Source: Rhodoferax koreense (GTDB taxonomy: Bacteria > Pseudomonadota > Gammaproteobacteria > Burkholderiales > Burkholderiaceae_C). Taken from it: a stretch of DNA of 64,000 nt. The position numbers and the translations under genes are program-made. This document shows, one piece after another, positions 1 through 64,000 of the stretch. Location: assembly GCF_001955695.1 (NCBI RefSeq), contig NZ_CP019236.1, positions 1,116,001-1,180,000 on the forward strand, in the 5' to 3' direction. Every line of letters starts with the position of its first letter. Position 1 is the stretch's first letter. The notes under the pieces are model-generated. The model was not told the origin of the DNA. It saw nothing but the letters and a program-made list of their open reading frames with translations, and did not search any database.

Positions 1-399
1 CTAGACCGGCTGCTTTGCATCTAGCAGCGCGAATGTGTGCTGCCTCGGGCAAGATAAACATCACGGGCAAATGGGGGTGGCCGCGCGAGCGCCCGATGTC
101 TTGCATCCAAGCCACCTCCTGCTGCGGCACCTCTCTGTAGAGAAACAGCAGTGCCGACAGCGCCTGCTTGTGTGGCGATACATTGCGCACGACGGCCAAG
201 TGCGTCAGGAACGCCTCAATTTCCGGCCCACTCATTTCATGAGGGTGGCGCAGCCCATGAAGCGGATGAAAAACCGGACCCGATAGACATACAACTTCTC
301 GGTGGACAGGCTGTAATGTCGGTAACGTAGCCGCTCGAGCAACTGATCGAGCAACTGATCGAGCAAACGAGAGGGTGGCGACGTGGGAATGATGGTCAT
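1..399 (-). pseudogene. intI: Integron integrase (IntI) remnant, frameshifted and cut by the window edge
   Basis: IntI is the tyrosine recombinase that inserts gene cassettes at attI. Reading leftwards from ATG 399-397, the first frame carries the IntI N-terminal arm ([23 protein letters not shown]) and stops at TGA 234-232. A one-base phase change continues the family sequence without stops to the window edge ([15 protein letters not shown], then QALSALLFLYREV, then MQDIGR). A short in-frame loss is seen at VSPHKQAL, where the family usually has VSxSTHxQAL. A 12-base unit, CGAGCAACTGAT, is tandemly duplicated at 336-359 and gives LLDQLLDQ. The last 20 or so residues no longer resemble the family, and the catalytic half is outside the window or lost. 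The protein cannot be functional as read. Family assignment is by recall of IntI sequences. Confidence 0.82.
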
Positions 400-400
400 G

Positions 401-417
401 CTGTATTTAAAAAACAG
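401..417 (-). promoter_or_regulatory. LexA-like SOS box upstream of the intI remnant
   Basis: CTGTATTTAAAAAACAG lies one base upstream of the intI start codon. It has both CTG and CAG half sites but 11 bases between them, one more than the usual 10 (CTGT-N8-ACAG). Integron integrases are known to be repressed by LexA, so the position fits. The extra base, in an A run, would put the half sites out of register and suggests the operator decayed with the gene. Confidence 0.5.
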
Positions 418-522
418 TACAACGAGTCAGGGCCCGTGTTTGCAAGGTGCATACGTCACCGACGGCGAGAGGCTGGCGTGCACGTTTTAACGGATATATT
501 TCGGAAGTGAAAACGAAATCAC

Positions 523-529
523 GTTAAGC
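523..529 (+). other. attI / first cassette junction
   Basis: GTTAAGC matches the integron core site GTTRRRY. The TTAAGC part would belong to the first cassette: it is the exact complement of the GCTTAA that begins the attC at the end of that cassette (1059-1065), as expected if the cassette was once a circle joined at this point. The G would belong to attI. The 400-522 stretch between intI and this point holds no gene. A TATATT at 495-500 could be a -10 element for cassette expression, but no matching -35 is evident. Confidence 0.7.
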
Positions 530-542
530 CTCACCAGCTACC

Positions 543-1064
543 ATGGCCGCCATCTTCGCCTTCAAATGCACTTGCTGCGGTGATATCCACGAAGGATCGC
601 CGAGCGTTGGATATCGAATGCCCGATCAATACACCTGCCTTAATGAAGAGCAGCGGGCATCGATGGGGAAAATAAGTAGCGACTTCTGCACCATTAAACA
701 TGAAGAGGGTACGGACTACTTCATTCGTGCTGTTCTAGAAGTGCCGATTCATGGCGTCGAAGAGCCGTATCTGTGGGGCGTGTGGGTTTCCTTGAGTGAA
801 AGGAGCTTTAATCGTTACGTTGAAACCTACGATTCCCCTGTTGAAGGCGACGGCTTCTTTGGGTGGGTTTGCAACGCAATTCCTGCCTACCCTTACGATG
901 GCTCACGCGCCGCCGATGTTGTTGTACAGCTTGGCGGTCAGCGGCCGAAAGTGGTGCTTCACCGGGGAGACCCTGAGGACGATCCGCTGGTTGTAGATCA
1001 AGTTCATGGCATTTCGGTTTCGCGAGCGCAGCAAATCGCGGAGTGGGCATTCCATGAGGCTTAA
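543..1064 (+). CDS. DUF2199-like protein, integron cassette 1
   Basis: 173 residues. Its N-terminal CTCCGDIHEG and the later PSVGYRMPDQY and SERSFNRYVETYD segments resemble the DUF2199 family, whose function is unknown. The CxxC could bind metal, but no partner cysteine pair is obvious. No signal peptide or membrane segment is seen. The ATG is 14 bases after the cassette junction, and the TAA stop at 1062-1064 lies inside the attC, both typical of a cassette gene. Codon third positions are much less GC-biased than in the chromosome to the right, consistent with acquisition by transfer. Expression would rely on an upstream integron promoter. Confidence 0.8.
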   Translation: MAAIFAFKCTCCGDIHEGSPSVGYRMPDQYTCLNEEQRASMGKISSDFCTIKHEEGTDYFIRAVLEVPIHGVEEPYLWGVWVSLSERSFNRYVETYDSPVEGDGFFGWVCNAIPAYPYDGSRAADVVVQLGGQRPKVVLHRGDPEDDPLVVDQVHGISVSRAQQIAEWAFHEA

Positions 1065-1115
1065 CAATTCGCTCCAGCGGATGGCTTCGCCGCCCGCTGA
1101 GCTTTGGCATTAGCG
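1059..1115 (+). repeat. attC recombination site of cassette 1
   Basis: The 57-base site starts with GCTTAAC (R'', fits RYYYAAC) and ends with ATTAGCG at 1109-1115. The canonical core is GTTRRRY, so the G just before the cleavage point has become A. The inner arms CAGCGG (1075-1080) and CCGCTG (1094-1099) can pair to form the folded bottom-strand hairpin. Overall it resembles the short attC sites of mobile integron cassettes. The terminal A may impair recombination. Confidence 0.82.
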
Positions 1116-1125
1116 ATCACTAAAG

Positions 1126-1734
1126 ATGGTCACTTCTATGCAGCCTGTTTGGGTAGCGCTCATCGCAGCGGGAGGCGCGGCAGTTGGCTGGTTCGTCAAC
1201 CACTGGCTCGCCGTACGTAGAGAAGAAGGCCGACGCAGGCTAGAAGCGCAACTCAAGTTCGTCGAACGACAGATTGAAGAACTGTACGGACCGCTCGCCG
1301 CCGCTCTCTATGAGGGGCGGAGAACATTCCGCGACCTTCTTGAAAGCCTTGGTCGGAACTACGTGTTCCCTCCGAATGGCGAACTTCCAGAAGACGAACT
1401 TCGCACTTGGTTGTTCTGGGCGGAATCCGAGTTCCTTCCAAGGAACGAATATGTCAAGACGCTCCTCAAGACCAAAGCGCACTTAATTTACGGGGGGGAG
1501 TTTCCAGAAAGCTACGTAAAGTTCCTCGACCATTGCAATTCCTGGGCCGTCAATCATCGTAGGTGGAAAGAGCAGCAGGTCACGTATAGCTGGCACTCGA
1601 AGATTAACTGGCCTGAAGATTTTGAAGTGCAAGCGATAGAGACATTTCAAACGCTGAAGCGTCACCACGCGGACCTCATCGGTGCACTGATGGCTAACCC
1701 GTCATTCCAGCGGACCACCTCCGGCGGCTGCTGA
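1126..1734 (+). CDS. Membrane-anchored protein of unknown function, integron cassette 2
   Basis: 202 residues, not assigned to a characterised family. One N-terminal membrane segment (about residues 6-28, VALIAAGGAAVGWFVNHWLA) is followed by a charged helical stretch (RREEGRRRLEAQLKFVERQ) that may form a coiled coil. The rest would be cytoplasmic and is rich in Trp and Tyr. Proteins with this layout (one anchor, then a soluble helical domain) are frequent unknowns on mobile DNA. The C-terminus ANPSFQRTTSGGC is encoded by the attC itself, so the site supplies the end of the protein. ATG 1126 is used here; ATG 1138 is an alternative. No clear ribosome binding site precedes either. Confidence 0.75.
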   Translation: MVTSMQPVWVALIAAGGAAVGWFVNHWLAVRREEGRRRLEAQLKFVERQIEELYGPLAAALYEGRRTFRDLLESLGRNYVFPPNGELPEDELRTWLFWAESEFLPRNEYVKTLLKTKAHLIYGGEFPESYVKFLDHCNSWAVNHRRWKEQQVTYSWHSKINWPEDFEVQAIETFQTLKRHHADLIGALMANPSFQRTTSGGC

Positions 1735-1749
1735 ATTCCAACGTTAAGC
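1692..1749 (+). repeat. attC recombination site of cassette 2
   Basis: The 58-base site runs from GGCTAAC (1692-1698) to a perfect core GTTAAGC (1743-1749). The pairing stems include CAGCGG on the left and a GCTG-containing segment on the right. It overlaps the 3' end of the cassette 2 gene, whose stop is at 1732-1734. Its GGCTAA matches five of six bases of the complement of the cassette start (TTAGCG at 1110-1115), as expected for one cassette unit. Confidence 0.8.
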
Positions 1750-1775
1750 TTTGGAAATGACTTAATGGAGAAGAC

Positions 1776-2327
1776 TTGACCATCTTGCACACACCACGCC
1801 TGCGCCTGGAGCCCATCACGGACCAGCACCTCGACGGCATCCACGCGATGAACCAGCTCCCTGAGGTGATGCGTTACATCGGCGGCCAGCCCGAGACGTT
1901 CGAACAGACCGCGGCGTGGATTGCTGACGCGCAGCGCTGTTGGGCAGCATGGGGCACCAGCTGGTGGGCCTTCATCGAGCCGACCAGTGGACGTGCTGCT
2001 GGGGCGGGTTGTGTCAAGTACGCGCGCCGGGAAGACGAACTTCCTGCCGATCTGGACAGCTTGCGGTGCAACCCACTCGAAATCGGCTGGCGCTTGCATC
2101 CCGATTTCTGGCGCCAGGGACTTGCCAGCGAGGCGGCCCTGTGCATGGCCGACTTCGCCTTCGACAATCTCGCTGCACCGGAGCTCATCGCCGTGCGCCA
2201 CCCCGACAACCTTGCCTCGGCCCGGGTGATGGACCGGTTGGGCATGCGATACCGCGGGCTCGAGACTTGGTACGGCGAAATGAATGCGACCCATGTGGTG
2301 AGTCGCGGGGACTGGCTTCGACTGTGA
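1776..2327 (+). CDS. GNAT-family N-acetyltransferase (RimJ/RimL type)
   Basis: 183 residues. The start LHTPRLRLEPI and the segments EIGWRLHPDFWRQGLASEA and NLASARVMDRLGM are typical of Acetyltransf_3 (RimJ/RimL-like) GNAT enzymes, which move an acetyl group from acetyl-CoA to an amine. The QGLASEA segment corresponds to the acetyl-CoA pyrophosphate loop. The substrate is unknown. It starts at TTG 1776 with GGAG at 1767-1770, a good ribosome binding site. It lies 26 bases after an integron core site, in the position of a third cassette, but no attC was found behind it, so it may be the first chromosomal gene or a truncated cassette. Confidence 0.88.
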   Translation: MTILHTPRLRLEPITDQHLDGIHAMNQLPEVMRYIGGQPETFEQTAAWIADAQRCWAAWGTSWWAFIEPTSGRAAGAGCVKYARREDELPADLDSLRCNPLEIGWRLHPDFWRQGLASEAALCMADFAFDNLAAPELIAVRHPDNLASARVMDRLGMRYRGLETWYGEMNATHVVSRGDWLRL

Positions 2328-2518
2328 GCCGGTAGGCGTACAGCCAACATCGATGCTGGCCCTTGCGCGGCCGGACCGGTTGATCGAAGTGACTGCGGTT
2401 GGTCGTTGCCCCGAGTCCAGCCTCTCACATCACAAGCGCGGACACGCTTTACCATCAGGCTCCCGCCGCTTCAAAGCCGTGCGCTGCCCTTACGCCAGAT
2501 CCGTGCCCGAACAAAAAC

Positions 2519-4312
2519 ATGAACGACACCGTCCCCCCGCAGTTCCGCGGTGAACCCTTGCGCACGCTGATCGATTTCGCGTCCACCGGCGCGGCGGGTT
2601 CCATCCGGCTGCGCGGGGCTTTCGGCGCGCCGCGCCAGGTACTGGCTGCCCAGACGCTGGACGCAGTGCGCCCGGTGCTCGACGCCGCGCAGGCGCTGGC
2701 GCAGCAGGGCCATTGGTGCGTGGGCTACGTGCGCTACGAGGCAGCGCCGGCCTTCGATGCCAGCCTGTCCGTGCATGCGGCGAATGCAGCAGATGCGTCG
2801 GAGGGGCCGCTGGCCTGGTTCGGGGTTTATCACGAGATGTTGCCCTGGCCCGAGCCGGCGCCGGAAGCGGAGGTGCGCGTCGATTGGCAGGCGGGCATCG
2901 CCCAGGCCGAATTCGAACGCAGCCTGACCGAGATCCACCGTGCGATCGCCGATGGCGAGGTCTACCAGGTCAACTACACGGCGCCGCTGCAGGGCAGGGT
3001 GCAAGGCAGCGCCCATGATCTTTTCCTGGCCCTGCTGCGCGCGCAGCCCGGCGGTTTCGCCGCGTGCATCGACACCGGTGAAGAGCACGTGTTGTCGGTG
3101 TCGCCAGAGCTGTTCTTCGACTGGCGCGATGACCGCATGCTCACGCGCCCGATGAAGGGCACGGCGCCGCGGGGCGCCACGCCGGAACAGGACCAGGCGT
3201 TGGCCGCCGCCCTGGCCGCCTCGGCCAAGGAGCGGGCCGAAAACGTGATGATCGTGGACCTGATCCGCAACGACCTGTCGCGCGTGGCCCGGCCTTTCTC
3301 GGTGCGCGTGCCGCGGCTGTTCCAGCTGCAATCGCTGCCCAGCGTGTGGCAGATGACGTCCGACGTGGAAGCCTTGACGCGCGAAGGCACGACGCTGGCC
3401 GACGTATTCGCCGCGCTGTTCCCGTGCGGTTCGGTGACCGGCGCGCCCAAGGTCAGCGCGATGCGCCTCATCCGCGCACTGGAGCCGGCGCCGCGGGGCG
3501 TCTACTGCGGCGCGGTCGGCGTGCTGCAGCCAGGCGGCGCGGCCACCTTCAACGTGCCGATCCGCACCGTCACGCTGCGCGGCCACGCGGCGCGCTGCGG
3601 CATCGGCAGCGGCATCACCTCGGGGGCGACTGCCGCCGACGAATGGCAGGAATGGCGCCACAAACGCGCTTTTCTCGACCGCGCGAGCCAGCCTTTCGAA
3701 CTGCTGGAAACGCTGGCCCTGGCCGACGGCGTGCTGCGCCATGCCGATGCGCATCGGGCGCGCATGCGGCAGGCCGCGGCCCACTTCGGTTATGCGTGGG
3801 ACGAGCGGCACATCGACGACACACTGAATCAATTGGTTCGGCAGCACCCGGCCGGCCTGTGGCGCGTGCGCCTGTTGCTGACGGCGCAGGGCCAGGCCAC
3901 GGCCCAGGCTTTCGCCATGCCCGCCGCGCCCGCGCGTGTGCGGCTGCAACTGGCGCCCAGCGCCTTCGAGGCCGCCGACAGCGAATTCGTGCGTTTCAAG
4001 ACCACGCGGCGCGCGCATTACGACGCGCTGGCGCCCACCGCGCCCGGCGTGTTCGACACCTTGCTGTGGAACCGCCATGGCGAAATCACCGAATGCACGC
4101 GCGGTAACATCGCCGTGCTGCAGGGGGGCCGCTGGCTCACGCCGGCGTTGCACTGCGGCCTGCTGGCCGGCGTGGGCCGTGACCACTGGCTGCGCGAAGG
4201 CCGGCTGAGCGAAGCCGTGCTGCGGCTGGACGACTTGCGGCGGGCCGAAGGCCTGGCCTTCATCAACAGCCTGCGCGGCTGGATCGACGCTGAATTGGAG
4301 ACATCCCCATGA
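2519..4312 (+). CDS. pabB: Aminodeoxychorismate synthase component I fused to aminodeoxychorismate lyase
   Basis: 597 residues, a PabB-PabC fusion of the p-aminobenzoate branch of folate synthesis. The PabB part (about 1-400) converts chorismate to aminodeoxychorismate: [23 protein letters not shown] (the Lys that forms the covalent intermediate), [16 protein letters not shown] and [13 protein letters not shown]. The PabC part (about 420-597) is a class IV PLP aminotransferase fold that releases pyruvate: [13 protein letters not shown] and [11 protein letters not shown]. An open reading frame continues 40 codons upstream, but ATG 2519 begins the conserved region. The glutamine amidotransferase subunit PabA is not in this window. 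Its stop overlaps the panB start (ATGA at 4309-4312), so the two are co-transcribed. Confidence 0.93.
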
Positions 4313-5118
4313 ACGAACGCAAACCCGTCACGCTGCACCGGCTGCGCGAGATGCACGCCGCCGGCGAGAAGATCAGCATGCTGACCTGTTACGACGCCAC
4401 CTTCGCCACGCTGCTCGACACCGCCGGCGTGGACTGCCTGCTGGTGGGCGACTCGCTGGGCATGGTGCTGCAGGGCCAGCCCAGCACGGTGCCGGTGACG
4501 CTGGAGCAGATGGTCTATCACACGCAATGCGTGGCGCGGGGCAACCGCGGGGCCTGGCTCATCGGCGACCTGCCGTTCGGCAGCTACCAGGTTTCGAAGG
4601 AGCAGGCGGTGGCCAGCGCCACCGCGCTGATGCAGGCTGGCGCGCAGATGGTCAAGCTCGAAGGCGGCGGCTGGACCACCGAGACGGTGCGCTTCCTTGT
4701 CGAGCGCGGCATTCCGGTGTGCGGCCACCTCGGCCTCACGCCGCAGTCGGTGCACGCGCTGGGCGGCTACCGCATCCAGGGCCGGGGCGACGAAGCCGCG
4801 GCGACGCTGAAGCGTCACGCTTTGGCACTGGCCGAAGCCGGCGCGGCGATGCTGGTGCTGGAACTGGTGCCGTCCGTGCTGGCGCGCGAGATCACGGCCA
4901 GCCTGCCGATCCCGGTGATCGGCATCGGCGCGGGCCTGGACTGCAGCGGCCAGGTGCTGGTGCTGCACGACATGCTCAACCTCACGGCGGGCCGGCTGGC
5001 GAAGTTCGTGCGCAACTTCATGGAAGGACAGCCCACGGTGCAGGCCGCGGTCCAGGCCTATGTGGCCGATGTGAAGGCGCGGCGCTTCCCGGACGAAGCG
5101 CTGCACGGTTACCAGTGA
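4309..5118 (+). CDS. panB: 3-methyl-2-oxobutanoate hydroxymethyltransferase
   Basis: 269 residues, the usual length. PanB transfers a hydroxymethyl group from 5,10-methylene-tetrahydrofolate to 2-oxoisovalerate, the first step of pantothenate synthesis, in the cytoplasm. Hallmarks are [32 protein letters not shown] (metal-binding Asp), VKLEGG and [12 protein letters not shown] (catalytic Glu). It overlaps pabBC by four bases. Pairing a folate-consuming enzyme with a folate-precursor enzyme makes biological sense. The gene ends 12 bases from the convergent carbonic-anhydrase-like gene, with no obvious terminator between. Confidence 0.96.
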
Positions 5119-5130
5119 GCCGACAACCCC

Positions 5131-6423
5131 TTACTGGGCGGCGCGCACCACGCGGCCGTTGACCGGCTGCAGCGGCCGTGCATTGTTCGGGAACAGCTGG
5201 CCGAACAGCTTGAGCTGGGCCGCGCTCACGGTCATCGGCTGCTTGAAGATGATCCACAGCACGTCCTCGGTGCAGGGCGGCGTGGTCAGCGAGCCGAGGA
5301 ACTGGTAGTAGCGCGGGTCCTGCGGCAGCAACGCGGCCAGGTCGAGCCCGGCCGGTGGCAGGCCGACGCGGTCGTCCACGGCCAGCGGCAGGTAGGTCAC
5401 GATCTGGTCGACCGCCGGGCTGGCCGCGCCGGCCTCCAGCAGCACCGCCACCGTGGCCAACTGGCCGTCGGCGCTGCGGTGCTGCAGGTGGGCCGACATG
5501 GCGAAGCCCTTGCCGTTGATGCGTTCCTCGGCGGGGTGGTGGAACTCCACGCGCTCCAGCCGGTACCGCGTGCCGCGCACGGTGAGCGTGTTCTCGCCGA
5601 GCACGTCCACCTGCAGCAGCCGGCCGGTGTGCGTCACCGAGCCGGTGCTGGGCTTGTAGTCGACGGACAGGGGTTCGGCCGGGCCTTGCAGCGCGTTGTT
5701 GTCGTCGATGGCGATCGGCGACTGGCGCTGGCCGGTGGCGCAGGTGGCGAACTCGGGCTTGAGCTGGCCCCAGGACAACGGCCCGGCCGCGCCTTCGTAC
5801 GACCACGGCAGCGGCGCACCCGGTGCGGTTTTGCTGTTGTTGGCGGCGCTGCCCCCGCGCGGCGCCGGGCGCTGGCCCACGGCCGCGGCGGCCTGCGGCG
5901 TAGCGGCGAAGGCGCCCAGGGCCGCGGCGCGTGCGCGCAGGTACTGGCGGTTGACCTCGTCGTCGCTGGCCGTCGGTTCGGCGCGGCGCGGTGCCAAGGC
6001 TTCGGCCTTGGCTGCCGCGGTGGCGGGCTGGGCCGGCTTCTTTTCGGCGGGTACGGTAAAGGTGAACTGCGGTGTCGCCGCGGCAGGTTTGCGTGCCGCG
6101 CCCGGCCGGGCCGCGCTGGCCGGCTTCTCGCTGCTGTTGGCCTTTTCGATGGCCTCGCGCAGCTGTTCGCCGCGGGCCGTGGTGTCGGTTTTGGCGGGTT
6201 CGTCCTGTTTGGACTGCGCTGGTGCGGCGGACTGGTTCACCGGCCGGCCGGGCAGCGGGATTTTCAGCGCCGGCACGCCGGGGTGGGCCGGTATGGCCAC
6301 ATCGGCCGCGCTGGCGGCACCGGTCGCACCGAGGATGGCCAGCCACAGGCAAGACCAGCCGCACCAGCGGCGGAGGCTGGTCGGCAATGACGGTTGGGGG
6401 CGGTACGGCAGTGGGAGATTCAT
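5131..6423 (-). CDS. Exported alpha-carbonic-anhydrase-like protein with an altered zinc site
   Basis: 430 residues. Signal peptide (about 1-40, ending TGAASAADV), a long Ala/Pro-rich linker (about 40-200), then an alpha-carbonic anhydrase domain (about 205-425: [41 protein letters not shown]). Such enzymes hydrate CO2 in the periplasm using three His ligands. Here the usual FHFHxPSEH motif reads [10 protein letters not shown]: Glu293 stands where the first His is expected, His295 is retained, and the third His (AHLQH, His312) is retained. Activity is therefore uncertain. The ATG at 6423 is chosen because it directly precedes the signal peptide. The gene is divergent from ruvB. Confidence 0.88.
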
Positions 6424-6543
6424 GCGGGCGGGAGGCTGTGCGCAAGCGCTGTGGTTCCCTGCTTTATCGGCATTCTGACCTGGCACTTGAGCCGTGGCGT
6501 GCGGCGGGGACGTGCGCGCCAGCGGCTATAGTGGCAGCATCCC

Positions 6544-6567
6544 GCCGGTGCCGCCACCGGCTTTTTT
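6544..6567 (+). terminator. Terminator-like hairpin in the ruvB leader
   Basis: GCCGGT (6544-6549), a six-base loop, ACCGGC (6556-6561) and then six T residues. This is the form of a Rho-independent terminator, yet it sits 27 bases before the ruvB start and no plus-strand gene ends nearby. It may be a leader attenuator or a chance GC hairpin. A TATAGT at 6527-6532 could be a -10 element upstream of it. Confidence 0.45.
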
Positions 6568-6593
6568 CCTGCTTCCGAGTCCCGGGTCTTTCC

Positions 6594-7655
6594 GTGTCCA
6601 TCCAGACTGACGATTTCGCCGTGCCGCCGTCCAAACGCGTGGTGTCCGCCGCACCGGCTTCGCCCGCCGAGGAGGCCATCGAACGCGCGCTGCGGCCCAA
6701 ACTGTTCGACGACTACGTGGGTCAGGCCAAGGCGCGCGAGCAGCTCGAGATCTTCATCGGCGCGGCCAAGAAGCGCAACGAGGCGCTCGACCACGTGCTG
6801 CTGTTCGGCCCGCCGGGGCTGGGCAAGACCACGCTGTCGCACATCATCGCCCACGAACTCGGCGTGAACCTGCGCCAGACCAGCGGCCCGGTGCTGGAGA
6901 AGCCGAAGGACCTGGCCGCGCTGCTGACCAACCTCGAGAAGAACGACGTGCTGTTCATCGACGAGATCCACCGGCTGAGCCCGGTCGTCGAGGAAATCCT
7001 GTACCCCGCGCTCGAGGACTACCAGATCGACATCATGATCGGCGAAGGCCCGGCCGCGCGCAGCATCAAGCTCGACCTGCAGCCGTTCACGCTGGTGGGC
7101 GCCACCACGCGCGCGGGCATGCTGACCAACCCGCTGCGCGACCGCTTCGGCATCGTCGCCCGGCTCGAGTTCTACACGCCCGACGAGCTGGCGCGCATCG
7201 TGCGGCGCAGCGCCGGCCTGCTGAACGCACCGATTGAAGTGGATGGCGGCTTCGAAATCGCGCGCCGTTCGCGCGGCACGCCGCGCATCGCCAACCGGCT
7301 GCTGCGCCGCGTGCGCGACTACGCCGACGTGAAGGGCACGGGCACCATCACGCTGGACATCGCCAACCGCGCGCTGGCCCTGCTCGACGTCGACCCGCAA
7401 GGCTTCGACGTGATGGACAGGAAGCTGCTCGAAGCGGTGATCCTGCGCTTCGACGGCGGCCCGGTGGGGCTGGACAACATTGCCGCCAGCATCGGCGAAG
7501 AAGCAGGCACCATCGAAGACGTGATCGAGCCGTACCTGATCCAGCAGGGCTTTCTGCAGCGCACGCCGCGCGGCCGCATCGCCACGCTGGCGGCCTACCG
7601 GCACCTCGGCGTGACACCGCCGAAGGCCGACAACGACCTGTTCGGCGCCGCCTGA
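6594..7655 (+). CDS. ruvB: Holliday junction branch migration helicase RuvB
   Basis: 353 residues, full length. RuvB is the hexameric AAA+ motor that, with RuvA, drives Holliday junction branch migration in recombinational repair. Domains: AAA+ large domain with Walker [10 protein letters not shown] and Walker [12 protein letters not shown], sensor region [19 protein letters not shown], small AAA domain, and a C-terminal winged helix ([22 protein letters not shown]). The GTG at 6594 (VSIQTDDF) is chosen; the open frame continues far upstream but without family similarity. ruvA and ruvC are not adjacent. Confidence 0.97.
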
Positions 7656-7675
7656 GCCGGCGACATGTTGCCTGC

Positions 7676-9388
7676 ATGGTGCTGAACCCATCGCCGGTGT
7701 CCGGTCCGGCCGCAGCCACGGTGGTGTTCCTGCCCACGCTGCGGCGCCAGAGCCTGCTGCTGGCGGTGCTGACCGCCCTATTCGGCGGGCTGCTGAGCCA
7801 GTCCCTGGTGGAAGCCATGCGCGGCACCGGCAGCCAGTGGCTCGGCGTCGCCGCCGGCTGCGCGGCGCTGGTGACGCTGTGGCTGGCGGCCAGACTCGTG
7901 CATCAGGCGATCGGCCGCCAACCCGTGCTGCGCCTCGATGCGCGGGGCATTGGCTCGACCCAGCTGCCGGCCGCCACCAACCCCCTGGCCTGGGACTGGC
8001 TCGAAGACGCGGAGCTCGACCGGGCCCACGGCGGCCAGTTGCGCCTGGTGCTGCGACCCGACCCCGCGCGGCCCGACCGCCGGCATTTCCTGAGCGGGCG
8101 CAATCCGGCCCGGCCGGTGATCAACCTGCACATGCTCACCCCCGAGCAGCAGGATGAGGCCTTCGATGCGATCCACCGGCGGCTGGCGCCGCTGCGCGCC
8201 GCGGCTGGCCTGGGCGAAGCCGCCAGCCTGGTGCAGGCGCGGGCCACGGCGCAGTTCGAGCACGAACTCGACCGGCTCACGCCGCACACCTGGGCCCTGT
8301 ACCTGGTGGTGGCCACCAACGTGGCGGTGTGGGGGCTGCAGTTGGCCGACGGCATCAGCCCCACCACGCCCAAGCCTGCGCAACTGCACCAGTGGGGTGC
8401 CAATTCCGCGGCCGCGGTGCTGCTCGACCGCGAGTACTGGCGGCTGCTGACCGCACCCTTCCTGCATGGCGGGGCCAGCCATCTCGGTTTCAACATGCTG
8501 GCATTGTGGGCCGCGGGCCGGCAACTCAGCCGGCTGCTCGGCAACGCCCAGTTCGGGCTGGTCTACCTGGCCACCGCGCTGTGCGGCAGCGTGGCCAGCC
8601 TGCATTCGGCGGGGCAGTCCTCGGTGTCGGTCGGCGCTTCGGGTGCGGTGTTCGGCGTGCTCGGCGCGCTGCTTGCCGCAAGCCTGCAGTACCGGCACCG
8701 GCTGCCGCCGCACGACAGCCGGCGGCTGTGGGCCGGGCTCGGGCTGTTCGTGGTGTATTCGCTGGCCTACGGTTTCACCCAGTCGAACGTGGACAACGCG
8801 GCCCATGTCGGTGGCCTGGTCGCCGGCCTGCTGCTCGGCCTGCTGCTGAAGGGGCGTTTCGACCTCGCCGCGGCTGGCCAGCGCCCGGCCTACGCGGGGC
8901 TGGCGATGGCGGGCACCGCGGCGGCCGTGGTCTTCGGCGTGATGACGACGCCGGTGCCGCAGGTCTGGCCCGGTGCCATCTACGAGGCGCAGGAATCGCT
9001 GCGCGTGATCACGCCGCAGTTCCATGCGGTGTTCCAGGGGCTGGAGCTCGCGGGCCAGCGACGCCAGCAGGGGCAGATCAACCGCCGCCAGTACCTGGCT
9101 TACGCCGAGCAGGTGGCCGCGCCGCAATGCCAGCGCATCGCCGCCCGGTTGCGCCAGCTGCGCGTGCCGCAATGGGACAACACGGGCCAGGCGGTGCAGT
9201 TGTACCGGCGCATGTGCGAGATCATGGCCGAATCCATCGGCCTGGAGCTGCGCAAGGCGCGCGAAGGGGCCTATGCGCCGGCCGATCTCGACGCGCGCAT
9301 GCGTGTGCTTGCGGACGAGATGACCGGCCTGGCCCGGCGCCTGAACGGCATAGCGCGCCAGTCGCCCGCTGCGCCGCAGGGACGATGA
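7676..9388 (+). CDS. Rhomboid-family intramembrane serine protease
   Basis: 570 residues, longer than a minimal rhomboid. Two N-terminal membrane segments (about residues 20-42 and 50-72), a cytosolic stretch, then the rhomboid domain (about 205-400). The nucleophile is in SVGASGAVFG (Ser about 323) and the partner His is in DNAAHVGGLVAG (about 377). HGGASHLGFNMLALW is the conserved L1/TM2 region. A C-terminal tail of about 170 residues is soluble and helical and of unknown role. Rhomboids cleave membrane proteins within the bilayer; the substrate here is unknown. The start is 20 bases after ruvB. The stop overlaps the next gene by four bases. Confidence 0.93.
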   Translation: MVLNPSPVSGPAAATVVFLPTLRRQSLLLAVLTALFGGLLSQSLVEAMRGTGSQWLGVAAGCAALVTLWLAARLVHQAIGRQPVLRLDARGIGSTQLPAATNPLAWDWLEDAELDRAHGGQLRLVLRPDPARPDRRHFLSGRNPARPVINLHMLTPEQQDEAFDAIHRRLAPLRAAAGLGEAASLVQARATAQFEHELDRLTPHTWALYLVVATNVAVWGLQLADGISPTTPKPAQLHQWGANSAAAVLLDREYWRLLTAPFLHGGASHLGFNMLALWAAGRQLSRLLGNAQFGLVYLATALCGSVASLHSAGQSSVSVGASGAVFGVLGALLAASLQYRHRLPPHDSRRLWAGLGLFVVYSLAYGFTQSNVDNAAHVGGLVAGLLLGLLLKGRFDLAAAGQRPAYAGLAMAGTAAAVVFGVMTTPVPQVWPGAIYEAQESLRVITPQFHAVFQGLELAGQRRQQGQINRRQYLAYAEQVAAPQCQRIAARLRQLRVPQWDNTGQAVQLYRRMCEIMAESIGLELRKAREGAYAPADLDARMRVLADEMTGLARRLNGIARQSPAAPQGR

Positions 9389-9969
9389 TGCGCACCGGGC
9401 CCACTTCTTCGGCGCGGCGCCGGCTGTCCCAAATGCTGGGGTTCATCCTGCTGATCCTGCTGTTGCTGGCCGCCGGCCTGGCCTGGCGCCACCGGGGCGA
9501 TGCCGATGCCTACCGGCGGCATTTCCTGCAGGCGCAGCCCGCGGCCAGCCCGCGTTTCGACGAACTGTCGTCGGCCATGGACGAAGCGGCGCTGCAAAGG
9601 CACCTGGCCGGCGTGCCGCTGCGCTGCATCAGCGAAACCCGCGAACGGCAGACGCTGGGCGACCGCGTCTGCTGGGCCGACATCGCGCGGGTGGATGCCG
9701 TGCCCGCCATGCAGTTCGCGGCGTACTTCAACCGGGGCCGCCTGGCGTACGTGGCCATCGACCTGCCGTGGTGGGCGCACCATGCCGCGCTGCGCCAGGC
9801 CATGGCCCAGCTCGGCGCGCCCGAAGCCATCGACGCCAAAACCGCGGCGCAACCCGCGGTGCAGTGGCGCACCAAGGGCGGCCGGCTCCGGCTCAACCGC
9901 GATCCGGGTTTCGACCCACTGGCCACCAGCGCGCTGCAGTGGCGTGCCGATGCCATACCCCCACGCTGA
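9385..9969 (+). CDS. Single-span membrane protein of unknown function
   Basis: 194 residues with one N-terminal membrane segment (about 13-32, MLGFILLILLLLAAGLAW) and a probably periplasmic remainder. It is translationally coupled to the rhomboid gene (ATGA overlap; ATG 9385 and ATG 9388 are both possible). No recognised domain. CISETRERQTLGDRVCW contains two Cys that could form a disulfide, and PWWAHHAALRQAMAQLG may be a helix. Being sandwiched between a rhomboid protease and an exported lipoprotein, it may share their envelope role; this is inference from position only. Confidence 0.8.
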   Translation: MMRTGPTSSARRRLSQMLGFILLILLLLAAGLAWRHRGDADAYRRHFLQAQPAASPRFDELSSAMDEAALQRHLAGVPLRCISETRERQTLGDRVCWADIARVDAVPAMQFAAYFNRGRLAYVAIDLPWWAHHAALRQAMAQLGAPEAIDAKTAAQPAVQWRTKGGRLRLNRDPGFDPLATSALQWRADAIPPR

Positions 9970-9972
9970 ACC

Positions 9973-10992
9973 ATGCATCACACCTTCAACTCCCTTCTCA
10001 AGCCTTGCACCCGGCTGCTGCTCGTCTTCGGTCTCGCGCTGGTGGCCGGCTGCGCCTCGCTCGGTCCGCCGCCGGCCGTCGAGAACAGCCTCGGCATGGC
10101 TTTCGTCCGCGTGCCGGCCGGGGAGTTCCTGATGGGCAGCGACGAGACGCCGGCCGCCTTGGCGCGCAGTTACCCGCAACTCGAGAACCAGCGCTTCCTC
10201 GACCTGGCCGACGAGGCGCCGGTGCACAGGGTGCGCATCACGCGCGCGTTCTACATGGGCCGGTTCGAGGTGACGGTGGGGCAGTTCCGCCGCTTCCTGC
10301 AGGCCTCGGGCTACGTGCCCGAATCCGTGGCCGACGGCACCGGCGGCTACGGCTACAACCCGGCCTACGACGGTGAAACCTCGGCCTCCGGCGACGCCTT
10401 CGAGGGCCGCGACAAACGTTACTCCTGGCAGAACCCGGGCTTCGCGCAGACCGACGCACACCCGGTCGTCAACGTGAGTTGGAACGACGCCCAGGCCCTG
10501 GCCGCCTGGCTGAGCCGTACCGAGGGCCGGCGCTACCGCCTGCCCACCGAGGCCGAATGGGAATACGCCTGCCGCGCCGGCACCCGCACGCGTTACCAGA
10601 ATGGCGACGACCCCGAGGCCCTGGTGGCAGTGGCCAACACCTTCGACCGCACGTCGGCCGTGAACTGGCCGCGCTGGCAGAAGCAGGCGCTGGCCGGCAG
10701 CGACGGCTTTGCCTTCACCGCGCCCGTGGGCAGCTTCGCGCCGAACGCCTTCGGCCTGTACGACATGCACGGCAATGCCTGGGAATGGGTGTCCGACTGG
10801 TACGCCGAGGACTACTACGCGCATTCCCCCGTCGACGATCCGCAAGGCCCGCCGGACGCCAACGTGCACGTGCGCCGCGGCGGCTCCTGGCACACCTGGG
10901 CCTTCTATGCCCGCTCGTCCTACCGCAACTGGAACACGGCGCAGACGCGGTATCCGCTGGTGGGGATGCGGCTGGTGCTGGAGTCGCCGTAA
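9973..10992 (+). CDS. Lipoprotein with SUMF1 / formylglycine-generating-enzyme-like domain
   Basis: 339 residues. The signal sequence ends in a lipobox (LVAGCASL), so the protein is probably anchored to a membrane. The rest is the SUMF1 fold: FVRVPAGEFLMGS, FEVTVGQFRRFLQASG, VVNVSWNDAQALAAWLS, RLPTEAEWEYACRAGT, GNAWEWVSDWY and VRRGGSWHTW. The catalytic Cys pair that true formylglycine-generating enzymes carry after GGSW is absent (HTWAFYARSSYRN), so sulfatase activation is unlikely. It may instead be a binding or structural member of the family. It begins three bases after the upstream gene and probably ends this operon. Confidence 0.92.
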   Translation: MHHTFNSLLKPCTRLLLVFGLALVAGCASLGPPPAVENSLGMAFVRVPAGEFLMGSDETPAALARSYPQLENQRFLDLADEAPVHRVRITRAFYMGRFEVTVGQFRRFLQASGYVPESVADGTGGYGYNPAYDGETSASGDAFEGRDKRYSWQNPGFAQTDAHPVVNVSWNDAQALAAWLSRTEGRRYRLPTEAEWEYACRAGTRTRYQNGDDPEALVAVANTFDRTSAVNWPRWQKQALAGSDGFAFTAPVGSFAPNAFGLYDMHGNAWEWVSDWYAEDYYAHSPVDDPQGPPDANVHVRRGGSWHTWAFYARSSYRNWNTAQTRYPLVGMRLVLESP

Positions 10993-11002
10993 GCGCGCAG
11001 GC

Positions 11003-12160
11003 TCAGGTCAGGGCGCCGCGCGCATCCACGCGCAGCAGCCGCTCCACCCGGCCTGCCGACAGCCCGCCGCGCACGCCGACCATGTGGTCGTGCAGGTTCA
11101 CCGTCGGATCGCAATGGCCGGGGATCAGCCACAGCACGTCGCCGAGCGCGGGCAGGGGCTGGCCGGGCTCGGCGGTGCGCAGGATGCCGTGTTCGTCGCC
11201 CCCGTTGAAGTAGGCCAGCGCCGGGCCGCCGTCCGGGCGGAACACCCGCGGCAGGCCGGAGTCGATCGCATGGCTCTTGTGGCCGGCGTCGCAGACCGCG
11301 TGCGCGGCACTGGTGCTGACGACCTGCGTCTTCACGAACAGCGCGTGTTCGAAGGCCGGCCGCGCCGGGTCGGCCTCGTTGGCGGCGTAGTCGGCGTCCA
11401 TGAACAGGAAGGAGCCGGACTGCAACTCGCCATAGACGCCGCTGGCGGCCTCCAGCGCCATGGTGCCGGTGCCGGCACCGGTGACGAGCTCGACCTTCAG
11501 CCCCGCGGCTTCAATCAAGGCCCGCGTGGCCTGCACCTGGCGCAGCACCTCGGCGATGGCCTGCTGCCGTTCGGCATGGCGGCGCCGGTGCTGCGCGCCG
11601 CCGTGGTAGGCCTGCAGGCCCTTGAAGCGCAGTTGGGGATGTTGCGCGACCTGCCGCGCCAGCGCCACGGCGGCCGGGCCGGGTGCCACGCCACAGCGGC
11701 CCTGGCCGACGTCGATCTCCACGAACACGTCGATCACGTCACGTGTATCGCCGGCCACCCGGCCGATGGCCTCGGCCAGGCGCTGCACGCCCTCGGCGCT
11801 GTCCACCGCGATGGCCAGTCGGTCTGATGTGTTTTTGGCCTTCAGCGCAGCTGCCATCTGCGCGACGCGCTGCAATTTCGATAGCGAAACGACTTCGTTG
11901 CTGATGTAGATGTTGCCGACCCCGCCGGCCAGCATGGCCTCGGCCTCGGCGGTTTTCTGCACACACACGCCGACCGCGCCCGCAGCCATCATCTGCAGGG
12001 CCAGGGCGGCGCTTTTGTGCATCTTGGCGTGGGGCCGCCAGTGCACGCCGTGGGCGGCGGCGAAAGCCGCCATGCGCGCGATGTTGCGCTCCATGGCGTC
12101 GAGGTCGACCACCAGCGCGGGCGTGTCGATGGCTTGCACGGACGCGCCGACGTCGATCAT
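11003..12160 (-). CDS. D-threonine aldolase-like / DSD1-family PLP enzyme
   Basis: 385 residues with the alanine-racemase-like PLP barrel and the C-terminal domain of the D-threonine aldolase / D-serine dehydratase family. The PLP Lys lies in WRPHAKMHKS. The metal site PGHCDPTVNLHD has His and Asp two residues apart, the arrangement I associate with D-threonine aldolase. Substrates would be D-beta-hydroxy amino acids; which one is unknown. The start is ATG 12160, overlapping the upstream histidine phosphatase stop by one base. About residues 85-115 (ALKAKNTSD region) are encoded by a stretch resembling a dispersed repeat (11820-11890). It is the last gene of the pqi operon. Confidence 0.9.
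   Translation of the reverse strand: MIDVGASVQAIDTPALVVDLDAMERNIARMAAFAAAHGVHWRPHAKMHKSAALALQMMAAGAVGVCVQKTAEAEAMLAGGVGNIYISNEVVSLSKLQRVAQMAAALKAKNTSDRLAIAVDSAEGVQRLAEAIGRVAGDTRDVIDVFVEIDVGQGRCGVAPGPAAVALARQVAQHPQLRFKGLQAYHGGAQHRRRHAERQQAIAEVLRQVQATRALIEAAGLKVELVTGAGTGTMALEAASGVYGELQSGSFLFMDADYAANEADPARPAFEHALFVKTQVVSTSAAHAVCDAGHKSHAIDSGLPRVFRPDGGPALAYFNGGDEHGILRTAEPGQPLPALGDVLWLIPGHCDPTVNLHDHMVGVRGGLSAGRVERLLRVDARGALT
11820..11890. repeat. Possible dispersed short repeat inside the aldolase-like gene
   Basis: On the minus strand this reads TCGCTATCGAAATTGCAGCG followed by a GGCAGCTGCGC segment and AGGCCAAAAACACATC. The CTATCxAAAT core and the lower GC resemble short repeats I recall as scattered through Comamonadaceae genomes, also inside genes. 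It keeps the reading frame. The comparison is from memory and the match is imperfect. Confidence 0.35.
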
Positions 12161-12798
12161 CAGGCGGTCGATTCGTCGATGGCCGCGTTGTCCAGGTGAC
12201 CGGTATCCGACCAGCCGATCAGCGTCAGGGCGTCGGGCGTCCACAGCAGCCGGTTGATCGCGGCGTTGCCGAGCAGCCAGGTGCGCGGCGCCTGCAGGCC
12301 CTGGCCGGTGGCGGCGCGGTACAACACGTCCATCACGCCGCCGTGCGCCACCAGCACGATCAATTCGTCCGGGTGGCGGGCCGCGAGCCGGGCCACGGTG
12401 CCGACCACGCGGTCGCGGAAGATGTTCAGCGATTCACCGCCTTCGGAGGCGTAATCGGGGTCGCGCTTGCGCCAGCGCAGCGCCTGTTCGGGCGACTCGG
12501 CCTCGATCTCGGCGAAGGTGCGGCCCTGGAACACCCCGAAGTGGCGTTCGCGCAGGCCGGGCTCGGGGATGACCTCGACCCCGGCCACCGCAGCCACCGC
12601 GCCGGCCGTCTCGAAGGCGCGCGACAGGTCGCTGGCATAGACGGCGGTGATGGCTTCACCGGCCAGCGCCTGGGCCGCCCGCTGCGCCTGCCAGCGGCCC
12701 ATGGCGTTGAGCGGGATGTCGAGATGGCCCTGGATGCGGGTGTCGACGTTCCAGGCGGTTTCGCCGTGGCGGATGGCAATGAGGCGGGTGGCTTGCAT
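12160..12798 (-). CDS. Histidine phosphatase (phosphoglycerate mutase superfamily)
   Basis: 212 residues. The catalytic RHG is in LIAIRHGETAWN (residues about 8-10), the second Arg is in LSRAFETAGAV, the acid is in GLRERHFGVFQG, and the second His is in LIVLVAHGGVMD. This is a phosphatase or mutase of the GpmB/CobC type; the substrate cannot be read from sequence. ATG 12798 is chosen; ATG 12807 (MAPMQA) is three codons longer. The gene follows pqiC by 10 bases and overlaps the next gene, so it belongs to the pqi transcription unit. Confidence 0.92.
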   Translation of the reverse strand: MQATRLIAIRHGETAWNVDTRIQGHLDIPLNAMGRWQAQRAAQALAGEAITAVYASDLSRAFETAGAVAAVAGVEVIPEPGLRERHFGVFQGRTFAEIEAESPEQALRWRKRDPDYASEGGESLNIFRDRVVGTVARLAARHPDELIVLVAHGGVMDVLYRAATGQGLQAPRTWLLGNAAINRLLWTPDALTLIGWSDTGHLDNAAIDESTA

Positions 12799-12808
12799 CG
12801 GCGCCATT

Positions 12809-13453
12809 CTAGGAGTTGGGGCAGCCGGCCAACGGGTTGGCTTGCAAGGCCGCGACATGGCGCGCGATGGCCTGTGCCGCGTCGGCCGTGGCGATCTGCG
12901 CGCCCTGGGCCAGCGCCGCGATGCCCTGTCCCACGGGCGTGCTGGCGGACCATTGGCAGGCCGCGCTGCGTTCGGTGTCGGCGCGGCGCACGGTCCAGCT
13001 GAAGGCGGCGTCGACGCGGCTGTCCTCCACGGCATCCAATTGCCGGAGCTGCACCGCGATGCGCCACGCGGGCGTGGGCAGTTGCCGGCCACCCTTGGTC
13101 ACGTCGATGGCGCCCAGCCTGGTCGCGATGCCGCTGGCCAGCGCGTCGCGCATTTCGTTCTCCAAAGATGAGGTCCAGCGGTGTTGCTCGAGCAGTTGCA
13201 CCTCGGCGCCGGTCGTGCCGGCGCGGCGCACCAGCATCTGCGGCCGGGCCAGGCGCTCCGGCATGGCGACGGGTGCGAGCTCGATGAAGACGGGCGCCGC
13301 GCCGGCGGTGACCACCGGTGCCGGGGCGGTGGGCGAAGCCAGCGTGTAGTAGCGGTCGGGCTGGCTCGCGCAGCCGGCCAGGACCAGGGCCGCGGCCCCA
13401 AACAGGCCGGCGCTGGCGCGCAGCGGAGAAGAGCGGAGCGGGGCGTGTTTCAT
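12809..13453 (-). CDS. pqiC: PqiC-like ABC-type transport auxiliary lipoprotein
   Basis: 214 residues. The lipobox LVLAGCAS marks it as a lipoprotein, probably of the outer membrane. The body matches the ABC_trans_aux / PqiC family (PDRYYTLASP, VFIELAPVAMPERLARPQMLVR, LLEQHRWTSSLENEMRDAL). In E. coli PqiC forms an outer-membrane ring that accepts the PqiB needle for lipid transport between membranes. It overlaps pqiB by four bases, which supports this role. Confidence 0.92.
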   Translation of the reverse strand: MKHAPLRSSPLRASAGLFGAAALVLAGCASQPDRYYTLASPTAPAPVVTAGAAPVFIELAPVAMPERLARPQMLVRRAGTTGAEVQLLEQHRWTSSLENEMRDALASGIATRLGAIDVTKGGRQLPTPAWRIAVQLRQLDAVEDSRVDAAFSWTVRRADTERSAACQWSASTPVGQGIAALAQGAQIATADAAQAIARHVAALQANPLAGCPNS

Positions 13454-15108
13454 TTCTTGTCGTCGGGTTTGCCGCGCAGCAGCGATTCGGGATGGCGCTC
13501 GAGGTAGTCGGTGAGCACGCGCACCGAGGCGGCGGTGCGGGTGAGCTCCTGCAGCGTCTGGCGCATGTCTTGCTGCAGCGGCGCGTCTTCGGCCAGCGTG
13601 CGGCCGGCGCTGTCGATGGTCTTGCGCGCGTCCTTCACGGCCGCGGTGATTTCCGGGGAGACGTCGTTCTTCAGCGAGTTCACCAGCTGTTCGGCGCCGT
13701 TCAGGGTCTTGTCGAGCGTGGCCAGCGTGGTGCGCAGGTCCTTGCCGATCTGCTCGAACGGCACCTTGTTGATCTTGGCCGCGATCTCCTGCACCTGCGA
13801 CTGCAACTCGTCCAGGCTGTTGGCCATCACCGGCAGCTCCAGCGGATTCTTGCTGAAGTCGACCTTGGCCTTGGGCGCCTTGGGGAAGAAGTCGAGCGCG
13901 ACATACAGCTGACTGGTGAGCAGGTTGCCGGTGCGCAGCTGCGCGCGCAGGCCCTGGTCGACGAGGAACTGGATGCCCTGCCGCTGGGTGAGCTGGTCGC
14001 CCTTTTCGCGGTTGACATCGCGCCGACGCAGGCGGTCGGGGTAGATCTGCAGCAGCACCGGCATGCGGAACTCGTGCGCGCTGCGGTCGAAGTCGATGCC
14101 GATGGACTTCACCTCGCCGATCACCACGCCGCGGAAATCGATCGGCGCGCCCGGCGCCAGCCCGCGCAGCGACTGGTTGAAGTAGACCAGCACGTTCTGC
14201 ACCGGGCCGTCGGGCTGCTTCATGGCCGTGGCCTCGTCGGCGGCCAGCGCGAAGTCGGTGTTCTCCTGCGCCGCCGGGCCGGCCTGGTTGTCCGGTGCGC
14301 CGAAGGTGATGCCGCCGAGCAGGATGGTGGCCAGCGACTGGGTGCGCAGCGTGAGGCCGCTCGCATTGAGCTGCATGTCGAGCCCGCTGGCCTGCCAGAA
14401 GCGCGTGTTCGCGCCGATGAATTTGTCGTACGGCGTGTTGACGAAGATGCGCAGCGTCACGCCGTTGCCGTCGGGGTTCAGTTCGAATGCCGCCACCTGA
14501 CCGACCTTGATGCGCCGGTAGTAGATCGGCGAGCCCACGTCGAGCGAGCCGATGTCGTTGGCATGCAGCACAAACTGCCGGCCGGAGGCGTCGCGCGTGA
14601 CGGTGGGCGGCGCCTCCAGTCCGGCGAACTCGCTGGCGGTTTCCTTGTCGGTGCCGGCATCGGCCCCGATGTAGGCGCCCGACAGCAGCGTGCCCAGGCC
14701 CGACACGCCGGACATGTCGAAACGCGGCCGCACCACCCAGAAACGCGTGTCGCGCGTGGTGAAGGCCTCGGCGTCCTTGTTGAGCTGCACCATCACGCGC
14801 ACGTGGCTGCGGTCCGGTGCGAGGCGCAGGCCCTCGACGATGCCGATCTGCACGTCCTTGTACTTCACAGCGGTCTTGTGGGCCTCCAGGCCTTCGGCGG
14901 TCTTGAAGCGCAGCTCGATCTGCGGGCCGCGGCCCATGAGGACATGCACCACGAGGGTGATGCCGACGATGGCCGCCACGATCGGGATCAGCCAGATCAG
15001 CGACGGCAGCCAGTCGCGGCGGCGCTCGATCTTCGGGGCCGGAGCCGAGGCCGGTGCAGTGTTCTCAGGGGTGGTCAATTCGTTTTCCTTGATCGGGGAT
15101 GTCGTCAC
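13450..15108 (-). CDS. pqiB: MCE-family intermembrane transport protein PqiB
   Basis: 552 residues, close to E. coli PqiB (546). One N-terminal membrane segment (about 34-55, LIWLIPIVAAIVGITLVVHV) is followed by several MCE domains (for example GRGPQIELRFKTAEGLEAHK; DIGSLDVGSPIYYRRIKVGQ; LAPGAPIDFRGVVIGEVKSI) and a C-terminal coiled-coil region (about 440-530). PqiB stacks MCE rings into a periplasm-spanning tube for lipid passage. It overlaps the pqiA gene upstream by 44 bases, and pqiC downstream by four, so translation is coupled. Confidence 0.95.
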   Translation of the reverse strand: MTTSPIKENELTTPENTAPASAPAPKIERRRDWLPSLIWLIPIVAAIVGITLVVHVLMGRGPQIELRFKTAEGLEAHKTAVKYKDVQIGIVEGLRLAPDRSHVRVMVQLNKDAEAFTTRDTRFWVVRPRFDMSGVSGLGTLLSGAYIGADAGTDKETASEFAGLEAPPTVTRDASGRQFVLHANDIGSLDVGSPIYYRRIKVGQVAAFELNPDGNGVTLRIFVNTPYDKFIGANTRFWQASGLDMQLNASGLTLRTQSLATILLGGITFGAPDNQAGPAAQENTDFALAADEATAMKQPDGPVQNVLVYFNQSLRGLAPGAPIDFRGVVIGEVKSIGIDFDRSAHEFRMPVLLQIYPDRLRRRDVNREKGDQLTQRQGIQFLVDQGLRAQLRTGNLLTSQLYVALDFFPKAPKAKVDFSKNPLELPVMANSLDELQSQVQEIAAKINKVPFEQIGKDLRTTLATLDKTLNGAEQLVNSLKNDVSPEITAAVKDARKTIDSAGRTLAEDAPLQQDMRQTLQELTRTAASVRVLTDYLERHPESLLRGKPDDKK

Positions 15109-15703
15109 CGTCCCAGGTCAGTTTGGGATCGAAACTCAGCGAGGCCAGCATGGTCAGCACCACCACCGAGCCGAAGGCCGCGATGCCGATGCCGGCGGTG
15201 ATTTCGGCGAAGCCCTGGATGCGCACCAGTCCGGCCAGCAGCGCCACCACGAACACGTCGAGCATCGACCAGCGGCCGATGAATTCGACCACGTGGTAGA
15301 GCCTGGCGCGTTCGGCGCGTCGCCAGTGGCTGCGCCGCTGCGCGGACACCACCAGCACGAACAGCGCGGCGAGCTTGAACAGCGGCACCAGGAAGCTCGC
15401 GACGAACACGATGGCGGCCAGGCCGTAGGCGCCGCTGACCCAGAAGTAGATCACGCCGCTGAGGATGGTGTCCTGCTGCGTGCCGAACAGCGTGGTGGTG
15501 ATCATCACCGGCAGCAGGTTGGCCGGCAGGTACATGATGCAGGCCGCGATCAGCAGCGCCCAGGTGCGGTTCAGGCTGTCGGGCTTGCGCAGGTGCAGCC
15601 GCGTGCCGCAGCGTGCGCAGGCCTCGCCGTCGGCCGCGTTCGACCAGGCCGTGCCGCAATGGCGGCAGCCGATCAGGCCGGAGGTGATGGCGCGTTCGGT
15701 CAT
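15065..15703 (-). CDS. pqiA: Paraquat-inducible protein A, second half-size PqiA
   Basis: 212 residues. An N-terminal zinc ribbon (CRHCGTAW...CARCG, residues about 13-33) is followed by four membrane segments, including LLIAACIMYLPANLLPVMI and VVVLTMLASLSFDPKLTWD. E. coli PqiA is one protein of about 417 residues with two such modules; here each module is its own gene. It overlaps pqiB by 44 bases and the upstream half-gene by four. Inner-membrane partner of PqiBC. Confidence 0.92.
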   Translation of the reverse strand: MTERAITSGLIGCRHCGTAWSNAADGEACARCGTRLHLRKPDSLNRTWALLIAACIMYLPANLLPVMITTTLFGTQQDTILSGVIYFWVSGAYGLAAIVFVASFLVPLFKLAALFVLVVSAQRRSHWRRAERARLYHVVEFIGRWSMLDVFVVALLAGLVRIQGFAEITAGIGIAAFGSVVVLTMLASLSFDPKLTWDGDDIPDQGKRIDHP

Positions 15704-16362
15704 GTGCGCTGGCCCCTCACGGCTGGCGAAGGCGCGATCGGCGCCTCTTCCAGCGCGCCTTCGGCCATTTCCCAGAATCCGCGGGGATCGAACGACATCA
15801 CCACCGTCAGCAGCACCGTCAGCGCGACGAAGGCCCACAGCGCCGGGCCGGGCAGCACCGTGGCCAGGCTGGTGAGCTTGACGATGGCCACCAGCACGCC
15901 GAGCATGAACACCTCGACCATGCCCCAGGGCCGCAGCATCTGCATCAGCCGCACCAGCGGTGCGAAGCCTGCCACGCGGCGCCGGTGCCATTGCAGCGGC
16001 ACCAGCAGCCACAGCAGGATGAGCAGTTGCACCAGCGGGAACAGCAGCGTGGTGGCCAGCACCAGCAAGGCCACCAGCGACATGCCCTCGCCGCCCAGCG
16101 CCGCCACGGCGCCCACAAGGGTGGTCTGGCTGCGCAGCCCGCGCAGTTCGATCTCGGCGATGGGAAACAGATTGGCAATGGCGAACATCACCAGGCTGGC
16201 CAGCGCCAGCGGCAGGATGCGGCGGTGCTGCGTGCCGGTGTGGCGCTCGAGTTCGGTGGCGCAGCGCGGGCAGCGCGCCACCTCGCGCGGCCTTAGCGGC
16301 ACCCGGCGGTAGACCGCGTCGCAGCCGTCGCAGATCAGGCTGTCGGGACGCGCTTCAGCCAT
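15700..16362 (-). CDS. pqiA: Paraquat-inducible protein A, first half-size PqiA
   Basis: 220 residues. A zinc ribbon (CDGCDAVY...CPRCA, residues about 10-34) and four membrane segments, including LALASLVMFAIANLFPIAEI and LWAFVALTVLLTVVMSFDP, match the first PqiA module. The start ATG 16362 is chosen because the family begins just before the zinc ribbon; upstream in-frame codons lack similarity. It is the first gene of the pqiA-pqiA-pqiB-pqiC-phosphatase-aldolase operon. Confidence 0.9.
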   Translation of the reverse strand: MAEARPDSLICDGCDAVYRRVPLRPREVARCPRCATELERHTGTQHRRILPLALASLVMFAIANLFPIAEIELRGLRSQTTLVGAVAALGGEGMSLVALLVLATTLLFPLVQLLILLWLLVPLQWHRRRVAGFAPLVRLMQMLRPWGMVEVFMLGVLVAIVKLTSLATVLPGPALWAFVALTVLLTVVMSFDPRGFWEMAEGALEEAPIAPSPAVRGQRT

Positions 16363-16475
16363 GCCAGCGATACCGCGGAACTGGTCCTTCGACTGAACTC
16401 GGGACAGGCCCTGCCAGGCCGCTGGTATCGCCCCCTGGAGGGGGAAGCGCCGCAGGCGCATCGGGGGTGTTCATC

Positions 16476-17156
16476 TCAACGCGCCACGGTGATGTTGACG
16501 CGGCGCAAGCCGGCCGGGGGCTGGGGAAAGCCGCTGAGCGCGGCCGAGAACATCAGCGGCAACACGTCGCGGTCCACCGGCCAGCGGCCGAGGTTGGCCG
16601 CGCGGGTTTCGTAGACGACCTGGCCGGTCGCGGCGTCGCGCATCACCACGCTCACCTCGCGCCGGTAGGCGCGTTCGTCCCAGCCCGAATAGAAGCCGTA
16701 GCCGAAGCCGCCGCCGTAGTAGGGCCACCAGGCGCCACCACCGCCGCGGCCGTAGTAGATGGAGGTGCGCGGCCACCAGTAGCCGGGTGCCGGCCGATCC
16801 CAGTAGTCCGGCAGCACCTGCTGGAGTTGCGCCGAAACTTGCACGTTGTAGCGCGCGTGGGCATCGTCCTGCACCATGCCGACCTGGGTCAGGGCGGGCA
16901 GCGCCATGGCTTCGAGACGGGTCTGTGCGGCCTGCTGGGCGGGCGTGGCCTGCTGCAGCGGCAACCGCTCGAACCGGAAGGTGGCCGGGCTCGGCGCGGC
17001 GGCGCCGGCCGGCGTGGTGGCGGTGGCGGGCAGGCTGGAGAAGGTCTGCACATCGCTGTCGACGCGCCAGGCCGTGGCGCAGCCCGAGAGGGCGATGGCG
17101 GCGGTGATCGCGCACACCGCGGCGAACGAGGAACGCAGGGACGGCAGAAGTTTCAT
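16476..17156 (-). CDS. DUF4136 lipoprotein
   Basis: 226 residues. The signal peptide carries the lipobox IALSGCATA (Cys about 26). The body follows the DUF4136 pattern: TFRFERLPLQ, a central ARYNVQVSAQLQQV, and EVSVVMRDAATGQVVYETRA near the end. A Gly/Tyr/Trp-rich stretch (about residues 125-165) probably forms a flexible surface loop. Function is unknown; it is likely attached to the outer membrane. It lies 113 bases upstream of pqiA on the same strand, so it may or may not share its promoter. Confidence 0.9.
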   Translation of the reverse strand: MKLLPSLRSSFAAVCAITAAIALSGCATAWRVDSDVQTFSSLPATATTPAGAAAPSPATFRFERLPLQQATPAQQAAQTRLEAMALPALTQVGMVQDDAHARYNVQVSAQLQQVLPDYWDRPAPGYWWPRTSIYYGRGGGGAWWPYYGGGFGYGFYSGWDERAYRREVSVVMRDAATGQVVYETRAANLGRWPVDRDVLPLMFSAALSGFPQPPAGLRRVNITVAR

Positions 17157-17191
17157 GTGGACTCCAAGGGCGGCGCGCCGCGCCAGCCGGT

Positions 17192-18124
17192 CTACAGGCG
17201 CACTACCTGCAGGCCGGGCAAGCCGGTGACGGGCGTGGGGAACGACTCGGCGTCGAAGGCCTTGTCGCCCTCTTCGCTGGGCACGCCGGTGGTCTTCAGA
17301 CCCTTGAAGTCGTAGCGGGTTCCGTCCATCAGATGGGAGGGCACGACGTTCTGCAGCGCGCCGAACATGCTTTCGATGCGTCCGGGGAACTTCTTTTCCC
17401 ATTCGCGCAGCATCTCGGCCACCTGTTTGCGCTGCAGGTTTTCCTGGCTGCCGCACAGCGTGCAAGGGATGATCGGGAACTGCTTGTGCGCGGCCCAGCG
17501 GACCAGGTCCTTCTCGGCCACGTAGGCCAGCGGGCGGATCACGATGTGCCGGCCGTCGTCGCTCACCAGCTTGGGTGGCATGCCTTTCAGCTTGCCGCCG
17601 AAGAACATGTTGAGGAAGAAGGTCTGCAGCATGTCGTCGCGGTGATGGCCGAGCGCGATCTTGGTCGCGCCGAGTTCATCGGCCACGCGGTACAGGATGC
17701 CGCGGCGCAGCCGGCTGCACAGGCCGCAGGTGGTCTTGCCCTCTGGGATCACGCGCTTGACGATGCTGTAGGTGTCCTGGTTCTCGATGTGGAACGGCAC
17801 GCCCAGCGCGCTCAGGTAGCTCGGCAGCACTTCCTCGGGAAAGCCGGGCTGCTTCTGGTCGAGGTTGACGGCGATCAGGTCGAAATGGATGGGCGCGCGG
17901 GCCTTGAGCTTGAGCAGGATGTCGAGCATGGCGTAGCTGTCCTTGCCGCCGCTCATGCACACCATGACCTTGTCGCCTTCCTCGATCATGTTGTAGTCGA
18001 CGATGGCGCGGCCGGTTTCGCGGCACAAGCGCTTTTCCAGCTTGTGCGTTTCACGCTCGATCCTGAAGTCGGGCAAGCCGGGGGTGACGGGCGCGGCCTC
18101 GTCGGCGGTCCATAGGGCGCTCAT
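17192..18124 (-). CDS. ttcA: tRNA 2-thiocytidine(32) synthetase TtcA
   Basis: 310 residues, normal length. TtcA adds sulfur to cytidine 32 of some tRNAs, using ATP and a [4Fe-4S] cluster. The PP-loop [10 protein letters not shown] (about residues 56-65), the Cys pair [10 protein letters not shown] and the third Cys region [13 protein letters not shown] are all present. The start ATG 18124 is supported by family alignment from memory. On the right it meets an inserted receptor/cyclase trio rather than folB, which commonly neighbours ttcA in Burkholderiales. Confidence 0.96.
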
Positions 18125-18192
18125 GGTGTGGTTCTCGGTTCCGGGAAAACCGCGATTATCCCAGCCCGGTGGTTTTCGAGGCTTTTCGGGTG

Positions 18193-18945
18193 CTATTTCC
18201 CGTTCGGCGCCACCGTCCTGGCTTCCATGATGCGGCGCACCGTGCCGTTGCCCCGCAGCTGCTCGAACGCGGCCTTCGTGCGGGCCACGAGTTCGGGCGG
18301 CGTGCTCAGGCTGTAGGCCATGTACAGGCCGGTGTTGAGTTCTTCGAGCGGCAATACCTTTTCGAGCGAGGCGCAGTCGAAGTTGGCCTGCCGGCACTGG
18401 GTGGACGCGCCGTTTTCGCTCAGCGGCACCATGTCGACCTTGCGGTTGAGCAACTGCGCGAAGTTTTCCGCCACCTGGGCGGACACGACCAGCCGCGAGA
18501 AGCCCTGCCTGGTCAGATACTGGTGGCGGGTGTCGTCGCGCATCACGCCGATCACGTAGTTGCGCGCCGCGTCCAGGTTCTGCACCGCGATGTCGGCGCG
18601 CTCCTTGAGCCTGTAGAGGAAGTAGCGCACCTGGATGAATTCGCCGACCCAGTGGAACTGCTTTTCGCGCTCTGGCGTGCGGGCGATCAGGTAGATCAGC
18701 ACGTTGGGCTCGCTCAGTGCCATGTCGTAGGCGCGGGCCCAGGGATAGATGTTGACCTTGAAGTCCTTGATGCCGGCGGTGGCCAGCGTCTTCTCCAGCA
18801 CCTCGGTGGCCGGGCCGGCCACCTGATTGCCCTGCAGGGTGACGTAGGGCGAGGCTTCCGTGACCGCCCGAACGCTCTCGGCCGAGGCCGCGATCGGCGA
18901 CAGCGCCGCGATGCCTGTCAGCAAGATCAGCAAGGCAGATTTCAT
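18193..18945 (-). CDS. Periplasmic solute-binding protein, SBP_bac_3 type
   Basis: 250 residues. Signal peptide (about 1-24, ending ASAESV) and a bacterial extracellular solute-binding fold ([30 protein letters not shown], a region shared with polar amino acid receptors). The ligand is unknown. Two Cys (CRQANFDC) may form a disulfide. ATG 18945 is preferred: GGAG lies six bases before it; ATG 18957 is possible. The start overlaps the cyclase stop region by a few bases, so the two are coupled. No ABC permease or ATPase gene is adjacent, which suggests a sensory rather than transport role. Confidence 0.88.
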
Positions 18946-18947
18946 GG

Positions 18948-20363
18948 TCAGCTCCATTTGTCGTCCAAGGATTTTTGCGGCTCGGCCACCGCCACCTGGT
19001 TGCGGCCGCGGCTCTTGGCCAGGTACAGCGCGGTATCGGCCTGCTCGAACAGGGCGTCGAAACTTTGCATCCGCTCGGCGTCGAATTGCGCCAGGCCGAT
19101 GCTCACGGTAATGAACGGCGCCGTGCCGGAATCGCGGTGCGCGATGCCGAGTTCGGCCACGGCCTGCAGCAGTTGCGTGGCCAGCAGCGTGCCGGTCTGG
19201 GCGTCGGTGCCGGGCAGCAGCACGGCGAATTCCTCGCCGCCGATGCGCGAAACGAGTTCGCCGGCGCGTGCGCAGGTCGACTCGATCGCACGGGCCACGG
19301 CGCGCAGGCACTGGTCGCCCTTGGCATGGCCATAGGCATCGTTGTAGCGTTTGAATTCGTCGATGTCGCACACCAGCAGGGACAACGGCTGGCCATTGCG
19401 CTGCGCGCGGCGGAATTCGATCTCCTTGGTCTCGTCGAAGTGCCGCCGGTTGGCCAGGCCGGTCAGCGGATCGGTGCGGGCCAGGCCGTCGAGCATGGCG
19501 TTGGCGCTCTCCAGCCGGTCGTTGGTTTTCTCGAGCTCCAGCGTGCGTTCGCGCACCAGCGCGGCCAGGTTGTCGCGATGGGCGATGAGCTCCTTCTCGT
19601 CGCGCTGCTGGCGTTCGAGGTAATCCGACAAATTGCCCTGCAACTGGTTCACGCCGCTGACCAGCAGGGACAGCTCGTCCTGTCGCCGGCGGTCCCGCTC
19701 GAGCGTGAGCTTGGTGTCCAGGTTGAGCGGTGTGAGCTGGCTCAGGTGCTGGGCGATGCGACGCACGTGCACCGTCACCAGTCGGCTGAACATCAGCATG
19801 ATCAGGCTGGCCAGCAGCAGCGACTGCGCCACCTGGGTGGCGACGATGGCCACCATCTCGGCGCGCAGCCTTTGCCACAGGACGCGTTCGTCGCCATAGA
19901 GCGAGAATTCCCCCACCGCCTCCCTGGAGCCGGGAAAGGCCTCGTAGTCGAGCTTCACGTGGAGGACGGGCGCCAGGGTGGACGGCCGCCAGCCCTCACG
20001 CCGGCGCTGGAACACCTCGGGCGCACGGTTGCTCGACTGCAGGCTGACCACCACTTGGCCGACCGAAGCCACGTTGGCCGCGCTGGTCAGGTGGGCCTGC
20101 AGCGATTCCCGGTCCATGTCCCAGATCGACTTGGACAGCGTGCGCTGGTACACCTGGGCGATCAGCTGGAGCTCGCCCGACATGGCGGCCACGTTGTTCT
20201 GCCAGGCCGACCAGGTCCGCAGCGCCGCCACGACGACGGTGAACAGCAGGCAGAACGCCAGCGTGGCCAGCACCAGGCGCCCGCCGAGCGAGTTGCGCCG
20301 CAGCGTCGGGGCCGCCGTCGTGGTAGGCGCCGGCGAGGGAGATGGATCGACGGTCAAAGCCAC
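18948..20363 (-). CDS. Membrane-bound diguanylate cyclase (GGDEF) with periplasmic sensor
   Basis: 471 residues. Two membrane segments (about 27-49 and 165-190) bracket a periplasmic sensor domain. HAMP-like and coiled-coil regions follow (about 190-300), then a GGDEF domain with [16 protein letters not shown] and the active site GGEEF (375-379). It should make cyclic di-GMP from two GTP. The inhibitory RxxD site is not canonical (RAGE instead), so product inhibition may be absent. It is flanked on both sides by solute-binding proteins in the same operon, which are candidate ligand-sensing partners. Confidence 0.93.
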
Positions 20364-21118
20364 TTGCGCTGCAAGGCGTCGTAGGTGCCGTTTTTCTTGA
20401 TGGCTTCCAGGCCCTTGCGGAAGCGTTCGACCAGTGCGTCGGGCGTCTTCAGGCCGAAGGCCATGTAGTTGCCGCCGCCGCTGAGTTCGGCGACGCGCAG
20501 GTTCTTCTGCAGCGTCGCGGCGGGATCGTCACCGGCCTGGCGCGCCATGTAGTACGCGCCGAGTTCGTTCATGATCCACAGGTCGATGCGTCCGCGCTTG
20601 AGCTTCTCGTAGTTGAGCTCGTAGCGGTTGCTCGACTGCAGGTTGCGTCCCACCACGAAGCCCTGCTGGACGAGGAACTGCTCGCCGACGTCCTGGTTCA
20701 CGGTGCCGATCTGCAGGTTGCGGGCCTCGGACAGCTCGTTGATGCGGATGTTGCGGCTCTTCAGCGAGAACAGGTAGAAGTCGGTCGGCGTGATCTGGCC
20801 CACCCATTTGAAGAGGTTCTCGCGTTCCTTGGAGCGGTTCATCGAATAGATCAACACGCTGTCGGCGCGCTGTGCGGTCTCGTAGGCGCGCGCCCAGGGC
20901 ATCGACTGGAACTGGCCCTCGACGTTGATCTCCCGGAGCACCGCCTGCACCACCTCGGTCCCGAGGCCGGTGATGACGCCGTTGTCCGTGTAGTTGTACG
21001 GCGGATATTCCTCGGTGAGGATTTTCACCGTGTCGGTGGCGAAGGCCGGCAGCGCGGGCAGCAGCAAGCCGCACAGCAGCAGGCGGCGCGCGGGACTCAG
21101 CAGGCCGGGTTCGCGCAT
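20354..21118 (-). CDS. Periplasmic solute-binding protein, SBP_bac_3 type
   Basis: 254 residues with a signal peptide (about 1-27, ending LPAFATDTV) and the SBP_bac_3 fold: VKILTEEYPPYNYTDNG, GLGTEVVQAVLREI, MPWARAYETAQRADSVLIYS. It is a paralogue of the receptor at 18193-18945 but clearly diverged. It overlaps the diguanylate cyclase by 10 bases. The ligand is unknown; polar amino acids or polyamine-like compounds are typical of the fold. There is no transporter nearby. Confidence 0.88.
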   Translation of the reverse strand: MREPGLLSPARRLLLCGLLLPALPAFATDTVKILTEEYPPYNYTDNGVITGLGTEVVQAVLREINVEGQFQSMPWARAYETAQRADSVLIYSMNRSKERENLFKWVGQITPTDFYLFSLKSRNIRINELSEARNLQIGTVNQDVGEQFLVQQGFVVGRNLQSSNRYELNYEKLKRGRIDLWIMNELGAYYMARQAGDDPAATLQKNLRVAELSGGGNYMAFGLKTPDALVERFRKGLEAIKKNGTYDALQRKWL

Positions 21119-21122
21119 GGCC

Positions 21123-21494
21123 TCACCACTGCCCGGTTTCCATGCGGATCGCGACCTCGCAGTCGTCGAAGATCTCCAGCTTGGCGATCTTCACGCGCAC
21201 GCCGAGCACGCCGGGCAGCAACATCAGCCGCGCGGCGAGCTTGCCGATCAGGCTCTCCAGCAGGTTCACGTGTTCGGCCGTGCATTCGTCGATGATGATC
21301 TGGCGCACCTTGCGGTAGTCGAGCACGTGGTGGATGTCGTCGTCGCGCGGATGCAGCGGCTGCGTGCCGAGGTTCAGCGAGGCATCGACCTGGATCGGCT
21401 GCGGATCGGTCTTTTCGAAATCGAAGATGCCGACGTTGGCATCGAAACGCAGGCCTGTGAGGTGCAGCGTCTGGCTGCCGGCGGTGTTGGGCAT
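21123..21494 (-). CDS. folB: Dihydroneopterin aldolase
   Basis: 123 residues, the usual FolB length. The enzyme cleaves dihydroneopterin to hydroxymethyl-dihydropterin in folate synthesis; some members also epimerise. Hallmarks are VGIFDFEKTDPQPIQVD, HVLDYRKVRQIIIDE, LLESLIGKLAARLM and VKIAKLEIFDDCEVAI. The start ATG 21494 fits the family. It is followed four bases later by the solute-binding protein gene and preceded by a folM-like reductase, so the pterin genes are paired. Confidence 0.94.
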   Translation of the reverse strand: MPNTAGSQTLHLTGLRFDANVGIFDFEKTDPQPIQVDASLNLGTQPLHPRDDDIHHVLDYRKVRQIIIDECTAEHVNLLESLIGKLAARLMLLPGVLGVRVKIAKLEIFDDCEVAIRMETGQW

Positions 21495-21508
21495 GGGGTT
21501 TTCGTCCA

Positions 21509-22336
21509 CTAGGACATCAGCGAAAAATCGCGGTCGAACTTCATCAGGTGCTGGCCGCCGTCGACCACCAGCGTGGTGCCGGTGAGCGACTGGTTGTCCA
21601 GCGCGAACTTGACCGTGGCCGCCACGTCGGCCGGCGTGGACGAGCGGCCCAGCGGTGCCAGCCGGTGGCGCTCGGCGAAGGCCGCGTCGTCCAGCAGGTG
21701 GCTGGTGAGCGTGAGCCCGGGCGCCACGCCCACGACGCGCACGCGCGGCGCCAGCGCCAGCGCCAGCATGGTGCCGGCGGCCTCGAGCGCGGCCTTGGAC
21801 AGGGTGTAGCTGAAAAAATCCGGGTTCAGGTTCCATAACTTCTGGTCGAGCAGGTTGACCACCACCCCTGCCACCCGGGCCGTGCCTGGCCGATCGGGCC
21901 GCTCGGCCAGGTGCGCATGCAACGCCTGTGCCAGCAGCACCGGGGCGCCGGTGTTGGCGCGCCAGTGCCGCTCCATCGATGCGAAGCTGAAACTCTCGGC
22001 GCCGTCGTTCTCGAAGGTCGAGGCGCTGTTGACCACGGCGTCCACCGCGCCGAAATGCGCCACCACCCGCGGCAGCAGCGCGCGCACCGCGGCCTCGTCG
22101 GCCAGGTCGGCCTGGAATTTCGCATGAAAAGTGCCGCTGTCCCTGGATAAATCGGCGCAGTCAGCTACAGTTTTGCTAGCGTCCTGTTCGGAGCTTCGGT
22201 AATGGACCGCCACCTGCCAGCCCGCCGAGGCCAGCGCCAGCGCGATCTCGCGGCCCAGCCGCTTGGCCGCGCCGGTGACCAGCACGGTGCGCGCGGCGGG
22301 TACGGCTTCGGAGGCGGAATCGGGCAGGGGCGGCAT
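21509..22336 (-). CDS. folM: FolM/pteridine-reductase-like short-chain dehydrogenase
   Basis: 275 residues. The NADPH motif TGAAKRLGREIA has the TGxxxRxG pattern of FolM and PTR1 pteridine reductases. The catalytic YxxxK is in FSYTLSKAALE, and NSAS replaces the usual NNAG. FolM reduces dihydromonapterin or dihydrofolate; location next to folB supports a pterin substrate. Part of the N-terminal third (about residues 50-68) is encoded by an AT-richer stretch that resembles a dispersed repeat (22130-22180). The gene starts 17 bases from the divergent midA gene, so their promoters must overlap. Confidence 0.88.
   Translation of the reverse strand: MPPLPDSASEAVPAARTVLVTGAAKRLGREIALALASAGWQVAVHYRSSEQDASKTVADCADLSRDSGTFHAKFQADLADEAAVRALLPRVVAHFGAVDAVVNSASTFENDGAESFSFASMERHWRANTGAPVLLAQALHAHLAERPDRPGTARVAGVVVNLLDQKLWNLNPDFFSYTLSKAALEAAGTMLALALAPRVRVVGVAPGLTLTSHLLDDAAFAERHRLAPLGRSSTPADVAATVKFALDNQSLTGTTLVVDGGQHLMKFDRDFSLMS
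22130..22180. repeat. Possible dispersed short repeat inside the folM-like gene
   Basis: On the minus strand GCTAGCAAAACTGTAGCTGA then CTGCGCCGATTTATCCAGG. The pattern CTAxCAAAA, TAGCTG, TGCGC, TTTATC matches my memory of a short repeat common in Comamonadaceae. It is less GC-rich than the gene around it and keeps the frame, adding about 15 residues in a variable part of the protein. Unverified. Confidence 0.4.
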
Positions 22337-22353
22337 TCGGGGACAATCCAGGG

Positions 22354-23478
22354 GTGATCACAAGTCCCCACAGTTTAACGACCGCCCTCCAGGGCGAGAT
22401 TTCCGCCGCCATCCGCACCGCCGGCGGCTGGATCGGCTTCGACCGTTTCATGGCCATGGCGCTGTACACGCCGGGCCTGGGCTACTACGCCAACACCAGC
22501 CTCAAGTTCGGCACCATGCCCACCGTCATGGAAGACGGACAGCGCGTCACCGGCAGCGATTTCGTCACCGCGCCCGAGATGTCGCCGCTATTCGGCCGTG
22601 CGCTGGCCGCGCAGATCGCCGAGGCGCTCGAGGCCACCGGCACCCGTGAAGTCTGGGAATTTGGCGCGGGTTCGGGCGCGCTCGCGCTGCAGCTGCTCGA
22701 GGCCCTCGGCGACCGGATCGACCGCTACACCATCGTCGACCTCTCCGGCGTGCTGCGCGGGCGCCAGCAGGCGGCGCTGGCGGCGTTCGAAGGCAAGGTC
22801 GTCTGGGTCGATGCACTGCCCGAGGCCATGCACGGCGTGGTCGTCGGCAACGAGGTGCTCGACGCCATGCCGGTGCAGCTATTGGCGCGCGTCGACGGCG
22901 AATGGTTCGAGCGCGGCGTGGCCGAGGGGGAAGGCGATGCCCCATGGGCCTGGCAGGACCGTACCACCGATTTGCGCCCGCCGGTCGACATCGAAGGCCC
23001 GCACGACTACCTCACCGAGATCCATGCGCAGGGCGTGGCCTTCATCCACACCCTGGCCGAACGGCTGCAGCGCGGCGCGGCGTTCTTCCTCGACTACGGC
23101 TTTCCCGAGGGCGAGTACTACCATCCGCAGCGCAGCGGCGGCACGGTGATGTGCCACCGGGCGCACCGGGCCGATCCCGATCCGCTGGCCGACGTCGGCC
23201 TGAAGGACATCACCGCCCACGTCAATTTCACCGCCATCGCGCTGGCCGGCCAGGACGCGGGGCTGGAGGTGCTGGGTTATGCCAACCAGGCGCGTTTCCT
23301 GATGAACTGCGGCCTGCTCGCACGGATGGAACAGGGCGACGTCATGGACCGCGCGCGGGCCATTAAGCTGATCCAGGAGCACGAAATGGGTGAACTGTTC
23401 AAGGTGGTCGGCTTCGCCAAGGGGACTGCCTGGGATGCAATCGGTTTCAAAAACGGCGATCGCAGCCACACGCTTTGA
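22354..23478 (+). CDS. MidA-type class I SAM-dependent methyltransferase
   Basis: 374 residues of the MidA / NDUFAF7 family (DUF185). The family start (IGFDRFMAMALYTPGLGYY) is followed by the SAM motif WEFGAGSGALALQLL and the conserved GNEVLDAMPVQLL and FFLDYGFPEGEYYHPQR. The mitochondrial homologue methylates an Arg of a complex I subunit; the bacterial target is not established. The start is GTG 22354. It is divergent from the folM-like gene with a 17-base gap. Confidence 0.92.
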   Translation: MITSPHSLTTALQGEISAAIRTAGGWIGFDRFMAMALYTPGLGYYANTSLKFGTMPTVMEDGQRVTGSDFVTAPEMSPLFGRALAAQIAEALEATGTREVWEFGAGSGALALQLLEALGDRIDRYTIVDLSGVLRGRQQAALAAFEGKVVWVDALPEAMHGVVVGNEVLDAMPVQLLARVDGEWFERGVAEGEGDAPWAWQDRTTDLRPPVDIEGPHDYLTEIHAQGVAFIHTLAERLQRGAAFFLDYGFPEGEYYHPQRSGGTVMCHRAHRADPDPLADVGLKDITAHVNFTAIALAGQDAGLEVLGYANQARFLMNCGLLARMEQGDVMDRARAIKLIQEHEMGELFKVVGFAKGTAWDAIGFKNGDRSHTL

Positions 23479-23482
23479 CATC

Positions 23483-23677
23483 ATGATCCGCTGGCTGCTT
23501 GTCATTTTCGTGGCGCTGATTTTCATCAGCTGGTTTACACCCTTGCTCGGCAAATTGGGCTTCGGCAAACTGCCGGGCGACGTGAGATTCAAACTGTTCG
23601 GGCGTGAGTGGTTTCTGCCATTCACCACCACCATCGTGCTGAGCGCCTTGGCCAGCGTCATTTCAAAAATCCTCTAG
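23483..23677 (+). CDS. DUF2905 small membrane protein
   Basis: 64 residues. Two membrane segments (about 3-22, LLVIFVALIFISWFTPLLG, and 45-62) flank a conserved KLGFGKLPGDVRFKLFGREW loop, as in the DUF2905 family. Function is unknown. It begins four bases after midA and ends 17 bases before the ROK gene, so it is probably co-transcribed with both. Confidence 0.92.
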   Translation: MIRWLLVIFVALIFISWFTPLLGKLGFGKLPGDVRFKLFGREWFLPFTTTIVLSALASVISKIL

Positions 23678-23694
23678 TTTTTCGAGCTATTCCC

Positions 23695-24636
23695 ATGAAA
23701 GCATGTGTAGACATCGGCGGCACCAAGGTCGCCGTCAGCCTGACCGACAACCAGGGCACCACCCCCAGCCTGCAGGCGCGCCGCGCCGAGCCCACGGCCA
23801 AGACCGGTGCCAACGACGCGTTGGCCGTGCAGATCATCCGCATGGTCGAGGAGGCCTGCGCCGAAGTCGGCGTGCAGGCGTCCACGGTCGACGAGGTCGG
23901 GGTGTCGTCCTGCGGGCCGTTCGTGCTCACCGACGGCCTGGTCGAATTGGCCGCGCCCAACATCTGCGGCGGCCTGGCCGGCCCGGCGCGCGGCCTGCCC
24001 AACGACTGGCATTCCGCCCTGCTCGAAGCCCCGCTGCGCGCGCGCTTCGGCCAACGGGTGCGGGTGGAGAACGACTGCATCGCCGCACTCGAGGCCGAAC
24101 GCCGCTGGGGCGCGCTGCAGGGGCTGGACCACTGCGCGTACGTGACCTGGAGCACCGGCATCGGCATGGGCCTGTGCGTGGACGGCCACATCCTGCGCGG
24201 CAAGAACGGCAATGCCGGCCACGCGGGCCACATGTTCGTCTCGGACAACAACGACGCGCTGTGCGGCTGCGGCAACATCGGCGACGTGGAAGGCCTGATC
24301 GCGGGCAATGCCATCGCGCGCCGCTTCGGCCAGGAAGCCGCGCCTTTGTTCAAGGCGGCGGGTGCCGGCGATGCTGACGCGCTGGCCATCGTCGATGGCC
24401 TGTGCCTCGTGATGGGTCGCACGCTGTACAACCTGGTGGTCACGCTCGACCTGCAGGCCATCAGCCTGGGCGGCAGCGTTTTCTGGCACAACCGCGATTT
24501 ACTGCTGCCGCGCCTGCAATCGCATATTGACGGCCGCCTGCCTTCATTAACCGCGGGCATGCGTTGTGTCCCAGCCGGACTGGCGGACAAGGTGGGCGAT
24601 TACGCCGCTTTGGCCCTGCTGTCGCACGGGGCTTAA
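23695..24636 (+). CDS. ROK-family sugar kinase-like protein
   Basis: 313 residues with the ROK fold: ATP-binding CVDIGGTKVAVS at the start, EVGVSSCGPFV, VENDCIAALEAE and the ROK signature WSTGIGMGLCVDGHILRG followed by GNAGHAGHM. The zinc-binding region CGCGNIGDVEG has Asp where a third Cys is usual. ROK members include glucokinases and N-acyl-sugar kinases; the substrate here is not determined. It has no N-terminal DNA-binding domain, so it is an enzyme rather than a repressor. It is the last gene of the midA unit. Confidence 0.9.
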   Translation: MKACVDIGGTKVAVSLTDNQGTTPSLQARRAEPTAKTGANDALAVQIIRMVEEACAEVGVQASTVDEVGVSSCGPFVLTDGLVELAAPNICGGLAGPARGLPNDWHSALLEAPLRARFGQRVRVENDCIAALEAERRWGALQGLDHCAYVTWSTGIGMGLCVDGHILRGKNGNAGHAGHMFVSDNNDALCGCGNIGDVEGLIAGNAIARRFGQEAAPLFKAAGAGDADALAIVDGLCLVMGRTLYNLVVTLDLQAISLGGSVFWHNRDLLLPRLQSHIDGRLPSLTAGMRCVPAGLADKVGDYAALALLSHGA

Positions 24637-24750
24637 TTGGCTGCTCGCCTTGCCATTCGGTACCCGCCAATGGCATGCCAAGGGTTTTGGAGTGGAATAC
24701 GGCTGGAATTAATGATTCCTTTGTAAATTTTGTGTGAATGAAAGCGGGAG

Positions 24751-24815
24751 CCGATTCGCATAATCGGTTCTGATGAATATAATCAAGGTTCTCGATTCCA
24801 TTTTTCATCAGAACC
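24751..24815 (+). promoter_or_regulatory. Promoter with nested inverted repeats upstream of the H-NS-like gene
   Basis: TTCGCA (24755-24760), 17 bases, TATAAT (24778-24783) form a strong sigma-70-type promoter. A perfect 12-base inverted repeat, GGTTCTGATGAA (24766-24777) and TTCATCAGAACC (24804-24815), flanks the -10 element; its right arm ends three bases before the ATG at 24819. A second dyad, CCGATT (24751-24756) and AATCGG (24762-24767), covers the -35. Together these look like an operator, possibly autoregulatory. No strong ribosome binding site is seen. Confidence 0.65.
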
Positions 24816-24818
24816 AAT

Positions 24819-25130
24819 ATGACCACCTATAAAGAGCTCCTTCAGCAACGCGAAGCCCTGGAACGTCAAATCAGCGAGGCTCGCCAGCGCGAAAATGCGC
24901 AAGCCCTGGCCCAGGTGCGAGCCCTGGTGGCCGATTTCGAATTGACGCCGGAAGACGTATTCCCTACTGGCAAGACCCGTGGCCCCAAGGCCGCGGCAGA
25001 TAAATCCGGCGGCAAGACCAAGGTGGCGCCCAAATACCGTAATCCGGCCACCGGCGATACCTGGACCGGCCGTGGCAAGCCACCGCGCTGGATTCAGGAC
25101 CAGGACCGCGCGCAATTCCTGATCGCCTGA
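24819..25130 (+). CDS. H-NS-like nucleoid-associated protein
   Basis: 103 residues. An N-terminal coiled-coil oligomerisation part (about 1-40, LLQQREALERQISEARQRE) and a C-terminal H-NS DNA-binding domain with YRNPATGDTWTGRGKPPRW, whose TWTGRGKxPxW core is the AT-hook-like loop that silences AT-rich DNA. It likely acts as a xenogeneic silencer or global repressor. The region upstream is AT-rich and carries unusual inverted repeats (see that entry). It is followed by a strong hairpin and is monocistronic. Confidence 0.95.
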   Translation: MTTYKELLQQREALERQISEARQRENAQALAQVRALVADFELTPEDVFPTGKTRGPKAAADKSGGKTKVAPKYRNPATGDTWTGRGKPPRWIQDQDRAQFLIA

Positions 25131-25170
25131 TCGGCGAAACCGGGTTTCCCAGGGGTTTATCCCGGGATTG

Positions 25171-25210
25171 AAAGCAAAAAGAAAGCCGGCATTGCCGGCT
25201 TTCTGCTTTT
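25171..25210. terminator. Bidirectional Rho-independent terminator
   Basis: GAAAGCCGGC, ATT, GCCGGCTTTC (25181-25203) forms a perfect stem. It is extended by AAAGCA on the left and TGCTTT on the right, giving A and T tracts on both sides. It lies between the convergent H-NS-like gene and otsA and can terminate both. Confidence 0.88.
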
Positions 25211-25254
25211 CGCGGGCGTCGCGGTACGGGGCCGCCCGTACATGTCTCGCGGTT

Positions 25255-26640
25255 TCAACCGCCAGGTTCGGTTTCCGATAATGCCTGCAAAAAGGCCTTG
25301 CGCCACCAGTGCACGTCGAATTCGCGAATCCGCTCCAGCAGTTTCTGGTGCCGGCGCTGGCGTTCTTCCAATGGCATTTGCAGCGCCTGCTGAATCACCT
25401 CGGCCGTGCCATGCGTGTCGTACGGGTTCACCAACAAGGCTTCCTTGAGCTGTTCGGCCGCGCCCGCGAAGCGGGACAGCACCAGCACCCCGGGGTCGGC
25501 CGCATCCTGTGCCACCACGAATTCCTTGGCCACCAGGTTCATGCCGTCGCGCAGCGGCGTCACCAGGCCGACGCGCGCGGCCCGGCACAGCCCGGGAATC
25601 CGCTTGCGTGCCACTGTGCGGTGGATGTAGCGCACCGGCATCCAGTCGAGTTCGCCGAAGTCGCCGTTCACCGCGCCGCACAGGCCTTCGAGCTGCTGGC
25701 GGATGTCGGCATAGGCGTCCACCGATTCGCGCGATGGCGAGGCGATCTGGATCAGCGTCGCGCTGTTGCGGTTTTCCGGGTAGTTGGTCAGCAGGTGGCG
25801 GAAGGCCTTGATGCGGTGCGGCAGGCCCTTGGAGTAATCGAGCCGGTCGATGCCCACCAGCAGCCGCCGGCGGGCGTATTCCTCGCGCATGCGCTCGAAC
25901 ATGTCCATCGATTCGCGCGCGCGCGTCAGGGCCTGGAACTCGTTCACGTCGATGCCGATCGGGAAGGCCTGGGCGCGAACGGTGCGGTTGAAGGCGCGGA
26001 AGTGGTGCGGGTCGAGCGCTTCCGCCCCGGCCTCCTCGCCGACATAGCGCGCGAAATGCTGCACGTCGGCCTCGGCCTGGAAGCCCACGAGGTCGTAGGC
26101 GAACAGCGAGCGGATCAGCCATTCGTGCTGCGGGATCGCGGCCAGGATCAGCGGCGGCGGCAGCGGGATGTGCAGGAAGAAGCCGATGCGGTTGGTGCAG
26201 CCCATGGCGCGCAGCTCGGCCGCCAGCGGGATCAGGTGGTAGTCGTGCACCCAGATGATGTCGTCCGGCTTGAGTAGCGGCATCAGCTTCTTGGCGAACA
26301 TCTGGTTCACGCGGCGGTAGCCGGCGATATAACCCGCGTCGAAATCGGCCAGGTCGAGCCGATAGTGGAACACCGGCCACAACACGCCGTTGCTGTAGCC
26401 CAGGTAGAAGCTGTCGTGGTCTTCCTTGCACAGGTCCACCGTGGCCAGCGTCACGTTGCCTGCCTGCTGCGTGTGCATTTCGCCTTCGCCCGGCGTGCCG
26501 GCTTCGACCACCGTGCCGCTCCAGCCGAACCACATCCCGCCGGTGGTCTTCAGGGCTTCGCCCAGGGCCACGGCCAGGCCGCCGGCGGCGGTCTTGCGTG
26601 GGTCGGCAATGCGGTTGGAAACTACGACCAATCGGCTCAT
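25255..26640 (-). CDS. otsA: Trehalose-6-phosphate synthase
   Basis: 461 residues, GT20 family. OtsA joins glucose from UDP-glucose to glucose-6-phosphate. Visible motifs: RLVVVSNRIADP at the start, GGLAVALG (phosphate loop), WVHDYHLIPLAAELR, DRLDYSKGLPHRIKAF and a terminal LRDGMNLVAKEFV. ATG 26640 (MSRLVV) is chosen over an in-frame ATG six codons upstream because the family starts there. It follows otsB by 65 bases and forms the otsB-otsA operon for trehalose made in response to osmotic or desiccation stress. Confidence 0.96.
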   Translation of the reverse strand: MSRLVVVSNRIADPRKTAAGGLAVALGEALKTTGGMWFGWSGTVVEAGTPGEGEMHTQQAGNVTLATVDLCKEDHDSFYLGYSNGVLWPVFHYRLDLADFDAGYIAGYRRVNQMFAKKLMPLLKPDDIIWVHDYHLIPLAAELRAMGCTNRIGFFLHIPLPPPLILAAIPQHEWLIRSLFAYDLVGFQAEADVQHFARYVGEEAGAEALDPHHFRAFNRTVRAQAFPIGIDVNEFQALTRARESMDMFERMREEYARRRLLVGIDRLDYSKGLPHRIKAFRHLLTNYPENRNSATLIQIASPSRESVDAYADIRQQLEGLCGAVNGDFGELDWMPVRYIHRTVARKRIPGLCRAARVGLVTPLRDGMNLVAKEFVVAQDAADPGVLVLSRFAGAAEQLKEALLVNPYDTHGTAEVIQQALQMPLEERQRRHQKLLERIREFDVHWWRKAFLQALSETEPGG

Positions 26641-26705
26641 TCGGACTTCCTTCTTCAACAGTGGTCAGCGCGCCGGTGGCCGGCACGCGCGGTGGCCGGG
26701 CGCGG

Positions 26706-27431
26706 TCAGTGTGCTTCGAGCAGCGACGTCATCCAGCTCAGCAACTCCGCAGGGCTGGCGCAGCGGTGCTGGGCCATGGTCGGACCCAGGCCGATCTTGA
26801 TGCCCAGGCCGCCCAGCCGGCGCACGGCCTCGAAGCCGGCTTCGTCGGTCACGTCGTCGCCGGCGAACACCGGCTGGCGGCCCGTGAACGGCGCCTCGCG
26901 CATGAAGGCTTCGATGGCGCTGCCCTTGCTCACGCCCAGCGGCTTGGCCTCGAACACGAACTTGCCGTGCAGCAGCGTCAGGGCCGGCTCGTTGCGCAGC
27001 ACCTCCACCAACGTATCGCGGCACAGCGCTTCCAGCGACGGGGCGTGTCGGTAGTGCAACGCCACCGCGGCTTCCTTGCGTTCGAGCCGCAGGCCCGGGT
27101 GTTTTTCGGCCAGCGGCAGCACGGCGTCGATGACACGCTGCAGGTCGTGCGGCTCGGCTTCGAACAAGGTACCGGCGGCATCGCGGCGCCGCGCGCCATG
27201 TTCGCCGGCGGCCGGCAGTTCCAGGGGCGCGAGAAACGTGTCGATGTCCACGATGCGCCGCCCCGACACCACGGCCAGCGCGCCGTCGAAGCGTGCCTGC
27301 AGGGCGGTCAGCAAGGGCACGAGTTCCGACGGCACGTGCACCAGCTCGGGCTGGTCGGCCAGATCGACGAGGGTCCCGTCGAAATCGAGGAACAAGGCGG
27401 CGGGTTGGGTGAGACGGGGCAGGGACTGCAT
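26706..27431 (-). CDS. otsB: Trehalose-6-phosphate phosphatase
   Basis: 241 residues, HAD superfamily. The nucleophile motif LFLDFDGTLVDL, the second motif region VVSGRRIVDIDTF, the Lys region GKFVFEAKPLGVSKG and the metal-binding FAGDDVTDEAGF are all present. It removes phosphate from trehalose-6-phosphate. ATG 27431 is selected; upstream in-frame codons are AT-rich and unlike the family. It is first in the otsB-otsA operon. Confidence 0.95.
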   Translation of the reverse strand: MQSLPRLTQPAALFLDFDGTLVDLADQPELVHVPSELVPLLTALQARFDGALAVVSGRRIVDIDTFLAPLELPAAGEHGARRRDAAGTLFEAEPHDLQRVIDAVLPLAEKHPGLRLERKEAAVALHYRHAPSLEALCRDTLVEVLRNEPALTLLHGKFVFEAKPLGVSKGSAIEAFMREAPFTGRQPVFAGDDVTDEAGFEAVRRLGGLGIKIGLGPTMAQHRCASPAELLSWMTSLLEAH

Positions 27432-27527
27432 GTGGGTAAACCATAACAGACTCGCCGGTTTCCGCGATTTTGCCACGGAAATGATACACGTCGAAAATGC
27501 CTTCTTCACAATCTGGATATGCGTTTA

Positions 27528-27545
27528 TTGCTATCAAATCAGGAT
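27528..27545. repeat. Possible dispersed repeat fragment
   Basis: TTGCTATCAAATCAGGA in the AT-rich region between otsB and the next gene. It matches the GCTATCAAA core also seen (with changes) at 11871-11886, 22165-22180 and 49226-49244. The remainder of 27432-27685 holds no gene; it must contain the otsB promoter, but no clear consensus was found. Confidence 0.35.
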
Positions 27546-27685
27546 CGTTGCGAACCCGGCACCCGACCCGTCTGGCTGCAACAAATGAAACAACTCCGGC
27601 GCACCGGCGCAACGCGGGCGATACCTGCCGCAACGAAGATGCGAAGCCCCGACCGTGTTTCCGGACCGATGAAAATCCCGCGTCG

Positions 27686-28120
27686 ATGCCTCACTTCCGC
27701 ATGCCCGCGTGGGCGTCCCTCGATGCGCAGGCGCGCCGGCCTGCCAGCCGGCGCCTGATGCCGGGCGGGAACGGCGGCACGGCCGCCCCGACCTATGCCA
27801 ACGGCCGCGGCGGCACCTCGCTCGAATCCGATTTCCTGGCGCGGGGTGCGGGTTGCCGGCTCGAATACCGCGGCAGTTTCCGCGCTGGCGTCATCACCTA
27901 CGTCGAAGGTGCGCTGCGCATCGATTTCCGCCACGCGCATGGCGGGCGGTGCTGCCGCTTCTTCATCGAACTGCCCGACGAGGCCGCGTGGGAATCCGCC
28001 ACCCGGACGCCGCTGGTCCGGCGCGACGACATCGTGGATTTCGTCGCCGAGACGGTGCGCCGTGAAGAGGCCGGCAGCTGGCGCTACGAGATCGAGCCCA
28101 CCCGCATCCGCTACGACTGA
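27686..28120 (+). CDS. Protein of unknown function
   Basis: 144 residues, no family recognised. Third codon positions are strongly GC-rich over about 27690-28120, supporting coding. The frame is open further upstream but without that bias, so the start is near 27686 or at ATG 27758. The C-terminal half (SFRAGVITYVEGALRIDFRHA, FFIELPDEAAWESAT, IVDFVAETVRREEA) looks like a small mixed alpha/beta domain. No signal or membrane segment. It ends by overlapping the convergent sensor kinase gene by 10 bases. Confidence 0.65.
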   Translation: MPHFRMPAWASLDAQARRPASRRLMPGGNGGTAAPTYANGRGGTSLESDFLARGAGCRLEYRGSFRAGVITYVEGALRIDFRHAHGGRCCRFFIELPDEAAWESATRTPLVRRDDIVDFVAETVRREEAGSWRYEIEPTRIRYD

Positions 28121-29586
28121 TGCCCAGCGGCATCAGCGAAGCGCACCGTCACCAGCAGGCCTTCGCGGCCATCGGCGCGGCCGGCCTCATGCGGATTCGG
28201 CCCGAGCGTGAGTGTTGCGCCGAAAGCCCGCGCGATCTGCTGCACGATGGCCAGGCCGAGGCCGGTGCCTTCGGTGTCGTGCGACGCGCGGTAGAAGCGC
28301 TCGAACACGCGGGGCCGCACCGCTTCGGGAATGCCCGGGCCGTCGTCCTCCACCGTGAGCTCGATGGCGCCGCGCACGCGCCGCACGCCCAGGGTGACGC
28401 GGCCCCCCTCGGGTGTGTAGCGCAGCGCGTTGTCGAGCAGGTTGGCGACCAGTGCGTCGAGCAGGGCCGGCTGCGCCTGCACCGTGGCTGGCGTGGCATC
28501 GGCCGCGATGTCCAGGCCCAGGTCGATGTGGCGGCGGTCGGCCAGCGCGGCGAGTTGCTCCACGCAGCGCAACGCCACGGCCGCCAGGTCCACCGCCTCC
28601 AGGCCGGTGTGGGCGTCGCTGTGCTCGGCCTGCGCGAGCAGCAGCAGCTTGTTGGTCACGTCGACCAGGCGGCGGTTGCTGGTCTGCATGTCCAGCCACA
28701 TCGCGTCCATGTCGGCGCGCCGGGTCGCCCAGTCGCCGCGGTGCTGCCGCGTGTAGCGCGCGTATTCGATCTGCGAGGCCTGCAGCGCCAGCGGCGTGCG
28801 CAACTGGTGCGCTGCGTCGGCGATGAAGCGGCGCTGGGCTTCCGAATGCGCCTTGATCTGCTGTGCGAAGCGGTTCACGGTGTCGGCGATGGGCCGCAGC
28901 TCGGTGTGCAGGCCGCGCGCGTCCAGCGCCAGGTCCAGATGCAGCGGATCGTGCCCGGCCAGTTGCCGGCTCAGCCGCACCACCGGGCGCAACTCGAGCG
29001 TGAGGGCCAGCGTGGTCAGCGCCACGGCCAGCAGCAGCGCGATCAGCAGGTATTCCATGGTCGGCCACCACAGGCTGCGCAGCATGTGGTCGCGGCTGCC
29101 GGTGGTCTTGCCGACGGCGATGGTGATCTCGCGCGCGCCGGCCACGTCGTACATCGAGCGTGTGGTCAGCACCGCGCGCAGCGGCAGGCCGTCGAACACG
29201 GTGTCGAACCACTGGGCGCGGTCGGTGCCCTGCGGCCGGCGTTCCCTGGGCAGCGGGAAGCCGGGCGAGCCGGCCAGCACGTCGCCGGCGGCGTCGGTCA
29301 CGCTGAGGAAGACGCGGTCGCGCTCGGGCGAGGTGAACAGGCTCAGCGCCGACGGCGGCACGCTGGCCTGCACGTTGTCGCCTTCCCAGATCAGCCGGTC
29401 GGACAGGACCTTGGCCGAGGACAGCAGGTCGTGGTCCTGCACGTAGTCGGCCACCGCCGCAGCGTTGCGCCAGCTGAGGTAGCCGCAGATGGCAACGAAC
29501 ACCGAAAGCGGCAACAGCAGCCACAGGGCAAGCCTCAAGCGAAGACTGGAGGCCATGCCGCCTCTCGCGGGCGGTGCTGTGCTCAT
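28111..29586 (-). CDS. Sensor histidine kinase, TctE-like
   Basis: 491 residues. Two membrane segments (about 17-36 and 180-203) enclose a periplasmic domain of the 2CSK_N type (SAKVLSDRLIWEGDNVQASVP), followed by HAMP (PVVRLSRQLAG), the H box FIADAAHQLRTPLALQ, the N box LLDNALRYTPEGG and G boxes DDGPGIPE and GTGLGLAIVQQ. The TctE/QseC group senses small carboxylates or other envelope signals. The start ATG 29586 overlaps the response regulator stop (ATGA). The pair is divergent from an ABC importer 150 bases away, a possible target. Confidence 0.93.
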   Translation of the reverse strand: MSTAPPARGGMASSLRLRLALWLLLPLSVFVAICGYLSWRNAAAVADYVQDHDLLSSAKVLSDRLIWEGDNVQASVPPSALSLFTSPERDRVFLSVTDAAGDVLAGSPGFPLPRERRPQGTDRAQWFDTVFDGLPLRAVLTTRSMYDVAGAREITIAVGKTTGSRDHMLRSLWWPTMEYLLIALLLAVALTTLALTLELRPVVRLSRQLAGHDPLHLDLALDARGLHTELRPIADTVNRFAQQIKAHSEAQRRFIADAAHQLRTPLALQASQIEYARYTRQHRGDWATRRADMDAMWLDMQTSNRRLVDVTNKLLLLAQAEHSDAHTGLEAVDLAAVALRCVEQLAALADRRHIDLGLDIAADATPATVQAQPALLDALVANLLDNALRYTPEGGRVTLGVRRVRGAIELTVEDDGPGIPEAVRPRVFERFYRASHDTEGTGLGLAIVQQIARAFGATLTLGPNPHEAGRADGREGLLVTVRFADAAGHQS

Positions 29587-30254
29587 TCCTCGCGGGTGCG
29601 CAGCAGGTATCCCACGCCGCGCAGCGTGATGATGGTGGCCTGGCTCGCTTCGAGCTTCTTGCGCAGCCGGTGCAAATAGATGTCCACCGCATCGGCGCTG
29701 GCCTCTTCGTCGAGGCCGAACACGCTGTCGATCAGCACCTGCTTCGAGACCGTGCTGCCGGCCTTGAGGATCAGCGTCTCCAGCAGCGTGCGCTCGCGCG
29801 GCGGCAGCGGCAATTGCACGCCGGCCAGCGTGAACTGGCGCGTGCGCAGGTCGTAGCGCAGGTCGCCGCAGGCGAGATCGTTGGCCTTGCCCGGCATCTG
29901 CCGGCGCACCAGGGCCTTGATGCGCGCCACCAGCTCGCGCGCCTCGAAGGGCTTCACCAGGTAGTCGTCGGCGCCGATCTCCAGGCACAGCACCTTCTGG
30001 TCGAGCGAGGCCGAAGCGGTGAGGATGATCACCGGCACCGTGTCGCCGCGTTCGCGCAGCCGGCGCAGCACGCCCTTGCCGGAGAGCTGCGGCAGGTTCA
30101 GGTCGAGCAGCACCACGTCGTAGCCGGCCTGCTGCAGCAGACGGTCGGCTGCATCGCCGTCTTCCACGTGGTCGACCACGAAGTCCTGCTCGCGCAGCAG
30201 GCTGGCCAGCCAGTGGGCGAGTTCGGGGTTGTCTTCGATGAGCAGGAGTTTCAT
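29583..30254 (-). CDS. OmpR-family response regulator, TctD-like
   Basis: 223 residues. Receiver domain with acidic pocket LLLIEDNPELAHWL, phospho-acceptor Asp in YDVVLLDLNLPQLSG (about 51) and Lys in DDYLVKPFEARELV. The C-terminal winged helix (about 125-220: LTLAGVQLPLPPRERTLLE; VDIYLHRLRKKLEA; IITLRGVGYLLR) binds DNA. It is encoded just upstream of, and overlapping, its kinase. Divergent from the ABC importer at 30405; the 150-base gap probably holds both promoters. Confidence 0.95.
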   Translation of the reverse strand: MKLLLIEDNPELAHWLASLLREQDFVVDHVEDGDAADRLLQQAGYDVVLLDLNLPQLSGKGVLRRLRERGDTVPVIILTASASLDQKVLCLEIGADDYLVKPFEARELVARIKALVRRQMPGKANDLACGDLRYDLRTRQFTLAGVQLPLPPRERTLLETLILKAGSTVSKQVLIDSVFGLDEEASADAVDIYLHRLRKKLEASQATIITLRGVGYLLRTREE

Positions 30255-30404
30255 GGTGTGCGGCGTCGGACGATTCTAAGGATCAGGGTTTACCTCTAGA
30301 AATGTTGCACTGCAGCGAAAGCTGGCCGAAGGATGCCGATTTCTAAACTGCCTTCAACCCGCCGCATCCTGCGCACGGGTCATCTTCACCCGTCAGGAGA
30401 CTTC

Positions 30405-31415
30405 ATGTTCGCTTCACGCCGCACCCTGCTGGCCGCCGCCCTGTCCACCGCTTTTGCCGTGGCCGCACCGCTGGCGCAGGCCGCCGACGCCCCGATCACC
30501 ATCATGGTCGGCGGCATCAACAAGATCATCTACCTGCCAGCCAAGCTCACGGAGGCGCTGGGTTACTTCAAGGACGAAGGCCTGAACGTCGAACTGCAGT
30601 CGCAGCCCGCGGGCGTGGACGCCGAGAACCAGCTCATCGCCGGCGCCGTGCAGGGCGTGGTGGGCTTCTACGACCACACCATCGACCTGCAGAGCAAGGG
30701 CAAGGAGATCGAAGCCATCGCCGTGTTCTGCAAGGTGCCGGGCGAGGTGGAACTGGTCTCCACCAAGGCCTCGGCCACCTTCAAGAGCATGGCCAACGCC
30801 AAGGGCATGACGCTGGGCGTGACCGGCCTGGGCTCGTCCACCGAATTCCTCACGCGTTACCTGGCCGACCGCGCCGGCATCGCCTCCAAGGACTATTCGC
30901 TGCTGCCCGTGGGCGCCGGCAACACCTTCGTCGCGGCCATGAAGCAGGACCGCATCCAGGGCGGCATGACCACCGAGCCCACCGTGTCGCAGATGCTCAA
31001 GACCGGCGACGCCAAGGTGCTGGTCGACCTGCGCACCGAATCCGGCACGCAGGCGGCCATCGGCGGCCTGTACCCGGCGGCCAGCCTCTACGTGCAGAAC
31101 GAATGGGCCAACGCGCACAAGGAGCAGGCCGCCAAGCTGGCCCACGCCTTCGCGCGCACCATGGCCTACATCCAGACGCACAGTGCCGAGCAGATCACCG
31201 AACTCGTGCCGCGCGACTACTACGGCAGCGACAAGGCGCTGTATGTGGAGGCGCTGAAGGCCTCGCTGCCGATGTTCACCGCCGACGGCAAGATGCCCGC
31301 CGGCGGCCCGGAAACCGTGCTCAAGGTGCTGGCCGCCTACAAGCCGCAGGTCAAGAGCAAGAACATCGACCTGAGCAAGACCTACACCAACGCTTTCCTG
31401 ACGGCCAAGCCATGA
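30405..31415 (+). CDS. ABC transporter substrate-binding protein, NMT1/THI5 type
   Basis: 336 residues. Signal peptide (about 1-27, ending AQAADAP), then an NMT1/SsuA-like binding fold: IIYLPAKLTEALGYFKDEGL, a family hallmark, and FVAAMKQDRIQGGMTTEP. Such receptors bind sulfonates, nitrate, taurine, pyrimidine precursors or aromatic compounds; the ligand is not readable. CAGGAG lies 8 bases before ATG 30405. The stop overlaps the ATPase start (ATGA at 31412-31415). Confidence 0.94.
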   Translation: MFASRRTLLAAALSTAFAVAAPLAQAADAPITIMVGGINKIIYLPAKLTEALGYFKDEGLNVELQSQPAGVDAENQLIAGAVQGVVGFYDHTIDLQSKGKEIEAIAVFCKVPGEVELVSTKASATFKSMANAKGMTLGVTGLGSSTEFLTRYLADRAGIASKDYSLLPVGAGNTFVAAMKQDRIQGGMTTEPTVSQMLKTGDAKVLVDLRTESGTQAAIGGLYPAASLYVQNEWANAHKEQAAKLAHAFARTMAYIQTHSAEQITELVPRDYYGSDKALYVEALKASLPMFTADGKMPAGGPETVLKVLAAYKPQVKSKNIDLSKTYTNAFLTAKP

Positions 31416-32221
31416 AAAACGATCTGCCCGCCGGCGCCGGGGAAGCCGCCGATGCCCTGGCCACGCCGGCCATCGAATTCCAGGATGTCTCGCTGCGCTT
31501 CATCTCGCAGGACGGCCAGGCCACCGTGGCGCTGCGCAACTTCAGCATGGCGGTGGCGCGCGGCGAGTTCGTCGCCATTGTCGGCCCCACGGGCTGCGGC
31601 AAGTCGACCACGCTGAACATGATCACCGGCCTGCTCAAGCCGACGGTGGGCACCGTCAAGGTGATGGGTAAGCCCGTGACCGGCATCGACCCGCGCATCG
31701 GCTTCGTGTTCCAGGCCGACGCCGTGTTCCCCTGGCGCAACGTGGAAGACAACGTGGCCGCCGGCCCGCTGTTCCGCGGCAAGCCCAAGAAGGAAGCCAT
31801 GGCCATGGCGCAGGACTGGATCGACCGCGTGGGCCTGGGCAAGTTCGGCAAGCACTACCCGCACCAGCTCTCGGGCGGCATGCGCAAGCGCGTCGGGCTG
31901 GCGCAGACCTTCATCAACCAGCCCGAGATCCTGCTGATGGACGAGCCCTTCTCGGCGCTCGACATGCAGACCCGCACCATCATGCAGGACGAGTTGCTGC
32001 AGCTCTGGGGTGGGACGGGCGGCTCGGTGGTGTTCATCACCCACGACCTGGAAGAAGCCATCGCCCTGGCCGACCGGGTGTTCGTGCTGTCGGCCAGGCC
32101 CGGCACGCTGAAACGCGTGTACGAGATCGACATGCCGCGCCCGCGCGTGATGTCGGAAGTGCGCTACGAGCCGCGCTTTGTCGAGCTCTCGAAGCACATC
32201 TGGGACGACCTGAAAAACTGA
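31412..32221 (+). CDS. ABC transporter ATP-binding protein (SsuB/TauB type)
   Basis: 269 residues. Walker A GPTGCGKSTT, Q-loop FVFQADAVFPWRNV, signature LSGGMRKRVGLAQ, Walker B ILLMDEPFSALD and switch His VVFITHDLEEA are all in order. It powers import with the adjacent receptor and permease. It overlaps the receptor gene by four bases. A hairpin of dispersed inverted repeats (32244-32306) separates it from the permease gene within the operon. Confidence 0.96.
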   Translation: MKNDLPAGAGEAADALATPAIEFQDVSLRFISQDGQATVALRNFSMAVARGEFVAIVGPTGCGKSTTLNMITGLLKPTVGTVKVMGKPVTGIDPRIGFVFQADAVFPWRNVEDNVAAGPLFRGKPKKEAMAMAQDWIDRVGLGKFGKHYPHQLSGGMRKRVGLAQTFINQPEILLMDEPFSALDMQTRTIMQDELLQLWGGTGGSVVFITHDLEEAIALADRVFVLSARPGTLKRVYEIDMPRPRVMSEVRYEPRFVELSKHIWDDLKN

Positions 32222-32243
32222 GCATCTTGCCATTTCTCCCTAC

Positions 32244-32306
32244 CCGTTCGCCCTGAGCCTGTCGAAGGGCCTGAAGTGAGTCCTTCGACAAGCTCAGGAC
32301 GAACGG
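32244..32306. repeat. Inverted pair of dispersed CGTTCGCCCTGAG repeats
   Basis: CCGTTCGCCCTGAGCCTGTC then GAAGGGC, followed after ten bases by the inverted copy TCCTTCGACAAGCTCAGGAC then GAACGG. The pair can form a long hairpin inside the ABC operon, between the ATPase and permease genes. The unit recurs at 33221-33248, 35373-35490 and 38824-38910. Confidence 0.88.
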
Positions 32307-32337
32307 AGGGGATTTGGCACCTCATAGAAAGAATCGC

Positions 32338-33213
32338 ATGACTGCTACCACCACCATCCCTCTCAACGCCGCCTTGCCCGCCTCGCTCAGCGACGAAGCC
32401 CTGGCCCGCGAATCCGAAATCGCGCAGGCCGCCATCCGCCGCCGCCGCCACATGATCATCGCGCTGCGCCTCGTCGTGCTGGTGGTCGTGCTCGGCGGCT
32501 GGGAGCTGGCCGCGCGCTACAAGGTCATCGACCCGTTCTTCTATTCCATGCCGTCGATGATCTGGGCGCAGATCGTCGAATGGGTGCAGGACGGCACCTC
32601 GCAGGGTCCGCTGTGGCAGCAGGTGCTGGTGACGCTGGAGGAGACCGTGCTCGGCTTCCTGATCGGCTCCATCGCCGGTGTGATCTGCGGCATCCTGCTG
32701 GGGCGCAACAAGCTGCTGTCGGACGTGTTCAGCCTCTACATCCAGATCGCCAACTCGATCCCGCGCGTGGTGCTGGGTTCGGTGTTCGTCATCGCGCTCG
32801 GCCTGGGCATGGCCTCCAAGGTCGCGCTGGCCGTGGTGATGGTGTTCTTCGTGGTGTTCGGCAATGCTTTCCAGGGGGTGCGCGAGGCCGACAAATACAT
32901 GATCGCCAACGCGCAGATCCTCGGCGCCTCGCCCCGCCAGCTGACCACCGCAGTGGTGATCCCGTCCGCCATGTCGTGGATCCTGGCCAGCCTGCATGTG
33001 AGCTTCGGCTTTGCCCTGGTCGGCGCGGTGGTGGGCGAGTTCCTCGGCGCGAAGGAAGGCATCGGCCTCTTGATCGCCACGGCCCAGGGCGCGTTCAACG
33101 CCAGTGGCGTGTTCGCCGCGATGATCGTGCTGGCCGTGGTGGCGCTGGCCGCGGACTACCTGCTGAGCCGGGTGGAGAAGCGCCTGCTGAAATGGCGGCC
33201 GGCAGCGTTCTGA
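32338..33213 (+). CDS. ABC transporter permease (SsuC/TauC type)
   Basis: 291 residues with about six membrane segments (first near 48-66, MIIALRLVVLVVVLGGWEL). The EAA loop that docks the ATPase is EADKYMIANAQILGASPRQ (about 190-208). ATG 32338 is chosen; an in-frame TTG lies eight codons upstream in repeat-derived sequence. It completes the receptor-ATPase-permease importer, and a repeat unit follows its stop. Confidence 0.95.
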   Translation: MTATTTIPLNAALPASLSDEALARESEIAQAAIRRRRHMIIALRLVVLVVVLGGWELAARYKVIDPFFYSMPSMIWAQIVEWVQDGTSQGPLWQQVLVTLEETVLGFLIGSIAGVICGILLGRNKLLSDVFSLYIQIANSIPRVVLGSVFVIALGLGMASKVALAVVMVFFVVFGNAFQGVREADKYMIANAQILGASPRQLTTAVVIPSAMSWILASLHVSFGFALVGAVVGEFLGAKEGIGLLIATAQGAFNASGVFAAMIVLAVVALAADYLLSRVEKRLLKWRPAAF

Positions 33214-33220
33214 TACCACG

Positions 33221-33248
33221 CCGTTCGCCCTGAGCCCGTCGAAGGGCC
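33221..33248. repeat. Single dispersed CGTTCGCCCTGAG repeat unit
   Basis: CCGTTCGCCCTGAGCCCGTC followed by GAAGGGCC, eight bases after the permease stop. Same family as at 32244-32306. It may mark the end of the ABC operon. Confidence 0.85.
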
Positions 33249-33307
33249 TCGTTCGGCGCGCCGCGGCACAGGTACGATACGGCGGTCAGCGGCCCTTCGC
33301 ATCAGCC

Positions 33308-33841
33308 ATGTCCAACCCTTCTCCGCATCCCACGGTCCGTCGCCTGACCATGGTCACCGAGCCTCAGCTGCAGTCCCTCGCCGAGCTGCTGATCGACGCC
33401 GTCGAAGGCGGGGCCTCGGTGAGCTTCATGCGGCCGCTGTCGATGGCCAAGGCCGTGGCCTTCTGGCGCGGTGTCGCCGAAGACGCCGCCAACGGAGCGC
33501 GCGCGCTGCTGGTGGCCGAGGACGCGTGCGGTGCCATCGTCGGCACCGTGCACCTGGTGCTGGCCCAACCCGAGAACCAGCCGCACCGCGCCGACCTGTC
33601 GAAGATGCTGGTGCACCGCCGCGCCCGCCGCCACGGCCTGGGCGAGCGGCTGATGAAGGCCGCCGAAAGCCTCGCCCTCGAATGCGGCAAGACCCTGCTG
33701 GTGCTCGACACCGCCAGCGACGACGCCGAGCGGTTGTACCAGCGCAGCGGCTGGCAGCGCTGCGGCACCATTCCGGGCTATGCGTTGTGGCCGGAAGGTG
33801 GTTTGTGCGACACGGTGCTCTATTACCGCGTGTTGGTCTGA
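33308..33841 (+). CDS. GNAT-family N-acetyltransferase
   Basis: 177 residues. The GNAT core includes AIVGTVHLVLAQ, LSKMLVHRRARRHGLGERLM (acetyl-CoA loop RRHGLG), LLVLDTASDDAERLYQRSGW and the final CDTVLYYRVL. The substrate is unknown. It overlaps the tail of the convergent efflux outer-membrane gene by 19 bases, so the two messages are complementary at their ends. It stands alone between two repeat units. Confidence 0.9.
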   Translation: MSNPSPHPTVRRLTMVTEPQLQSLAELLIDAVEGGASVSFMRPLSMAKAVAFWRGVAEDAANGARALLVAEDACGAIVGTVHLVLAQPENQPHRADLSKMLVHRRARRHGLGERLMKAAESLALECGKTLLVLDTASDDAERLYQRSGWQRCGTIPGYALWPEGGLCDTVLYYRVLV

Positions 33842-35319
33842 GCTACCGCGACCGCTCCGGTCCCGGTCTCCGCACCCGTCTTCATCCCCGCGTCCCAACC
33901 CCCGCCGAGCGCGCGGATCAACACCACCGTCGACTGGTACTGCGCCGACCGCACGCCCAGCGCCTGGCGCCGGTTGCGCAGCTCGCTCCTGCGCGCGTCC
34001 AGCAGATCGAGCTGGCTGATGTAGCCGTTGCGGTAGCGGGCGTCCGAGAGCCGGGTGGCACGGGTGGCCGATTCGACGGCCTGGTCCTGCGCCTGGGTCT
34101 GCTGGGCCAGCAGGCGCAGCGAGGCGAGCTGGTCTTCGACTTCCTGGAACGCGGTGAGCACCTGGCCGCGGTAGGCGGCGGTGGCGCCATCGAGCTGCGC
34201 GCTGGCCGACTGCACGCCGGCCTCGCGCCGGCCGCCGTCGAGGATGGGCAGCGACAGCAGCGCACCGATGCCCCAGGCACGGGCCGACCACTTGAACACG
34301 TCGCCGATGTCGGGCGAGGCGAAGCCGCCGGCCGCGGTGAGGGACACGCTCGGGAACCATGCGGCCTGGGCCACGCCGACGCGGGCCTGCGCGGCCAGCA
34401 GGCTGCTCTGCGCGGCGGCCACGTCGGGGCGGCGCGTGAGCACCGTGGCCGGCACTCCGGCCGGGATGGTCGGCAGCGTGGCGCGCCATTCGGCGTTGTC
34501 CAGGTTGTCCAGGCTGAACTGCGAGGCCGAATCGCCGACCAGCACGGCGAGCGCGTGTTCCAGCGTGGCACGTTGTCGGTCGAGCGCCAGCGCGTCGGAT
34601 TCGGTGGACGCGACCTCGGTGGTGACCCGCGCCACGTCGAACTCGGCCACGTCGCCCGCGTTGAAGCGGCGCTGGGTGAGGTTCAGCGTGTCACGGTAGG
34701 CGGCCACGGTTTCACGCACCAGCGCGCGTTCGGCGTCGGTGGCGCGTAGCGCGAGATAGGTCTGCGCCACATTGGCCTGCACCAGCAGGCGCGTGCTTTG
34801 CAGCAGCGCGGCGCTGGCTTGTGCGTCGAGGCTTGCGGCGTCGGTGGCCTTGGCGAGACGGCCGAACAGGTCGACTTCATACGACAGTTGCGCTTCGGCC
34901 GTGAACAGCTTGGCCGGCGTGCTGCCATTGGTGGTGTTGGCGCCAGCCTGGCGCTGTGCGCCAGCACCGAGGCCGAGCTGCACCGAACGATCGGCCTCGC
35001 TGTTCTTCACCAGCGCCTGGGCCTGGCGCAGGCGTGATGCGGCTTCGGCGATGCTGGTGTTTTGCTGGCTGGCGCGCTCGATCAGGGCGTCAAGCGTGGG
35101 ATCGTTGAACACGCGCCACCAGGTGCCGCGGTCGCGGGCTTCGGCGGGTGCTGACTGCACCCATTGCGCCGGGTTCGTCGCGGGGTTTTCCTTGAAGGCG
35201 GCGGGCGCGGCGGCGATGGCCACCGGATCGACGGCGGGGGCCGTGGCGCAGCCGGCCAGCACCAGAGCGGCGAGCAACGGCGCGAGCGCGGGGCGGTAGA
35301 TTTTCGAGAAGAGATGCAT
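33823..35319 (-). CDS. RND efflux outer membrane factor, NodT family lipoprotein
   Basis: 498 residues. A signal sequence with lipobox LVLAGCATA is followed by the TolC-like repeat structure (two OEP domains; WWRVFNDPTLDALIERASQQN, LLVQANVAQTYLALRATDAE, LLSLPILDGGRREAGVQSAS). It forms the outer-membrane channel for the adjacent pump. ATG 35319 is chosen for the signal peptide. It is the last gene of the hydrolase-adaptor-pump-channel operon; repeats at 35373-35490 lie between it and the pump gene. Confidence 0.95.
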   Translation of the reverse strand: MHLFSKIYRPALAPLLAALVLAGCATAPAVDPVAIAAAPAAFKENPATNPAQWVQSAPAEARDRGTWWRVFNDPTLDALIERASQQNTSIAEAASRLRQAQALVKNSEADRSVQLGLGAGAQRQAGANTTNGSTPAKLFTAEAQLSYEVDLFGRLAKATDAASLDAQASAALLQSTRLLVQANVAQTYLALRATDAERALVRETVAAYRDTLNLTQRRFNAGDVAEFDVARVTTEVASTESDALALDRQRATLEHALAVLVGDSASQFSLDNLDNAEWRATLPTIPAGVPATVLTRRPDVAAAQSSLLAAQARVGVAQAAWFPSVSLTAAGGFASPDIGDVFKWSARAWGIGALLSLPILDGGRREAGVQSASAQLDGATAAYRGQVLTAFQEVEDQLASLRLLAQQTQAQDQAVESATRATRLSDARYRNGYISQLDLLDARRSELRNRRQALGVRSAQYQSTVVLIRALGGGWDAGMKTGAETGTGAVAVAQTNTR

Positions 35320-35372
35320 TTTGGTTCTCCGGAAGCGGTTGTTGTCTGAGCCGTGGGTTGCGGGCCCCATCT

Positions 35373-35490
35373 CCGTTCGCCCTGAGCCTGTCGAAGGGCC
35401 TGCGCGCGAGGGGCGAGGCGGCTTCGACGGGCTCAGCCCGAACGGTTGTGGTTGGTTGGCATGGCCCTTCGACCGGCTCAGGGCGAACGG
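35373..35490. repeat. Cluster of three dispersed CGTTCGCCCTGAG repeat units
   Basis: One forward unit (35373-35400) and two inverted units (35421-35445, GCTTCGACGGGCTCAGCCCG; and 35463-35490, CCCTTCGACCGGCTCAGGGC). They occupy most of the space between the pump and channel genes and can form alternative hairpins, which might alter the relative level of the channel message. Confidence 0.88.
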
Positions 35491-35509
35491 GGGATTCGAT
35501 GGGCTGGCT

Positions 35510-38500
35510 CTATTCCAGCGCCTTCAGCGGTGCCGCGGGCAGCGGGTGGGTCGAACCACCGCCGCCGCCGTGCACGACTGGATGCGCCGACACAAAAGCC
35601 TCTTCGGTGTGCGGCTCGGTGCCGTGCAGCTTCAGCGCACGGTTGCCCGCCAGGCGGCGCATCAGCACGTAGAACACCGGTGTCAGGAACAGGCCGAAGG
35701 CCGTCACGCCGATCATCCCGGCGAACACCGCCACACCCATGGCCGAGCGCATCTCCGCGCCGGCGCCGGTGGACAGCACCAGGGGCAGCACCCCCATGAT
35801 GAAGGCCAGCGAGGTCATCAGGATCGGGCGCAAACGCAGCCGGCTGGCCTCGATGGCCGCCTGGATCGGCGTGCGACCTGCGAACTCGAGCTCGCGGGCG
35901 AATTCCACGATCAGGATCGCGTTCTTCGCACTCAGCCCGACCAGCACGATGAGCCCGATCTGCGTGAACACGTTGTTGTCCCCGCCGTGGAGCCACACAC
36001 CGGTCATCGCCGCCAGGATGCCCATCGGCACGATCAGGATGATGGCCAGCGGCAGCGTCAGGCTTTCATACTGCGCGGCCAGCACCAGGAACACCAGCAG
36101 GATCGCCAGCGGGAACACCAGGAACGCGGAATTGCCGGCCAGGATTTCCTGGTAGGTGAGTTCGGTCCACTCGTAGCTCATGCCCTTGGGCAGCGTCTCG
36201 GCCGCGATGCGGTTGATCGCGTCCTGGGCCTGGCCCGAGGAGAAACCCGGCGCCGGGCCACCATTGATGTCGGCGGCGAGGTAGCCGTTGTAGCGCATGG
36301 CGCGTTCCGGGCCGAAGCTGGCGTTGACCTTCATCAGCGCCGACAGCGGCACCATCTCGCCCGAGCTCGAGCGCACCTTGAGCAGGCCCACGTCTTCGGC
36401 GCGGGCGCGGTAGGGCGCGTCGGCTTGCACACGCACGCTGTAGGTCCGGCCGAACTTGTTGAAGTCGTTGGCGTACAGGCTGCCGAGGTAGATCTGCATG
36501 GTGTCGAAGATGTCGGTCACCGGCACGCCGAGCTGGCGCGCCTTGGTGCGGTCGATGTCGGCGTACAGCTGCGGCACGTTGACCTGCCAGCTGGTGAACA
36601 TGCCGGCCAGCTCGGGCGTCTGGTAGGCCTTGGCCATGAAGGCTTTCACGGCCTTGTCCATCTCGTCGTAGCCCAGGCCGCCGCGGTCTTCGAGTTGCAG
36701 CTTGAAGCCGCCGGTCGTGCCCAGGCCGGCCACGGGTGGCGGCGGGAACATCACGATGAAGGCGTCCTGGATGCTGCCGAAGGCCTGGTTCAACTGGCCG
36801 GCCACGGCGCCGCCGCTCTGGTCGGCGCGCTTGCGCTCGGCGAAGGGCTTGAGCGTGGCGAACACGATGCCCGAGTTCGAACTGTTGGTGAAGCCGTTGA
36901 TCGACAGGCCGGGGAAGGCGATGGCGTCTTCCACGTTCGGGTTCTTCTTGACGATGTCGCCCATGCGCTTGATCACGTCCTCGGTGCGGTCCAGCGTGGC
37001 GCCGTCGGGTAACTGCGCAAAGCCGATCAGGTATTGCTTGTCCTGCGCCGGCACGAAGCCGCTGGGCACGGCCTTGAACAGGCCGAAGGTCACGCCGATC
37101 AGCGCAAGGTAGATCACCATCATCAGCGCCTTGCGGCCGATGACGCGTTTCACGCCGCCGCTGTAGGCTTCGGAGCCGCGGCTGAACAGCTTGTTGAAGC
37201 CGCGGAACAGCCAGCCCAGCGTCTTGTCCATGAAGCGCGTCAGTGCGTCCTTGGGCGCATCGTGGCCGCGCAGCAGCAGGGCGGCCAGCGCGGGCGACAG
37301 CGTCAGCGAGTTGATGGCCGAGATCACCGTGGAGATGGCGATGGTGACGGCGAACTGCTTGTAGAACTGGCCGGTCAAGCCGCTGATGAAGGCCAGCGGC
37401 ACGAATACCGCCACCAGCACCAGGGCGATGGCGATGATCGGGCCCGATACCTCGCGCATGGCGCGGTAGGTGGCCTCGCGCGGGGAAAGCCCGGCCTCGA
37501 TGTTGCGCTCCACGTTCTCCACCACCACGATGGCGTCGTCCACCACGATGCCGATGGCCAGCACCAGGCCGAACAGGGAGAGCGCGTTGATCGAGAAGCC
37601 GAGGATGTGCAGCACGGCGAAGGTGCCCACCACCGACACCGGCACGGCCAACAACGGGATGATGGAAGCGCGCCAGGTCTGCAGGAACAGGATCACCACC
37701 AGCACCACCAGGGCGATGGCTTCGAGCAGGGTGTGGACCACGGATTCGATGGAGGCGCGCACGAACTGCGTCGGATCGTAGGCGATGCGGAACTCCACGC
37801 CCTCAGGCATGTTCTTGCCGAGTTCGGCCATGGTCTTGCGCACGTTCGAGGAGATGTCGAGTGCGTTCGAGCCGGGCGACTGGAACACGCCCATGCCCAC
37901 GGCGGAGTCGTTGTTCAGCAGCGAGCGCAGCGAGTAGTCGGCCGCGCCCATTTCCAGGCGGCCGATGTCGCGCAGCCGGGTCACGGCGCCGTCTGGGCTG
38001 GTCTTGACGATGATGTCGCCGAACTCTTCCTCGCTCTGCAGGCGGCCCTGGGCGTTGATCGAAAGCTGCATGTCCACGCCAGCCAGGCCGGGCGAAGCAC
38101 CGACCACACCCGCGGCGGCCTGGATGTTCTGGCCGCGGATCGCCGCCACCACGTCGCTGGCCGAGAGGCCCCGCTGCGCCACCTTCTGCGGATCGAGCCA
38201 GACGCGCATCGCGTAGTCGCCGCCGCCGAAGATCTGCACCTGGCCCACGCCCTGGATGCGTGCCAGGCTGTCCTTGACGTTGAGCACCGCGTAGTTGCGC
38301 AGGTAGGTCATGTCGTAGCGGTTGTTGGGCGACACCAGGTGCACCACCATGGTCAGGTCGGGCGAACTCTTGATGGTGGTGATGCCCAGGCGGCGCACTT
38401 CCTCGGGCAGGCGCGGCTCGGCCTGCGAGACACGGTTCTGCACCAGTTGCTGCGCCTTGTCGGGGTCGGTGCCGAGCTTGAAGGTCACGGTCAGCGTCAT

Positions 38501-38767
38501 CACGCCGTCGGTCGTGGCCTGGCTGCCCATGTAGAGCATGCCTTCGACGCCGTTGATCTGTTCCTCCAGCGGCGTGGCCACCGTCTCGGCGATCACCTTG
38601 GGGTTGGCACCGGGATAGGTGGCGCGCACCACCACCTGCGGCGGCGCGACTTCGGGGTATTCCGAGATCGGCAGGGCGCGCAGCGCCAGCAGACCCGAGA
38701 TCAGGATCAGCAGCGACAGCACACCCGCGAAGATCGGGCGGTCGATGAAGAATTTGGAGAGATTCAT
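35510..38767 (-). CDS. RND multidrug efflux pump, HAE1 family inner-membrane transporter
   Basis: 1085 residues, twelve membrane segments. FFIDRPIFAGVLSLLILISG opens the protein. The proton-relay Asp pair is in GIVVDDAIVVVENVERN (TM4); YVLMRRLAGNRA is near the end. Porter-domain motifs include GVEGMLYMGSQ. It exports hydrophobic or amphiphilic compounds using the proton gradient and works with the adaptor upstream and channel downstream. The closest families by feel are MexF/BpeF/CeoB. Repeat units lie on both sides of the gene. Confidence 0.96.
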   Translation of the reverse strand: MNLSKFFIDRPIFAGVLSLLILISGLLALRALPISEYPEVAPPQVVVRATYPGANPKVIAETVATPLEEQINGVEGMLYMGSQATTDGVMTLTVTFKLGTDPDKAQQLVQNRVSQAEPRLPEEVRRLGITTIKSSPDLTMVVHLVSPNNRYDMTYLRNYAVLNVKDSLARIQGVGQVQIFGGGDYAMRVWLDPQKVAQRGLSASDVVAAIRGQNIQAAAGVVGASPGLAGVDMQLSINAQGRLQSEEEFGDIIVKTSPDGAVTRLRDIGRLEMGAADYSLRSLLNNDSAVGMGVFQSPGSNALDISSNVRKTMAELGKNMPEGVEFRIAYDPTQFVRASIESVVHTLLEAIALVVLVVILFLQTWRASIIPLLAVPVSVVGTFAVLHILGFSINALSLFGLVLAIGIVVDDAIVVVENVERNIEAGLSPREATYRAMREVSGPIIAIALVLVAVFVPLAFISGLTGQFYKQFAVTIAISTVISAINSLTLSPALAALLLRGHDAPKDALTRFMDKTLGWLFRGFNKLFSRGSEAYSGGVKRVIGRKALMMVIYLALIGVTFGLFKAVPSGFVPAQDKQYLIGFAQLPDGATLDRTEDVIKRMGDIVKKNPNVEDAIAFPGLSINGFTNSSNSGIVFATLKPFAERKRADQSGGAVAGQLNQAFGSIQDAFIVMFPPPPVAGLGTTGGFKLQLEDRGGLGYDEMDKAVKAFMAKAYQTPELAGMFTSWQVNVPQLYADIDRTKARQLGVPVTDIFDTMQIYLGSLYANDFNKFGRTYSVRVQADAPYRARAEDVGLLKVRSSSGEMVPLSALMKVNASFGPERAMRYNGYLAADINGGPAPGFSSGQAQDAINRIAAETLPKGMSYEWTELTYQEILAGNSAFLVFPLAILLVFLVLAAQYESLTLPLAIILIVPMGILAAMTGVWLHGGDNNVFTQIGLIVLVGLSAKNAILIVEFARELEFAGRTPIQAAIEASRLRLRPILMTSLAFIMGVLPLVLSTGAGAEMRSAMGVAVFAGMIGVTAFGLFLTPVFYVLMRRLAGNRALKLHGTEPHTEEAFVSAHPVVHGGGGGSTHPLPAAPLKALE

Positions 38768-38823
38768 AGTGTTTCCTCAGGAGTCCATACGGCTGGTCGG
38801 CCCGAAAACCGGTGGCCGGAAAT

Positions 38824-38910
38824 CCGTTCGGGCTGAGCCTGTCGAAGCCTCCTTCTTCGACCAGCGCGGGCTGGCCGGACAAGGCCCTTCGACAGGCTCA
38901 GGGCGAACGG
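38824..38910. repeat. Pair of dispersed CGTTCGCCCTGAG repeat units
   Basis: CCGTTCGGGCTGAGCCTGTC then GAAGCC (38824-38849), and the inverted GGCCCTTCGACAGGCTCAGG then GCGAACGG (38883-38910), between the adaptor and pump genes. Same family as the other sites in 32-39 kb. Confidence 0.88.
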
Positions 38911-38969
38911 GGGTTAACGGCTGATTCGGGGCAACGGAGCGACGTGGGTGCAGTGTGTTGCAAGCCCGA

Positions 38970-40196
38970 TCAAGACTTCGCCACGGCGGTGGTCGCCGCC
39001 TGTGCCTTCAAGTCCATCGGCACTTCCTGCGGCGCGATCAACGCACCGGGCCGCACGCGCTGCAGGCCGTTGACCACCAGCTTCTCGCCCGCCTTCAGGC
39101 CCTTGTTGATGACGCGCAGCCCGCCCACCGAGGCGCCGAGCTGCACCTCGCGGTAGGCGACCGTGTTGTCCGCGCCCACCACCATCACGAACTTCTTGTC
39201 CTGGTCGGTGCCGATGGCGCGTTCGCTCACCAGCAGCGCGGGTTCGGCCTTGGCCTGGCCCATGCGCAGCCGCGCGAACTGGCCCGGCATCAGGCTGCCG
39301 TCCTTGTTGTCGAACACGGCGCGCACGCGTACCGTGCCGCTCTTGGCGTCGACCTGGTTGTCCACCAACTGCAGCTTCCCGGTGAATGGCGTGTCGCTGC
39401 TGGCCGAGGTGCCCATCTGCACCGGGATCTTTTCCAGCGCATGCATGTCGTTGCCATCCCTGCCTTGCGTGTTCTTCAATGCGCGCGCCACCACGCCTTC
39501 GTCGGCGTCGAAGCTCGCGTAGATCGGGCTGACCGACACCAGCGTGGTCAGCACCGGTGCGCCGGGGCCGGCCGATACGAGGTTGCCCACGGTGACCTCG
39601 AGCTTGCCGACGCGGCCCGACACCGGTGCGCGCACCTGCGTGTAGCCCAGGCTCAGCCGGGTCGTCTGCAGCGCGGCCTGCGCGGCGCGCAGGTTGGCTT
39701 CGGCCTCGCGCAGGGTGTTCACGCGGTCGTCGAGTTCGCGCTGGGCGATCGCACGTTCGTCCCACAGGCGCTTGGCGCGCTCATGCTCGCTCGCGGAGTA
39801 GGTGGCGCGGGCCTGGGCGGCGGCCAGTTGGGCTTCGGCGCGGTCCACGTCGGCCGCATAGGGAGCTGGGTCGATGGTGATCAGCAGGTCGCCCTTCTTC
39901 ACCAGCGCGCCTTCGCGGAAATGCACGGCCTGCACGGCGCCGGCCACGCGGGAGCGCACGTCGACACGCTCCACGGCTTCGAGCCGGCCCGAGAACTCGT
40001 CCCACGCGTTGACCTGGCTCTCGGCCACAGTGGCCACGGAGACGGGAATCGCCGGCGGTGCGGCCGGCGCCAGGCTGGCAACGGCTGCCGTGCTCTGCAT
40101 GCCGAACACGATGGTGATGGCCGCCGCAACGGCGGTGACGGCGGCGGCGGTGGTCCATAGCGCGCCGCGGGAGGTGATGGAAAGATGGGAGGTCAT
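38970..40196 (-). CDS. RND efflux periplasmic adaptor (membrane fusion protein)
   Basis: 408 residues. One N-terminal membrane anchor (about 12-35), then the AcrA/MexE order of domains: lipoyl half GRLEAVERVDVRSRVAGAVQ and VSGRVGKLEVTVGNLV, an alpha-hairpin between them, a beta-barrel (VDNQVDAKSGTVRVRAVFDN) and a membrane-proximal domain. It links the pump to the outer-membrane channel. It lies 202 bases upstream of the pump gene, the gap being filled with repeats, and 121 bases after the hydrolase-like gene. Confidence 0.95.
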   Translation of the reverse strand: MTSHLSITSRGALWTTAAAVTAVAAAITIVFGMQSTAAVASLAPAAPPAIPVSVATVAESQVNAWDEFSGRLEAVERVDVRSRVAGAVQAVHFREGALVKKGDLLITIDPAPYAADVDRAEAQLAAAQARATYSASEHERAKRLWDERAIAQRELDDRVNTLREAEANLRAAQAALQTTRLSLGYTQVRAPVSGRVGKLEVTVGNLVSAGPGAPVLTTLVSVSPIYASFDADEGVVARALKNTQGRDGNDMHALEKIPVQMGTSASSDTPFTGKLQLVDNQVDAKSGTVRVRAVFDNKDGSLMPGQFARLRMGQAKAEPALLVSERAIGTDQDKKFVMVVGADNTVAYREVQLGASVGGLRVINKGLKAGEKLVVNGLQRVRPGALIAPQEVPMDLKAQAATTAVAKS

Positions 40197-40317
40197 GGTG
40201 TTTCCTTGAAGGTCGAGAAATAAAACGGAAGGATTCGGGCAATGCGGCGGCCTGGCCCGGCCAGTCGACAGGCGTTGGCGGGCTTTCAGCGGCGGTGGAG
40301 GAGGGCGTGCGGGCCGG

Positions 40318-41292
40318 CTATGAGCTGCCTGGCCGGCCGTCGTCCGGACGGTCGCGGCTGCCGGCCTTCCCCTTGTCTCGGGCTGTACCTGGGAATGGGG
40401 CCGCTCTGGCGGGTGCCGGGCCGTCGGGCTCTGCGGGCTCGACTGGTTGGCCTGTGACTGCGAAGAATTCGCGGAACTGCTGTTTCACCGCCACGCCGCA
40501 GGCGCATTCGCCGACCACGGGCTCGGTCAGTGCTTCGGGCCAGTTCTGGGCGGTGGACAACACGTTGTAGGTCACGTCGATGCCGGCGCCGCGCAGGCGT
40601 TCGGCATAGGCCTTGGCCTCGTCCCGCAGCGGATCGTCGGGGCCGCTCAAGACCAGCGTCGGCGCGATGTTGGCCAGGCGGCGCGAACCGCCGGGCACGG
40701 CGTAGGGATGTTCTGCGTCCATCGGGCAGCGCAGGTATTGCTGCCAGCCTTCGGACCATTTGCAGCTCGTGGCGTCGGCCATGGCGTTGCGCAACGAGGG
40801 CGTGCCCACGCACGGGTCGAGCATCGGCGACAGCAGGATCTGCCCGGCCAGCGGCGGATGGCCGCGGTCCCGCGACATCACGGCCACGGCCGCGGCGATG
40901 TTGCCACCGGCTTCCTCACCGGCCAGGAACACGCGCGCGCCTTGGCCGGCGAGCTTCACCCGGTTCTTGTAGGCCCACTCCAACACGTCGTAGCCGGCTT
41001 CCACGCCATCGGGGAAGGGGTTCTTCGGTGCCAGTGGATAGGCCAGGGAGACGACCACCGCACCTGCGTCGGCCAACATGCGGGCCACGGTGCTGCCACT
41101 GTCCAGGTCGCCCTTGACGAAGGCGCCGCCGTGGAAATGCACCACCAGCGGCTTGTTGCCGCCAGGCAGCTTCTTGCCGTACATGCGCACGTCCATCGGC
41201 GCGCGTTTGCCCACGGCAATGCACGCGTTCTTTTCTTCGATGACGAGGGGCGATGTGGCTGAGGCGGAGCGGGGTGACATGGGGTTTTCCAT
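40318..41292 (-). CDS. Alpha/beta-hydrolase-like protein (HSL/LlpE type) without catalytic Ser
   Basis: 324 residues of the hormone-sensitive-lipase-like alpha/beta hydrolase fold. The oxyanion motif VVHFHGGAFVKGD is intact and the acid region SGPDDPLRDEAKAY is kept. The nucleophile motif GDSAGG reads GEEAGG (Glu127 in place of Ser), and no His follows in the usual place (LSTAQNWPEAL). It is therefore probably not a normal esterase. As first gene of an RND operon with a divergent LysR gene, it corresponds in position to llpE of the Burkholderia ceo/bpe efflux operons. The C-terminus is Pro-rich. ATG 41292 or ATG 41280 may be used. Confidence 0.85.
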   Translation of the reverse strand: MENPMSPRSASATSPLVIEEKNACIAVGKRAPMDVRMYGKKLPGGNKPLVVHFHGGAFVKGDLDSGSTVARMLADAGAVVVSLAYPLAPKNPFPDGVEAGYDVLEWAYKNRVKLAGQGARVFLAGEEAGGNIAAAVAVMSRDRGHPPLAGQILLSPMLDPCVGTPSLRNAMADATSCKWSEGWQQYLRCPMDAEHPYAVPGGSRRLANIAPTLVLSGPDDPLRDEAKAYAERLRGAGIDVTYNVLSTAQNWPEALTEPVVGECACGVAVKQQFREFFAVTGQPVEPAEPDGPAPARAAPFPGTARDKGKAGSRDRPDDGRPGSS

Positions 41293-41478
41293 TGGTCCTA
41301 CGGTGTATTGAAATGTAGAGGGCCTGATCGTCGCGATAAAGAGCAACTCCGCGAGTTCTCTGTTTCCAATTTGCCAACAATCGATCGGCTTTTGCATGAG
41401 AACATTCGCTTCGTCCTGGCGGGAGGCCCGGACCCTTCCGCGTGGGCGGCGTGAGCGAAAGAAAACAAGGAAAGTTCC

Positions 41479-42390
41479 ATGGACCAGATTCTGACCATGC
41501 GTGTGTTCGCCAGGGTGGTGGAGGCAGGCAGCTTCACGCGCGCGGCCGATTCGCTGGCCCTGCCCAAGGCCACCGTCACCAAGCAGATCCAGCACCTGGA
41601 AGCGCGTCTGCGCGTGAAGTTGCTCAACCGCACGACGCGGCGCGTCACGGTCACGGCCGACGGCGCGGCCTATTACGAACGCACGGCGCGGCTGCTGGCC
41701 GATCTGGACGAGCTGGAAGCCAGCATGGGCAACGCGCAGACCAACCCACAGGGCCGGCTGCGCGTGGACGTCGGCTCGTCGGTCGCCAGCCTGCTGATCA
41801 TCCCGGCGCTTTCCACCTTTTTCGCGCGTTACCCCGACATCCAGCTCGACATGGGGGTGAGCGACCGGCCGGTGGACCTGATCGGCGACAACGTGGACTG
41901 CGTGATCCGCGGCGGCGAGCTCACCGACCAGTCACTCGTGGCGCGGCGCATCGGCAACCTGCCCTTCGTCACCGTGGCCTCGCCCGACTACCTGCGCCGC
42001 TTCGGCACGCCGCAGCACCCGCACGACCTGGAAGGCGGCGAGCACCGCATGGTCAACTTCTTCTCGCCGCGCACGGGCCGCATGTTCCCCAACGAATTCG
42101 AGAAGGGCGACGAGACCGTGTCGCTCGACGGTCAGCACCGCATTGCGGTCAACGACAGCAACGCTTACATGGCAGCCGCGCTGGCCGGGCTCGGCGTGAC
42201 GCAACTCGTCACCTTCATGGCCGCGCCGCATCTGGAAACCGGTGCCCTGGTGCAGCTGCTGCCGGAGTGGACCACCAAGCCGGTGCCGATCTACGTGGTG
42301 TATCCGCCGAACCGGCATTTGAGTGCGAAGGTGCGCTCTTTCGTGGATTGGGCGGCTGAGTTGTTTGCGCGGCATGCGCATCTGCAGTAG
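41479..42390 (+). CDS. LysR-family transcriptional regulator
   Basis: 303 residues. The winged helix-turn-helix is at about 1-60 (FARVVEAGSFTRAADSLALP; LEARLRVKLLNRTTRRVTVT), then a CrgA/AaeR-like effector domain (GRLRVDVGSSVASLLIIPAL; VDCVIRGGELTDQSLVARRI). It is divergent from the hydrolase/RND operon with a 186-base gap, the usual place for a LysR regulator to control both. A short TTG-N4-CAA dyad sits near 41370 in that gap. Inducer unknown; in the similarly arranged ceo operon it is salicylate. Confidence 0.92.
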   Translation: MDQILTMRVFARVVEAGSFTRAADSLALPKATVTKQIQHLEARLRVKLLNRTTRRVTVTADGAAYYERTARLLADLDELEASMGNAQTNPQGRLRVDVGSSVASLLIIPALSTFFARYPDIQLDMGVSDRPVDLIGDNVDCVIRGGELTDQSLVARRIGNLPFVTVASPDYLRRFGTPQHPHDLEGGEHRMVNFFSPRTGRMFPNEFEKGDETVSLDGQHRIAVNDSNAYMAAALAGLGVTQLVTFMAAPHLETGALVQLLPEWTTKPVPIYVVYPPNRHLSAKVRSFVDWAAELFARHAHLQ

Positions 42391-42510
42391 AGCGGTTGCA
42401 AGCCCGTCTTGTCCGGCGACTAAGGGTAATGTCGCTTCCCCTGCCGATGGACCTCTGGGACAGTAGCGTCCATATACCGATGGATACAACCCCGAAAAAA
42501 GAGGAACCTC

Positions 42511-43452
42511 ATGGAGTTCGCCCATCAAGACGGAGACAAAACGCCGGCGGTCACGGTCATCATTGCCACCATGGCGGCACCGAACCGGGCAGCATCGCTG
42601 CGTCGCGCGGTGGCGTCGATACGCACATCTTCGGCGTTGCCGGTCAACATCATTGTCGTGATCAACGGGCAGCGCAAGGACCCTGCGACGGTGCGCTGGT
42701 TGTTCGAGCAGCCGGACGTGATCGTCGACTGTCTGCCCGCGCCATCCCTCACCGAGGCGATACGGCGAGGCCGCGAACTCGTCGAGACGCCTTACTTCTC
42801 GTTTCTGGACGATGACGACGAATACCTGCCGGGCGGGACCGACGCAAAGCGTTTCCTGCTCGAGGCGTCGGGCGAAGACGTCATTGTCACCAACGGCTAT
42901 CGCCGTCACGACGACGGGACGGACAGCCTGTTCTTCTGGCGCTTCACCCGGGTCGACCTCGACCCCTTCGAGACCTTGATGAACTTTGGCTGGCTCAACA
43001 GCGCAAACGCCCTTTATCGGACCGCTTCGATCGGGGTGGATTTCTTTTCGGACAGCCAACCGTATGGGGAGTGGACCTGGCTTGCATTTCGGCTGGCGCA
43101 GCAAGGGAAGACGATCCATGCAACGCGGCTACGGACCTTCAGAATTCACGACACGCCCGACTCCCTGTCAAAGTCGAAAGCGTACGAGAAAGCGTATCTT
43201 GATCTGTACAACCGCATGATGGCGGCGGATGTGCCCAAGCACATTCGCCACCTGATCCGGCGCAAGCGCAGCGCATTCTGGCACGACTCGGCGTGCTCGC
43301 TGCTGGCCGACGGCAAGCGCGCAAAGGCGATGAGGGCCCATTTGCGCAGCATGTGTGAAGGCGGTGGTTGGCGCTACCTGCCGTTCACGCGTCATTTGCT
43401 GTTCACGCCACGCTCTTTGACGGTTGTCCTGATGGTCGGCCTCATCGCTTAG
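42511..43452 (+). CDS. Family 2-like (GT-A) glycosyltransferase
   Basis: 313 residues. VTVIIATMAAPNRAASLRRAV opens a nucleotide-sugar-binding fold. ETPYFSFLDDDDEYLPGGTD contains the DxD-type metal site. The acceptor half includes NFGWLNSANALYRTASIGVD and EWTWLAFRLAQQG. The sugar and acceptor are unknown. It is flanked by unrelated genes and no other polysaccharide genes are present. The gene and its leader are less GC-biased than the neighbours, suggesting recent acquisition. A GAGG at 42500-42503 may serve as ribosome binding site. Confidence 0.85.
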   Translation: MEFAHQDGDKTPAVTVIIATMAAPNRAASLRRAVASIRTSSALPVNIIVVINGQRKDPATVRWLFEQPDVIVDCLPAPSLTEAIRRGRELVETPYFSFLDDDDEYLPGGTDAKRFLLEASGEDVIVTNGYRRHDDGTDSLFFWRFTRVDLDPFETLMNFGWLNSANALYRTASIGVDFFSDSQPYGEWTWLAFRLAQQGKTIHATRLRTFRIHDTPDSLSKSKAYEKAYLDLYNRMMAADVPKHIRHLIRRKRSAFWHDSACSLLADGKRAKAMRAHLRSMCEGGGWRYLPFTRHLLFTPRSLTVVLMVGLIA

Positions 43453-43492
43453 CCAGTGCATGCTTTCGCGCGGTTGGGGTCAGCGGTAGCCG

Positions 43493-44497
43493 TCACTCCG
43501 CCTTGATGTTCGCTGCCTTGATCACCGCGCCGTATTTATTGAATTCCGCCACTGTGAATGCGCCCAGTTCCTGCGGCGTGCCGTAGGAGGGCTTCACGGC
43601 CAGCGCCTTGAGCTTGCTGTCCACCTCGGGCATCTGCATGATCTTGCCCAGGTCGGCACTCAGGCGCGCGATGATGTCGGCCGGCGTCTTGGCCGGCGCG
43701 TAGAGCGCGTACCAGCCCTGCACTTCGAAAGTGGTGAAGCCGGCTTCGGCGAAGGTCGGCACATTGGGCAGGTCGGGCAGGCGCGTGGGCGAGGACACGG
43801 CGATGGCGCGGATCTTGTCACCCTTGATCATCGGCATGGCCGCGGTGGTGGTGTCGAAGATCACCGACAGACGGCCGCCGATCAAATCCATGGTGTGGGC
43901 GTTGCCGCCCTTGTACGGTACGTGCGTCATGTTGATGCCCGCGGCCTGGTTGAACAGTTCACCGGCCAGGTGCAGCGGCGAGCCATTGCCGGCCGAGCCG
44001 TACATCACGTCGCCGGGGCGCTTCTTGGCGTCATCGACGAGTGACTTGAGCGAGGTGTAGGGCGAATCCTTGTTCACCGTGGCCACGATGGGCGCCACGC
44101 CGATCAGGCCGATCGGGGCGAAATCCTTGAGCGCGTCGTAGCCCGGGTTGGGCATCAGGTGCGGGCTCACCGCGTTGCTGGCCAGCGAGCCGAGGACCAG
44201 CGTGTAGCCGTCGGCCGGTGCGCGTGCGGCCATGGCCGCGCCGATGGTGGTGCCGGCACCGGGCCGGTTGTCGATGATCACCGGCTGGCCCAGCGTCTCG
44301 GCGAGCTTTTGCCCCACGAGGCGGCCGACCGCGTCGTTGGCGCCGCCGGCGGGGTAGGGCACGATCAGCGTGACGGGCTTGCTGGGGTAGGCCGGGGCTT
44401 GCGCCAGGGCCGGCAGGCTGGCTGCGGCGGCGGCCAAAGCCAGCGCGCCGATGATGCCGCGGCGGCCTGTGAGGGAAGGGGTGCGATGTGTCGCCAT
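43493..44497 (-). CDS. Bug-type tripartite tricarboxylate receptor (TctC family)
   Basis: 334 residues. Tat- or Sec-type signal (about 1-33, TGRRGIIGALALAAA), then the Bug fold: YPSKPVTLIVPYPAGGANDAV, VIIDNRPGAGTTIGA, THVPYKGGNAHTMDLIGGR and LPDLPNVPTFAEAGF. Bug receptors bind small carboxylic acids. No TctA/TctB membrane genes are nearby. Divergent from the deoR-type gene of a sugar-acid operon, so it probably captures that pathway's substrate. Confidence 0.94.
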   Translation of the reverse strand: MATHRTPSLTGRRGIIGALALAAAAASLPALAQAPAYPSKPVTLIVPYPAGGANDAVGRLVGQKLAETLGQPVIIDNRPGAGTTIGAAMAARAPADGYTLVLGSLASNAVSPHLMPNPGYDALKDFAPIGLIGVAPIVATVNKDSPYTSLKSLVDDAKKRPGDVMYGSAGNGSPLHLAGELFNQAAGINMTHVPYKGGNAHTMDLIGGRLSVIFDTTTAAMPMIKGDKIRAIAVSSPTRLPDLPNVPTFAEAGFTTFEVQGWYALYAPAKTPADIIARLSADLGKIMQMPEVDSKLKALAVKPSYGTPQELGAFTVAEFNKYGAVIKAANIKAE

Positions 44498-44603
44498 GAA
44501 CCGGGTCTCCTGATGGTGTTTTCGTTTTTGGACGCCAGCCCGTACGGTCGGCGTTGCGGGGTTGCGAAATCGAATCTTGCAACCTTGTCCAAATTCTTCC
44601 ACA

Positions 44604-44677
44604 ATCTACCAAAATCAATCAACACATATTTGCTAGATTGGGGTGTTCATCCGTGAATACCCTAGCAAGATCTACCA
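44604..44677. promoter_or_regulatory. Dyad and direct repeats between the Bug receptor and deoR-type genes
   Basis: TTGCTAG (44630-44636) and CTAGCAA (44662-44668) are a perfect inverted repeat. Inside it GGGTGTTCA (44641-44649) and TGAATACCC (44654-44662) match in eight of nine positions. ATCTACCA occurs directly repeated at 44604-44611 and 44670-44677. The block ends seven bases before the DeoR-type ATG and covers the divergent promoter region, so it is a good candidate operator for that repressor. Confidence 0.6.
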
Positions 44678-44683
44678 TCCGTC

Positions 44684-45502
44684 ATGACAGTTTCTGCCCC
44701 ATCACCTCAGCTTGCCGTGGTGTCGCTGCTGCCTGCACAGCGCCGCGACCGCATCGTCGACTTCCTGCGCCGGCATGGTGCGGTCACGCTGCAGCAGCTC
44801 GCGCAGGCCATGGACGCCTCGGTCTCCACGCTGCGCCGCGACCTCGACGTGCTCGAGGCCGATGGCGTGCTCGACCGCACCCACGGCGGCGCGCTGCTCC
44901 GCCAGCAGCACTACAGCACCTTCGAGCCCGACCCGGCGGCGGCCGCCGAGTTGTCGCCGCGCGAGAAGCGCGCCATCGGCTATGCCGCCGCGGCCGGATT
45001 GGCGCCGGGGCAGAGCGTGATCTTCGACAGCGGCAGCACGGTGATGGAAGCCGCTCGCGCCGCACTCGAACGCCGCATCGAACTCGTGGCCGTGACGAAC
45101 GACTTGGCCGTGGCGCAGTTGCTCGGCACCAGCGCGCTGATCCGCGTGCACGTGCTCGGCGGCATGCTGCGCAAGGGCAGCAATACGCTGATGGGCGACG
45201 AGGTGCTGAGCGGCGCGCGCCAGATCCGCGCCGACGTGTTGCTGATGGGCGCCCACGCGGTGACCGACGGCGTGTTGTCCGAGACCGACCCGGAGGTCGC
45301 CGCCGTGAAGCGCGCGCTGATGCAGGCCGCCACCACGCGGCGGCTGCTGGTGGACGCTTCCAAGTTCCGCCCGCGCGCCTTCATGACGATCTGTGCGCTG
45401 GGGGAATTCGGCGAGGTGATCACCGACAGCGGCATCCCCGCGCCCGCGCTCGAAAACCTGGTGCAGGCCGGCATCCAGGTCACGCAGGTCTCGGTGGCAT
45501 GA
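44684..45502 (+). CDS. DeoR/GlpR-family transcriptional repressor
   Basis: 272 residues. The N-terminal helix-turn-helix (about 20-72: AVTLQQLAQAMDASVSTLRR, DGVLDRTHGGA) is followed by the DeoR sensor domain (IFDSGSTVMEAARAAL; VAVTNDLAVAQLL; LLVDASKFRPRAF). Such repressors release DNA on binding a phosphorylated sugar intermediate. It heads the kinase-PdxA2-SDR-aldolase operon and overlaps the kinase start by four bases, so it likely controls this operon and the divergent receptor. Confidence 0.94.
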   Translation: MTVSAPSPQLAVVSLLPAQRRDRIVDFLRRHGAVTLQQLAQAMDASVSTLRRDLDVLEADGVLDRTHGGALLRQQHYSTFEPDPAAAAELSPREKRAIGYAAAAGLAPGQSVIFDSGSTVMEAARAALERRIELVAVTNDLAVAQLLGTSALIRVHVLGGMLRKGSNTLMGDEVLSGARQIRADVLLMGAHAVTDGVLSETDPEVAAVKRALMQAATTRRLLVDASKFRPRAFMTICALGEFGEVITDSGIPAPALENLVQAGIQVTQVSVA

Positions 45503-46581
45503 GCTTTTCCGATCGGCGCTGGCGCATCCTCGCCGACGACCTCACCGGTGCGCTCGACACGGCCGCCGCCTTTTGTGGCCGGGGCGATGTGCCGGTGTAC
45601 CTCGCGCCGCCTTCCGTGTTCGGCGTCGGGCCGGTCGAGGCCGTGGCCACCGGCACGCGCGACTTGGCGCTCGGGGGCATGGCGGCCATGCTGCAGGCCT
45701 GCCTGCCATGGTTCACCGGGCCCGGCCATCGCGCGTTCAAGAAGGTCGACAGCCTGTTGCGCGGCAACAGCCTGGCCGAGGTCGCCTGGCTGCTGCGCCA
45801 TGGCGGCTTCGACGGTGTGGTCTTCGCGCCGGCTTTTCCCGCGCAGGGCCGCTTCACGCGCAACGGACACCACTGGGTGGGCCAGCCGCACGCACCGGGC
45901 GTGCCGACCGATGCCATTCGCCTGCCGGATGCTTTTGCCAGCCTGGGGCTTGCTGTGCACCTCTGCCAGCCGCCGGATGGCCTGCCCTCCGGCGGCGTGT
46001 TGATGCCGGACGTGACCAGCGATGCCGATCTGGCCCGGCTCGCGTCCTTGGCCAGCGCCATCGATGCCGACCGCTGGTTGTGGTGCGGCAGCGCCGGCCT
46101 GGCCTGGGCGCTCGCACGGCAGGCGGAACACGCGCCGCTCGCGGGAGGCGGTTCCAGCCCCGGCCTGACCCACCTCGTCACCGCCAGCCGACATCCGGTG
46201 CTGCGCGGCCAGTTGCAGAGGCTCGAAGCCACCGGCGTGCGCTGCGAGGACCTGGCCAGCCCACACCCGCTCCCCGCCGAGGCGGCCGAGGCCGCGCTGC
46301 GCGAACACACGCGTCGCCTGGTCGCCACCCTGCCGCGTCCCGACAACCTGGTCGTGGTCGGCGGCGACACGCTGCTCGCGTTGTGCCGTGCCGCCGGTGT
46401 GCAAGGCCTGCAGGCCGGCCCCGGCCCGCGCGGCGGCTGGGGCGCGGCGCGGCTGCAGGGCGGCGTGTGGCATGGCGTGACCTGTTATTCGCGTTCGGGG
46501 GCCTTTGGCGCGCCGGACGATCTCTCCGCACTACTGGCAACGCTGACGGTCACCTCGACCGAGAAGGAACACACCGCATGA
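45499..46581 (+). CDS. Four-carbon acid sugar kinase (DUF1537, DtnK/OtnK type)
   Basis: 360 residues, short for the family (usually over 400). The N-terminal sugar-binding motif RILADDLTGALDTAAAF, the central FKKVDSLLRGNSLAE and the C-terminal ATP-binding VVVGGDTLLALC are present. Known members phosphorylate D-threonate, D-erythronate or L-threonate to the 4-phosphate. It overlaps both neighbours by four bases. The adjacent pdxA2 points to D-threonate or a related acid as substrate. Confidence 0.9.
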   Translation: MSFSDRRWRILADDLTGALDTAAAFCGRGDVPVYLAPPSVFGVGPVEAVATGTRDLALGGMAAMLQACLPWFTGPGHRAFKKVDSLLRGNSLAEVAWLLRHGGFDGVVFAPAFPAQGRFTRNGHHWVGQPHAPGVPTDAIRLPDAFASLGLAVHLCQPPDGLPSGGVLMPDVTSDADLARLASLASAIDADRWLWCGSAGLAWALARQAEHAPLAGGGSSPGLTHLVTASRHPVLRGQLQRLEATGVRCEDLASPHPLPAEAAEAALREHTRRLVATLPRPDNLVVVGGDTLLALCRAAGVQGLQAGPGPRGGWGAARLQGGVWHGVTCYSRSGAFGAPDDLSALLATLTVTSTEKEHTA

Positions 46582-47612
46582 AGCAACCCATCCGCCTGGC
46601 CCTGACCATGGGCGACCCGGCCGGCATCGGCCCCGAGATCATCGTCAAGGCCGCGCACCAGATGCGCGATCTGGTGCAGCAGGGCCGTGTCGAACTGCAG
46701 GTGTTCGGCAGCGGTGCGGCGTTGCAACGCGCCACCGAGCTGTTGAAGCTCGACGCGGCGCCGCTGACCATGATCGACGTCGGCCCGGTCGAGGGCGACA
46801 TGCCCGTGGGCCAGGTCACGGCCGCGGCCGGCAAGTGGTCCTACCTGGCCGTGGAACGCGCCGTGCAGATGACGCAGGCCGGCCAGATCGACGCCATCGT
46901 GACCGCGCCGCTGTGCAAGGAGGCGCTGCACCTGGCCGGTTACCCGTTCGAAGGCCATACCGAGATGCTGGCCCACCTCACCGGCATGCGCGATGGCGTG
47001 ATGATGCTGGCCCACGGCGGCATGCGCGTGAGCCACGTGTCCACGCATTGCCCGCTGTCCGAAGTGCCCAAGCGGCTCACGCCGGTGCGGCTGCGCCGCG
47101 TGCTCGACGTGACGCTGGACGCCCTGCGCGCCCTCGGCATCGAGCGCCCGCGCATCGCCGTGGCTGGCCTCAATCCGCATGCGGGCGAGGGCGGCATCCT
47201 CGGCAAGGAAGACGGCGAGATCATCGCGCCCATCGTCGCCGAATATGCGGCCGCCGGCCATGCGGTCACGGGGCCGTGGGCCGGCGACACCGTGTTCATC
47301 AAGCTGCGCGCCGGCCAGTTCGACGCGGTGATCGCCATGTTCCACGACCAGGGCCACATCCCGGTGAAGCTGCTTGGCTTTTCCATCGACCCGGCCACCG
47401 GCGCCTGGAATGCGGTCAGCGGCGTGAACATCACGCTCGGCCTGCCGATCCTGCGCACTTCGGTGGACCATGGCACGGCCTTCGACATCGCTGGCAAGGG
47501 CATCGCCAGCGCCGACAGCATGGTCGACGCCGCCAACTACGCGATGACGCTGGTCGAAGGCCTGCGCCGCACGAAGAATTCATCCACCACAACATCGGAG
47601 ACATCGGCATGA
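46578..47612 (+). CDS. pdxA2: PdxA2-type 4-phospho-sugar-acid dehydrogenase
   Basis: 344 residues of the PdxA family. LTMGDPAGIGPEII, the metal-site His regions FEGHTEMLAHLTG and MFHDQGHIPVKLLGF, and GLNPHAGEGG are intact. The PdxA2 branch oxidises 4-phospho-D-threonate (or erythronate) with decarboxylation to dihydroxyacetone phosphate, rather than serving vitamin B6 synthesis. Gene context with a DUF1537 kinase supports this. Overlaps the kinase and the SDR genes by four bases each. Confidence 0.92.
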   Translation: MKQPIRLALTMGDPAGIGPEIIVKAAHQMRDLVQQGRVELQVFGSGAALQRATELLKLDAAPLTMIDVGPVEGDMPVGQVTAAAGKWSYLAVERAVQMTQAGQIDAIVTAPLCKEALHLAGYPFEGHTEMLAHLTGMRDGVMMLAHGGMRVSHVSTHCPLSEVPKRLTPVRLRRVLDVTLDALRALGIERPRIAVAGLNPHAGEGGILGKEDGEIIAPIVAEYAAAGHAVTGPWAGDTVFIKLRAGQFDAVIAMFHDQGHIPVKLLGFSIDPATGAWNAVSGVNITLGLPILRTSVDHGTAFDIAGKGIASADSMVDAANYAMTLVEGLRRTKNSSTTTSETSA

Positions 47613-48388
47613 CGGACTTTTCAAAAACACTTCGGTTCGAGGGCAAGCGCGTGCTGGTCACGGGCGCCGGCTCGGGCATCGGTGCGGCCGTGGCCGTGGC
47701 CTTCGGCAGCCTCGGCGCCAGGGTGGCCGTGCACTACGCCCACAACCGCGACGGTGCCGAGACGGTAGCCGCGGCCATCCGCAGCGCCGGCGGCACGGCC
47801 ATCACGCTCGGCGGCGATCTGCAGGACCGCAGCGTGGCCAATCCGCTGATTGCGAAGACCGCGGAAGCGTTCGGCGGCCTCGACGTGCTGGTCAACAACG
47901 CGGGCGACATGTTCGGTCGGCGCGCGCTGGAGCAGGCCAGCGACGAAGACTACGACCGCGTGATGGGCCTGAACGTGCACGCCGCCTTCGCCATCTGCCG
48001 CGCTGCCGCGCCGGTGATGCGCACGGCCAAATCCGGCTGCATGATCAACACCACCTCGATCGCGGCCCGCACCGGCGGCGGTGAAGGTGTGGGCCTGTAC
48101 GGCTCGGCCAAGGCCTTCGTCAGCACCATGACCCGCGTCCTCGCGCGCGAGATGGCGCCGCACGGCGTGCGCGTGAACGGCGTTGCGCCCGGCGTGATCC
48201 TCACCGATTTCCATGTGCGCAACTCCAGCCCCGAACAACTCGAAGGCGCACGCAAGAGCATTCCGATGGGCCGTACCGGTACGCCAGACGACTGTGTCGG
48301 GGCTTACCTGTTCCTGGCGGATGAGACCTTGGCGGGTTACGTCACCGGACAGATTCTCGAAGTCAACGGCGGCCAGTTGATGCCCTGA
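47609..48388 (+). CDS. Short-chain dehydrogenase/reductase
   Basis: 259 residues. NAD(P) motif VTGAGSGIGAAVAVA, NNAGDMFGRR, the Ser region MINTTSIAARTGG and catalytic LYGSAKAFVS (YxxxK), followed by PGVILTDF. It probably interconverts a hydroxyl and keto group on the sugar acid. Placed between pdxA2 (four-base overlap) and the aldolase gene. The precise substrate is not deducible. Confidence 0.93.
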   Translation: MTDFSKTLRFEGKRVLVTGAGSGIGAAVAVAFGSLGARVAVHYAHNRDGAETVAAAIRSAGGTAITLGGDLQDRSVANPLIAKTAEAFGGLDVLVNNAGDMFGRRALEQASDEDYDRVMGLNVHAAFAICRAAAPVMRTAKSGCMINTTSIAARTGGGEGVGLYGSAKAFVSTMTRVLAREMAPHGVRVNGVAPGVILTDFHVRNSSPEQLEGARKSIPMGRTGTPDDCVGAYLFLADETLAGYVTGQILEVNGGQLMP

Positions 48389-48415
48389 TGAATGGCCAAG
48401 AACAAAGAGACCACC

Positions 48416-49186
48416 ATGACCTCGCTCCCCACCAACACCTTCAAACAAGCCCTCGCCGCCAACCGCCCGCTGATCGGCCTGTGGTGCAACTTCGCCTTCC
48501 TGCCCACTGTCGAGGCGCTGGCCCATGCGGGCTTCGACTGGCTGCTGCTCGACATGGAGCACACCCAGAGCAACCTCGACACCATCAGCACCCAGTTGCT
48601 GGCCCTGCGCGGCACGCCGAGCGCCGCCGTGGTGCGCGTGCCGTCGAACGACATGGCGGACGTCAAGCGCCTGCTCGACGCCGGCACCACGAACCTGATG
48701 ATCCCCAACATCCGCAGCGCGGCCGAGGCGGCCGAGGCCGTGTCGTACACGCGTTTCGCCCCCGAAGGCCTGCGCGGCGTGGCCGGCAGCACACGCGGCG
48801 GTGGTTACACGCGCTACAAGGACTACATGGCGCGTGCCAACGACGAGATCGCCCTCGTGCTGCAGATCGAATCCAGGGAGGCGCTGGAAGAACTCGACGC
48901 CATCTGCCGCGTGCCTGGCGTGGACGCGGTGTTCATCGGCCCGTCGGACCTGGCGGCCAGCCTGGGCCACCGCGGCCAGCCCGGCCATCCGGTGGTGCAG
49001 GCGGCGATCAGCAAGGCCATCGCCATCGGCAAGGCCGCGGGCAAGGCGGTCGGCATCCTCACGGTGGACGGCAAGGGCGAGCCTTACCTGGAACAGGGCG
49101 CGACCATGGTCGGCGTGGGTAGCGATCTGCACTTGCTGGTGGCCGCGGCCGATGCGCTGGCGGCGCGGTTCAAGATGTCGGTTTGA
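48416..49186 (+). CDS. HpcH/HpaI-family aldolase
   Basis: 256 residues of the class II HpcH/HpaI pyruvate-aldolase group: RPLIGLWCNFAFLPTVEALA, the metal-binding FDWLLLDMEHTQSN, LQIESREALEELDAI and VFIGPSDLAASLGH. Members split or join 2-keto-3-deoxy acids and aldehydes. ATG 48416 has AAAGAG at a fitting distance; ATG 48392, eight codons upstream, is possible. Last gene of the sugar-acid operon. The usual OtnC class II sugar aldolase is absent, so this enzyme may fill that step. Confidence 0.9.
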   Translation: MTSLPTNTFKQALAANRPLIGLWCNFAFLPTVEALAHAGFDWLLLDMEHTQSNLDTISTQLLALRGTPSAAVVRVPSNDMADVKRLLDAGTTNLMIPNIRSAAEAAEAVSYTRFAPEGLRGVAGSTRGGGYTRYKDYMARANDEIALVLQIESREALEELDAICRVPGVDAVFIGPSDLAASLGHRGQPGHPVVQAAISKAIAIGKAAGKAVGILTVDGKGEPYLEQGATMVGVGSDLHLLVAAADALAARFKMSV

Positions 49187-49225
49187 ACGTTTTGGGGCGC
49201 ACGCGCGCTCTCCATCGGCGTTGTG

Positions 49226-49244
49226 TGCTATTCAAAAGATAGCA
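49226..49244. repeat. Small hairpin with GCTAT core
   Basis: TGCTAT, loop TCAAAAG, ATAGCA is a perfect six-base stem between convergent genes. It resembles the GCTATCAAA dispersed repeat and could also slow transcription from both sides, though it lacks a T tract. Confidence 0.5.
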
Positions 49245-49523
49245 TCACGGTGTTTCTTGAGGGAGCTTGGCTGCAACGCACTGCATGCCGGTGAGGCCGC
49301 TCGCGGCGGTGACCACCGTCTGGCAGGCAATCGCGCGGCCGGTCGACGGATCGTGGAACCATGCCGTGCTGGCGTTGCCGCTGGCCGAGGCGCCGATCAC
49401 CTGAAAGCTCGGATTCGCGCGCAGCGACGGGCCCTGCGAATTGGCCGAGGGCGTGGCGAAAAACAGCATGGCAGGCACGATGGCCGCGGCTGCGGCCAGG
49501 CCGGCGAGGGACGTCTTTCTCAT
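49245..49523 (-). CDS. Small exported protein of unknown function
   Basis: 92 residues. A signal peptide (about 1-30: LAGLAAAAAIVPAMLFFATP, ending ANSQG) is followed by about 60 residues with two Cys (AIACQTVV, GMQCVAA) that could pair. No family recognised. GGAG lies upstream of ATG 49523. It is convergent with the sugar-acid operon and stands alone. Confidence 0.75.
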   Translation of the reverse strand: MRKTSLAGLAAAAAIVPAMLFFATPSANSQGPSLRANPSFQVIGASASGNASTAWFHDPSTGRAIACQTVVTAASGLTGMQCVAAKLPQETP

Positions 49524-49687
49524 GATGGCTCCTTCGAGGATGTGAAACCGGGCAACGGCCGGGTTGCTGCCCCGCGGCAGCGCGACGACACGGCGTCTTT
49601 GACGACACCGGCTTGGTCTTCGACCCTGACAGCCGACCGCCCGGCGATGTGGAGAATCGGTCGACCACAGAATAGCCGGAGTTGTCG

Positions 49688-49894
49688 ATGAACCATGAAA
49701 AATCCGAAGTGAAAGAGGCGGAAAAGAAAGTCGGCGCGGTGCTCGAGAACCTGGAAAAGGAAACCGGCGACGACGTCAAGGACATCGGGCTCGAGGACAT
49801 GGTCGACACCGACCCACAGACCGGACGCCCGGTGGTGAAGAAATCGGTGGACATCAAGACCACGCAGAAGCCGCAGAAGCGCTGGTCGACCTGA
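49688..49894 (+). CDS. Small acidic/lysine-rich protein of unknown function
   Basis: 68 residues, highly charged, with many Glu, Asp and Lys and no Cys or membrane segment (SEVKEAEKKVGAVLENLEKE). The N-terminal half is likely helical. GGAG at 49678-49681 supports ATG 49688; a TTG two codons upstream is less likely. No family recognised. It stands between unrelated genes. Confidence 0.7.
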   Translation: MNHEKSEVKEAEKKVGAVLENLEKETGDDVKDIGLEDMVDTDPQTGRPVVKKSVDIKTTQKPQKRWST

Positions 49895-49906
49895 TCGCCG
49901 CCGGGG

Positions 49907-50431
49907 TCAGATCACCGCCAGGAAGACCGCGCCGCCCAGCGCCAGCATCAGCAGCGGGTTGACCCGCGTCCACATCAGCACCAGGGTCGACAACGCCGCG
50001 ACCGACCAGGCCCAGACGCCGCCCTCGGCCGCGCGCAGCACCGTGCAGGAGGCGGCGAGGATCATGCCCGCGGCCACCGGCGCCAGGCCCGACTCGATGG
50101 CCCGGATCAATGGCCGGCCGCTGTAGCGCGACCAGACCCGCGCCAGTCCATACACCAGCACCGAACTCGGCAGGAAGATCGCCGCGGACGCGGCCAGCGC
50201 ACCCCACAGCCCGGCCACCTGCCAGCCCACCAACGTGACCAGGAGCGAGCCCGGCCCGGGCGTGATGCGAGAGAGCGCGAACAGGTCGAGGAATTGCGCG
50301 TCGCTCATCCAGCGGTGCACCCCGACCGATTGGCGGTGGATGTCGGCCACCACGCTCTGGCCGCCACCGACAGTCAGGAAGGACAGCGGCGCAAACACCG
50401 CCAGCAGGTCGCCCAGCAGCCGCAGGTTCAT
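49907..50431 (-). CDS. Chromate transporter, half-size ChrA
   Basis: 174 residues, one CHR domain with about five membrane segments: SFLTVGGGQSVVADIHRQSV, the SRITPGPGSLLVTLVGWQVA signature and repeated hydrophobic helices after it. Short CHR proteins usually work as pairs that together equal a full ChrA and export chromate. It overlaps its partner gene by four bases. Confidence 0.92.
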   Translation of the reverse strand: MNLRLLGDLLAVFAPLSFLTVGGGQSVVADIHRQSVGVHRWMSDAQFLDLFALSRITPGPGSLLVTLVGWQVAGLWGALAASAAIFLPSSVLVYGLARVWSRYSGRPLIRAIESGLAPVAAGMILAASCTVLRAAEGGVWAWSVAALSTLVLMWTRVNPLLMLALGGAVFLAVI

Positions 50432-50997
50432 GGCAGCGGGGCCTCGTTGCGGATGCGCAGCCAGGCCAGTCCGATCGACAGCGGCGCCATCACGCCCACG
50501 ACCCACAGCAGCGGCAGGCGCCAGAAGAAGATCGCGGCGAAGGTGGTGGCCAGGATCAGCAGGCGCGGCAGGCCGCGTGCGGCATGGCGTGCGGCACGCA
50601 GGCCGGTCTGCAGCGACAGGCCGACGGCCGCGGCGGCGATGCCGCCCAGTGCGACGTGCACACGTTGCGAATGGCCGACCTCGGAGAAGGCCGCCGCCAG
50701 CAGGATGGCCACCGCCATCGGCGGCACCACGATACCGGCGGCCGCGGCGAACGCGCCCCATCCGCCGCGCAGCCGGTAACCGATCCAGATCGCCAGGTTG
50801 ACCACGTTCACGCCCGGAAACGCCTGGGCCAGGGCCAGGCCGCTCAGAAATTCCTGTTCGCCGAGCCAGCCCCGGCGCTGCACCACCTCGCGCAGGATCC
50901 AGCCGCTGAGGCCACCGCCGAAGCTGGTGAGGCCGATCTTGGAGAAAACCGTGAAGATGTCGCGCAGGCCCGGCGCGGGGCGCAGGTCTTCACGCAT
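50428..50997 (-). CDS. Chromate transporter, half-size ChrA partner
   Basis: 189 residues, one CHR domain: VFSKIGLTSFGGGLSGWILR, the ALAQAFPGVNVVNLAIWIG signature (PGVN in place of PGP) and about five membrane segments. Inferred opposite topology to its partner. It overlaps the diguanylate cyclase stop by eight bases and the other half by four, so the three form one transcription unit. Confidence 0.92.
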   Translation of the reverse strand: MREDLRPAPGLRDIFTVFSKIGLTSFGGGLSGWILREVVQRRGWLGEQEFLSGLALAQAFPGVNVVNLAIWIGYRLRGGWGAFAAAAGIVVPPMAVAILLAAAFSEVGHSQRVHVALGGIAAAAVGLSLQTGLRAARHAARGLPRLLILATTFAAIFFWRLPLLWVVGVMAPLSIGLAWLRIRNEAPLP

Positions 50998-52045
50998 GGA
51001 CAGGCCAGTCCACGAAGCGCATCGTGCGGTTGCGGCCGGCGTGCTTGGCCTCGTAGAGAGCTTGGTCGGCGCGCGCGACCAGGGTGTTGCCGCTGAAGTC
51101 GCCCTCGGGCACCAGCGCGGCCACGCCCACGCTCACCGTCACGGCGCGGGCCGGCCAGTCGGCGCGTTCCACGGCGGCACGCAGGCGCTCGGCCGCCTTC
51201 TGCGCACCGTCGTTGCCCAAGTTGGGCAGCAGTACCGCGAATTCCTCGCCGCCGTAGCGCGCCAGGAAGTCGGTGTCGCGCAAGCTTGCCTGCGCGGTGC
51301 TTGCCACCTGCTTCAAGGCCTGGTCGCCCTGCGGGTGGCCGAATGTGTCGTTGAAGGATTTGAACTTGTCGACGTCGAACATCAGCAGGCCCAGCGGCTG
51401 GTGGTGGCGGCCATGGCGCGACCATTCCTCGCGCAGCCGCCGGTCGAAGGCGCGGCGGTTCCAAATGCCGGTCAGGCCGTCGCTCATGCTTTGCAGCTCG
51501 AGCCTGGAGACGAGTTGGCGCAGTTCGAGTTGTTCCACGACGCGGCGCGACAGCGCGGCCAACCCACTGCGCTGCATCGGCGTGAGTTCGCGCGGTTTCT
51601 GGTCGAGCACACAGATGGTGCCGATGGCCGCACCCTCGGCGGTGAGCAGGGGCGCACCCGCATAGAAGCGGATGCCCGGCCCGCCGGTGACCAGTGGATT
51701 GCCGGCGAAGCGTTTGTCCCGGGTCGAATCGGGCACCACCATGACCTCGTCAGGCCGCAGGATGGCGTGGGCGCAGAAGGCCTGGTCGCGCGGCGTTTGC
51801 GTCGCCTCCAAGCCGTGGCGCGACTTGAACCACTGGCGGTGCTCGTCGATCAGCGAAATCACCGAAGTCGGCACGTCGCAGATCGCCGCGGCGATGGTCG
51901 TCATGTCGTCATAGCATTGTTCGCTTTCGGTGTCGAGCACCTCGAAGCGCTTGAGTGCGGCCAATCGTTGGGCTTCGTTGTGCGGCAACGGGGCCGCGGT
52001 GTAGGGCATGTCTTCGGGTGCGGTATCGGTCGGTGCGACGGCCAT
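50990..52045 (-). CDS. GAF-GGDEF diguanylate cyclase
   Basis: 351 residues. A GAF sensor domain (about 25-175: ALKRFEVLDTESEQCYDDM, SLIDEHRQWFKSRHGLEATQ, GIRFYAGAPLLTAEGAAIGT) precedes a GGDEF domain with SMSDGLTGIWNRRAFD and [11 protein letters not shown]. The inhibitory site RxxD is present (RDTD five residues before GGEEF), so product feedback is likely. Soluble, cytoplasmic. ATG 52045 starts near the GAF domain. Co-transcribed with the split chromate transporter, an unexplained pairing. Confidence 0.93.
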   Translation of the reverse strand: MAVAPTDTAPEDMPYTAAPLPHNEAQRLAALKRFEVLDTESEQCYDDMTTIAAAICDVPTSVISLIDEHRQWFKSRHGLEATQTPRDQAFCAHAILRPDEVMVVPDSTRDKRFAGNPLVTGGPGIRFYAGAPLLTAEGAAIGTICVLDQKPRELTPMQRSGLAALSRRVVEQLELRQLVSRLELQSMSDGLTGIWNRRAFDRRLREEWSRHGRHHQPLGLLMFDVDKFKSFNDTFGHPQGDQALKQVASTAQASLRDTDFLARYGGEEFAVLLPNLGNDGAQKAAERLRAAVERADWPARAVTVSVGVAALVPEGDFSGNTLVARADQALYEAKHAGRNRTMRFVDWPVHA

Positions 52046-52179
52046 CGTCAGCGGCTCCTGGGTGAGGCAGGCCGGTGGCGATAATCGTTCGGCCGCGCCT
52101 GGGGCATGGATGATGCCATCCCCGGCCAACCCGGTCCACTGCCCGCCATGTCCCATGTTCCGTCCATGAAAGATCCGCA

Positions 52180-53568
52180 TTGAACGAAGAAGCAAGCAGC
52201 CAGGTTTCACACGCGAAAAAGGTGTTGATGGCCGAGACGGTGCGGCTGGTCGAGTCGCAGGGCCCGCTCGACGACGCGCAGGTGCTGCGCGCACTCGTGG
52301 CCACGGGGGCGGACGGCGGCCAGTCGGGCTGGCTGATGTCGCGTGCCTGGCAACTCGGCCGGCGTCTGGGTCTCGACCAACAGCTGCAGCGCTGGCAGTC
52401 GATGGCGGGCGCGGCCTTGCTGGCGCTGGTGGGCCTGGTGCTGCTGGGCGCGCTCGGCGCGGCGGGCAGCGTGGTGCACAGCGGCCGCACGGTGAACGCA
52501 GTGGCCGCCCTATTCAGCCTGCTCGGCCTGCACGCCGTCACGCTCGCGCTCTGGCTGGTCGGCCTGGTCGCGCCCTGGCCGTCCAGCGGCGGCGCGTTGG
52601 GTCGGCTCTGGCTCGAGCTGGTGGCGCGCCTGTCGAACGGCCGCAAGGCGAACGCCGCCAACCTGCTGCAGGCCAGTGTGAACCTGCTGCGCCGCGAACG
52701 CCTCGCGCCCTGGCTGTTCGGCTGCGTCAGTCACACGGTGTGGGCGCTGTCCTTCGTGGTGATGCTGGCGGCGCTGGGTTTCGCGTTTTCGTTCCAGGCC
52801 TACCGGCTGACCTGGGAGACCACCATCCTGAGCCCCGATTTCTTCGTCACTTTTGTACGGGCCACCGGCTGGCTGCCGGGCGCCCTGGGCTTTCCCGTGC
52901 CGGACACGGCCACGCTGCTGGCCCCGGGCGCGGCCAGCGCCGATCAGCGCGCCTGGGCCTGGTGGCTGATCGGCTGCGTGGCCATCTACGGCCTGTTGCC
53001 ACGTGCATTGCTCGCCGTCTTCTGCGCGGCGTGGTGGCGCCGGCGCGCCGCGGCGCTGCGGCTGGACACGGCCGATCCCTACTACCGCGGCCTGCTGGCG
53101 CGGCGCGACGCGCTGCAGCCGGCGGCCGTGGTCGATGCCGAGCAGCCCTGGCAGGCCGCGCGACCCGGGCATGCGCCGGTGCCGGGGAAGGGCGCTGCCG
53201 TGGTCGGCTTCGAACTGCCGCCGGAACTGGCCGTGTTGTCGGTGGCCGGCGATGTGTGGTCACGCCGCATCAGCGGCACCAGCGCCGAGCGCAGCGAGGT
53301 GCTCGAAGCCCTGCGAGCGTTCGCGCCCGCGCGGCTGCTGCTCGTGTGCCATGCCGCTTCGTCGCCCGACCGCGGCACGGCCCGCTTCGTGCGCGAGGCG
53401 GCGGAGCATGCCTCGGCCGCCTCGTTGCTGCTGGCCGGCGCGGCGGTGTCGCCGCAGGACGCCGCGCGCTGGACCGACTGGCTGGGTGCCGCCCGGCTCG
53501 AAGGCATCGCCCTCCTGACCGACGAGGCCGACGGCAGGGCCTGGCTCGAAGGAGCGACGCATGGCTGA
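52180..53568 (+). CDS. DUF2868 multi-span membrane protein
   Basis: 462 residues. Four to five membrane segments (for example about 76-98, 109-130, 184-205, 267-290) in the first two thirds, then a cytosolic C-terminal region. The MAETVRLVESQGPLDD start and the spacing match the DUF2868 family, of unknown function. TTG 52180 is the farthest start; ATG 52228 (MAETVRL) is an alternative. It overlaps the DUF3482 GTPase gene by eight bases, a pairing typical of this family, so the two probably act as one complex. Confidence 0.88.
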   Translation: MNEEASSQVSHAKKVLMAETVRLVESQGPLDDAQVLRALVATGADGGQSGWLMSRAWQLGRRLGLDQQLQRWQSMAGAALLALVGLVLLGALGAAGSVVHSGRTVNAVAALFSLLGLHAVTLALWLVGLVAPWPSSGGALGRLWLELVARLSNGRKANAANLLQASVNLLRRERLAPWLFGCVSHTVWALSFVVMLAALGFAFSFQAYRLTWETTILSPDFFVTFVRATGWLPGALGFPVPDTATLLAPGAASADQRAWAWWLIGCVAIYGLLPRALLAVFCAAWWRRRAAALRLDTADPYYRGLLARRDALQPAAVVDAEQPWQAARPGHAPVPGKGAAVVGFELPPELAVLSVAGDVWSRRISGTSAERSEVLEALRAFAPARLLLVCHAASSPDRGTARFVREAAEHASAASLLLAGAAVSPQDAARWTDWLGAARLEGIALLTDEADGRAWLEGATHG

Positions 53569-55018
53569 CACCCCACCGATCCGGATCGCCGTGGTCGGCC
53601 ACACCAATGCCGGCAAGACCTCGCTCCTGCGCACGCTCACGCGCCAGGCGGCCTTCGGCGAGGTGGCGGACCGGCCCGGCACCACGCGGCACGTGGAACG
53701 CATCGCGCTGCGCATGGATGGGGTGGGCGGCGCCAGCCCGGTGCTGTTTTTCGACACGCCGGGGCTGGAGGATTCGACGGCGCTGCTCGACCACCTGCAG
53801 GCCCTGGGCCGCGAGCTCGGTGGCCATGCCACGCGGCTCGAACGGGTGCAGGCCTTTCTCCAGGGACCGGAGGCGCGGCAGAGTTTCGAGCAGGAGGCCA
53901 AGGTGCTGCGCCAGATGCTCGAGGTGGACGCGGCGCTGTATGTCATCGACTGCCGTGAACCGGTGCTGCCGAAGTTTCGCTGCGAGATCGAGATCCTGGC
54001 CTCGTGTGCGCGGCCGGTGATGCCGGTGCTGAACTTCGTGCGTCCGAGCGCGGATGGCCGCGCCAGCCGCGAGGCGGAATGGCAGGCCGTGCTGTCGGCC
54101 AGTGGCCTGCATGCGCAGGTGCGCTTCGACGCGGTGGCGCCGTTCATCGGTTCCGAGCAGCAGCTTTACCAGGACCTGGCCACGCTGCTGCCGCGCCAGC
54201 GCGAAACCCTGGCCGGCGTGGTGCGGCATCTGGACCGCGAATTCGCCGAGCGCCGTGCCGCGGCCTGCCGCGCCATCGCCGATGGGCTGGTCGATCTGGC
54301 CGCGTTGCGCCGCGAAATTGCACCCGAGTCCTTTGCCGACCCGGTGCAGCGCCATCGTTTCGTGGCCGACTTCCAGGCGCTGGCGTTGGCTCGCGTGCGG
54401 CGCTGCATGGACACCGTGCTACAGGTCTACGGATTCCGCCGCGAAGACGCCGACCTGGCCGTGCTGCCCTGGCTCGACGGCCGCTGGCAGGACGACCTGT
54501 TCAACCCCGAGACCCTGAAGCAGGCCGGCAAACGCCTGGGGCAGGGCGCGGCGATCGGCGCCTCGCTCGGGCTGATCGCCGACATCGCCGTGGCCGGCGT
54601 CTCGCTGGGCGCGGGCGCGGTGGTGGGCGGCGCCGTCGGCGGCCTGGTCACGCAAGGTTGGCGCCAGTTCGGCAACAAGCTCGTGAACAAGCTGCGCGGT
54701 GTGCAGGAACTGAGCCTGGAAAACGAACTGCTGCTGGTTGCGGCCGCGCACCTGCTCGACGTGCAGCGTGCGCTCGAGCAGCGCGGCCACGCGGCGGCGC
54801 AGAAGATCGTGGCCGGCGCCGACCACGGCGCGGGCGACAAAGGCGTGGCGTCCGACGCCGCCTTGCGGCAAGTCGTCACGCTGGTGCAGCCCGCACGCAG
54901 CCATGCTCGCTGGGCACGCGAACCGGGCGACCGCAGCGCCGAGCCTGCCGGGCGGCGGGCGCTGGTGGACGCCTTGGCGAGCCAGCTCGGCCAGATCACC
55001 GGCTCGGCGCTTCGTTAG
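53561..55018 (+). CDS. GTPase with DUF3482 C-terminal domain
   Basis: 485 residues. An Era/TrmE-like G domain (1-180): Walker [17 protein letters not shown], switch region [12 protein letters not shown] and DTPGLEDS. The C-terminal DUF3482 half contains a Gly-rich zipper (about 325-360: [20 protein letters not shown], then [13 protein letters not shown]) that may insert in or tubulate membranes, and a helical tail. Function unknown; a membrane-associated GTPase is likely. Coupled to the DUF2868 membrane protein upstream, which could be its anchor. Confidence 0.9.
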
Positions 55019-55082
55019 CGAAGACGGGTTCGCGGCAACCGCATCACTCGACACTCGACCACTGAAACAGAAAGCGCTCTCC

Positions 55083-55982
55083 ATGGCCTCCAGCCTCCTT
55101 GCCTTGCTCGACGACATCGCCTCCATCCTCGACGACGTGTCGGTGCTGACCAAGGTCGCCGCCAAGAAGACCGCCGGCGTGCTCGGCGACGACCTGGCGC
55201 TCAACGCCCAGCAGGTGACCGGCGTCAAGGCCGACCGCGAACTGCCCGTGGTCTGGGCCGTGTGCAAGGGCTCGCTGCTCAACAAGGCCATCCTCGTGCC
55301 GGCGGCACTGGCCATCAGCGCCTTCGCGCCGTGGGCCGTGACGCCGCTGCTGATGTTGGGCGGCGCCTTCCTGTGTTTCGAGGGTTTCGAGAAAGTCGCG
55401 CACAGGTTCTTGCACAGTCGTGCCGAACAGGAAGCGGAGAAGGCCCAACGGGTGCAGGCGCTGGCCGACCCGGCCGTGGATCTGGTGGCGCTGGAAAAGG
55501 ACAAGATCAAAGGGGCGGTGCGCACCGACTTCATCCTTTCGGCCGAGATCATCGCCATCACGCTCGGCACGGTGCAGCAGAGCCCGTTTGCCACGCAGCT
55601 CACCGTGCTGGCCGGCATCGCGCTGATCATGACCATCGGCGTCTACGGCCTGGTGGCCGGCATCGTCAAGCTCGACGATGCGGGCCTGTGGCTCACGCAG
55701 CGCGCGAGTGCCGCGCAGCAGCGCCTGGGCCGCGGCATCCTGTGGCTCGCGCCCTGGCTCATGAAGGCCCTGTCGGTGGCCGGTACGGCGGCCATGTTCC
55801 TGGTCGGCGGCGGCATCCTCACGCATGGCGTGCCGGCCGTCGGCCATGCCATCGAAGGTTTCGCCGCGAAGGCCGGCGCCCTGCAATGGCTGGTGCCGAT
55901 GCTGGCCAACGCGGTGGTCGGCATCGTGGCCGGTGCCGTTGTGCTGGGGCTGGTCACCGTCGTCCAGCGTCTGCGCAAATAG
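55083..55982 (+). CDS. DUF808 (YedI-type) inner-membrane protein
   Basis: 299 residues. The start [20 protein letters not shown] and [20 protein letters not shown] are hallmarks of DUF808. Several membrane segments follow (about 85-110, 175-200, 228-250, 270-292). Function unknown. It begins 64 bases after the GTPase gene on the same strand and may be in the same unit. Confidence 0.92.
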
Positions 55983-56098
55983 GACAGGCCGCCGTGTAAA
56001 GCCCGATCTTTCGAGGGTTTGCCCTGTAAGTACCCTGCTATCACCCGTCAACGATGTTTCGGTGAAATACTGATTTCACAAATACATCGGAGACAAAC

Positions 56099-56728
56099 AT
56101 GCGGGTCATATCCATTGCAGAGCAGAGCCCCACGCACGGGGACTGCGCCGACGAGGGCGGGCCGGTTCCGAAGCTCGCCGTGCCGCTGGCGCGGCGCGAA
56201 TTCCTCAAGGGCTCCGGCCTGTTGTTCGGCACGCTGGCCACCGGCAGCCTGCTGGCCGGCCTGGCGCCGTCGAGCGCCTGGGCGCTGGAGCTGCAGAAGC
56301 TGTCCAGTGCCGACGGCACCACGCTGATGGCCATGGGCCGGGTGCTGTATCCGCACCAGAAGCTGCCCGATGCGGTGTATGCGCTGCTGGCCAAGGACCT
56401 GGACGCCAAGGCGGCCGCCGACGCCGGCGCGGCCAAGCTGCTGCAGGACGGCGTCGCCTGGCTCGACACCTCGGCCGGTGGCAGCTTCGCCAAGGCCAGC
56501 GCCACCCGCAGGGAAGAGATCGTGCGCAGCATGGAAGGCACAGCCTTCTTCGCCGCGGTGCGCGGCCAGTGCGTCACCTCGCTCTATGACAACGACATGG
56601 CCTTCGCCGTCTTCGGCTACCCCGGTTCGGCCTGGGAAAAGGGCGGCTACATCACGCGTGGCTTCCAGGACCTGAAGTGGCTGCCGGCGCCTTCGAAGGA
56701 GGCCAGCCCACCGCCCTACATGGGTTGA
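56099..56728 (+). CDS. Tat-exported dehydrogenase small subunit (gluconate dehydrogenase subunit 3-like)
   Basis: 209 residues. A twin-arginine signal, LARREFLKGSGLLFG (Arg 32-33), directs folded export. The mature part (SSADGTTLMAMGRVLYPHQK; a helical body; FGYPGSAWEKGGYITRGF) resembles the small subunit of membrane-bound FAD dehydrogenases. It would chaperone the GMC flavoprotein through Tat. ATCGGAG gives a good ribosome binding site. It lies 51 bases upstream of the GMC gene. Confidence 0.9.
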   Translation: MRVISIAEQSPTHGDCADEGGPVPKLAVPLARREFLKGSGLLFGTLATGSLLAGLAPSSAWALELQKLSSADGTTLMAMGRVLYPHQKLPDAVYALLAKDLDAKAAADAGAAKLLQDGVAWLDTSAGGSFAKASATRREEIVRSMEGTAFFAAVRGQCVTSLYDNDMAFAVFGYPGSAWEKGGYITRGFQDLKWLPAPSKEASPPPYMG

Positions 56729-56779
56729 CCGACGCACTGCGCTTGCTTCAAAAAAATACAAAACCTCACGGAGACAGAC

Positions 56780-58348
56780 ATGGCTCAATTCGATTTCGAG
56801 GACGATTCGGTGGTGCTGGTCATCGGGTCCGGCGCGGGCGGTGGCACCCTGGCCAACGAACTGTGCCAGAAGGGCATCAAGGTGGTGGTGCTGGAGGCGG
56901 GCGCGACGCAGTCCAACGCCACGTTCATCAACGACGAGTGGAAGTCCTTCAGCCAATTGGCCTGGCTGGACAAACGCACGACCTCGGGCAGCTGGCGCGT
57001 GGCGAAGGATTTCGCTGGCCTGCCGGCCTGGATCTGCAAGACCGTGGGCGGCACCACCACGCATTGGGCCGGCGCCTCGCTGCGCTTCCAGGAACACGAG
57101 TTCCGCGTCCGCAGCGTCTATGGCGAGATCAAGGGTGCGAACTTGCTCGACTGGCCGATCACGCTGCAGGACCTCGAGCCGTATTACGCCAAGGCCGAAA
57201 ACAAGATGGGCGTGACGCGCACCCATGGCATCCCGGGCCTGCCGGGCAACAACAACTTCAAGGTGATGCATGCCGGCGCGACCAAGCTCGGCTACAAGGA
57301 GGTGCACACCGGCAACATGGCCATCAACAGCGAGCCGCGTGACGGCCGTGGGCGCTGCATGCAGCTCGGCTTCTGCTTCCAGGGCTGTAAGAGCGGCGCC
57401 AAGTGGTCCACGCTCTACACCGAGATTCCCAAGGCTGAAGCCACCGGCAACTTCGAGATCCGGCCGCAGTCGCATGTGTCGCGCATCGAACACAACGCCG
57501 CCGGCAAGGTCACTGGCGTGATCTATTTCGACAAGGACGGCAAGGAGCAGCGCCAGAAGGCCCGCATCGTGTGTGTGGCCGGCAATTCGATCGAGACGCC
57601 GCGGCTGCTCTTGTTGTCAGCCTCGAACCTGTACAAGGACGGCCTGGCCAATTCGTCGGGCCAGGTCGGGCGCAACTACATGCGCCACATGACGGGTTCG
57701 GTCTACTCCGCCTTCAAGAACCCGGTGCACATGTACAAGGGCACGACCATGGCCGGCATCGTGCGCGACGAGGCCAAGAACAACCCGAACCGCGGCTTCG
57801 TGGGTGGCTACGAGATGGAGACGCTGTCGCTCGGCATCCCGTTCATGGCGGCTTTCCTGAACCCCGGTGGCTGGGGCCCCGAGTTCGCCTGGTGGATGGA
57901 CCACTACACGAACCTGGCCGGCATGTGGCTGGTGGGCGAAGACATGCCCCGCGAGACCAACCGCGTCACGCTCAATACCGACGTGAAGGACCAATGGGGC
58001 AACTATGCGCCCAACGTGCATTTCGACGACCACGACAACGACATCGCCATGCGCAACCATGCCTTCACCCAGGCCGAGCGCGTGCACCAGGCGGCCGGCG
58101 CCATCAAGACCTTCCGCACGCCGCCGTACCCGTCCACGCACAACATGGGCACCAGCCGCATGAGCGCGCGGCCGCAGGAGGGCGTGGTCAACAAGTGGGG
58201 GCAGACGCACGACATCGCCAACCTGTTCATCAGCGACGGCAGCCAGTTCACCACCGGCGGCGCCGAGAACCCGACGCTGACCATCGTCACGCTGGCGATC
58301 CGCCAGGCCGACTACATCGCGCAGCAGATGACGGCGCGCGCCATCTGA
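56780..58348 (+). CDS. GMC-family FAD-dependent oxidoreductase, dehydrogenase large subunit
   Basis: 522 residues. FAD-binding VLVIGSGAGGGTLANELCQK (GxGxxG), GGTTTHWAGASLRF, the FQGCKSG Cys motif, a long substrate domain and the C-terminal PSTHNMGTSRM and NLFISDGSQFTTGGAENPT. It oxidises a sugar, sugar acid or alcohol in the periplasm and would pass electrons to a cytochrome c. No signal peptide is seen, consistent with riding with the Tat-bearing small subunit. The expected multi-heme cytochrome c subunit gene is missing here. Confidence 0.93.
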   Translation: MAQFDFEDDSVVLVIGSGAGGGTLANELCQKGIKVVVLEAGATQSNATFINDEWKSFSQLAWLDKRTTSGSWRVAKDFAGLPAWICKTVGGTTTHWAGASLRFQEHEFRVRSVYGEIKGANLLDWPITLQDLEPYYAKAENKMGVTRTHGIPGLPGNNNFKVMHAGATKLGYKEVHTGNMAINSEPRDGRGRCMQLGFCFQGCKSGAKWSTLYTEIPKAEATGNFEIRPQSHVSRIEHNAAGKVTGVIYFDKDGKEQRQKARIVCVAGNSIETPRLLLLSASNLYKDGLANSSGQVGRNYMRHMTGSVYSAFKNPVHMYKGTTMAGIVRDEAKNNPNRGFVGGYEMETLSLGIPFMAAFLNPGGWGPEFAWWMDHYTNLAGMWLVGEDMPRETNRVTLNTDVKDQWGNYAPNVHFDDHDNDIAMRNHAFTQAERVHQAAGAIKTFRTPPYPSTHNMGTSRMSARPQEGVVNKWGQTHDIANLFISDGSQFTTGGAENPTLTIVTLAIRQADYIAQQMTARAI

Positions 58349-58373
58349 AACCGAACCCGCACCAGGAACCGCC

Positions 58374-58748
58374 ATGTGTGAATACTTCGTCAAGGCCGAC
58401 CCGATCCAGTACGAGCAGCGCTCGCGCACCGTGCGCATCCGCAACGTATTGACCAGCATCCGCCTGGAGAACATGGTCTGGGACATCCTGGCCGAGATGG
58501 CCGAGGAGGAGGGCTGCACCACCAATGCGCTGATCGCCAAGTTCCATGACGAGATCCTGGCGCACCGTGGCGAGGTGCCCAACTTCGCCTCCTTCCTGCG
58601 GGTGACGAGCATGCGCTACCTCAGGCGATGTCTGATGAACCTGGAGAAACAGCTCCCCCAGCCCGCTGGAGAGGTCGTCCGGATGGGGGGCGTGCCTGGG
58701 CAAGTCCCGAAACCCCTGGTCGCACCCTTGGTCGCGGTGCGCAGGTGA
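58374..58748 (+). CDS. Ribbon-helix-helix domain protein
   Basis: 124 residues. VLTSIRLENMVWDILAEMAE and GCTTNALIAKFHDEILAHRG match the RHH_4 domain, a DNA-binding fold. The region around it (MCEYFVKADPIQYEQRSRTV, SFLRVTSMRYLRRC) is the usual extension. It may regulate the oxidoreductase genes directly upstream; the gap is 25 bases. The last 30 residues are Pro/Val-rich. Confidence 0.88.
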   Translation: MCEYFVKADPIQYEQRSRTVRIRNVLTSIRLENMVWDILAEMAEEEGCTTNALIAKFHDEILAHRGEVPNFASFLRVTSMRYLRRCLMNLEKQLPQPAGEVVRMGGVPGQVPKPLVAPLVAVRR

Positions 58749-58789
58749 TCGCCCTGCACGGCTTGCCGCTTTCGAAAGGATCAACATCC

Positions 58790-59326
58790 ATGCCCTTCAC
58801 CACCGAAACCCAGCCCGGCGTCAGCGCTGGCGTCGCCGAGGCCACGCGTGGCTTCGTGCTCAACCATGCCATGCTGCGCGTCAAGGACCCGCAGGTGGCG
58901 CTCGACTTCTACACCCGCGTGCTGGGCATGCGGCTGCTGCGCAAGCTCGATTTTCCGGAGATGAAGTTCTCGCTGTATTTCCTGCACCGGTCCGTGGAGG
59001 GCGAAGCGGTGCCCGAGGACGTGGGCGAGCGTACCGCCTGGACCTTCGCGCAGCGCGGACTGCTGGAGCTCACGCACAACTGGGGTACGGAAGACGATGC
59101 CGGCTTCAAATACCACGATGGCAACGCCCAACCCCAGGGTTTCGGCCACATCTGCTTTTCGGTGCCCGACCTGGCGGCGGCGGTACGGTGGTTCGACCAG
59201 AACCAGGTGGCCTTCGTCAAACGGCCCGACCAGGGCAAGATGAAGGACGTGGCCTTCATCAAGGACCCGGACGGCTACTGGATCGAGATCGTCGAGCCCG
59301 GTCTCCTGAAGCATCTGGGTCGCTGA
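58790..59326 (+). CDS. gloA: Lactoylglutathione lyase (glyoxalase I)
   Basis: 178 residues. GloA isomerises the methylglyoxal-glutathione hemithioacetal to lactoylglutathione. The vicinal oxygen chelate metal ligands are visible as His in FVLNHAMLRVKD, Glu in LLELTHNWGTE, His in GFGHICFSVPD and Glu in GYWIEIVEPG. GKMKDVAFIKDPDG is also typical. AAAGGA precedes ATG 58790. Confidence 0.96.
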   Translation: MPFTTETQPGVSAGVAEATRGFVLNHAMLRVKDPQVALDFYTRVLGMRLLRKLDFPEMKFSLYFLHRSVEGEAVPEDVGERTAWTFAQRGLLELTHNWGTEDDAGFKYHDGNAQPQGFGHICFSVPDLAAAVRWFDQNQVAFVKRPDQGKMKDVAFIKDPDGYWIEIVEPGLLKHLGR

Positions 59327-59430
59327 AGGCATTCGGTTTTTATTTGCGACGCGATGGAATAATCCGGGCTCCCGCGGTGTTCATGGGATGCAGGCACTTG
59401 CTGCACCAACCACCAACGAAGGAGCATTCC

Positions 59431-59796
59431 ATGAAATTTCTCGCCACCCTGGCAGTTTCCGCCGCCCTGCTCGTCAGCGCCTCCATGGCCTCGGCCGCAC
59501 CCGCGATGGCCGCCGATGGCGTCCTGGTCGGCCCCAATGGCATGACCCTGTACACCTTCGACAAGGACACGGCCGGCAAATCCGTCTGCAACGCGCAATG
59601 CGCCACCAACTGGCCGCCGCTGATGGCCGCCGACAGCGACAAGGATGCCGGCGACTACACCGTCATCACCCGCGACGACGGCAAGAAGCAATGGGCCATG
59701 AAGGGCAAGCCGCTGTACTACTGGGCCAAGGACACCAAGGCCGGGGACAAGACCGGCGACGGCGTCGGCGGTAACTGGCACGTCATCAAGCAGTAA
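59431..59796 (+). CDS. Exported secreted-repeat (COG4315) protein
   Basis: 121 residues. Signal peptide (about 1-27, ending SAAPAMAAD), then two copies of the lipoprotein-repeat motif (GMTLYTFDKDTAGKSVCNAQ; KPLYYWAKDTKAGDKTGDGV). The first repeat has two Cys (CNAQC). Function unknown; such proteins often accompany ECF sigma factors. GAAGGAG lies six bases before ATG 59431. It is immediately upstream of an ECF sigma / anti-sigma pair. Confidence 0.92.
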   Translation: MKFLATLAVSAALLVSASMASAAPAMAADGVLVGPNGMTLYTFDKDTAGKSVCNAQCATNWPPLMAADSDKDAGDYTVITRDDGKKQWAMKGKPLYYWAKDTKAGDKTGDGVGGNWHVIKQ

Positions 59797-59806
59797 TCGC
59801 TCCCGC

Positions 59807-60355
59807 GTGAACCGCCAGCCGCTGGTCGACCACATCCCGAGCCTGCGCCGCTATGCGCGGGCGCTCACGGGCAGTGCCTGGGCGGCCGACGATCTGGTGC
59901 AGGACACGCTGGAGCGCGCCTGCAGCAAGTGGCGGCGGTGGCTGGTGGGCAGCGACCTGCGTGCCTGGCTGTTCACGCTGATGCACAACCTGTTCGCCAA
60001 CCAGGTGCGTTACCAGGCGCGCCGTCCTGGCGGCGCCTCGATGGTGGACATCGACGACCTCGACGATGGTGCCGAGGCCCCGAGCAGCCCCGAGTCCGGG
60101 CTCGAGCTCGCCATCGACCTGCAACGCTGCCTGCTGCGCCTGCCGCAGGACCAGCGGGCCGTGCTACTGCTGGTCTGCCTCGAAGACCTTTCCTATGCCG
60201 AGGTGGCGAAGATCACCGGTGCACCGGTCGGCACGGTGATGTCGCGCCTGTCGCGTGCGCGCAGCCGTCTGCGCGAGTTGATGGACGGTTCGGACGCCGC
60301 GCCGGTGCCAACCGCGGCAACCAACGGACCCCCGGTCCTGAGACGACTCAAATGA
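59807..60355 (+). CDS. ECF RNA polymerase sigma factor
   Basis: 182 residues. Region 2 is AADDLVQDTLERACSKW and RAWLFTLMHNLFANQVRYQ; region 4 is LPQDQRAVLLLVCLEDLSYA and TGAPVGTVMSRLSRARSRLR. No C-terminal extra domain. It starts at GTG 59807, ten bases after the secreted-repeat gene, and overlaps the anti-sigma gene by four. It would direct transcription of its own cluster in response to an envelope or oxidative signal. Confidence 0.94.
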   Translation: MNRQPLVDHIPSLRRYARALTGSAWAADDLVQDTLERACSKWRRWLVGSDLRAWLFTLMHNLFANQVRYQARRPGGASMVDIDDLDDGAEAPSSPESGLELAIDLQRCLLRLPQDQRAVLLLVCLEDLSYAEVAKITGAPVGTVMSRLSRARSRLRELMDGSDAAPVPTAATNGPPVLRRLK

Positions 60356-61230
60356 AAGCCACCCCGCAAACCATGGACCGCCCCGGATCACCGCCGAATG
60401 CCGTGGCGCAGGACGACCTGCACCGGCTGGTCGATGGCCGATGCAACGCCGCGGAAGCGGCCGCCATCGAGGCGCGGCTGATCGACGATCCGGCGGCGGC
60501 CGCCACCCGTGCGGCCTGGCAGTCGCAACGCGGCCTGCTGCGCGGGCTGTATCCGCAACTGCGCAGCGAGCCCGTGCCACAGACCCTGCTCGACGCCGTG
60601 CAGCGCGCGCAGGCGGCGCGGCGCCAGGTCGACCAATGGTGGCGTTGGGGCGGCCTGGCCGCGGGCGTGCTGCTCGCCTTCGGCCTGGGGTGGTTCTCGC
60701 GCGGCCTGGCGCCGGCTGCCGCGCGGCCCGGCCAGGTGCTTGTGCAGGCCGGTGGTGCGGGCCGTTTTGCGCACCAGGCCGTGGTGGCGCATGCGGTCTA
60801 CGCACCCGAGGTGCGGCATCCCGTGGAAGTGGCCGCGGCCCAGCAGGAACACCTGGTGCAGTGGTTGTCCAAGCGCCTGGGCCGCCCGCTGAAGCTGCCG
60901 CAGCTCAGCGCCCAGGGTTATGAACTCGTCGGCGGTCGCTTGCTGCCCGGCGACACGGGAGCCCGTGCGCAATTCATGTACCAGAACGCTGCCAACGAAC
61001 GCATCACGCTTTACCTCGGTGCGATCAATACGCCGGGCTCGGCGGCGCCATCTGCGATGGCCAAGGAAACCGCTTTCAGTTTCGTGAGCGACGGCCCGGT
61101 GCCCGGCTTCTATTGGGTCGACCAGGGTTTCGGTTATGCGCTGGCCGGGCCGCTGCCACGTGAAGCCTTGCTGCAGCTCGCGCAGACGGTGTATCAGCAA
61201 CTCGAGCCGGCGTCGGCCGTGGCGAAGTAA
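60352..61230 (+). CDS. Transmembrane anti-sigma factor
   Basis: 292 residues. The N-terminal cytoplasmic domain (about 18-90: DLHRLVDGRCNAAEAAAIEA) lies before one membrane segment (about 97-118, WGGLAAGVLLAFGLGW) and a periplasmic sensor region. There is no HxxxCxxC zinc motif. It overlaps the sigma gene by four bases, the usual order for an anti-sigma factor that sequesters its partner until a signal is sensed. Confidence 0.9.
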   Translation: MKATPQTMDRPGSPPNAVAQDDLHRLVDGRCNAAEAAAIEARLIDDPAAAATRAAWQSQRGLLRGLYPQLRSEPVPQTLLDAVQRAQAARRQVDQWWRWGGLAAGVLLAFGLGWFSRGLAPAAARPGQVLVQAGGAGRFAHQAVVAHAVYAPEVRHPVEVAAAQQEHLVQWLSKRLGRPLKLPQLSAQGYELVGGRLLPGDTGARAQFMYQNAANERITLYLGAINTPGSAAPSAMAKETAFSFVSDGPVPGFYWVDQGFGYALAGPLPREALLQLAQTVYQQLEPASAVAK

Positions 61231-61262
61231 GGGGTGACTTGGTCGCCGCTGGCGTTGAACCC

Positions 61263-61913
61263 ATGACGCTCGATCTTTTTCCAGGCGAACCGGCCCCGGC
61301 TATCGAGGCCATCGGCGCCGAGGCCTGCGTGTTGCGCGGCTTCGCCTTGCCGGAGGTCGCGCTGTTGCTGGCTGGTATCGAAGCCCTGCAGGCCGAGGCC
61401 GGTTGGCGGAACATGGAAACGCCGAGCGGCTTCACCATGTCGGTGGCCATGTCCAACTTCGGCCCCTTGGGCTGGGTCACGAACCGGCGCGGCTACAGCT
61501 ATACCGAGATCGACCCGCTGAGCGGTCGGCCCTGGCCTGCGCTGCCCGCGTCGTTCGCGCGGCTGGCCACTGAAGCCGCAGCGGCTGCCGGCTTCGTGGG
61601 CTTCCGGCCCGATGCTTGCCTGGTGAACCGTTACCTGCCGGGCAGCAGGCTTTCATTGCACCAGGACCGCAACGAGCGGGACTACGGCGCACCCATCGTT
61701 TCGGTCTCGCTGGGCATGCCCGCGGTGTTCCTGTTCGGCGGCCTGGCGCGCAGCGACCGCGCCGCGCGCATCCCGCTGGTCCATGGCGACGTGGTGGTCT
61801 GGGGCGGCGTGGACCGGCTGCGTTTCCATGGCGTGTTGCCGATGAAGGACCAGCCGCATCCGCTGCTCGGCAGCCAGCGCATCAACCTCACGTTCCGCAA
61901 GGCGGGTTCGTAG
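61263..61913 (+). CDS. alkB: AlkB-type 2-oxoglutarate/Fe(II) dioxygenase
   Basis: 216 residues. The iron-binding HxD...H is in LSLHQDRNER and LRFHGV, and the 2-oxoglutarate Arg pair is in QRINLTFRKAGS. NRYLPGSRLSLHQD and GWVTNRRGYSYTEIDPLSGRP are family hallmarks. AlkB demethylates 1-methyladenine and 3-methylcytosine in DNA. ATG 61263 is chosen; upstream in-frame starts lack similarity. It lies just after the anti-sigma gene and is convergent with the fasciclin gene (8-base gap). Confidence 0.92.
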   Translation: MTLDLFPGEPAPAIEAIGAEACVLRGFALPEVALLLAGIEALQAEAGWRNMETPSGFTMSVAMSNFGPLGWVTNRRGYSYTEIDPLSGRPWPALPASFARLATEAAAAAGFVGFRPDACLVNRYLPGSRLSLHQDRNERDYGAPIVSVSLGMPAVFLFGGLARSDRAARIPLVHGDVVVWGGVDRLRFHGVLPMKDQPHPLLGSQRINLTFRKAGS

Positions 61914-61921
61914 GCGGCGCC

Positions 61922-62482
61922 TTATTTCGGCAGCAGCACCTTGTCGATGACGTGGATCACGCCGTTGGACTGGTAGACGTCGGCGATGGTGACGTTGGCC
62001 GTGCCACCCTTTTCATCGGTCAGCATCACCGTCGAACCCGAGGCCTTGGCCGTCAGCGTACCGCCGCTCACGGTCTTGATGGTGGCCATGCCTTTGCCGT
62101 CCATGATCATCTTGCTGATTGCCGCTGCATCGAACTTGCCCGCTACCACGTGGTAGGTGAGGATGGTGGTCAGCATCTTCTTGTTTTCGGGCTTGAGCAA
62201 GGTATCGACCGTGCCCGCCGGCAGCGCTGCGAAGGCGGCATTGGTCGGCGCGAACACGGTGAACGGTCCTGGGCTCTTGAGCGTCTCCACCAGGCCAGCG
62301 GCCTTGACGGCGGCGACCAGGGTGGTGTGGTCCTTGGAGTTGACGGCGTTGTCGATGATGTCCTTGGAAGCCAGCATCGGTGCACCGCCGACCATCACCT
62401 GTGCCATAGCAGCGGTGGACGCGGCTGCCAATACGATGGCGGCGGTGATCGAGGCGAATTTCGGGGTCTTGATCGAGATCAT
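61922..62482 (-). CDS. Exported fasciclin-domain protein
   Basis: 186 residues. Signal peptide (about 1-27, ending AAMAQV), then one fasciclin (FAS1) domain: AKDIID-type start, GPFTVFAPTNAAFAALPAGT (H1), TYHVVAGKFDAA and VYQSNGVIHVIDKVLLPK (H2). FAS1 domains mediate adhesion or bind ligands at the cell surface. GGAG precedes ATG 62482. Fasciclin genes often lie beside ECF sigma genes, as here. Confidence 0.93.
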   Translation of the reverse strand: MISIKTPKFASITAAIVLAAASTAAMAQVMVGGAPMLASKDIIDNAVNSKDHTTLVAAVKAAGLVETLKSPGPFTVFAPTNAAFAALPAGTVDTLLKPENKKMLTTILTYHVVAGKFDAAAISKMIMDGKGMATIKTVSGGTLTAKASGSTVMLTDEKGGTANVTIADVYQSNGVIHVIDKVLLPK

Positions 62483-62575
62483 ATGAAGCTCCTTGGCGTA
62501 ATCAGAAAGCTGCAAAGTGGCAGCTGCCTTCAATACGGCGGCCAGGGGCTGATAGATTCAAAAGCCCTGCAGCCC

Positions 62576-63949
62576 CTAGGTTTTGGCCACGATTCCGATC
62601 ACGGCGCAAATGCCCAGCAGCGGCATCACCCCGAGCTTGAACCTGAACAGCGCAATCGCCGCGCCGATGGCGAGAAGTGCCGACACCACATCGAAATGCC
62701 CGCCGAAGCCCTGCGGCCAGAACGTGTGGTACGCGAAGAACATCGCCAGGTTCAGGATCACGCCCACCACCGCGGCGGTGATGGCCGACAGTGGCGCGGT
62801 GAAGCCGAGCTTGCCGTGCGTGGCCTCGATGAGCGGGCCGCCGGCCAGGATGAAGATGAACGAGGGCAAGAACGTGAACCAGGTCACCACCGCCGCCGCC
62901 AGCGCGCCGCCGGCGAGCAGCGAAGCCGGGCCGAGCACCTGGTGCAGCCAGCCGCCGACGAAGGCCACGAAGGCCACCACCATGATCAGCGGGCCGGGCG
63001 TGGTTTCGCCGAGCGCCAGGCCGTCGATCATCTGCGCGCCCGTGAGCCAGTGGTGCTGCTCCACCGCGCCCTGGTACACATAGGGCAGCACCGCATAGGC
63101 GCCGCCGAAAGTCAGCAGCGCGGCCTTGGTGAAGAACCAGCCCATCTGCGTGAGCGTGTCGGCCAGCCCACGGGTCATCACCAGGGCCGCCATCGCGGCC
63201 AGCCACAGCAGCAGGCCGGTGCCCAGCACTTTCAGCAGGTGGCCGCGCGAGAAGCGTGCATGCGCGGGCGGCGGCGTGTCGTCGTAGATGAGGGCCGCGC
63301 CGTAGTGTTGCTGTTGGCGGCCATGCCCGCCGCCGAGCGCGAACACGCCCGGCGCCCATTTCGCGCCGAAGTGCCCGATGAGACCGGCGGCCAACACCAG
63401 CGCCGGAAAAGGCACGTCGAACGCAAAGATGGCCACGAACGACGCCGCCGCGATGCCCCACATCCACCGGTTCTTCAGCGCCCGGCTGCCGATGCGGTGC
63501 GCGGCGTGGATCACCAGCGCCGTGACCGCGGGTTTGATGCCATAGAAGATGCCCGCGATCAGCGGCACGTCGCCGAAACGCAGGTAGACCCAGGACAGGG
63601 CGATCAGGATCGCCAGCGAAGGCAGCACGAACAACGCCCCGGCGACGATGCCACCGCGCGTGCGGTGCATCAGCCAGCCGATGTAGGTGGCCAGCTGCTG
63701 GGCCTCCGGCCCGGGCAGCAGCATGCAGTAGTTGAGCGCGTGCAGGAAACGCTTTTCGCTGATCCAGCGCCGACGCTCCACGAGTTCGGTGTGCATGATG
63801 GCGATCTGGCCGGCCGGGCCGCCGAAGCTGATGAAACCCAGCTTGAGCCAGAAGAGAAAGGCCTCGGAAAAGGAAACGGCCGGGGGTGGTGTGGTGGTGT
63901 TGACGGGCGTGACGGTGTCCACGGGAAATTCCGGTTGAATGGCCAGCAC
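62576..63949 (-). CDS. chrA: Chromate transporter ChrA, full-length two-domain form
   Basis: 457 residues with two CHR domains: SFISFGGPAGQIAIMHTELV-type N-half (LKLGFISFGGPAGQIAIMHT) with MLLPGPEAQQLATYIGWLMH, and a C-half with FTKAALLTFGGAYAVLPYVY and GETTPGPLIMVVAFVAFVGG. About ten or more membrane segments. It exports chromate by a proton-linked route. A hydrophilic linker (about 200-225: GGGHGRQQQHYGAALIYDD) joins the halves. The start is GTG 63949, near the right edge of the window; the alternative is a later start. Confidence 0.92.
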   Translation of the reverse strand: MLAIQPEFPVDTVTPVNTTTPPPAVSFSEAFLFWLKLGFISFGGPAGQIAIMHTELVERRRWISEKRFLHALNYCMLLPGPEAQQLATYIGWLMHRTRGGIVAGALFVLPSLAILIALSWVYLRFGDVPLIAGIFYGIKPAVTALVIHAAHRIGSRALKNRWMWGIAAASFVAIFAFDVPFPALVLAAGLIGHFGAKWAPGVFALGGGHGRQQQHYGAALIYDDTPPPAHARFSRGHLLKVLGTGLLLWLAAMAALVMTRGLADTLTQMGWFFTKAALLTFGGAYAVLPYVYQGAVEQHHWLTGAQMIDGLALGETTPGPLIMVVAFVAFVGGWLHQVLGPASLLAGGALAAAVVTWFTFLPSFIFILAGGPLIEATHGKLGFTAPLSAITAAVVGVILNLAMFFAYHTFWPQGFGGHFDVVSALLAIGAAIALFRFKLGVMPLLGICAVIGIVAKT

Positions 63950-64000
63950 TTGGACGGGACACCGTCTACCTGCGCGCAGGTGGCGCAGGCCGGGAGGCTG

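Follow-up and report, generated by a model that had tools for sequence, protein, structure and literature searches.

The first 1,749 bases of the window (the whole 64 kb stretch analysed, bases 1116001-1180000 of a 5.80 Mb contig) carry the broken start of an integron integrase gene, an attI site and two gene cassettes ending in attC sites, with an acetyltransferase gene beyond them (Table 1). The preliminary description, drawn from the letters alone, proposed a decaying integron here, and separate tests of the intI remnant, the attI with its matched core and the two attC-ended cassettes agree with it. We regard it as close to certain that the window holds a dead integron. The same type of attI recurs at two other places in the chromosome, each time in front of cassette DNA.

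Table 1. Features of the integron remnant in the window and of the two related loci
Feature	Position	Strand	Remarks
intI remnant	23..384	-	IntI up to about residue 130; two frames, 384-253 followed by 271-23; catalytic part gone
LexA-like box CTGTATTTAAAAAACAG	401..417		exceeds CTGT-N8-ACAG by one base; directly ahead of the intI start (399)
attI	476..529	+	core GTTAAGC 523-529, crossover GTT at 523
Cassette 1 gene, DUF2199 protein, 173 aa	543..1064	+	stop codon inside the R'' box of its own attC
attC of cassette 1	1059..1115	+	R'' GCTTAAC 1059-1065; R' decayed to ATTAGCG 1109-1115, GTT lost
Cassette 2 gene, 198-residue protein of unknown function	1138..1734	+	
attC of cassette 2	1692..1749	+	R'' GGCTAAC 1692-1698; R' GTTAAGC 1743-1749
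GNAT acetyltransferase gene	1776..2327	+	start 33 bases past the last core
3.87 Mb locus (L011)			attI, then 109-residue ORF without family above cut-off, then attC holding an IS1182-type element
IS1182-type element	L011 8981 to about 10715, 3.87 Mb		NF033551 match; starts right after GTT of the cassette attC
0.53 Mb locus (L012)			attI, then short frames with YdjM-like match below cut-off, small ORF, M50-like frame below cut-off

The integron remnant in the window

Two minus-strand open reading frames, 2-235 and 232-399, match the NCBIfam integron integrase profile TIGR02249 at profile positions 41-109 and 1-36, both as fragments far under the full-length cut-off. With the IntI of a relative (G015) as tblastn query, residues 8-51 align at 384-253 and residues 46-130 at 271-23, two segments in two frames with a joint E of 1e-27. 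The proposed N-terminal half of IntI with a frameshift is confirmed by both searches: the shift of frame falls near 253-271 and the similarity ends near base 23, at about residue 130, leaving no functional integrase with a catalytic part. Extending the sequence left of base 1, as the preliminary description suggested, gives about 100 unassigned bases before the end of a ruvA-like gene is reached (the names ruvA, panB, pabB, rbsD, kdpE and flavin reductase were assigned by eye from the sequence, not by scan), so the catalytic part has been deleted and does not simply lie outside the window. A weaker alignment, obtained with one of six IntI queries (L027, an irregular 470-residue frame), reaches about 73 bases left of base 1. 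A search of the genome with TIGR02249 revealed no second IntI, its other matches falling in two genes only, XerD (362 bits, cut-off 330) and a XerC-like protein (322 bits, cut-off 335).

The expression of intI is under SOS control. The LexA-like box of the window occupies the position of such boxes before the intI genes of relatives, and 13 of 1000 shuffles score as high. Beside the remnant, the attI core at 523-529 is answered by its complement GCTTAAC, which occurs once downstream to base 3000, at 1059-1065, where it forms the R'' of the first attC; the pairing of these two sites had been pointed out before and is correct. Within the attI lies an imperfect dyad, ATTTCG/CGAAAT, kept in all three copies and folding rather like a short attC. 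We considered whether the site is itself a short attC (in the window its two strands fold at z -2.1 and -2.3), and prefer attI for its position next to intI and its matched core. The fold at 0.53 and 3.87 Mb reaches a z of about -1, on the minus strand only.

The claim that attC-type sites separate the two genes also holds. A covariance model built from 10 attCs of other genomes, none from this one, matches 1691-1750 (43.4 bits, E 3e-8) and 1058-1116 (40.0 bits, E 2e-7) in the 64 kb, the third-best match having 13.5 bits and an E of 0.5. The preliminary description had named frames that fail to align to IntI, or attC models that give no match, as grounds for giving up the integron reading, and neither is seen here. 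As single-strand folds the sites are weak: the bottom strand of the second attC, folded alone, does no better than shuffles (z 0.24), and the first is mildly better (z -1.4). The product of cassette 2 has no Pfam match above cut-off and no PADLOC match. It has 143 matching proteins at an E of 0.001 or better, itself included, and the 120 of these listed come from named bacteria of widely separated groups, among them Acidovorax, Bradyrhizobium and Nodosilinea. The GNAT gene may be a third cassette whose attC has been lost; the covariance model finds no attC behind it, exact GCTTAAC is absent there and a copy with one mismatch lies at 2446. The lower GC content noted for the gene set is evident, at 51-57% over 1-1750 in 500-base windows against 67-75% from about 2250 to 12000. 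An Rfam scan of 1-10000 with E up to 5 returned a single weak and irrelevant match.

Two further attI copies in the chromosome

A similarity search and a motif search allowing up to three mismatches place this attI type at 0.53, 1.12 (the window) and 3.87 Mb, always on the plus strand, and the reversed control pattern had no match in the genome. The window attI shares 46 of 51 bases with the 3.87 Mb site (stretch 476-526) and 30 of 35 with the 0.53 Mb site (492-526), the remaining pair agreeing at 28 of 35. The sites at 0.53 and 3.87 Mb are, with high confidence, the same kind of attI as that of the window.

At all three loci the attI core is complementary, in seven bases of seven, to the R'' of its own first cassette, and the complement occurs once per stretch scanned. 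Such complementarity is what integration at attI leaves. The R'' of the window pairs 7/7 with its own core against 5/7 and 4/7 with the other two, and the remaining cross matches between loci range from 4/7 to 6/7. Because of this full complementarity at each site, an integrase probably once loaded every one of the three loci. A genome-wide attC search yielded four sites at an E below 1e-8, all within the three arrays, followed by a partial match at E 0.19. These four sites were part of that search model, and the model without own sequence also finds them, at 30.5-43.4 bits, with 40.2 and 30.5 bits at the other two loci. The 0.53 Mb locus has one full attC, and two half attCs seen by eye only.

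Neither of the other two loci showed an intI or a remnant of one by tblastn. At 0.53 Mb a LexA-like box stands 120 bases before the core (122 in the window) and none of 1000 shuffles scores as high, whereas the 3.87 Mb locus has no conspicuous box of this kind (its score is reached by 160 of 1000 shuffles). The result speaks for an intI lost from the 0.53 Mb locus, and the 3.87 Mb locus may or may not have had one. Upstream of the shared attI stretch the three loci align no better than shuffles.

The IS1182-type element of the 3.87 Mb locus appears to have company. Of 11 loci with related elements that were inspected for it (L086-L094, L113 and L078), 10 show the same end, which in each of these 10 follows GTT, as GTTGA. 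A match to attC model R2 (E below 0.05) ends at the element's start in seven of the 10, including L078, which was in the model, and is lacking at L091, L092 and L094. At three loci (our own, L087 and L091) GTT follows the right end as well. An exact search for the 17-base end in 399 genomes of the order returned our own copy alone, with a query judged too strict, and wide spread is not supported. These elements may perhaps form an attC-targeting group. Elements targeting attC are known in the IS1111 family (PMC11187229, PMC12444791), and the literature searched contained none of the IS1182 type.

Relatives and empty sites

Seven other genomes of the genus were compared, the nearest over the flanks being G399 (80-89% identity, 73% complete). 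In G399 some ten bases separate the ruvA-like gene from the panB that follows it, 133 bases separate the rbsD and kdpE matches, and a gap of about 170 bases lies between the end of the flavin reductase match and a racemase-like gene. Since the flanking genes are so close together, each time within one contig, all three inserts are absent from G399, where secondary loss is possible. The extra DNA relative to G399 exceeds the integron remnant: a pabB-like gene (window 2519-4312) lies between the remnant and panB and is absent between the ruvA-like gene and panB in G399, and a GGDEF gene and others accompany the 3.87 Mb site. The ends of the inserts are approximate at all three sites. The earlier wording, a fossil or sedentary integron, is sound as to the fossil; 'sedentary' is less sure, given two more loci of the same attI type and an insert absent three times in G399.

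Among 399 genomes of the family sample, 110 match the intI-attI stretch, this genome included, and none of the other 398 matches an attI pattern nearly identical to the one used within this genome, the control pattern giving one match, in another genome. Compared with the attI of 38 intI loci of relatives, the site does not exceed the best shuffle in 33 cases and clearly does so in one alone, G423 of the same order, the closest of the set (18 against a shuffle maximum of 15). To judge from these alignments, attI would be little conserved among relatives, so that a low match is to be expected, and the match to known attIs is thin. The attI pattern matches in wider sets of contigs (0 and 1 in genome contigs, 1 in viral contigs) were set aside as chance, lying inside open frames with no integrase visible by eye. 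Plasmid records gave distant matches only, to window 1-560, in five records.

Two observations were made in passing. Another genome of the genus (G400, contig C19, L078) combines an irregular intI, next to a dinB-like gene, with an array of attC sites and with an attC that contains an IS1182-type remnant. A further genus member (G311) holds a single chromosomal attC of 42.7 bits (L079 8352-8410) that was not in model R1.

Origin and meaning of the three loci

The reading to which we incline, by a modest preference, is that the inactivated chromosomal integron of window 1-1749 has two sister integrons in this chromosome and that all three are now dead. Each locus would once have been a complete integron whose integrase recombined incoming attC sites with the local attI. 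The gene would then have been lost wholly at two loci and, in the window, frameshifted and deprived of its catalytic part. With intI gone, the cassettes would be locked in unless an integrase arrived from outside. That all three loci once had their own intI is somewhat favoured as well, although we only infer an integrase gene for each locus. Against sister integrons speak the missing intI remnant at two loci, the lack of a standout LexA-like box at 3.87 Mb, the failure of the upstream regions to align and the thin attI match to relatives.

An alternative is a single integron serving several attI sites in trans, the attI having been copied without intI to two places and the window integrase having loaded all three. 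In its favour, there is one intI remnant for three attIs, each attI is loaded with different cassettes, and the shared stretches are short, 51 and 35 bases. This alternative is nevertheless unlikely, as the LexA-like box at 0.53 Mb, whose distance matches that in the window, points to an intI promoter lost from that locus, and the analysis brought out no known way of copying attI by itself to new places. The corresponding notion of a distributed integron, with one integrase once loading cassettes at several dispersed copies of its own attI, is to be held as a rather doubtful one.

Loci without intI could also arise if an integrase had inserted elsewhere a piece with a truncated attI at its end, comparable to the delta-attI-type cassettes of class 1 and 2 integrons, and PMC12901181 describes such cassettes as existing and recombining. 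They share with our loci a piece of attI away from intI. In that description, however, attI takes the place of the attC after the gene, at a cassette's 3' end within an array, whereas here it comes first, before the cassettes, in DNA not seen as a cassette; we consider this origin improbable. Least credible is that an integrase dropped the cassettes at random (attG) sites, for although insertion at attG and clusters of attC sites without integrase (CALINs) away from intI are described in PMC12444791, a stretch of 35-51 bases in common with the window attI is not what random sites would have, and the first cassettes adjoin sites sharing 30 of 35 and 46 of 51 bases with it. Empty sites of relatives that carried the shared bases would revive this idea, but the motif is in none of the 398 other family genomes.

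Decay of integrons is common. According to PMC2426708, pseudogenes make up nearly a third of intI genes, and among bacteria with integrons a fifth have more than one. With chromosomal integrons carrying intI pseudogenes the window has in common the divergent intI remnant, the attI and the attC-ended cassettes, and it differs from them by the two further loci of the same attI type without intI in one chromosome. CALINs are thought to be degraded integrons (PMC9024848). The loci at 0.53 and 3.87 Mb resemble them in having cassettes with no integrase nearby, yet they keep a recognisable attI and have one full attC each, below the default of two attCs given for IntegronFinder 2 in the same source. 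We found no description of several attI copies of one type in the open-access literature searched. A dead integron alone is ordinary; a set of three loaded attI sites of the same type is not.

Three loaded copies of one attI type mean that cassettes without an integrase can be followed back through their attI, and in this way decayed integrons can be distinguished from cassettes left at random sites. As stated in PMC9024848, IntegronFinder 2 does not detect attI outside class 1. Should the distributed arrangement prove true, stranded loci of attI plus cassettes might be an overlooked kind of integrase-less cluster, possibly overlooked because attI outside class 1 is not looked for.
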